Part shown: piece by piece, positions 1 to 29,023 of the stretch
Numbering within the stretch: the first letter of the stretch is position 1
Layout of the letters: each line of letters opens with the position of its first letter
Origin: a virus
Virus record (IMG/VR): IMGVR_UViG_3300032316_000572
Coordinates: 1-29,023 of that record
Direction: 5' to 3' (one strand)
Length of the DNA stretch: 29,023 bases
Program-made: the position numbers and the translations under genes
Notes under the pieces: model-generated
Seen by the model: the letters and a program-made list of their open reading frames with translations, nothing else
The model's database searches: none
What the model was told of the DNA's origin: nothing

Positions 1-26
1 AAAAAGGTATTAGATTGTGACTATCA

Positions 27-34
27 ATAAATAT
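27..34 (-). promoter_or_regulatory. Candidate late promoter element at window edge
   Basis: Coding-strand ATATTTAT followed by TGATAG is the same extension seen at 3651-3658. With the usual spacing, the next gene would start at or just beyond the left edge. Nothing else is visible in bases 1-55. Confidence 0.4.
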
Positions 35-55
35 CCAAAAAGAGGCCAAACAAAA

Positions 56-328
56 TTAATCTGTTAGAGTAATTGTGCCTTCGTCAAGATTAATTTCTCC
101 CTTTCCATATTTACTAAATAAATCAGTTGAAAGGGTTTTTTCCTTTTGAGATAATTGAACTTGAAGTGATTTAAGTTCATTTTTTTGAACTTCAATAGTA
201 TCTTCAGCAAGTGCTACTTGACCTCTTCTAAAGGTTAAATCACTTATTTGTTGTCTTAATTCAATAAGTTGTTGAAGTTCGTTTTGATCTAATTTTTGGG
301 TATTTTTTGTAACTTTTCTAACAGCCAT
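56..328 (-). CDS. Small coiled-coil protein, unknown function
   Basis: This 90-aa protein starts MAVRKVTKNTQ. The central part (about residues 12-70) is rich in Gln, Glu, Leu and Lys with heptad-like spacing (NELQQLIELRQQISDL, then KNELKSLQVQLSQKEKTL), so a coiled coil is likely. The tail KYGKGEINLDEGTITLTD looks like a short conserved strand-rich end. There is no signal peptide or membrane segment. It has its own promoter-like ATATGTAT 25 nt before the start codon and no clear Shine-Dalgarno sequence. Small coiled-coil proteins with a KYGxGxI tail occur near structural genes in environmental phages, but I know no assigned function. A fibre-associated or assembly role is only a guess from position. 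Confidence 0.75.
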   Translation of the reverse strand: MAVRKVTKNTQKLDQNELQQLIELRQQISDLTFRRGQVALAEDTIEVQKNELKSLQVQLSQKEKTLSTDLFSKYGKGEINLDEGTITLTD

Positions 329-353
329 AACATTTATTTTTAATTGTTCAGAT

Positions 354-361
354 ATACATAT
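354..361 (-). promoter_or_regulatory. Candidate late promoter element ATATGTAT
   Basis: Coding-strand ATATGTAT lies 25 nt upstream of the 90-aa gene start. It is one of a family of ATAT(T/G)TAT elements placed before the first gene of each unit. Promoter function is inferred from position and recurrence only. Confidence 0.45.
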
Positions 362-389
362 ATTAAAAGGAAGATAGAATTAATTAAAT

Positions 390-638
390 TTAAAATTCTT
401 CAAAATTAGGGTGGATAAAGTAAATACCTGGAGGTACTATAACCCGACCATTAACAGTTTCCCAAGTCATAGTTTCCGTTAATTCTAAGGGTTCATAACT
501 AGCATAAATATAATCACCTTTTTTTATACATTGATCTAGTTTAGTTTGTTGAAAACACATTGACATATGAGGAACAGCAGGATCAAGCCAATTTTCTAAT
601 AATTCTTCTTCAGTGTTTATTTTAACAAAATGTATCAT
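390..638 (-). CDS. Hypothetical protein coupled to RCC1-like gene
   Basis: This 82-aa acidic soluble protein starts MIHFVKINTEEELLENWLDP and ends YFIHPNFEEF. I do not recognise its family. Its ATG overlaps the TGA of the upstream RCC1-like gene (ATGA overlap, 635-638), so the two are probably translated from one message and coupled. Tail adhesin genes of T4-like phages are often followed by a small assembly chaperone, and that is one possible role, but nothing in the sequence itself proves it. No membrane segment or signal peptide is visible. The predicted pattern is one N-terminal helix (EEELLENWL) followed by strands. Confidence 0.7.
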   Translation of the reverse strand: MIHFVKINTEEELLENWLDPAVPHMSMCFQQTKLDQCIKKGDYIYASYEPLELTETMTWETVNGRVIVPPGIYFIHPNFEEF

Positions 639-1879
639 GATATTGGGGTTAATTGTATAAATAATGTTGGGTCAAATGCGCTACCCCAAAAACCAGCGGC
701 ACTACAACTTACATTAGTGCTACTACTTACAAAAGGCAACCAAGTAGCTTCATTTGAGGCTGTAGTATAACCAGTCCAAGTTCGATTTGGGAACCAATCT
801 GTAGTGCTACCTCTTTGTCCTATGTAAAAAGGTCTATTGTTATCAACTCCTATAACTCCATAAGTTGTACTACCTAAATGATTAGCATAAAAATTCTGCC
901 AACCTGAAGCGAATTCACCTGTGGTATTTAAACGAGTCCAAGTATTAAGGTTAACTATACTACCATCACCCCTAGAATAAGTTTGAGACCCACAATGATA
1001 ATGGAAAGTATTAGTATCTATGGCTTTACTAAAAACATTAAAAGCAAATACTCTACTCCAGATACCACTACCTGATACTAAGGTAAAGGTTAATAAATCA
1101 GTTTCACTATTATTTCCAAATACAAAACCACTAGCATCACCTGTACCAAATATATTACCTCCTGAAATAGCTAATGTAAAGTCATTACCACAACTAAAAT
1201 CAGTGAATATACTACTTGTATGATTGACTACTCGGGTCCAAGTTGTAGTGTTACCTGTACTCGTATTTTGACCTGTTCTTCCTTCAAAATTTCTACCAGC
1301 GGCAAATAATACACCTGAACCACCTGAACCACTCATAGCCATACCCATTTCTTCACCCATAGATACTCTAGTCCAATAAGTATTGTTATTTACAACAATA
1401 AAATTAGTAAGGGCAGCAGTAGTAGTTCCATTGCCAAGTTGACCATTACCATTAAGTCCTATACCAAATAATCTACCATTACAAATACCAATAGCATTAT
1501 TAGCACCAGCTGCTATGTCTGACCATCCATTAGACCCAGTAGTTACTTTAGATAATTGATAACTTTGACCTGTGCCCGTGTAAGAGGTACTACTACCCAT
1601 AGAATATAATTCACCACTTGAGGATAAGAGGTAAATAGCTACAGCATTACCTACTATTTTAGTCCAAGTACTAGTACCTAATGAAGCACTAACCATACCA
1701 TATGGTCTATCATAAAATGGGGCTGTTGGGTAAGTATATCCACTATTAGTACGTGATCCTGACCTAAGTACATTTGAATTAACAACTAACCCTCCTGAAG
1801 GGTAAATTGTAGCAGGTGTTACTCCTATCTGTCCTAAACCAGCTATAGCTGTTGTTTCTATTCCGTTTATTTGAGGCAT
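635..1879 (-). CDS. RCC1-like beta-propeller protein, putative tail adhesin
   Basis: The protein is 414 aa, taking the start MPQINGIETTAIAGLGQIGV four nt after the previous stop. The reading frame stays open 26 codons further, but that stretch overlaps the upstream gene. Seven aromatic-led repeats start near residues 72 (WTKI), 119 (WSDI), 169 (WTRV), 225 (FTDF), 274 (WSRV), 327 (WQNF) and 380 (WLPF), so the spacing is 47-56 residues. They carry RCC1-style turns such as LFGIGLNGNGQLGNG and LFAAGRNFEGRTG. RCC1 repeats are about 50 residues and normally form a seven-bladed propeller. The gene follows a long fibre-type gene and overlaps an 82-aa gene, so I infer a virion surface or receptor-binding part. 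An enzymatic or exchange-factor role is unlikely in this setting. Confidence 0.75.
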   Translation of the reverse strand: MPQINGIETTAIAGLGQIGVTPATIYPSGGLVVNSNVLRSGSRTNSGYTYPTAPFYDRPYGMVSASLGTSTWTKIVGNAVAIYLLSSSGELYSMGSSTSYTGTGQSYQLSKVTTGSNGWSDIAAGANNAIGICNGRLFGIGLNGNGQLGNGTTTAALTNFIVVNNNTYWTRVSMGEEMGMAMSGSGGSGVLFAAGRNFEGRTGQNTSTGNTTTWTRVVNHTSSIFTDFSCGNDFTLAISGGNIFGTGDASGFVFGNNSETDLLTFTLVSGSGIWSRVFAFNVFSKAIDTNTFHYHCGSQTYSRGDGSIVNLNTWTRLNTTGEFASGWQNFYANHLGSTTYGVIGVDNNRPFYIGQRGSTTDWFPNRTWTGYTTASNEATWLPFVSSSTNVSCSAAGFWGSAFDPTLFIQLTPIS

Positions 1880-1883
1880 AACT

Positions 1884-3614
1884 TTATAATTGAATATATG
1901 TAAAATCAGGATTAAAATATATTTGATCTCTACTAGTATCAACAACCCATCCCACATATCTAGCTACGTGACCCGAAGATGAAGGAGGCACTCTAGTTAC
2001 TGCACCTGGAACTAATGGGCTTAAATATACTGGTTGTCCTACTCGATATGTAGCTAAATCTGTGTTAATAGTAATAGTACCTTGGAGGAGTATTTCATTA
2101 GGATCTGCATTAGAAGTTACAACCCCTAATACCCCAATACTGCTGCCAGTAATATCAGCTTCAGCATTAGCCCATTGTGAACTGCCTGAAAAGTAAACTA
2201 TATTACCAGCTATTAAAGAGGGCCCACCAGCCGCTGGCCAATCTCTAGCCATATGAGAACCTGGGGCATATTCTCCAGCACTAGTAACTGGATCATTTCT
2301 TACATCAATAGCGGTCATTACAGCATTACCCCCAAGAGTTAATGTAGTACCATCAAAAGTTAATGTACTTTCACCATTTAAAGTATTAGAGGTACCCGTA
2401 GCTGTAACTATATAATCATCAACATTATTATTAATTGTAACTCCTCCCCCACCTCCCCCACCTGAACCTGTATTTACAACTATAGGGAATGTAGTTCCAT
2501 CACCTTTTGTAAAGGTAATTGTATTTAAAGAAACTGAAGCAGTAACAAGATTTTGAACTGCTAATGAAGAACTAATAGCATTAGTTGACCAGCTTGAGGT
2601 TCCAAATAATGAACCCGTATATCCATTCAGGGATGATACAGATCCTGTAAATTGGGTATCACCTATAACTCTTAATTCTGGTAAACCTGATCCTGATAAA
2701 ATAACAGAACCTGTTATGGATAAATTTTGATTTAAATTATTAACAAAAGAAGCTGTTAAAGCATTAATAGCCCAACTAGCAGTACCATTTAAACTACCGG
2801 TAAATGAATTAGCCCACACATTACCATTAATAGTTAAAGAAGCTGAACTTGGATTTATTGTACCTATTCCAAGTTTACTACTTGAACCATATAGTACTGG
2901 TCCGTTGCTTCCTAATTTTACAGCTCCTACTGTAACATCTTGTACACCATAGATACCCATTGTATTTACTACATTGATATCATACAGCGCTGCATCATCA
3001 CCTCCTTGGAGGTACATATTTCCATTTATAGGAACATAAATTGGTTGAGTTACTGTTAAAGATCCAGTGATTACTGCGTTTCCAGTATATGGGAAAACTG
3101 TTCCTCCTGCGGTAGATACTGTTATGACATTACCACCTGAATCCACTGCTAAGTTAGCAGTAGCAGTTCCTACAAAAGATGAAGCATTAGTATATGCCGG
3201 TAATGACATTTGAAGAGTACCAAGATTCCAGGAAACAACCTCACCAATACTACCAGCATTTGTACCTCTGAGTATTCTAAATCTATTTTGATATAGATCA
3301 ATAAATGAAGCTGATGTATATGTTCCACCAGGGGCATTTAACCCAAGTTGCCCTCCTTCGTTTGCAGTATCACGAGCTCCTAATGTTAATGTATTTTCAC
3401 TGGGCCCTATACTACTAGTTCCTATTGAAACTGCTCCGGTTATTATTAAGTTTTGATTTAGGGTATTTACAAAAGAAGATGTTAAAGCATTAGATGCCCA
3501 ACTTGAGGTTCCTTGAAGTGAACCAGTTATACCTCCGGATACGTTAAGGCTTCCAGTTATTTGGGAAGCTTCAAGTGCTATAAGCCCTTTACGGGCAATA
3601 AATTCATTTGCCAT
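1884..3614 (-). CDS. Modular tail fibre-like structural protein
   Basis: This 576-aa protein starts MANEFIARKGLIALEASQIT. The body is Ser/Thr/Gly/Asn-rich. It contains three TGSLxGTxSWxxNAxxSSx(F) units (about residues 30, 280 and 335), two FVNxLNQNLxITG segments, a polyglycine run near residue 390, and an NNNVDDYIVTATGT module. The C-terminal 150 residues (ITGSSIGVLGVVTSNADPN, then GQPVYLSPLVPGAVTRVPP) look like a separate beta-rich domain. The internal units match the 1028-aa protein both in protein and in DNA, which points to module exchange. An AAGGAAA run 7 nt before the ATG is one of the few Shine-Dalgarno-like sites here. Fibre or virion-decoration function is inferred from composition and repeats. 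The exact family is not known to me. Confidence 0.7.
   Translation of the reverse strand: MANEFIARKGLIALEASQITGSLNVSGGITGSLQGTSSWASNALTSSFVNTLNQNLIITGAVSIGTSSIGPSENTLTLGARDTANEGGQLGLNAPGGTYTSASFIDLYQNRFRILRGTNAGSIGEVVSWNLGTLQMSLPAYTNASSFVGTATANLAVDSGGNVITVSTAGGTVFPYTGNAVITGSLTVTQPIYVPINGNMYLQGGDDAALYDINVVNTMGIYGVQDVTVGAVKLGSNGPVLYGSSSKLGIGTINPSSASLTINGNVWANSFTGSLNGTASWAINALTASFVNNLNQNLSITGSVILSGSGLPELRVIGDTQFTGSVSSLNGYTGSLFGTSSWSTNAISSSLAVQNLVTASVSLNTITFTKGDGTTFPIVVNTGSGGGGGGGVTINNNVDDYIVTATGTSNTLNGESTLTFDGTTLTLGGNAVMTAIDVRNDPVTSAGEYAPGSHMARDWPAAGGPSLIAGNIVYFSGSSQWANAEADITGSSIGVLGVVTSNADPNEILLQGTITINTDLATYRVGQPVYLSPLVPGAVTRVPPSSSGHVARYVGWVVDTSRDQIYFNPDFTYIQL
2711..2759. repeat. Fibre-module DNA repeat, copy 1
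   Basis: This 49-bp segment encodes part of the FVNNLNQNLSITG unit of the 576-aa protein. It matches 6070-6118 in the 1028-aa gene at 47 of 49 positions. Similarity continues more weakly on both sides (about 2600-2800 against 5955-6165). Confidence 0.85.
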
Positions 3615-3650
3615 ATTAATTTCCTTTTTTCACTATCCAAAAGGCTATCA

Positions 3651-3658
3651 ATACATAT
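3651..3658 (-). promoter_or_regulatory. Candidate late promoter element ATATGTAT
   Basis: Coding-strand ATATGTAT lies 36 nt before the 576-aa gene and continues TGATAG, as does the element at 27-34. It is one of the recurring elements described under findings. Confidence 0.45.
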
Positions 3659-3661
3659 ATG

Positions 3662-6600
3662 TTAAAGTAATTTTCTTATAGCTTTAAATGTATATCCACT
3701 ACCATTTGTAATGCGAACACTAATAAGATTAGCACCAGAAAAAGAAGCCGATAATGAAGGTTCAACAAGATCACCACCTATAGCAGGAGCAGAAGTATCA
3801 GTAAAAGTTAAATTACTACTACCTGATAATACCATAAATTGTCCTATTCGAGCTCCTTCTGAACTCATTAATGTATAGTCGTAAAATCCTCCTTTGTAAA
3901 CTGAAGTGGAGAAAGTATCGACATTACTATTAGCATCACTACCAATAGTAGTACTAATTACAGCAAATTGAGAACTACTAAGAGTTAAAAGTTGACCTTT
4001 AACATTAAGAGAACTACTGAAAATTGAAGTAGCATTATTAATTCTTAAAACTTCACTTGGTTCATTTTTATCAGTGTCAGAAGCTTTTAAAATTAAATCA
4101 CCCGCAGCTCCTTCAGAAGAAATAGAAGTGACTTCACTAGTGATTATGGCAACAGAACCTGAAGTTTTTAAGTTACTATAACTTGAACTATCAATTGAGA
4201 ATATAATTTTACCAGCAGCATCGCCAGTATTACCTCCTTTTAATTCAGTACGAGCACTACGAATCAATAATTCAGTTCCTATTGAATTATCAGCAATAGA
4301 TTTAATATCAAAAATTGATTTTGGTTGTGAAGTTCCTATACCAATTTTAGGTTCCTTTAATGAATAAGAAAGGAACATTACTTCTTGGAGGTTTTCTTTA
4401 CCTACTAAAATAGAAAGACTAGAACTATCACTTGCTAAAGTAAACTGAGCACTAGCACTTGTTAAAGGAGATAATAAAGATCCACTGGTATTAAATACCA
4501 TAGATTCACTTCTAAAAATTGATAATTTACCATCATTTATAACAAAACCAGGAGAACCAGGTCCCACTACAAGACCATCAGTATAAATAACAGCTTCACC
4601 ATTTGATCCTTGTACACCATAAAATCCCCCAATATTTAGAGTACCTGCGTGAACTCTACCTGAAGTAAAACTAGATTGGTTGTTATATTGCGCCCATATG
4701 CTTTTAGCTTGATAAATTTCTGTAGAAGATAACTGAGTCGCAGATGAATCACCAAACCCTAAAAAGACTATAGTAGTACCAGCAGCAGCAACTCGGGCAT
4801 TAGTAAATAATTCTCGTCCATCTATTAAAAGATGACTACCACTATAACCAAAAGTAGTTAAGTCAAAATTTTGTTCTATAACTCCTGCTCTAAGAGTTGA
4901 TTTGCCATTATAAGTACTATCATATATTTTTATATCAGTAGCATCTTCAATATTATTTGAGCCGCTAAAATAAGCTACACTATGATCATTTCCTCCTATA
5001 ATAACTTCTACAGAATCTATAATTCCATCACCTTTAGTTAATCGTATGTAGTCAGCAATAGAAGAAGCAGTAACATAGTTGTTTACAGCAAGAGAAGCAC
5101 TAGTAGCAAAAGAAGCACTAAAAGCAGTTATAGCAAATGAAGCAGTTGTAGCAAAAGAAGCACTTATAGTAAACGAGGCAGTTGTAGCTAAAGATGCTGT
5201 AAGTGCTCTAATAGCCCAGCTAGCGGTCCCAAACAACGAACCTGTAAAACTAGGAGCTTGTATTCTATTAGAGGCTAAAATTGACCCTGTAACTACTACT
5301 TCAGCTGATTGAGGAAGATCATAATTGTTAGGAAAAACATTAAGGAGATCATTTCTCGTTCCATCTCCTTTTCCATTTCCTATTGTAAATAAAGAAGAAC
5401 TGACTTTAGGATTTTCGGTGTTTCTTACATTGTATTTCCCTATAATAAGACGTTCATCACTATCATAAACGTAAAGTCCCTCACCGCTAGCTAAAATATT
5501 TCTATTAGCTCCTATAGAATGAGATATACCAGCTATTATACTTTGTTGGGTGTCATCACCTATTATTACTTTCCCACCTACAACTAAACTATTTTTTAAT
5601 CTACTATCAAGTTCATTAGCTTGTCCTATTAAAATATAATTACCAGCACCACCACTAGACCCAGCAATATTATTAGACCCAATAACTATAATACCTGAAT
5701 CATAATGAGAATTACCAGATCCTATATCAATATTATTATTAACTTCTAAAATTACCGTGGCTGAATCATAAATTAAACCAGATTCACCATTAATATTACC
5801 CGGAGTACCAGTAGCAGTAAGTACATAATTATCGGTATTATTACTAATAGTTACTCCATTTAAAGCATAAGAAGCAGTTGTAGCAAAAGAAGCACTTAAT
5901 GTAAACGAGGCAGTTGTAGCTAATGATGCTGTAAGAGCTCTTATGGCCCAGCTAGCTGTTCCTAACAATGAACCAGTATAACCATATAAAGAACTTACTG
6001 ATCCAGTAAATTGAGTATCCCCTATAACTCTTAATTCAGGAGCGATTGAACCTGATAATACAAGAGCACCTGTTATAGATAAATTTTGATTTAAATTATT
6101 AACAAAAGAGGCTGTTAAGACGTTTTGGGCCCAACTAGATGTTCCAAACAATGAACCAGTAAATTGGTTTGCTTTAACTATAGAAGCTGTAATGTTATTA
6201 CTAACACTTATAGAACCACTTTGTAAAGTTAATGATCCTGTTCTTTGTATTATATCACCACTTGTTCTAAAAGTAATTACATCAGGATCAACTGAAGAAC
6301 CAAACCAAAATTCATCGTATGCTGAGGGTGACCCATTATCTCCTACTCTAAATTCAAACCTACCAGCATCTTGGGTACTTTCAATATGTTTAATATATCC
6401 TATATCGTTTTGGCCAGGAGTAGCAGCAGGAAAAGATATAGTGGCTTCTCCAGATGAATTTTTCCATATAGTTAAAGTTCCCCCACTACTGGCTGAAACT
6501 CCTATCTGAATATTATTATATATAAGAGCATTACTAGCAGTAATACTTCCTGAGAGATAAACACTTCCTGTAGTAATTGAGTCAGTTGTTACTAAATGAA

Positions 6601-6748
6601 CAACATTTTCTATAAAACCACTCCCACTTTTTTTAATAAAAGCTCTACCATCAAAGGTATTAATAGCGATTTCACCTAATTCTAATGAACCTGTATCTGG
6701 AACTTTACCAGCGACGCCGCTGCGTTTTAATTTTACTACTTGTGCCAT
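3662..6748 (-). CDS. Large modular tail fibre-like protein with Mtd-type N-terminus
   Basis: At 1028 aa this is the longest protein in the window. The N-terminus MAQVVKLKRSGVAGKVPDTG followed by LELGEIAINT resembles the N-terminal domain of major tropism determinant-like phage fibres (K-x-K-R ... G-E-I-A). Next come TGSLFGTSSWA and FVNNLNQNLSITG units, two copies of an Ala/Ser/Thr repeat (SLATTASFT, SASFATTASF), an NNTDNYVLTATGT module, and a C-terminal region with EPKIGIGTSQPKSIFDIKS and TGTELLIRSARTELKGG. That last region is shared with the 449-aa protein. It begins after a terminator and a promoter-like element, so it is probably its own unit. I infer a trimeric beta-rich fibre. No enzymatic motif is visible. 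Confidence 0.75.
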   Translation of the reverse strand: MAQVVKLKRSGVAGKVPDTGSLELGEIAINTFDGRAFIKKSGSGFIENVVHLVTTDSITTGSVYLSGSITASNALIYNNIQIGVSASSGGTLTIWKNSSGEATISFPAATPGQNDIGYIKHIESTQDAGRFEFRVGDNGSPSAYDEFWFGSSVDPDVITFRTSGDIIQRTGSLTLQSGSISVSNNITASIVKANQFTGSLFGTSSWAQNVLTASFVNNLNQNLSITGALVLSGSIAPELRVIGDTQFTGSVSSLYGYTGSLLGTASWAIRALTASLATTASFTLSASFATTASYALNGVTISNNTDNYVLTATGTPGNINGESGLIYDSATVILEVNNNIDIGSGNSHYDSGIIVIGSNNIAGSSGGAGNYILIGQANELDSRLKNSLVVGGKVIIGDDTQQSIIAGISHSIGANRNILASGEGLYVYDSDERLIIGKYNVRNTENPKVSSSLFTIGNGKGDGTRNDLLNVFPNNYDLPQSAEVVVTGSILASNRIQAPSFTGSLFGTASWAIRALTASLATTASFTISASFATTASFAITAFSASFATSASLAVNNYVTASSIADYIRLTKGDGIIDSVEVIIGGNDHSVAYFSGSNNIEDATDIKIYDSTYNGKSTLRAGVIEQNFDLTTFGYSGSHLLIDGRELFTNARVAAAGTTIVFLGFGDSSATQLSSTEIYQAKSIWAQYNNQSSFTSGRVHAGTLNIGGFYGVQGSNGEAVIYTDGLVVGPGSPGFVINDGKLSIFRSESMVFNTSGSLLSPLTSASAQFTLASDSSSLSILVGKENLQEVMFLSYSLKEPKIGIGTSQPKSIFDIKSIADNSIGTELLIRSARTELKGGNTGDAAGKIIFSIDSSSYSNLKTSGSVAIITSEVTSISSEGAAGDLILKASDTDKNEPSEVLRINNATSIFSSSLNVKGQLLTLSSSQFAVISTTIGSDANSNVDTFSTSVYKGGFYDYTLMSSEGARIGQFMVLSGSSNLTFTDTSAPAIGGDLVEPSLSASFSGANLISVRITNGSGYTFKAIRKLL
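5142..5246. repeat. 105-bp intragenic direct repeat, copy 1
   Basis: This segment lies inside the 1028-aa gene and is about 90% identical to 5874-5978 (roughly 11 differences in 105 bp). It encodes the RALTASLATTASFTISASFA region. Confidence 0.85.
5874..5978. repeat. 105-bp intragenic direct repeat, copy 2
   Basis: Second copy of the 5142-5246 repeat, encoding RALTASLATTASFTLSASFA. The copies are the same length with no indels, so the protein frame is kept. Recombination between them would delete about 730 bp in frame-neutral fashion only if that spacing is a multiple of three (732 bp, which it is). Confidence 0.85.
6070..6118. repeat. Fibre-module DNA repeat, copy 2
   Basis: This segment matches 2711-2759 in the 576-aa gene with two mismatches over 49 bp. 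It is the same FVNNLNQNLSITG unit in a neighbouring gene. Confidence 0.85.
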
Positions 6749-6782
6749 ATATATGGATGTTTACTCAGTATTTACTGCGTGT

Positions 6783-6790
6783 ATAAATAG
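6783..6790 (-). promoter_or_regulatory. Candidate late promoter element, variant CTATTTAT
   Basis: Coding-strand CTATTTAT lies directly after the terminator hairpin and 34 nt before the 1028-aa gene. It differs from the usual ATATTTAT at the first two bases. The following TACACGCA resembles TACCCGCA downstream of a weak element near 12544. Confidence 0.35.
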
Positions 6791-6792
6791 AA

Positions 6793-6819
6793 AAAAGTCC
6801 CGAAAAAATCGGGACTTTT
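6793..6819 (-). terminator. Rho-independent terminator after 483-aa gene
   Basis: A perfect 11-bp stem (AAAAGTCCCGA paired with TCGGGACTTTT) has a 5-nt loop and is followed on the coding strand by a run of six T. It sits about 20 nt after the stop of the 483-aa gene and separates it from the 1028-aa gene. The flanking A and T runs could also let it work in the other direction. Confidence 0.9.
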
Positions 6820-6840
6820 AAAAAGAATATATATAGAGGG

Positions 6841-8292
6841 TTAGAAAGTTCCTCCGTCAATTACATTTGAAACACTAAATGTATTATTTCCATTAGATTG
6901 TAATATAGCTCCATCGACACCTTGAGCTACAGAAACAATTCTATCATTGCCATCTAAATGAATAAATCCGTTATCTGTAGGGTTAGAAGCAGCAAATTCA
7001 GATAAACGAAAAAATGTTCCTCCACCTATTAAATCTGTGGCTAAACCAGATTTCCAATAATTACCTGTAGTATCCCATAGTAAAGAGCCTGTTTGGTTGG
7101 TAGATGTATCGTGAACTAAAATACCTGCGTCTCCTGCAGCATCAGCACCATTTAATACTATAATTCTGTCACCTATTTCTACTGCGGTTGAATTAATAGT
7201 AGTAGTAGTACCATTGACAGTCAAATTACCAGCAATAACAACATCATTAGGTAATCCTATTTGAATACCTTGTGCTCCGTTAGCAGTAACTTCTATTTCA
7301 TTAGTAGTACCTACAACTGAGGCACTTTTTAAGTAACTTGAAGTAGCAAGAAGTAAATTAGTTAATGCAGGAACACTAAGAACACCAGCAGTAGCAACTA
7401 ACTGAGTCCCAGCTACCGCTGATACTAAATCTGCTATTGATTCTTTACGAGAGTCACCTGTAGCTCCCCCATTAATAAATGGGATATAATCAGTTCCTAC
7501 TGCTACAGCAGCTTCAGTAAGATCACCAAAATTAAGTGCTATAGTAACAGCAGCAGTTTCAGTACCACTATTACTAATAGTAGTACCACCATTAGTAGCG
7601 TTAGCAATAGTAGCAACATAATTACCTGTGGTATCTGTACCTAAAGCAACTGAGTTAGCTTGAATAGTTGCTACACCTGTACTAGCATTAATTAATATAT
7701 CTCCACTAACTCCTGCCCACGAAGATGAATTAAAATAGGTAGCTAAAGAGCCTGAGTTAACCCTTATTGTAATTGAACCGGCGGCATTATCAATACCAAT
7801 ACCCCCACCTGCGGTAAGAGCTGAAGCTGTTGGAGAAGCTCCTGTACTACCTATAAGTAATTGACCATTAGTTAGGGTAATTTGTTCAATAGGATTAGTA
7901 CCATTACCTACTAAAACTGCTCCGTCTGTAAGGGTACTTTGACCAGTTCCACCATTAGCAATACCTAAAGTGCCTACAAATGATCCAGCAGCTACTGGTA
8001 ATTCTACAAATGATGAGCCATTATACCTATAGAATTTATTATCACTTGCTGAGTGTATAAGTAAACCTTCAAAGTTATTATCTAATGAAGATCCTAAAGC
8101 AGGACCATTACTTATAGATTCTATCTTAGCATAAGGTAAAGAAGGAGAATCACTTGCTGATGCTATAAAAAATGTTGATTTTAACCCGTTTAAAGAGCCG
8201 GTAGCTAATAACAATTCACCTTGAACTAAGGTAGGAGTAGTAGTTACTAATTGACCTAGACCACCTCTTTTAATTTTAATTACTTGTGCCAT
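6841..8292 (-). CDS. Tail fibre-like protein with Mtd-type N-terminus
   Basis: This 483-aa protein starts MAQVIKIKRGGLGQLVTTTP followed by LVQGELLLATG, the same N-terminal pattern as the 1028-aa protein and the Mtd-like fibre N-terminal domain. The middle (FVGTLGIANGGTGQSTLTDG, then VGNGTNPIEQ) is a GGTGQSTL-type repeat common in phage fibres. The region LTVNGTTTTINSTAVEIGDR, continuing IIVLNGADAAGDAGILV, parallels the C-terminal part of the 825-aa protein (LIVNGTATYINVDNLAIEDK). The protein ends NVIDGGTF. It is followed by a strong terminator and preceded by ATATGTAT. A virion fibre or adhesin component is inferred. The precise role is unknown. Confidence 0.75.
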   Translation of the reverse strand: MAQVIKIKRGGLGQLVTTTPTLVQGELLLATGSLNGLKSTFFIASASDSPSLPYAKIESISNGPALGSSLDNNFEGLLIHSASDNKFYRYNGSSFVELPVAAGSFVGTLGIANGGTGQSTLTDGAVLVGNGTNPIEQITLTNGQLLIGSTGASPTASALTAGGGIGIDNAAGSITIRVNSGSLATYFNSSSWAGVSGDILINASTGVATIQANSVALGTDTTGNYVATIANATNGGTTISNSGTETAAVTIALNFGDLTEAAVAVGTDYIPFINGGATGDSRKESIADLVSAVAGTQLVATAGVLSVPALTNLLLATSSYLKSASVVGTTNEIEVTANGAQGIQIGLPNDVVIAGNLTVNGTTTTINSTAVEIGDRIIVLNGADAAGDAGILVHDTSTNQTGSLLWDTTGNYWKSGLATDLIGGGTFFRLSEFAASNPTDNGFIHLDGNDRIVSVAQGVDGAILQSNGNNTFSVSNVIDGGTF

Positions 8293-8335
8293 AATATTTT
8301 ATGTTGTCGTATACGTTGTTGATTATAATCTATGA

Positions 8336-8343
8336 ATACATAT
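8336..8343 (-). promoter_or_regulatory. Candidate late promoter element ATATGTAT
   Basis: Coding-strand ATATGTAT lies 43 nt before the 483-aa gene and touches the stop codon of the preceding 82-aa gene. It has the longest spacing among the elements apart from the one before the scaffold gene. Confidence 0.4.
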
Positions 8344-8591
8344 TAAAACGTTCCTAAATCCAATGTACCTCTTAATATAATGTCATCTACAGATAGAGTA
8401 CCCGAAACATTTAAAGATCCTGTAATATCTACAGCACCTGTTATAGCAAATACACCACTCTCAGTGATGAAAAGAGATAAACTACCACTATCGTTAACTT
8501 CTAAAAGTGACCAATAGGGGCCAGCAGATCCACTAAATAAAATAGTTCCGCTAGCTGGGGTTATTATTATGTCTCTTGTGTATAAAGGCAA
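8343..8591 (-). CDS. Small single-module fibre-like protein (TTG start)
   Basis: This 82-aa product has a TTG start. No ATG or GTG lies in frame between the upstream TAA and TTG, and the protein has no internal Met. It reads PLYTRDIIITPASGTILFSG, then ITGAVDITGSLNVSGTLSV, ending LDLGTF. The ITGSLNVSG part matches the module near the N-terminus of the 576-aa protein, and the GTF end matches the end of the 483-aa protein. It may be a free-standing fibre tip or cap module, or the remnant of a larger fibre gene. A promoter-like ATATTTAT lies 24 nt upstream, which favours a real, expressed gene. Confidence 0.6.
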   Translation of the reverse strand: MPLYTRDIIITPASGTILFSGSAGPYWSLLEVNDSGSLSLFITESGVFAITGAVDITGSLNVSGTLSVDDIILRGTLDLGTF

Positions 8592-8615
8592 GGTTATAGT
8601 CTTATGTTGTTGTTA

Positions 8616-8623
8616 ATAAATAT
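8616..8623 (-). promoter_or_regulatory. Candidate late promoter element ATATTTAT
   Basis: Coding-strand ATATTTAT lies 24 nt before the TTG start of the small fibre-like gene and is preceded by TT. It is a member of the recurring set. Confidence 0.5.
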
Positions 8624-8653
8624 AAAGAACTAAAACCAGATTAATTTTAAAAG

Positions 8654-10003
8654 TTACTGAATTGTTTCTAGTTTGGGGACATCAGTTCGTTCACCTTTTA
8701 TCTCCCAATAGAAATGATAGGTTTCTCTGTTGTCACCACAACCAAAATGAATCCAGTTACTTTCAAATTTTTTAAAATATATAGGTTGCCACTCACCTAT
8801 AGGAGTAATTTGAACAGAAATAGTTTTTTTATTAACCATTGCTCTCCATTCAGAAGGAAGTAATATTTTTAATTCTTTAGATTCTCCTCTACAATAAATC
8901 CCGTGTTCAGGCCCTTCTAAAGCACCATATACTAATCTTTTTCCTTTACGTGTAGGATGGGGAATATCGAAAGATTTTACTCTTGCTCTAATAGTTCCAT
9001 CCGAAGATATATCTTGAGTTATAAGTTGAGAACCTGTTATAATTAAAGGACCAGTTATTATAGTACTTCCGGTTATTAATAAAGACCCTGTTAAAGCTAG
9101 TATAGAATCAGTTCTGTAATATTTAAATTTAATAGAAGAAGTTTCAGTTAATATAATACCACCAGCAGGGGTAGTTGAACTAGTTCCATAAAAAGTTACT
9201 CCATTAAGTTGGGGATGAGCATTAAGAGGGATATCTGGGTTAAACCCAAATAATACATTTACAGATTCTCCTGTAATACTTTGTGCTAAAATAATTCCAC
9301 TACTGCTAATATTTCCACTTGCTGTAATGTTGTTTCCTATTTTTAAATTACCTGCTATATTAGCATTATTGGTTCCTAAACTAGATACATTACCTATAAT
9401 TAAACTATTAGCTTTAGATAACGAAGAACTTACATTTTGTGTTACATTTAATGATTGTAGTACATTTAAAGAACTACTAAATGTAGATTGCCCATAGGAT
9501 AAAACTAAAGTTTCATATGGGGCTTCACCTTTAGCATTTGAAGTATTAAATATTAATTTACCTATTACACCTTGACTAGTTATATCAGTGACTTTAGCTA
9601 CTATATTTGCTACAGAACCTGAAGCATCAATTGATTTAAAACTGGCACTATTAATAGCAAAAGTTATTTTTCCTGCTTCGTCTCCAGTTTCTGCTCCTGT
9701 TGTTGTTCTACTACTACGAAGTAGTATCTCAGTTCCAGTAGTATCATCTTTAGTTGTTAGTAAGTCAAATGTTTTAGAAAAATTATCACGTCTAGAAAAA
9801 CCTATACCTACTCGTGGTTCATTATTAGAACTACTAATATGTAAAATATCAATATCAGCTGATCCTGAATTAATTTCTTTAAATATTAATTTTCCTTGTG
9901 ATGTTACTTCAGTAGAAAATCCTGATTGACTTACAAAACTTAATACATTTGAGTATAAGTTTAAAGACCCTGAAGAAATAATATTTAAATCAAATAAATT
10001 CAT
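8654..10003 (-). CDS. Tail fibre-like protein with LEGPE-type C-terminal domain
   Basis: The protein is 449 aa. Residues 70-200 (PRVGIGFSRRD, TGTEILLRSSRTTTGAETGD, STFSSSLNV) parallel the C-terminal region of the 1028-aa protein. From about residue 342 the C-terminal 108 residues form a different, conserved-looking domain: KSFDIPHPTRKGKRLVYGAL, EGPEHGIYCRG, and the ending YWEIKGERTDVPKLETIQ. I have seen this K-x-F-x-I-x-H-P ... LEGPExGxYxRG pattern at the ends of environmental phage fibre proteins. The S74 self-cleaving chaperone signature (SDxRxK) is not present. The gene starts 3 nt after the 819-aa gene, so both share a message. A receptor-proximal fibre end is inferred. Confidence 0.75.
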   Translation of the reverse strand: MNLFDLNIISSGSLNLYSNVLSFVSQSGFSTEVTSQGKLIFKEINSGSADIDILHISSSNNEPRVGIGFSRRDNFSKTFDLLTTKDDTTGTEILLRSSRTTTGAETGDEAGKITFAINSASFKSIDASGSVANIVAKVTDITSQGVIGKLIFNTSNAKGEAPYETLVLSYGQSTFSSSLNVLQSLNVTQNVSSSLSKANSLIIGNVSSLGTNNANIAGNLKIGNNITASGNISSSGIILAQSITGESVNVLFGFNPDIPLNAHPQLNGVTFYGTSSTTPAGGIILTETSSIKFKYYRTDSILALTGSLLITGSTIITGPLIITGSQLITQDISSDGTIRARVKSFDIPHPTRKGKRLVYGALEGPEHGIYCRGESKELKILLPSEWRAMVNKKTISVQITPIGEWQPIYFKKFESNWIHFGCGDNRETYHFYWEIKGERTDVPKLETIQ

Positions 10004-10006
10004 AGT

Positions 10007-12466
10007 TTAATATTGGTAAATTTCATAAGGGATAATAATATTTACATTAGCATTAGCTAAATTTCCTGTTTGAGAATTAATAGCATTTCTAATAAAGGAA
10101 AATTCAATAAAAGTATTATTATTTATAACACTCCAAAATGAAGTATCACTTGCTATATTATGGTTATAAAAAAATTGGGGAAGACCTTCTCCTAAATTAT
10201 TTAAACCTGTAAATGATACATTACCTGTATCGTACTCAAAAGAGTTATTATATAATTCCCCATTACCTACTACAAAACTTGGAACTAACCTTAACTGGAG
10301 AGAAAAAATAGAAGGGGAAGAACTTCCTATAGGATTATAAATTATTGTAGGTTTAATTTCAATAGCACTTATACTTTGAGTAACTTTAAATAGACTAGAA
10401 TTACCATAAGAATTAGAATCTAAAGTTAAATTTTCTCTTATTACTCCTTTAATTGAATGATGTCCTGAGGAAATAGTTAATATTTCAAAACTGCTTGTAG
10501 AATTTAAAGGAGCTTTAAAACTTAATGTAGTAGTATGTGACTGACTTGTGTAAATAGCATTACTAGCACTTATAATAGAAGCAGTAATAGGAATAGTAGT
10601 AGAAGAACCAGCAATAGTAACTTGTTGTAAAGTATGAGCAGTTGTAAACCCACTTCCTAATGAACTTGTCCAATATAATTGACCTTGAGTAGAATCCCAT
10701 ACTACTACTCCTTCCATTTCTCCATTAATGTTTTCAGGAAGGTTAGCAAACTTAATGACTGGACTATTAATTATAGTAGAATCGGTAATTTTATTACCAC
10801 TTATTAATAAAGTAGTTCCTGTAATGCTACCTGTAACTAATAAAGAACCTGTAACTTGATGGGTATCATCACTTGAATCACCAAATTTAGTAGAGCCTGA
10901 AGAAAATGATTCAGTAAAATATGATACTGAAGATGAAACTATAAATTGTTTGGCTATTAAATTACCATAGGTTGTAATATCACCTGTAGCAATAACTGAA
11001 CCACTGATATTTAATGTATGAGGAGTATAAGTTAATCCTGCTTCTGCGGTAAATGTTCCATTACCATTAGAAGTGATTACTCTATTATTAGCATTGTTTT
11101 CTAAAAATGGGCCAATTATTCTTGTAAGACCTGAAATATTTTCAGCATATAAAGTTTGACCTGACCCTGAGTTATATATATCACTTTCAGCATAAATTAC
11201 ACTTTGTATTGTAGCATCTCCTGTAACTACTATACTACCTGTAAATTCGTGTAAGTTACGGCCTGTATAATCTCCGGCTCTGACTGATCCTTCTACTAGT
11301 AATCCATATCCATCAAAATAATGAGTAGAAGCAGAAGCATATTTACTAGCACTATTAAAAGAAAAAGAAATTATCTCTTCAGCATCATCTACTATAAGTG
11401 TAGTACTATTAACATCTCCTTCAGGGTCTCCTAATTGGATATAATTGTATCCTCCTTGTTTTTTTCCGGCAGAAAGAGCTAAACCATCATCTGTGTATAC
11501 TGAATGGATAGAACCTCTTTGAACATATGAACCAGTTAAATATAAAGTTGAACCATTAAATGATAAATTAGTTTCAGCATTTAATGTGTTATTACCATTT
11601 GAAGTAATTATTCTATTATTAGCATCATTAGTAATTCTTATAGAATCAGCAATAGAAGAAGAAGTTGCTCTAGATGCAGTTCCTATTAAATCTCCTGTAA
11701 ATGTACCTTTAAATGATCCTGTATTACTTAAAAATTGATCAATTCTATTTGCTGTCAGAATAAGAGAGGGAATAGCAGGAATACCATCTGGTCCATCTGC
11801 ATATAATCTTACGTCAGTATCTGGAGAAGACCACATTAATTGGTAATAATCACCAGCAGCAGCATTTACATAAAAGTTCCAAGCAGCTACCGATTTTGCA
11901 TTATTTCCAGCTAATTCAAGAGTTGTAGCAGTATTAGCTAAATTGATTCCATTTTTTCTTAACCAAATATATATATTATCTATTCCCGCATCAGTTTTTT
12001 CAACCTGAGCAGAAAATTCAATATTATATACACCAGCATTAAGTACTTTAAGATATGTGTTATAAGGATTAGTAGAACCTGAAATTAATACTCCATTACT
12101 AATGTCTGTTGTATTAATAGACATTGAATTAGGAGCATTTGCTACGGGGTTAGTTTGAATAGTTGTATCATAAAAACTGCCATAAGATCCAGTAGCTGTA
12201 TTATATCCTCCTGATCCCCCAGTGGAACTAATGGTAACTTGGCCTAAACCACTTAAAGGAGATAATGAAATATTAGGACCAGCTATAATTTGTGTTACAC
12301 CTCCGTTTAAAGCGGTTTCAGCCGTAACGGCATAAGTAGCATAAGAAGCCGTACCTATAAAATTAGGAGCAGTAATATCTCCAGCAGAATAAATTCCGAG
12401 ACTTGAACTAATACTATTTAAAGCAGCATCCGAGCCGGATACTACGACTTTTTTCCAGTTTGGCAT
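10007..12466 (-). CDS. Large fibre-like protein with C1q/TNF-like jelly-roll region
   Basis: This 819-aa protein starts MPNWKKVVVSGSDAALNSIS, a pattern shared with the 780-aa protein. Residues about 95-242 (GVYNIEFSAQVEKTD, NIYIWLRKNGINLANT, AAGDYYQLMWSSPDTDVRL) look like the C1q/TNF-type jelly-roll domain seen in phage adhesins. This is inferred from pattern, not a search. Later come two NNRxITSNGN modules and SSVSYFTESFSSGSTKFGDS followed by DDTHQVTGSLLVTG, shared with the 825-aa protein. The last 200 residues are beta-rich and unrecognised (SFEYDTGNVSFTGLNNL, ending VNIIIPYEIYQY). No promoter element of the usual spacing precedes it. A weak ATAGTTAT is 77 nt upstream. Confidence 0.7.
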   Translation of the reverse strand: MPNWKKVVVSGSDAALNSISSSLGIYSAGDITAPNFIGTASYATYAVTAETALNGGVTQIIAGPNISLSPLSGLGQVTISSTGGSGGYNTATGSYGSFYDTTIQTNPVANAPNSMSINTTDISNGVLISGSTNPYNTYLKVLNAGVYNIEFSAQVEKTDAGIDNIYIWLRKNGINLANTATTLELAGNNAKSVAAWNFYVNAAAGDYYQLMWSSPDTDVRLYADGPDGIPAIPSLILTANRIDQFLSNTGSFKGTFTGDLIGTASRATSSSIADSIRITNDANNRIITSNGNNTLNAETNLSFNGSTLYLTGSYVQRGSIHSVYTDDGLALSAGKKQGGYNYIQLGDPEGDVNSTTLIVDDAEEIISFSFNSASKYASASTHYFDGYGLLVEGSVRAGDYTGRNLHEFTGSIVVTGDATIQSVIYAESDIYNSGSGQTLYAENISGLTRIIGPFLENNANNRVITSNGNGTFTAEAGLTYTPHTLNISGSVIATGDITTYGNLIAKQFIVSSSVSYFTESFSSGSTKFGDSSDDTHQVTGSLLVTGSITGTTLLISGNKITDSTIINSPVIKFANLPENINGEMEGVVVWDSTQGQLYWTSSLGSGFTTAHTLQQVTIAGSSTTIPITASIISASNAIYTSQSHTTTLSFKAPLNSTSSFEILTISSGHHSIKGVIRENLTLDSNSYGNSSLFKVTQSISAIEIKPTIIYNPIGSSSPSIFSLQLRLVPSFVVGNGELYNNSFEYDTGNVSFTGLNNLGEGLPQFFYNHNIASDTSFWSVINNNTFIEFSFIRNAINSQTGNLANANVNIIIPYEIYQY

Positions 12467-12553
12467 TATTTATATTCTACTGCGGTTAGATACGAACATT
12501 TCGCCTACTTCCCTTACTTTTAAGAGCCAACAATAGTGCGGGTATAACTATAA

Positions 12554-12706
12554 TTAAGGCTTTACTTCTTGTAATGAATTAATTTTTTCTTCTAATTTTT
12601 TTAAAAGATTAGAAACAACGTGAGCATCTCTACCATAAATTTGAGTATTATGAGTAGCAGCTATTAAAAATTTAATTTCTTGGGGGTCTAATTTAATTTG
12701 AAACAT
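12554..12706 (-). CDS. Small helical protein, paralogue of the 79-aa gene
   Basis: The protein is 50 aa, starting MFQIKLDPQEIKFLIAATHN. The frame is open 19 codons further upstream, but that extension would read through a terminator hairpin and a promoter-like ATATGTAT, so the internal Met is the better start. It aligns without gaps over 36 residues (from Glu10) with residues 42-77 of the 79-aa protein at 17634-17873. They share about 10 identities, including the G-x-D, NL and KL positions. Both small genes stand directly upstream of a large M(P/A)NWKKV fibre-like gene. Function is unknown. A small virion or assembly factor for those fibres is a guess from this repeated arrangement. Confidence 0.7.
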   Translation of the reverse strand: MFQIKLDPQEIKFLIAATHNTQIYGRDAHVVSNLLKKLEEKINSLQEVKP

Positions 12707-12725
12707 TATTATTAATTTTTTGTAT

Positions 12726-12733
12726 ATACATAT
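12726..12733 (-). promoter_or_regulatory. Candidate late promoter element ATATGTAT
   Basis: Coding-strand ATATGTAT is preceded by TTT, sits between the terminator hairpin and the 50-aa gene, and is 19 nt before the chosen ATG. A terminator followed at once by this element is also seen at 6783-6819 and 21938-21973. Confidence 0.5.
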
Positions 12734-12740
12734 AAAGAAA

Positions 12741-12761
12741 GGGTGCCAAAAAATGGCACCC
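12741..12761 (-). terminator. Hairpin terminator after 825-aa gene
   Basis: A perfect 8-bp stem (GGGTGCCA paired with TGGCACCC) has a 5-nt A/T loop and is followed on the coding strand by TTTCTTTAT. It lies 22 nt after the stop of the 825-aa gene. The T-run is interrupted by a C, so it is weaker than the other two. Confidence 0.75.
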
Positions 12762-12783
12762 AATCAATTTTTGTGTAATTTTA

Positions 12784-15261
12784 TTATGAATAAATCCAAA
12801 TATCTCCAGTATTAGTATTTATATGCATTTGACCTGCTCTATAAGTATCTGTGGCTCCAAAATTAGTAGGGATACTTGAGGGACCTGCGTTTGAAGAACT
12901 TATAGTAACTACAAATTCTGTAGTTGCTCCAAGAGTTATACTAGCAGCATTGCCTGCTACTGAACCACTTCGTGTAAGTGCCCAACGATTAGCATCAGGA
13001 TCATAATAGAAGGCACTACCACTTCCACCCGATGTAGTTTGAACTATAATACCACCCTCAGCTGTAGGACTACCTAAACTTCCACTATTTAATAATATAA
13101 ATTTATCTTCAATTGCTAAATTATCAACATTAATATAGGTAGCAGTTCCATTAACTATTAAATCTCCTTTAACTACTAAACTTTCAAAACCTGAACCAGT
13201 TTGAGAAGATAACAGGTAAGAACTAGTAGCATTATTTAGTGAAGTAATTGATGAATTATACGTGGTATCATAAGTAACTTGACCAGTTGTAGTATTATAT
13301 ACTAATACATTTGAACTATTAGTATTAGTTAAACTATTTATAAATAATGAACCCGTTATTTGGGTTGTTTTGCTATTACTACTACCTGAAAGATATATAT
13401 GATAATCAGTTGCATCACGACCTATAAAGAAAGCATTTTTACTAGGAAATGTAAGAGCACCTAAATTAGTAGCAGTTATATTACTTAAACCTACATTATT
13501 TGTTGAAGATCCTAGTATTAATTGATCAAGAGAAATACCACCACTAATAAATAATTGATGGATTGAAGGAGTACTATTATAGGATAACCCAACATCTTGG
13601 GATATCATATCAGACGATGATAAAATTAATATAGGACGAATTGCTGAGTCTCCTATAGCAGGAACATTATCAAGTTTAAGAGTATTAAAGGTAACATTAT
13701 CAGTACTAGCACCTATAGTAATTTTTTTAGTACCTATGTCTGAAACAACACTAATACCAGCAGTTCCTCCAGTGAATGAAGCAGTTTGATAGGATCCTAT
13801 ACTAAATTGGCCTCCTGAACTACTAATTACAAATCCAGCAGAAGCACTTGATTGTAAAAGACTAATGTCACTTGCATTAGTAGTAATTCTGCTTGCTAAA
13901 GAAGAAGAAGTTGAGGTAAAAGCACCAGAAATTTCAGTAGCAATTTGGGCTGAACTGCTTAAAATACCTCCACCAGCTCTTATAGTTAAAGTATTAGTAT
14001 TTGAAGTAACACTAAGTCCTCCTGCACCTGAAATAATTAAAGCCTCACTATTAGTTATAGTAATAAGATTATTATCACCACTAGAACTAATTTTAAGTTC
14101 ATAGACATCAGCATCGGCCGCTGTAATGTAATCAGCATTAGCTATATAAACATTGCCATTACCATCAATAACAAGAGGGGTACGTTCACCTATACTATCT
14201 GTAGCTATATTAAGTTTTAAAGCTCCAGATACTTGTAAACTACCAGTAAATTGGTGAGTATCATCACCTGAATCCCCAAACTTATTAGATCCAGAAGCAA
14301 ATGATTCAGTATAATAATAAACAGATGAAGATACTACAAAATTTTCAGCAACTATATCTCCTGTAAGTTTTAAAGTACCACCAATATTTTGAACAGCGTT
14401 ATCGGCTAAATTTGTATAAACAACATTACTTAGATTAGTTAACCCACTGCCATCTCCACTAAAACTTCCACTAAAAGCACCACTTACTCCAGTAGCTAAA
14501 GTAAAATTAACATTAGAACCACTAACAGCAAGTGAACCTGTTATAACGGCTGAACCACTAAAAGGAAATCCAGCTCCTGTTCCATTACCTCCTGTTCCTA
14601 TTCGGCTTTCAATAAGGTTTATTCTTTCGTCTAAAGTTTCTCCAACATATTGATAAGCTGATAAATATACTCTACCATTAGTTTGGTCAGCTATGGTAGT
14701 ATTAGCTATAACAGAAGATGTAAATTGAAAAATACCAGTTTTATAATCAAAATTATAGAAAGAGGAATCAATTTCACTAAAAGAAGCCCCATTATTAGAA
14801 TAATAAGCTACTATTTTATAACCAGGAGTAGCAGCTTCAGTAGTATTGGTAGATAGGGCAGGTATAGAATATTTAGGTGATATAAAATTAGTTTGCTGAT
14901 TTGTAGCAATTAATTGTTCACCTACTGAGGTTAAAGATGATCCAGAAATAAAAAACCAGGCTTCATCACCTACGATAGCAGTTTGGCCCTTAGTTAATTT
15001 ATGACGATACCAATATCTTAATACATCATTTCCTGTAGAAGTAGAAGAAATAGTAGATCCTGTAGTATAATAATATCCATCTTGAGTTGAACCTGAAAAA
15101 GGTAAACTCGAAGTAGGAATATAATTAGTTTGGGTATATATTTCGCCTGAGCCTAAATCAAATACTTGTGTAAAAGCTTCTTGACCATCTGTTAAAGTGT
15201 CTAAAGTATATCTTCTACTTTGAAGTGTTCTATTTGATTTTTTAGTTAAATCTATGGCCAT
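12784..15261 (-). CDS. Large modular fibre-like structural protein
   Basis: This 825-aa protein starts MAIDLTKKSNRTLQSRRYTL. The first 215 residues look like a distinct folded domain, ending FDYKTGIFQFTSS and GRVYLSAYQYVGETL. The body then has FSGSFSGDGSGLTNL, SSVYYYTESFASGSNKFGDS followed by DDTHQFTGSLQVSG (shared with the 819-aa protein), and a C-terminal LIVNGTATYINVDNLAIEDK module shared with the 483-aa protein. The N-terminal domain could be the part anchored to the virion and the rest the shaft. It is 24 nt downstream of the 780-aa gene and is followed by a terminator, so the 79-aa, 780-aa and 825-aa genes form one unit. No enzyme motif is seen. Confidence 0.75.
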   Translation of the reverse strand: MAIDLTKKSNRTLQSRRYTLDTLTDGQEAFTQVFDLGSGEIYTQTNYIPTSSLPFSGSTQDGYYYTTGSTISSTSTGNDVLRYWYRHKLTKGQTAIVGDEAWFFISGSSLTSVGEQLIATNQQTNFISPKYSIPALSTNTTEAATPGYKIVAYYSNNGASFSEIDSSFYNFDYKTGIFQFTSSVIANTTIADQTNGRVYLSAYQYVGETLDERINLIESRIGTGGNGTGAGFPFSGSAVITGSLAVSGSNVNFTLATGVSGAFSGSFSGDGSGLTNLSNVVYTNLADNAVQNIGGTLKLTGDIVAENFVVSSSVYYYTESFASGSNKFGDSGDDTHQFTGSLQVSGALKLNIATDSIGERTPLVIDGNGNVYIANADYITAADADVYELKISSSGDNNLITITNSEALIISGAGGLSVTSNTNTLTIRAGGGILSSSAQIATEISGAFTSTSSSLASRITTNASDISLLQSSASAGFVISSSGGQFSIGSYQTASFTGGTAGISVVSDIGTKKITIGASTDNVTFNTLKLDNVPAIGDSAIRPILILSSSDMISQDVGLSYNSTPSIHQLFISGGISLDQLILGSSTNNVGLSNITATNLGALTFPSKNAFFIGRDATDYHIYLSGSSNSKTTQITGSLFINSLTNTNSSNVLVYNTTTGQVTYDTTYNSSITSLNNATSSYLLSSQTGSGFESLVVKGDLIVNGTATYINVDNLAIEDKFILLNSGSLGSPTAEGGIIVQTTSGGSGSAFYYDPDANRWALTRSGSVAGNAASITLGATTEFVVTISSSNAGPSSIPTNFGATDTYRAGQMHINTNTGDIWIYS

Positions 15262-15285
15262 TTTTCTATAGGTTTATCTTTTGTT

Positions 15286-17628
15286 TTATGATCCTGCTGA
15301 AACTGAAAGGGTTTGAACAGCAGTTGTTGGTTCGGCTTTATATCTTATTATAACATAAAATTCATCATAGGTAGAACCATTCATATATACCGCGTTAGCA
15401 TTACTAATTTCTATTGTATAAGTAGTCCCTGAAACTGCTCCTGTTCTTATTCCATAATAATCTATAGCAGAACCAAATGGGTTAGTCCCGTCAGTTGAGG
15501 CACCAATATTTAAAGTTCTTAGACCTGTGGTGTAATAAGGATCAAATAATCTAGTTCTAGTAAGACCATTTTGACCATTAATAGCACTTTCAAATACAAT
15601 AGCTACAGCAGGAGATGTTGTGGTAGAAGTATCATCCCAGGCTATTAAAGTTTGCCCTAAACTTAAAGTAAAAGTATTAATAGCACTAGTTCTTTGGAAT
15701 TTTCTTACATAATATTTAAAAGTATCACCATAGCCTGAAGGATACCAATATGTTCTAGAACCACCAGGATATACTAAATAAGCAGGTTTGACTTGAAGTT
15801 CTTTAGCAGCTAATCTACTTCCTGAAGTAAAAGCCGTTCCTGTAAATGATAAAATATTATCATTTAATATAATACGATTACTTTCATCATTAAAAGTTTC
15901 AGAAGTAGCAGTAGGAGTAAGAACTGCAGGAAAGTTATAATATGCCATACTTCCTGAAGAAAGTGGTTGGCCAAATTCTCCAGCTTTATGATATTGGAAA
16001 ATTTGATCAGAAGTATTAGCAGAATTTGATCTATCTCGAGAAGTATTAGTTGCTGTAAAAGTGGTAGGAGATATACTAGTAGCCCCAATACTAGTACCGG
16101 TAGCGGTAAAAGAAAGACTAGCAGAAAGCTGAATTACGTCTGAGGCTGAAGGGTAAGTAGATGTAGATCGAACAACACCATTAGAACTAAATATAGCATT
16201 AGAGGTATTAATTAAACCACTAGAATTAATATTACACGATGAAGCCCCGGGGGATATACTACTGATAGTTACTTGGGCATCACTATCACTAAAAAGGTGA
16301 TTTATATTTGATTGGTATAGGGGATCAAAAGCTCCACTAATTCTTTGTCTTATAGACCACGTAGCAGTTCTTAAATATGGGGCTCCACTTAAACTATTAG
16401 ATACTGCGGTTAAGGATGAAGTTTGTAGCGTATCAAAATAAATAGTTTGAGATAAGCTAGTATCTATAGTAGTTACAGGAGCATAAAGGAATCGAGCTCT
16501 AGAAATTATGGGAGAAGAATAACCAGAAGATCCGCTACTAATTGATATAGAAGCACTTAACTGATAAAAACCACTTGAACTTATATTAGTTAGTAAAGGC
16601 CCTCCAAGACCAGTAAATAATGATTGGGAAAAAATACTAGCAAATTTAGCATCTTGATATTGAGCAGGGATAACAGCGGGATTAGTAGTATTAATTTTAC
16701 CTAATGTTAATCCCGTGGCTGTTGTGCCAAAAGTATTAGTAGTTAATAATTGTTCAGATCTTGAGGTAGCTGTAGTGATTCTTGAATTATTGTCTTCAAA
16801 AATCCAATTTAAAGTTCCAGAAACATTAAAAGCAGTAGCATTTCCACTTGTAAGTTCACCTAAACCAAACAATTGAGCATCAGCTGATGAAGATACATTA
16901 GTAGATCCCCCAGCTACACTAGTATATTTTAAAGCATAATTAGCATTATATTCAAAGCTACTATTAGTAATATTTCCGAAAAATGTAGTTCCAATACTGC
17001 CAAATCCCCTGCTTATAGTATATAAAACTGAAGAATTAGTAGAACCCCCAGGTATAGTACCTGTTATAGCTCCTAATGTACTAACAGCTGATGCTGAGGT
17101 AGTAGAACTAAAAGTTTTAGTATTAGGGGTAGGAGATGGAGCAGAGGAACTTAATAATCCTGCTAAAAATCTTAATATTTCAGAAACATCTGTGTTAGCA
17201 TCAAAACTATTAAAGAAAGAACCTTGTAAATTTTGGCCCCAAGCGTTTGAAGTAGGGTATCCTACATTATGATTATAAAAATAAGCAGATTGACTAACTA
17301 CTAAGGCATAATTATTAACACTTTGGGTAGCTACTATATCTACAGCAGCAGGGGCAGCAGCTAAAGTAGCAGCTCCAGTAATGAAAACATTATTTGTAGT
17401 TCTTATATTATCAGTAGCAAATTCTGTGAAGAAACTATCACCACCCCCACCACCTCCATAAGAGCCTGTATAATAAACCTTACCAGTAGTAGTATCATAT
17501 ACAAGGGTACTAGTTCCAGCACCACCAGTATTATTAGGGATGTTTTTAACAATTAAGTCACCACTGGCACTTATATTAGCTACTTCTATTGATGAGCCAG
17601 ATACTAATACTTTTTTCCAATTTGCCAT
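15286..17628 (-). CDS. Large fibre-like structural protein, WKKV-type N-terminus
   Basis: This 780-aa protein starts MANWKKVLVSGSSIEVANIS, the same N-terminal pattern as the 819-aa protein, and has a GGGGGG linker near residue 58. Most of the rest is Ser/Thr/Ala-rich beta-type sequence without the TGSLxGTxSWA repeats of its neighbours (for example SFEYNANYALKYTSV, FQYHKAGEFGQPLSSGSMAY). The last 160 residues (AKELQVKPAYLVYPGG, FKYYVRKFQRTSAINTF, YDEFYVIIRYKAEP) look like a separate C-terminal domain. It follows the 79-aa gene by 5 nt. I infer a virion surface protein. The family of the central part is unknown to me. Confidence 0.7.
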   Translation of the reverse strand: MANWKKVLVSGSSIEVANISASGDLIVKNIPNNTGGAGTSTLVYDTTTGKVYYTGSYGGGGGGDSFFTEFATDNIRTTNNVFITGAATLAAAPAAVDIVATQSVNNYALVVSQSAYFYNHNVGYPTSNAWGQNLQGSFFNSFDANTDVSEILRFLAGLLSSSAPSPTPNTKTFSSTTSASAVSTLGAITGTIPGGSTNSSVLYTISRGFGSIGTTFFGNITNSSFEYNANYALKYTSVAGGSTNVSSSADAQLFGLGELTSGNATAFNVSGTLNWIFEDNNSRITTATSRSEQLLTTNTFGTTATGLTLGKINTTNPAVIPAQYQDAKFASIFSQSLFTGLGGPLLTNISSSGFYQLSASISISSGSSGYSSPIISRARFLYAPVTTIDTSLSQTIYFDTLQTSSLTAVSNSLSGAPYLRTATWSIRQRISGAFDPLYQSNINHLFSDSDAQVTISSISPGASSCNINSSGLINTSNAIFSSNGVVRSTSTYPSASDVIQLSASLSFTATGTSIGATSISPTTFTATNTSRDRSNSANTSDQIFQYHKAGEFGQPLSSGSMAYYNFPAVLTPTATSETFNDESNRIILNDNILSFTGTAFTSGSRLAAKELQVKPAYLVYPGGSRTYWYPSGYGDTFKYYVRKFQRTSAINTFTLSLGQTLIAWDDTSTTTSPAVAIVFESAINGQNGLTRTRLFDPYYTTGLRTLNIGASTDGTNPFGSAIDYYGIRTGAVSGTTYTIEISNANAVYMNGSTYDEFYVIIRYKAEPTTAVQTLSVSAGS

Positions 17629-17633
17629 TTAGG

Positions 17634-17873
17634 TTAGTCTTTTAAATTTTGTATAATATTTTGAAGTTTTACAGCTAAGTTGTATACTATTTGAATATCT
17701 TGACCTTTAAAATCAGATCTAGCTATTAAACTAAGCATATATCTTGCTTCTTCGTATTCAAATTTATTTTCGTCTTCAATTTTTTCTTCTATTTGTTCTT
17801 CAAATATCTGAGATTGGTTAGAAATGTTGTCTTTTTGAGTTAAATTTTGTTTAATTTCTTTAAAAGTAGCCAT
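17634..17873 (-). CDS. Small protein, paralogue of the 50-aa gene
   Basis: The protein is 79 aa with start MATFKEIKQNLTQKDNISNQ. An ATG 21 nt further upstream in the same frame touches the promoter-like ATATTTAT, so the downstream Met, 21 nt after that element, fits the pattern of neighbouring genes better. Residues 20-40 are very acidic (FEEQIEEKIEDENKFEYEEA). Residues 42-77 (ARYMLSLIARSDFKGQDIQI, VYNLAVKL) align without gaps to the 50-aa protein at 12554-12706. It precedes the 780-aa WKKV-type fibre gene by 5 nt and is probably cotranscribed with it. Function is unknown. The FKGxD ... NLxxKL helical pattern occurs in small proteins of related environmental phages. Confidence 0.75.
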   Translation of the reverse strand: MATFKEIKQNLTQKDNISNQSQIFEEQIEEKIEDENKFEYEEARYMLSLIARSDFKGQDIQIVYNLAVKLQNIIQNLKD

Positions 17874-17894
17874 AGAACTTAAAATTTTCCACAT

Positions 17895-17902
17895 ATAAAT
17901 AT
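17895..17902 (-). promoter_or_regulatory. Candidate late promoter element ATATTTAT
   Basis: Coding-strand ATATTTAT lies 21 nt before the chosen start of the 79-aa gene, in the 16-nt gap after the gp15-like gene. Confidence 0.5.
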
Positions 17903-17910
17903 AATTTTAC

Positions 17911-19152
17911 TTATAAGCCAACAAATAATTCATTGTTTTTTATAATTATACCTCCCTCTACAACTGAGGGGAAGTTGTTAAAGTTTTTTAATGAAAAAAC
18001 ACCATCATTGTTGACTTTTAAAAGTGTTTCATTTTGTTTTTTAACTAAAAATATATCTCCTCCCTTATCTTGTATATCTAATGATAAAGAAGCATCATCT
18101 ATGACAACATTTCTTCCATATTTATTTTGAATATAAGTGTCATAAATTAACCAGTCATCATTTTCAATAGCATTAGTATTACCTCCGCTTGTTGTAAATG
18201 AATAATTTTGAGAAGGTAAAAGGTAAGTTGCTCTTTTAGAAGAAACAGGATCTTCAAGTATAGTAGTAGTTTGATTTAATACAAACTGAGATTTACTATA
18301 CCCTAATTTATAGTTAATTAATTTCTTTTGAAGGTTTTCGGGCACTATATAACCTTGTAAATTAAGACTAAAATTAGCCCTAACTATTCGGTTATCATCA
18401 CTAGTCAATTCATTTATATTAGTGAATTGATCAATGGTAGCCATAAATTTAAATCTTTCAGGATCACCCCAATAAGCATCTGAGGCATAGTTAATAGCCT
18501 CAACGATTTTGTTTAATTGAGACATATAATCTGTCCATATTATACCACTATATGTGATATTAATATAATCAGGAACTACTACAGCACTAAGTTCTCTTTG
18601 AGGTATTCTGTTATTTAATATATCAAAACTATCGTATTGATTTTTTTTAGTATATTTTTCTTGATATGAAACAAATAATTGGGGGTTATTAGCATCTAAC
18701 TTATTACCTAAATCTCTTCTTTTTTCTATAGACTCTCTTTTTACCATTACAAGAGGCGTCTGAATCTTGCCAGATTTATCGCGATAAAATCCATCTTTCT
18801 GCGCTAATTTCCAACGTTCTCCCGAACCATACAAAACCGGCACACTAACCATACTTCCGTTGGAAATAACGGCGGGTTTTATAATATTATCAAAATAATA
18901 AAATATAGCTTCATCTATAACTTCTAAACCAATACTAAATTCTTTTAATTTAGAATCATTTTTACTAGTTTCTTCTGCTCTATTAATATGGGGCCTATTA
19001 TCAGGAGATAATCCTAAAGCAGGCATAGTAGGATCTCCACCTGGACTAAAAACCCTAGTTATATCAGAATCTGAAGAATTATTTTCAATATGGGCTTGTG
19101 AAATCTCATATTGTCTTGCTACACGAGGTTTTTTAGTTATTCTTTCAGACAT
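17911..19152 (-). CDS. gp15-like tail sheath terminator/stabiliser
   Basis: The protein is 413 aa, longer than T4 gp15 (272 aa). Residues 81-125 (EAIFYYFDNI, VSVPVLYGSGERWKL, KDGFYRD) match the gp15 pattern of a short FDN stretch followed by a V-P-I/V-x-Y strand. Residues 198-275 (NITYSGIIWTDYMSQLNKIV, RANFSLNLQGYIVPEN) match the later gp15 pattern (YELSIFTRY ... VEQI ... FEVNGWMYP). T4 gp15 forms a hexameric ring that caps the sheath and joins it to the neck. The N-terminal 65 residues are polar and extra. The gene overlaps the gp14-like gene (TAATG) and closes the neck operon. Assignment rests on pattern and synteny. Confidence 0.7.
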   Translation of the reverse strand: MSERITKKPRVARQYEISQAHIENNSSDSDITRVFSPGGDPTMPALGLSPDNRPHINRAEETSKNDSKLKEFSIGLEVIDEAIFYYFDNIIKPAVISNGSMVSVPVLYGSGERWKLAQKDGFYRDKSGKIQTPLVMVKRESIEKRRDLGNKLDANNPQLFVSYQEKYTKKNQYDSFDILNNRIPQRELSAVVVPDYINITYSGIIWTDYMSQLNKIVEAINYASDAYWGDPERFKFMATIDQFTNINELTSDDNRIVRANFSLNLQGYIVPENLQKKLINYKLGYSKSQFVLNQTTTILEDPVSSKRATYLLPSQNYSFTTSGGNTNAIENDDWLIYDTYIQNKYGRNVVIDDASLSLDIQDKGGDIFLVKKQNETLLKVNNDGVFSLKNFNNFPSVVEGGIIIKNNELFVGL

Positions 19153-19709
19153 TAGCTATATAATTGATCTCTAGGATTAGCATTAGTTTGTTCAACTTTA
19201 GTAGTCGATGGATAAATATTAGACCTAAAAGGAATTGTATTAAGAACTTCAATTCTTGATTTAACTCCTGTACAGATTATTGAAAGAGAATTTCCAAAAC
19301 TATCAGTATCTTTATTCATAGAATAATCTGGAACTTTACCTACTATAAATTGATTTTCTATAATACCTGTAAATTCAAAATAATCATTATTGAATAATAC
19401 TACATCACCAACTTCAGGAACTAAATTTAATTCAACTAAAGTATCACGTAAAAAAGCAAAAGTTATTTCTTGGCTGGTATTAGGACCAAATTCGGTTTCA
19501 GTCCAAGTTTGGTCTTTTTTGGTAATAAGAGAAGGAACCAATAAAGGTTCATAGTAAATTTTTTTTTCTGCTTCTCCATATACATTAGTAGGAGTATCAG
19601 GTAAAACATATTTGTAATACCCTATCTCTGTTTGAATTATATCATTTAATAATTCTTTATTCATTGTTCTAAACAATGATACATCTCGAGATCCTCCAAA
19701 TAATGGCAT
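19152..19709 (-). CDS. gp14-like neck protein
   Basis: This 185-aa protein starts MPLFGGSRDVSLFRTMNKEL. Visible gp14-type features are IGYYKYVLPDTPTNVYGEA followed by a Tyr-rich strand, then an EVGDVVLFNNDYFEFTGI segment, close to the E-G-D-x-I-x-F ... FEI pattern of T4 gp14, and ENQFIVGKVPDYSMNKDTD. It is shorter than T4 gp14 (256 aa). T4 gp14 forms part of the head-tail neck with gp13. Both ends overlap neighbours by TAATG, so translation is coupled across 117-aa, gp14-like and gp15-like genes. Confidence 0.65.
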   Translation of the reverse strand: MPLFGGSRDVSLFRTMNKELLNDIIQTEIGYYKYVLPDTPTNVYGEAEKKIYYEPLLVPSLITKKDQTWTETEFGPNTSQEITFAFLRDTLVELNLVPEVGDVVLFNNDYFEFTGIIENQFIVGKVPDYSMNKDTDSFGNSLSIICTGVKSRIEVLNTIPFRSNIYPSTTKVEQTNANPRDQLYS

Positions 19710-20062
19710 TATATTCGTTTTAAAGTTTCAGGTCTAAATACAATACTTATTAACCCTTGGATACGTTTTTCAGGATCACCTGCGTTAGTTTTAGTTATAG
19801 TAGTTTTAAAAAAATCTAAATCCTCTTTAGGATCATTAGATCCTATAAACTTAATAGAAGCTTTATGAACTTCTTTCCCATCTTTTCGAGTCTTATTATA
19901 TCTTTCCCAGTTATCAGGAGTAGTACTTTTTAAAGTAACTATTTTTCTTATACCTCTAATACCATTGCTAATATCAGTAAAGTTGCTATCTTTAGAAGAT
20001 ACAATTACCATATCAACAGAATATATGTTAAGTTGTTCTAATATTAAGTCTGTAAGTTTCAT
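19709..20062 (-). CDS. Unknown neck-operon protein, possibly ferredoxin-like fold
   Basis: This 117-aa protein starts MKLTDLILEQLNIYSVDMVI. The order strand (VDMVIVSS), helix (ISNGIRGI), strand (KIVTLKST), strand (KASIKFIG), helix (DLDFFKTTITKT) and strand (QGLISIVFRP) suggests a small alpha/beta sandwich of ferredoxin type. This is a reading of the sequence pattern, not a search result. It has no T4 counterpart between gp13 and gp14 that I know. TAATG overlaps at both ends place it firmly in the neck operon, so a role in head completion or neck assembly is likely but unproven. Confidence 0.65.
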   Translation of the reverse strand: MKLTDLILEQLNIYSVDMVIVSSKDSNFTDISNGIRGIRKIVTLKSTTPDNWERYNKTRKDGKEVHKASIKFIGSNDPKEDLDFFKTTITKTNAGDPEKRIQGLISIVFRPETLKRI

Positions 20063-21219
20063 TAGAAAATATAAATAGAAGGATAGGGAACTTTCCCTAA
20101 AGAATCCTGTAAGAATTGAGATTCTTGAGAACGTCTTTCTAATGCTTTAAGTCTTGAAGACTCATCAAACATTAATTTTAGTTCTTCAATTAAGTTTTGT
20201 TTTTCAGTGGCTGCTTCTCCTCTTAAAGCTTCAGCATTAGTAGATACTTCACTACCGGGAATCGGTATTGTAGAATATTTACCCCTAACATTAGCTAACA
20301 TTTCTTTAGCTAAAGTTAAAGTATATCGATAAATCCATTGTCGAGCGGGAGCATTTACATCTTTATATGTTATCTCAACATAAGGAACGTTAGAAACATC
20401 AGATACAATCGCAGATCCACTTTGACGTAATGGATTATTTCTATCTGCTTTAACTATATAATCAAAATATAAAGTATAATCACGATTAGGAATAGGGAAT
20501 ATCTTTAATTGATCATTATTTATTACTTCAAAACTATAAGCAGATTTTCTAATCTGGTCATTTAATTCAATTGCTTGTATTTTAAGTAAATCAAAATACA
20601 TAGGCATTAACATAAAATTAACACCAGGAGAATAATTACCAAACCCAAAGGCCTCCATTAATGACTGAATACCTGTTCCAGTTCCAGCATATGGGTCAAA
20701 ATATCTTACAATAGCAGGGGGCGAATAATGATAAACTCGTTTAATTTCTATAGCTTTACCTGATTCACTTACATTAGCCCATAATTCAGTTAAAGAATAA
20801 CGTTGTTGACCTGTGGTTATACTAATGCTTCCAGTTTTATAATTAATATTACCTCCACTTCTTGCTTCAGATCCATAATTTTCAGCAATATCAATTAATC
20901 TACCTAAATTAGGAGTAATTAATTGACCATTTAAATTTTCAGTAGTAGAAGTTCCTTCTAAAGTTCCTATATTTTGGATAATTTGGTATTGATAAAGATA
21001 TTGCCCGTAAGTAGTTACTGCTTCTTCAAAGCAAGTATAAAAATTTACGTCTTGTAATTCAATATCTACAATAGGGTATCCTAATCTTTGATCACACCAC
21101 GTAGCAACTTTATCAGCATCCGTTCTAAATGAAGTATCATTATTATAAAACCCAAAAGGAGTAGGATTAGAAGCACTTACAAATGAAGAGGAGCCAGGCC
21201 AAATTGCTATAGTTGCCAT
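20062..21219 (-). CDS. gp13-like neck/head completion protein
   Basis: The protein is 385 aa (T4 gp13 is 309 aa). The segment FRTDADKVATWCDQRLGYPI followed by VDIELQDVNFYTCFEEAVT fits the gp13 N-terminal pattern (helix, R-L-G-x-P, V-x-I-E-L-x-D, then E-A). The C-terminal part (ALRGEAATEKQNLIEELKLM) fits the helical gp13 end, and the protein finishes PYPSIYIF. Gp13 caps the portal after packaging and docks the tail with gp14. The gene heads a four-gene TAATG-coupled operon and has ATATTTAT 16 nt before its ATG. It lies downstream of PhoH and the capsid gene, unlike T4 where 13-14-15 precede 17. Confidence 0.75.
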   Translation of the reverse strand: MATIAIWPGSSSFVSASNPTPFGFYNNDTSFRTDADKVATWCDQRLGYPIVDIELQDVNFYTCFEEAVTTYGQYLYQYQIIQNIGTLEGTSTTENLNGQLITPNLGRLIDIAENYGSEARSGGNINYKTGSISITTGQQRYSLTELWANVSESGKAIEIKRVYHYSPPAIVRYFDPYAGTGTGIQSLMEAFGFGNYSPGVNFMLMPMYFDLLKIQAIELNDQIRKSAYSFEVINNDQLKIFPIPNRDYTLYFDYIVKADRNNPLRQSGSAIVSDVSNVPYVEITYKDVNAPARQWIYRYTLTLAKEMLANVRGKYSTIPIPGSEVSTNAEALRGEAATEKQNLIEELKLMFDESSRLKALERRSQESQFLQDSLGKVPYPSIYIF

Positions 21220-21235
21220 ATAATATTATTTAATT

Positions 21236-21243
21236 ATAAATAT
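21236..21243 (-). promoter_or_regulatory. Candidate late promoter element ATATTTAT
   Basis: Coding-strand ATATTTAT lies 16 nt before the gp13-like gene, preceded by TT, in a 29-nt AT-only gap. Confidence 0.5.
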
Positions 21244-21248
21244 AATAG

Positions 21249-21923
21249 TTAGCTGTAGTCTTTAAGTAATTCAAATATCTCATCTAAAGCTTCGTGTCTG
21301 TGGTTCTCTTTAAGAACTATTTTATTAACAAATCGAGAACCTTGTAATTTAGCTATCTCGTGTATAGCAGAATCATTTTTATATTTTAAATCAATTTGTT
21401 GAGTATCACCCGTAAATATCATTATTGAATTTTTACCTAAACGTGATAAACACATAGATAATTGCTGTTTGGTTAAGTTTTGAAATTCATCAATTATACA
21501 AATAGCATCTTCAAATGTTCTACCTCTGAAATGAGTTAATGAAACTAATTCTATATTTTCTTCAGCTTCCATTTTTTGAAGAATATCAGGCTTATTATAA
21601 ACTTTTCTCATATTAGAACGAATAGGAACTAACCAAGGTTCAAGTTTTTCTTCTAATGATCCTGGTAAAAAACCATTGTCTTCACTAGAGACAGTGGGCC
21701 TAGTTATTACAATTTTATTTACAGAACGTTTAAAAAATAAATCTAAAGCTACTTGAACTGCTAATAAGGTCTTTCCAGATCCAGCTTTACCTATGATAAA
21801 ATTGAATGGTTTTTCTATAATTTTTTCTTTAGCTAATTTTTGTTCTTCAGATAATGAAATTGAAAACTTAATAGGTCCTTTAGGGGGAGTCTTTTCTATA
21901 TTTTGTCTTGACATAGAGAACAT
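21249..21923 (-). CDS. phoH: PhoH-like P-loop ATPase
   Basis: This 224-aa protein starts MFSMSRQNIEKTPPKG. A second Met at residue 4 would give a 23-nt distance to the upstream promoter-like element, so the start is uncertain by three codons. The Walker A motif GKAGSGKT is at 45-52, the ITRPTV segment at 73-78, Walker B ICIIDEFQN at 141-149, and the sensor-like GDTQQID at 172-178, followed by ENHRHEALDEIFELL. These are the standard PhoH-family elements. Phage PhoH proteins are common in marine T4-like phages. Proposed links are to RNA metabolism or stress, and the true role is not settled. It stands alone between the capsid terminator and the neck operon with its own promoter-like site. Confidence 0.92.
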   Translation of the reverse strand: MFSMSRQNIEKTPPKGPIKFSISLSEEQKLAKEKIIEKPFNFIIGKAGSGKTLLAVQVALDLFFKRSVNKIVITRPTVSSEDNGFLPGSLEEKLEPWLVPIRSNMRKVYNKPDILQKMEAEENIELVSLTHFRGRTFEDAICIIDEFQNLTKQQLSMCLSRLGKNSIMIFTGDTQQIDLKYKNDSAIHEIAKLQGSRFVNKIVLKENHRHEALDEIFELLKDYS

Positions 21924-21937
21924 TATTTTATTTATTT

Positions 21938-21945
21938 ATAAATAT
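21938..21945 (-). promoter_or_regulatory. Candidate late promoter element ATATTTAT
   Basis: Coding-strand ATATTTAT is 14 nt before the first PhoH ATG, or 23 nt before the second. It lies directly after the capsid terminator and is followed by AAATA, so the coding strand also reads TATAAATA, the T4 late promoter core, at 21933-21940. Confidence 0.5.
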
Positions 21946-21949
21946 AAAA

Positions 21950-21973
21950 AAAGGGCCGCTTTCGCGGCCCTTT
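21950..21973 (-). terminator. Strong terminator after the major capsid gene
   Basis: A perfect 10-bp stem (AAAGGGCCGC paired with GCGGCCCTTT) is closed by GAAA on the coding strand, a GNRA tetraloop, and is followed by a run of seven T. It lies 22 nt after the capsid stop. This is the strongest and most GC-rich hairpin in the window. Confidence 0.95.
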
Positions 21974-21995
21974 CTGTTTTACGTTCTTAAGTTAA

Positions 21996-23657
21996 TTAGA
22001 TCTGGTTGAGATCGTGAACAATCAACTTACCATAGAAATCAGGACGAACCATTTTCTTAGCGTAACGGGTCATAATCCCTTTACGTGGTGTAAAGGAAAC
22101 AGGATCGTACACAAGAGGAGTCATAATTAATGGAATATAAGGAGCAAACACAGCACCTGTTTCAAGGAACTGGCTACCCTTGTAACCCATTAATATAACG
22201 TTTTCAACCATATATGGGTTCTTGTAGACAGTGTATCTGTTGTTGATAGCACCGAGTTTCTGAACACCCATAGCATATTTAGCTTTATCACCAGGAGAAT
22301 CAGCAGCAAATCCAGGAATAGATTCTAAAATTGTACTGACAGTGGGAGATACTACTAAGAAGTTAGCACCACCTCTTAAGGTTTTCTGGTGGATAGTGTT
22401 ACTAATAGATTGGAGTTTAACACCAATGGTTTGGAACCAAGACATTTTGGTGTAGTACATACCGGCTCCAGAAGTTGAAATGGTAGCACCAGTGCTAGAC
22501 AATTCTTTTGCAATTTGAACGCTGTAATGGTCAGTAGTATCAGCATTCTTAAGTAACATATCAAGAATTTCAAGGTCGATTTCCATTGAAATGTACTCAG
22601 AAAGGATAGAAGTTAATTCAGCTTCAGCATCAATGCTGTGGTAAGCATTGAGATCTTGAGCGAATTCAGGTGTCCATTGAGCTTTTAACTTACGAGTTTT
22701 AGCGGATACGGTATCACTTCTTAACTGGACATTAATTTCAGGAATGTCCATAGTAGAAACGGAACCATTACCAGCAAATCCGCTAGATACTCCACTCTTA
22801 CCTTCTTCAAAATCACCTCTATCATCAAGATTGTCAGGACCAATGTGCCAAGAAGCAGTAACACTCATTACACCGGCAGCACCTGATACTAAGAATTCAA
22901 TGTTAGAACCATTAACTCTGGTGTATTGGGAATAAACTCCAGCAATTTGTCCAGCAGTTGCTGAGGATACACTAAATGCTCTAATACCTTCAACATCGTA
23001 TCCACTTAAAGAAGATGCAGGAACTTGAACAACATAGTAGGTACTAGTAAGAGCACCAAAAGTTTGACCAGCCTCACTCACAGAAGCAGAGAATTCATAG
23101 TCATAGTTCAAAATACCTGCTAAAGTAGCGGATGCAGAAGTAGCAGTTACGTTAGTGGTTCTTTCGTTAATAGAGTAACCAAATCTACCAGCACCATAGA
23201 GGCCCTGTTTAGTTCTTGAAAGAGAAGGGAGTTCGTTCTTCTTTTGATCAGAAGAAGCGGCATATAAGCTACCTCCGCTTGTAAAGTTAGGCTGAGAAGT
23301 GCCATACTGGAAATCTAAGTAGAAAATAAGGCCAGAAGGTAAGTTCATAGGTTGAACAGCTACGAGGTCTTTTGCTACGATTTCACCAAATACTCTTCTT
23401 ACAAGAGGAAGAGCGACACCTGCCCAAGCTTCACTATTACCTGCACTGAATGAAGCTCCAGTGCCGGTAGAAGTTGCTTCAGAGACTAATTGTTTAGCTT
23501 GGTTCTCGAGGAGAACAGCCATATTTGATTTTTCGTTTTCGCTAGATCCTAATCCTTCTAATAAGCCGGTTTTTTCCCACTTAGAAACGAATTTTTGCGC
23601 TTCAGAGGAATAGGCTTTGTAAGGACTAGCACCTTCAAGTAATGAGGAAATGTTCAT
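21996..23657 (-). CDS. Major capsid protein, gp23-like
   Basis: The protein is 553 aa (T4 gp23 is 521 aa). The N-terminus has the gp23 pattern QKFVSKWEKTGLLEGL, then MAVLLENQAKQLVSEA. Prohead protease cleavage is predicted after Glu60, close to T4 gp23's cleavage after Glu65, leaving a mature N-terminus ATSTGTGASFSAGNSEAWAG followed by VALPLVRRVFGE. The C-terminus (RYAKKMVRPDFYGKLIVHDL) also fits gp23. It follows the scaffold gene by 21 nt and ends before a strong terminator, so scaffold and capsid form one message. There is no Shine-Dalgarno sequence. The codon use has more C-ending codons than neighbours, as expected for a very highly expressed gene. Confidence 0.95.
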   Translation of the reverse strand: MNISSLLEGASPYKAYSSEAQKFVSKWEKTGLLEGLGSSENEKSNMAVLLENQAKQLVSEATSTGTGASFSAGNSEAWAGVALPLVRRVFGEIVAKDLVAVQPMNLPSGLIFYLDFQYGTSQPNFTSGGSLYAASSDQKKNELPSLSRTKQGLYGAGRFGYSINERTTNVTATSASATLAGILNYDYEFSASVSEAGQTFGALTSTYYVVQVPASSLSGYDVEGIRAFSVSSATAGQIAGVYSQYTRVNGSNIEFLVSGAAGVMSVTASWHIGPDNLDDRGDFEEGKSGVSSGFAGNGSVSTMDIPEINVQLRSDTVSAKTRKLKAQWTPEFAQDLNAYHSIDAEAELTSILSEYISMEIDLEILDMLLKNADTTDHYSVQIAKELSSTGATISTSGAGMYYTKMSWFQTIGVKLQSISNTIHQKTLRGGANFLVVSPTVSTILESIPGFAADSPGDKAKYAMGVQKLGAINNRYTVYKNPYMVENVILMGYKGSQFLETGAVFAPYIPLIMTPLVYDPVSFTPRKGIMTRYAKKMVRPDFYGKLIVHDLNQI

Positions 23658-23659
23658 TG

Positions 23660-23690
23660 TTTTTAAGGTTTAATTTTTTTAAGGTTTAAT
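23660..23690. repeat. Tandem 15-bp repeat across the scaffold stop
   Basis: Coding-strand ATTAAACCTTAAAAA occurs twice, at 23676-23690 and 23660-23674, with one base between. The first copy encodes the last scaffold residues and its stop. The second fills the gap just before the capsid ATG. Confidence 0.85.
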
Positions 23691-24629
23691 ATTTGCTAAT
23701 TTTTGGAATCTTAAAATTGTCTGGTCTACTGATTCCGTTAAGACTTGTTTAGCAACAGGCTTAGAACTAAGTCCTAATCCTTCTTTAATAGAACGCTTTT
23801 CAATACCAGACATTGTAAAGCTTTCTTTGAGTGTGTTATAAACGAGTTTAGCTTCTTTAGGAGTAGAAGCTCCATCTAATGATTCAACTATTTTTAATTT
23901 TTGAGAATCAGTTAAATGATTTTCTTTAAAGAGTTTGTTACAATAAAGAAGTTTAGAGTTTAAAAGATTCATTTCGGAAATAGATTCTTTTAAAGAGAAG
24001 ATAGTGTCAAGAGCTTCTTTAAGCTTCTTTTCGGTTTCTTCTTTTTCTTTTTCAGCTTTAGCCTTCTTAAGGCGAGCTTCTTCTAAAGCTTCTTCTAATT
24101 CTTTATCGTAATCAGATTTAGCTTCTTCCATTTTGTCATCTTCTTTGTCTTTACCTTCTTCAAGTTCAGCTTCGATTTCAGCTATAAGAGCATCTAAATC
24201 AAAAGCTTCTTCCATTTTATCGTCTTTATCTTCTTTTTTAGCTTCTTCCATATACTCATCATCATCTTCTTCTTCTAATGAAGCAAGTTCTGCCATAAGT
24301 TCTTCAAGATCGATTTCTTCTTCGTACATTTCTCCTTCAGAAAAATCTTCAAGATCATAATATTCTTCAGAATCAGGAAGTACAGATTCATCATCTAATC
24401 CTAAATCATCAGTAGCACTCATATATGCTTCATCATCATCTTCAAACTCAGGACCATCAAATTCTTCCTCGAGTTCTTCTTCTTCTAATTCTTCAGCTAA
24501 TTTAGCTGAAAACATAGATTTAAGTTTTGAGTCGAATGCTTCTTCAAGTGCTAATTTAGCATTTTGAAGAGCAACTTCTCTTACAGCTTTTGCATCAGCA
24601 ATAGCTTCTTTTAATAAGTCTTTTGCCAT
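23679..24629 (-). CDS. Prohead scaffold/core protein, gp22-like
   Basis: The protein is 316 aa (T4 gp22 is 269 aa). The N-terminus MAKDLLKEAIADAKAVREVA is helical. Residues 45-170 are extremely acidic with DDKMEEA-type repeats. Residues 170-220 are a Glu/Lys coiled coil. The C-terminal third (LDTIFSLKESISEM, KENHLTDSQKLKIVESLDG, KLVYNTLKESF) matches the pattern of the gp22 conserved region. In T4 this protein forms the inner core of the prohead and is destroyed by gp21. Its place between the protease and capsid genes is the T4 order 21-22-23. It has a long leader (129 nt from the promoter-like element to ATG) with two hairpins. Confidence 0.88.
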   Translation of the reverse strand: MAKDLLKEAIADAKAVREVALQNAKLALEEAFDSKLKSMFSAKLAEELEEEELEEEFDGPEFEDDDEAYMSATDDLGLDDESVLPDSEEYYDLEDFSEGEMYEEEIDLEELMAELASLEEEDDDEYMEEAKKEDKDDKMEEAFDLDALIAEIEAELEEGKDKEDDKMEEAKSDYDKELEEALEEARLKKAKAEKEKEETEKKLKEALDTIFSLKESISEMNLLNSKLLYCNKLFKENHLTDSQKLKIVESLDGASTPKEAKLVYNTLKESFTMSGIEKRSIKEGLGLSSKPVAKQVLTESVDQTILRFQKLANIKP

Positions 24630-24758
24630 TTTACTTAAATTGTTTGGGTTTTAAATCCAGTAAATTTTATTACAGGAAATAGAGATATTATAAAATCTCT
24701 AATGGGATTTGTTATGTAAATCCAGTGACACTATATTTTAAATAGTGTATGTTCCAGA
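24630..24758 (-). promoter_or_regulatory. Structured leader before the scaffold-capsid genes
   Basis: This is the predicted 5' leader of the scaffold-capsid message. It holds a 7-bp stem with 7-nt loop at 24728-24748 (ACACTAT paired with ATAGTGT), a 6-bp stem at 24681-24700 (AGAGAT paired with ATCTCT), and a 10-bp direct repeat ACTGGATTTA at 24717-24726 and 24652-24661. Neither hairpin is followed by a T-run, so they are not obvious terminators. All other leaders here are under 45 nt. A role in mRNA stability or translation control is inferred. Confidence 0.45.
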
Positions 24759-24766
24759 ATAAATAT
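24759..24766 (-). promoter_or_regulatory. Candidate late promoter element ATATTTAT
   Basis: Coding-strand ATATTTAT, preceded by TTT, lies 129 nt before the scaffold ATG and 10 nt before the first leader hairpin. It is the only clear element in the gap after the protease gene. Confidence 0.45.
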
Positions 24767-24790
24767 AAATAAAAAATAAAAACCCAACAA

Positions 24791-25393
24791 TTAACATTTA
24801 CACATACCTGTGTTATCACAGATTATGTCTCTAATTATGTTATTGATTTTATTAAGGGAGGGAGAAGTGTATTCTTTATGTTCTCTAATAGGTTTCATAA
24901 AAGCACCTTTAGTAGAAGGAGTAGATACAAAGTCAAAACATAATAAATCAAAATCTTCTTGGACTAATAATGTTCCCTCATTGTTTTCTTTAACAGAACC
25001 CATACCTCTAGAAGAAATTCCAATAGTTATGCCGTTTCTAAATAATTCCTTTAAAATATTACCTGATGGGGTAGATAATATTTCTATTTCCCCACATACA
25101 TCATTCCCATCCCACCAAATTTTTTTAACATTATGGGATACATTATTTAAATTTATAACAGATGAATCAGGATGATCTAACTCTCCTAAAGCGCGATTTT
25201 CATCAATAAGTTCTTGATATTTTTTTAATTCTCTTTCTAAAATATCTCGTTCATAAATTCTTCCGTTATGATTTTTTTCACCGGCTTTTTGAATAATACC
25301 TGATACTACTAAAGGAGCGTTTTCCTTTATAGAATTTTCAACTATTAATTTATCAACCCTAAAGGGAATATGTTCTGTGAGAAGTTGATTCAT
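24791..25393 (-). CDS. Prohead maturation protease, gp21-like
   Basis: The protein is 200 aa (T4 gp21 is 212 aa). The family pattern is clear: NHNGRIYERDILERELKKY near 41-60, RALGELDHP with the catalytic-type His74, the STPSGNILKELF segment near 107-117, GISSRGMGS near 125-133 with the nucleophile-type Ser at 127 or 128, and DFDLLCFDFVSTPSTKGAFM. This is the serine protease with herpesvirus-assemblin fold that cleaves scaffold and capsid proteins, usually after (I/L)-x-E. The start overlaps the stop of the 46-aa gene (ATGA). The last nine residues, CDNTGMCKC, hold three cysteines, which is odd for a cytoplasmic phage protease. Confidence 0.93.
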   Translation of the reverse strand: MNQLLTEHIPFRVDKLIVENSIKENAPLVVSGIIQKAGEKNHNGRIYERDILERELKKYQELIDENRALGELDHPDSSVINLNNVSHNVKKIWWDGNDVCGEIEILSTPSGNILKELFRNGITIGISSRGMGSVKENNEGTLLVQEDFDLLCFDFVSTPSTKGAFMKPIREHKEYTSPSLNKINNIIRDIICDNTGMCKC

Positions 25394-25530
25394 CGTCCTT
25401 GTCCTCTATATAGTTTTAAGTAATTTTTAGAATTTTTATGAGAACTTGATTTAGATTTAGAATGAACATTAGGATTACTTTTTTTGTAATCAGTTGGCTT
25501 AAAATCATAAGCGTTTATTTTTTTACCCAT
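25390..25530 (-). CDS. Small basic head protein, T4 gene 67/68 position
   Basis: This 46-aa protein starts MGKKINAYDFKPTDYKKSNP and ends NYLKLYRGQGR. It has at least 12 Lys/Arg and many Ser. It lies between the 55-aa gene (3-nt gap) and the protease, with its TGA overlapping the protease ATG. Translation coupling to the protease is therefore likely. The AGAGGACAAGG that encodes RGQG also gives the protease a purine-rich, Shine-Dalgarno-like sequence. T4 has two small prohead-core genes (67 and 68) at this place, but sequence similarity is not evident, so homology is only suggested by position. A short basic protein could neutralise the acidic scaffold. Confidence 0.75.
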   Translation of the reverse strand: MGKKINAYDFKPTDYKKSNPNVHSKSKSSSHKNSKNYLKLYRGQGR

Positions 25531-25533
25531 AAC

Positions 25534-25701
25534 TTAATATTTTATTTTTTTAGGTTTTTTTCTTTTTGAAAAGGCAAATGGTGTAGCATATGCTTCAGAC
25601 CCACCAGCAGAAAAAGAAGCACCTGTTCCTGTAGATGAACCTTCTTTTATATATTTTTTAATTATTTCACGAATTATATGTCTTAACTGAGAATAATTCA
25701 T
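25534..25701 (-). CDS. Small protein sharing the capsid mature N-terminal segment
   Basis: The protein is 55 aa: a basic helix MNYSQLRHIIREIIKKYIKE, then GSSTGTGASFSAGGSEAYA, then PFAFSKRKKPKKIKY. Residues 23-39 match capsid residues 63-79 at 15 of 17 positions (STGTGASFSAGxSEAxA). The preceding I-K-E at 18-20 fits the (I/L)-x-E cleavage rule of T4 prohead protease, at the place equivalent to the predicted capsid cleavage site. The codons differ at many synonymous positions, so the likeness is kept at the protein level. The start overlaps the upstream 286-aa gene by ATGA. The gene sits in the T4 gene 67/68 position. I infer a minor prohead component processed with the capsid. Confidence 0.82.
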   Translation of the reverse strand: MNYSQLRHIIREIIKKYIKEGSSTGTGASFSAGGSEAYATPFAFSKRKKPKKIKY

Positions 25702-26558
25702 TGGACTATAGGTAAAGTTGAAGCAAAAGTATGGTTTTTTAATTCATCTACTAATTCATAGTAATTCATTAAATTAATTACATTATCATCGTGAATAGCA
25801 GACTTATTACACAATGGCTGGAGTAAATTTTTAACTTCGTTTAATTTAATTTGGGTAATTTGATCCGTTAAAGGAATTAAAGTAGTTAATTCTTTTTTAA
25901 CTCCTTGTATTTCTTTGTTAAGAAAATCTTTAAATTTAGGGCTATCAGTAATGTTATAAACATATTCTTTAAGTAAAGAACGTTGTTTATTAGATAAAAC
26001 TGAATATTTAGCATTAAACTTTTCTAATAAAAGTTTGTAAGCTAACATTTTGGTTTCTTTATCTGATTTTTGAAACTCTTCTAATATTATATTCTTTTCA
26101 GATAAAGAAGATGTTTTATTAGTGATATGTTCTAATACTAAGATTTTAGAATTAGCTAATATAATAGGGTTAGTATCTTTATTTTCTAGTAAAGTATAAA
26201 TTGAAGCATATATTTTGTAATTGCTAATTTTAGCTTTAAAGAAATTATCTATATCATAATTTTCTTTTATACTTTTAACTAAATTATATTTTTCCTTTTT
26301 TAATAAAGATTTATTTAATTTGTTATAAGCATTTAAAAGTGTTTCTAATAAAACTGAAGCGCTGTTTTCTTTTTCAAACTTTTTATTTAGTAAAGTATGG
26401 TATATTTGATATTCTTTTAATATAAAAGAATTTTCATTAAAGTGCTTTCTAAGGATATATATAGCTTTAGGAGGTATATTAGAAATAGTCTCCTCAGTTA
26501 TTTGTCGAGTTAAAAGCTCGAATAGAATCCCAGTATTTTTATACTTGGAATGTTTCAT
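25698..26558 (-). CDS. Helical protein of unknown function in head operon
   Basis: This 286-aa protein starts MKHSKYKNTGILFELLTRQI. It is Lys/Leu/Asn-rich and predicted almost wholly alpha-helical, with no Gly-rich loops or nucleotide motifs. The N-terminal KNTGILFELLTRQIT segment looks conserved, as I recall similar starts in environmental T4-like phages, but no function is known to me. The gene lies between portal and prohead genes and heads a coupled set: this gene, the 55-aa gene, the 46-aa gene and the protease, joined by ATGA overlaps. T4 has no protein of this size here. A role in prohead initiation or scaffold assembly is inferred from location only. Confidence 0.8.
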   Translation of the reverse strand: MKHSKYKNTGILFELLTRQITEETISNIPPKAIYILRKHFNENSFILKEYQIYHTLLNKKFEKENSASVLLETLLNAYNKLNKSLLKKEKYNLVKSIKENYDIDNFFKAKISNYKIYASIYTLLENKDTNPIILANSKILVLEHITNKTSSLSEKNIILEEFQKSDKETKMLAYKLLLEKFNAKYSVLSNKQRSLLKEYVYNITDSPKFKDFLNKEIQGVKKELTTLIPLTDQITQIKLNEVKNLLQPLCNKSAIHDDNVINLMNYYELVDELKNHTFASTLPIVQ

Positions 26559-26580
26559 TAATTAATAAATTTATTCTAAT

Positions 26581-26599
26581 ATAAATATATCATAAATAT
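26581..26599 (-). promoter_or_regulatory. Tandem candidate late promoter elements
   Basis: Two coding-strand ATATTTAT copies lie at 26592-26599 and 26581-26588, 11 bp apart. The nearer is 22 nt before the 286-aa gene, in a 48-nt gap after the portal gene. It is the only doubled site of the set. Confidence 0.5.
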
Positions 26600-26606
26600 A
26601 ATAGAC

Positions 26607-28469
26607 TCATTCATCCAGTATATTTTTCTCGTCTAACAATGAACTATTATGATCTTCAGTAAGAAGAACTTGTTTTCTTAAACGATTTAGGGCTAATTTT
26701 TTGGCCATCCTTGTGTTGTTCTCCAAAGCTAAAGAAGAAACATTAGAAACATTATTAGTTCTATCAGGGGTATCATCACCTGTTAAGCCCTTCTTACCAA
26801 GAGGATCACGGGAGAAATTTGAGTCCTCACTACCATAGCTAGATCCAAATTTCTTTTTAGGTCTTCCTGGTTCATCTTCATTATATCCATCAGGAACATC
26901 TTTAATTCCTTTATCTCTTTTATTAGAATAAAGGTTAGCTAAATCGTGAGGTGTTCCATATGATTCACCAGTTTCAATAGGATCGTTACCTTCGTTTTCT
27001 ATTTGATTTAATCTAAAAGCAAACATAGCATCATCAAGAACTTTATCGTTTTCATCTAAAAGTTGTTCTCTTGAAATATTAAAGATATTTTTAGCAATCC
27101 ATTCCTTAGAGAATATTTTTTTATCTAAAATTGAACTTGCCAAATTTACTTTATTAGTATATAACTCAGTCTTTTCTTGTTCAAATACAATTGAGGGGCC
27201 TGTTAATGATAATTCAAAATCGATCAATTGTTCATTTTCAAATCCTTGAGTATATAAATGAACTAGGGCTATTTTAGTTAGTTCTGATACTATAGTGCGC
27301 TGAAGTCGTTCTATAGTGCGAGCAAATCTAATATCCATAGCAGCTAATGTAGATTTACCTTCTAAATTTTCATCATACCCAATAAAAGCTTTAGGGATTT
27401 TTAATGCTGCTAGCATTTTATTTTTCAAATATTCAATATCTGTGGTTCCGTCATAGTCAAGACCTTTAGTAGTATCAATCTTTGTATTTGAATCTCCACC
27501 TCTTACTGGGATATAAAAATCCTCAGTCATATTTTGAATATTAAACTTTAAATTATAATCTCCTGTTTGTTGATCTATGTAAGGAGTCTTTTTCATCCTT
27601 GATATAGTATCATTCATAAAACTATCAATTTCATTAGGAGGTATAGCACCTACATTAATATAGAAAATTCGTTTTTCAGGAGCTCTCATAATACGATGGA
27701 TTAACATCGCATCTTCCATTAACATTAATTGTTTAAAAGTTTTACGAGCAGGTTCTAAATAAGAACGACCATAAGGGAGATAATTGTTATCTGATAACAA
27801 TCTAAAATGGGCTACTTCATAGTTTTCTAAAGCTAATTGATCGCGTTTTTGTGGAACCCCATATAAATTTCCCTGAGCTAAACCATTAGGGTCAATTATA
27901 AATTTTACATAATTAGGATTGTCAGGGTCCATTCCTTCTTCTCTTACTACTTGATAAACTGAGAGAGGGAGAACATTAAAAACACCAAATTTTTCTGAGA
28001 TTTCTAATTTTAGATAAAAATCTCCATATTTACACATTTGGCGAACCCACGAAGGAAGATTAAATTCTATATTTAATACATCATAAAATAAATTATGAAG
28101 AATTCGTTTAATGTTTTCATTATTAGATTTAATAGTTAAAACATCTCCATATTCATTTTTTAAGGTAGATTCTTCAGAAACAATATCTAAAGTAGCTGCT
28201 ATAATTCCATCATAATCCATAGCTTCATAATCACTATAAAGCTGAAGTCTCATAGAAGAGTAATTAAGAGTAGGATTATATTGTAATGAAGATCCTACAG
28301 GACGATGCAATTTAGTAAATCTATCATACAAAGAATTAGATTCTAAACTACCATATTTTTGTATTTTAGCAGTATCAATAATTCGGAGTTGTTTTCCTCC
28401 AACATTTCGTATAATAACATCTGTTGAAAATAGACGCTTTAATCGAGTAAATAATGTAGTATCCGCCAT
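26607..28469 (-). CDS. Portal protein, gp20-like
   Basis: The protein is 620 aa (T4 gp20 is 524 aa). It shows the gp20 pattern YDRFTKLHRPVGSSLQYN, then YSDYEAMDYDGIIAATLDIV, KNEYGDVLTIKS, WVRQMCKYGDFYLKL, YGRSYLEPARKTFKQLMLME, APEKRIFYINVGAIPPNE, and GLDYDGTTDIEYLKNKMLAA followed by KIPKAFIGYDENLEGKSTLA. The dodecameric portal is the packaging vertex for DNA and the base for prohead assembly. The C-terminal 110 residues (from about GTPHDLANLYSNKRDKG) are polar and low in structure, accounting for much of the extra length. It follows the terminase gene by 34 nt with ATATTTAT between. Confidence 0.95.
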   Translation of the reverse strand: MADTTLFTRLKRLFSTDVIIRNVGGKQLRIIDTAKIQKYGSLESNSLYDRFTKLHRPVGSSLQYNPTLNYSSMRLQLYSDYEAMDYDGIIAATLDIVSEESTLKNEYGDVLTIKSNNENIKRILHNLFYDVLNIEFNLPSWVRQMCKYGDFYLKLEISEKFGVFNVLPLSVYQVVREEGMDPDNPNYVKFIIDPNGLAQGNLYGVPQKRDQLALENYEVAHFRLLSDNNYLPYGRSYLEPARKTFKQLMLMEDAMLIHRIMRAPEKRIFYINVGAIPPNEIDSFMNDTISRMKKTPYIDQQTGDYNLKFNIQNMTEDFYIPVRGGDSNTKIDTTKGLDYDGTTDIEYLKNKMLAALKIPKAFIGYDENLEGKSTLAAMDIRFARTIERLQRTIVSELTKIALVHLYTQGFENEQLIDFELSLTGPSIVFEQEKTELYTNKVNLASSILDKKIFSKEWIAKNIFNISREQLLDENDKVLDDAMFAFRLNQIENEGNDPIETGESYGTPHDLANLYSNKRDKGIKDVPDGYNEDEPGRPKKKFGSSYGSEDSNFSRDPLGKKGLTGDDTPDRTNNVSNVSSLALENNTRMAKKLALNRLRKQVLLTEDHNSSLLDEKNILDE

Positions 28470-28492
28470 ATTTAAATTTTATTATTCAATGT

Positions 28493-28500
28493 ATAAATAT
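28493..28500 (-). promoter_or_regulatory. Candidate late promoter element ATATTTAT
   Basis: Coding-strand ATATTTAT lies 23 nt before the portal ATG, in the 34-nt gap after the terminase gene. Confidence 0.5.
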
Positions 28501-28503
28501 TCA

Positions 28504-29023
28504 TTACAGAAGCCAAGAAATATCTTCATTACTTCCATTAATGTTCATATTATATGAAGATCTAGGGTCATTATTTGTATGACCATAAAAAGGGTTATAA
28601 CGCTTAACTGAAATATTATTTAAAACAGATTTAGTTAATTCTAACCCTTGTTGTGAGAATTTAAGAGCTGTATCTCTAACATAACAAGCAATAGCTAAAG
28701 ACATAACTAAATCATCATTATAGCCTAATTGTGCTTCTGCACGGCCATTTCTCCAAACAAATGTCCTAAATTCTTCTAAAGTACGTTTAGATTGGATTTG
28801 GATTGTGTTTTCTTTAATATATGCATCTAGTTTAGAAAGAGCTAATGGACGAGTTTTTAAACTCATAGTAAACCCAGGAACCATTTTTGATTTATCAATA
28901 ATATCATAACCTTTAGAAATATAACCATCTACATCTCGGGTATATTTTTCATCTTTAGGACTATAATATAAATTAGGGTAACCTACATTTATAATCTCTT
29001 GTAAAACAGCCCATCCAATATTT
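28504..29023 (-). CDS. Terminase large subunit, gp17-like (3' part only)
   Basis: Only the last 172 codons are in the window, and the frame runs on past the edge at 29023. An ATG at 28884 is internal, because the upstream in-frame residues (NIGWAVLQEIINVGYPNLYY) match the gp17 nuclease domain. The segment FVWRNGRAEAQLGYNDDLVM holds the Asp pair of the RNase H-type nuclease active site near visible residues 103-104. Gp17 is the ATP-driven packaging motor that also cuts concatemeric DNA, acting at the portal. It is followed directly by portal, with no sheath or tube gene between as in T4. The last 40 residues (NPFYGHTNNDPRSSYNMNIN) are polar. Confidence 0.93.
   Translation of the reverse strand, partial: NIGWAVLQEIINVGYPNLYYSPKDEKYTRDVDGYISKGYDIIDKSKMVPGFTMSLKTRPLALSKLDAYIKENTIQIQSKRTLEEFRTFVWRNGRAEAQLGYNDDLVMSLAIACYVRDTALKFSQQGLELTKSVLNNISVKRYNPFYGHTNNDPRSSYNMNINGSNEDISWLL

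Follow-up and report, generated by a model that had tools for sequence, protein, structure and literature searches.

A 55-aa protein encoded between the portal and prohead protease genes of a phage carries a near copy of the segment that follows the predicted maturation cut in that phage's own major capsid protein (MCP), and across relatives the two segments co-vary, residue by residue in long-form lineages only. The likeness is real, lies at the protein level and is conserved, and the protein that bears it is undescribed in the family libraries searched. We propose, with a probability of roughly 0.4, that the small protein enters the prohead, is cut there by the protease and would then dock through its new N-terminus as an N-fist in trans.

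Results

The window analysed here is the whole 29,023-nt stretch of IMG/VR record IMGVR_UViG_3300032316_000572. Its head genes lie on the minus strand and are transcribed in the order portal, orf286, 55-aa gene, 46-aa gene, S77 protease, acidic scaffold-like protein and gp23-type MCP. The portal protein (26607..28469) belongs to the gp20 family (PF07230, E 2e-68), and the gp21-like prohead protease (24791..25393) is a Peptidase_S77 (PF03420, E 6e-30; phrog_207). We assigned the MCP (21996..23657) to the Gp23 family because it matches PF07068 above the cut-off (E 2e-77) and can be aligned to T4 gp23. The protein at the gp22 position (23679..24629) is termed scaffold-like from its place and its very acidic charge (net −54); family searches gave no confident match for it. 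The small gene occupies 25534..25701. An earlier note on this DNA, made from the sequence, had the ORF, its coordinates and its residue numbers right, and its placing of the gene at the gp67/gp68 position, in the portal–protease interval, was borne out. The ATG of the small gene overlaps the stop codon of orf286 (ATGA), and this −4 overlap is found in 92 of 158 loci.

The orf286 gene (25698..26558) encodes a conserved 286-aa protein of unassigned function and without a confident family. It is present beside the portal gene in nearly all related loci, and its placement is about as conserved as that of the protease. The 46-aa protein sm46 (25390..25530), between the small gene and the protease gene, is basic (net +10), undescribed and ends in a VHxKxKxSxxKxSKxYxKxYRGQGR-like sequence; relatives occur in 41 loci (for example L169:3488), and the small protein of locus L092 ends in YRGQGK, like this motif. 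Also on the minus strand, the protein encoded at 19709..20062 begins with MKLTDLILE, another N-terminal L/I-x-E site, and is possibly another head or neck protein that is cleaved or targeted.

The small protein reads MNYSQLRHIIREIIKKYIKE/GSSTGTGASFSAGGSEAYATPFAFSKRKKPKKIKY, with the slash at the predicted cut, and the MCP has LVSE60/ATSTGTGASFSAGNSEAWA. Codons for the capsid-like segment GSSTGTGASFSAGGSEAYA (residues 21-39) lie at 25585..25641, and those for MCP residues 61-79, the N-fist equivalent by alignment to T4 gp23, at 23421..23477, both on the minus strand. BLASTP aligned residues 4-39 of the small protein with residues 44-79 of its own MCP, ungapped and with E20 opposite E60 (18/36 identical; composition-adjusted E 1e-9). 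The match runs from the helix through the Glu into STGTGASFSAGxSEAxA, with 15 of 17 residues identical in the core. When the small protein was shuffled 50,000 times, the top score was 41, compared with 74 observed, and five nearby proteins (portal, orf286, sm46, protease and scaffold) gave background scores only in the same test. The small protein had been said to resemble the post-cleavage N-terminus of the MCP; this resemblance holds, and the observation is broader than first noted.

Residues 1-20 of the small protein form a predicted helical prodomain (net charge +3), followed by the capsid-like segment (21-39), a conserved TPxAF motif (40-44) and a Lys-rich tail (45-55); the part that cleavage would release has a net charge of +6. 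AF2 predicted a helix at residues 3-21 and nothing else, and the capsid-like segment is predicted to be disordered and is of low complexity. The predicted protease site is IKE20/G21. For T4 gp21 a short L/I-x-E motif suffices (PMC9026906); IKE has this form, which makes the small protein of the window a predicted gp21-type substrate by motif. In 110 of 110 genomes a Glu precedes the segment (P1) in both proteins. P3 of the small protein is L or I in 86 of these genomes, and the MCP mostly has V at P3 and L/I at P4. Since the predicted sites are close to the T4 rule, we counted them in favour of a protease-cleaved prohead protein, and the S77 protease is expected to cut both the small protein and the MCP after Glu.

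In T4, gp21 removes a 65-residue propeptide from gp23, and the freed N-terminus reaches the outer surface upon expansion and contacts four subunits (PMC9958956). The N-fist of gp23 comprises residues 66-91 (PMC7136217). MCP residues 77-121 align with T4 gp23 90-134 (MCP 77 on T4 90), so that MCP 61-78 falls on the N-fist; it is by position only, within the first ~25 mature residues, that this stretch qualifies as one. The mature N-terminus of the MCP is predicted at A61, and all of 38 homologues have E60 and E76. Modelling the MCP with AF2 from 38 sequences gave a result too poor for use (pLDDT about 59.5, and <50 at residues 61-86). As in T4 gp23, the stretch consists of the first residues past the maturation cut, but the T4 N-fist is part of gp23 alone, whereas here a further protein, separate from the MCP, bears a copy as well.

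We collected 345 loci from scans of viral contigs and phage records and annotated them by profile search. The earlier note had suggested looking for small ORFs between portal and protease in relatives, and they were found: a motif-bearing protein lies between orf286 and the protease in 282 of the 291 loci that have both genes, and most of the remaining nine show visible variants of it. Among distinct pairs its median length is 124 aa (range 52-594). Long members have an additional FNIHDWQ-type part at the N-terminus, a coiled region at the C-terminus, or both. The core that stays constant reads E-[MAG..][SN]-x-T-G ... Y-x-TP-x-AF, and the stretch behind it is mostly basic. Besides their coiled C-terminal region, long forms in L015, L017, L046-L071, L107 and L285 contain extra LxE-type sites, as if they were a cleavable peptide chain, and the L285 protein has a second TPxAF motif.

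No model in Pfam, PHROG or NCBIfam convincingly matched the small protein. Weak matches of phrog_3286 and coiled-coil models to long forms were put down to composition. A tblastn search of the phage collection with the 55-aa protein gave no match, and the sole match of long-form queries was Microcystis phage Mel-JY01. Named relatives are gp072 of Flavobacterium phage immuto and a hypothetical protein of Mel-JY01. Short or distant forms are what both Mel-JY01 and the one cultured group, that of immuto, carry; immuto, whose host is Flavobacterium sp. LMO8, is a short-form member, and virion proteomics of immuto was not found in a related publication. Because the MCP is nearer to that of RM378 than to that of T4 itself, the group probably belongs to the Far-T4 phages (PMC4360716). 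T4 has gp23 and gp24; the relatives checked, several of them >150 kb, have one Gp23-family gene, and no gp24-like paralogue was detected at E 0.01 in the large relatives (G001-G011, W01 and W02). A degenerate TGTGxS[FIV] DNA pattern occurs at one or two places in each large relative that matches it, and in G001, G006 and G009, which have two, the positions agree with the small gene and the MCP gene.

For co-variation we compared the post-Glu segments of the small protein and the MCP in 110 distinct genome pairs, and used 54 non-overlapping sister pairs to cancel shared ancestry. In these tests, which rest on common alignment and trimming choices and are mutually non-independent, own small protein/MCP pairs scored 31.75, compared with 27.9 (protease clusters at threshold 0.6) to 29.9 (0.9) after permutation. 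The corresponding z values for permutation inside protease clusters were 7.3 (0.6) and 4.4 (0.9, ~90% alike). Among the sister pairs, 32 favoured the own pairing, 13 the opposite and nine were even (45 informative; sign test p 0.0033, Wilcoxon p 8e-5). When the MCP was scanned in 91 windows of 18 aa, residues 61-78 ranked first. A weaker co-varying stretch at about MCP 289-312 (p 0.0075 and 0.047) may be due to chance among the 91 windows. A column-by-column comparison of 37 gapless pairs yielded no more than weak signals in single columns (columns 1 and 4, p 0.04-0.05).

The covariation across relatives, whose absence the earlier note had named as a refutation, is thus present overall, and at the level of residues it divides by lineage. 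Long-form lineages showed residue-level tracking (19 vs 5 informative sister pairs, p 0.003); in short-form lineages tracking residue by residue was absent (10 positive vs 12 negative sister pairs), and only type switches are shared with the MCP. Twenty-five unseen pairs from further scans pointed in the same direction (7 vs 3; p 0.053, borderline alone), as did the long forms among them (6 vs 1, p 0.031). In L085 and L124 the two segments are not a close match.

The segments fall into types, which we assigned by post hoc rules drawn up with the data in view; L099, L107 and L173 were set by hand. Under these rules, long forms of the small protein occur with MCP arm type B in 58 of 58 cases and never with A or C, and short forms with type A or C in 50 of 52, the two exceptions with type B being L323 and L342. 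The unseen pairs also repeated this coupling once L389, missed by the length rule, was counted as long. On a tree of protease and orf286, the type of the small protein changes eight times and that of the MCP seven times. In seven independent switch pairs the MCP changed the same way in five to six and the opposite way in none (sign test, median p 0.0625). Several switches occurred between genomes whose protease, encoded between the small gene and the MCP gene, is 91-97% identical.

Discussion

The reading that we favour, that the small protein supplies an N-fist in trans, can be set out as a series of inferred steps. The N-terminal helix would take the small protein into the prohead. There the S77 protease would cut it after E20, and the MCP after E60, which would leave both with a near-identical N-terminus, A/G-x-STGTGASFSAGxSEA-W/Y. 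The released small peptide would occupy the N-fist docking groove of the MCP on the shell lattice, either as a temporary placeholder until shell expansion or permanently where the N-fist of the MCP is unavailable, and the Lys-rich tail would hold acidic scaffold or DNA. Some of the protein would be expected in virions. As the docking groove is built by the MCP, the mimic would have to follow the capsid's own segment. Put more generally, the phage may make a separate copy of its capsid locking arm, which is processed by the same protease, fills or holds docking sites and co-evolves with the capsid; we offer this wider formulation tentatively. The earlier note had considered capsid-arm competition, templating or locking, a protease substrate and decoration of the inner shell, an interpretation that as a whole is partly supported. 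Since expansion of the T4 head brings the N-fist to the outer surface, decoration by the mimic need not be confined to the inner shell.

Among the alternatives, the one that survives best is that the mimic does not take the N-fist groove and that the two segments instead share a third binding partner (the scaffold, the portal or an accessory head protein) or pair with each other like with like. It would explain the co-variation and the type coupling equally well, and the Lys-rich tail of the small protein and the very acidic scaffold are in line with it. However, no protein with matching co-variation is known, the MCP being the one tested, and the weaker MCP window (295-312, p 0.0075) is unconvincing over 91 tests. 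We consider this alternative unlikely.

Still less probable is that the segments are the primed side of two S77 substrates, alike since the enzyme reads them. The first three residues past the cut do co-vary (35 sister pairs positive, 15 negative), and both proteins mostly have S or N at P2'. Without these three residues the sister sign test loses significance (25 vs 17, p 0.14), which indicates that part of the signal adjoins the cleavage site, while the Wilcoxon test (p 0.006) and the permutations (z 4.2-6.5) stay significant. Nevertheless, the co-variation persisted with the first three or four residues trimmed off (permutation z 4.1-6.5; Wilcoxon p 0.006-0.008). Moreover, scaffold, portal, orf286 and protease have no such segment, and T4 gp21 needs the short L/I-x-E motif and no more (PMC9026906).

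The segments could also be flexible Gly/Ser/Thr/Ala linkers past a cleavage site, alike through composition and shared phylogeny, as their low complexity and predicted disorder would allow. This reading is largely refuted by the 15 of 17 identities and the composition-adjusted E value, by the sister contrasts, which cancel ancestry and are positive, and by the peak of the MCP scan at residues 61-78, and we hold it to be improbable.

An origin of the small gene by duplication of the MCP 5' region, with gene conversion keeping the two alike, is barely credible: the gap-free alignment across the cleavage Glu into the preceding helix makes a common origin possible, but codon agreement at identical residues was 0.473 within genomes vs 0.46-0.47 between cluster mates, and in long-form genomes 0.496 vs 0.525 expected from codon usage. 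In the window the codons agree at 4 of 14 identical residues. With agreement at chance level, recent DNA copying or conversion between the two genes is ruled out, as the earlier note had argued. Very old conversion events are possible and, saturated at synonymous sites, would leave no visible trace. The segments co-vary while their codons agree no better than chance, which upholds the protein-level constraint that had been proposed.

To return to the N-fist in trans, the nearest parallels are the T4 core proteins gp67 and gp68, which share with the 55-aa protein the place in the head cluster (between gp20 and gp21) and small size. They are targets of the gp21-type protease (PMC9026906), as the 55-aa protein with its consensus-like site presumably is. 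Comparison by hhalign with gp67 and gp68 (T4 single sequences as targets) gave probabilities <1%, and gp67 is strongly acidic (−25), whereas the small protein is basic. T4 gp67, gp68 and gp22 contain no convincing copy of the post-cleavage segment of their own MCP. A match of T4 gp21 to the gp23 N-fist (score 37) lies inside the protease body and, at p 0.005 over several tests, was attributed to chance. Of the proteins tested around the protease in HTVC008M, S-CAM1 and phiKT1024 (a set of pelagiphage, cyanophage and Vibrio phage), none is a convincing mimic either. In this small sample of outsiders, then, the mimic looks specific to the Far-T4-like group.

In adenovirus, N-terminal peptides of pVI and pVII occupy the same pocket of the MCP (hexon), and competition during assembly has been proposed (PMC8156859). 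These too are cleaved internal proteins with capsid-binding N-terminal peptides, as docking of the mimic would imply here. In adenovirus, however, two minor proteins compete, whereas here a minor protein copies the capsid's own arm, and we claim no homology. In phage P1 the shell is lined near the pentons by DarA, a protein cut next to the MCP cut; unlike the small protein, DarA and Hdf are large folded proteins, and the available part of that account mentions no likeness to the MCP N-terminus (PMC12810830).

Small cleaved core proteins of the T4 type are poorly understood. Our data tie one family of them, absent from the Pfam, PHROG and NCBIfam libraries searched and named here, to a precise part of the MCP by co-variation across more than 100 uncultured phages. 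This gives the small protein a testable site of action, and it could bear on how vertices are locked in shells without a gp24 paralogue.
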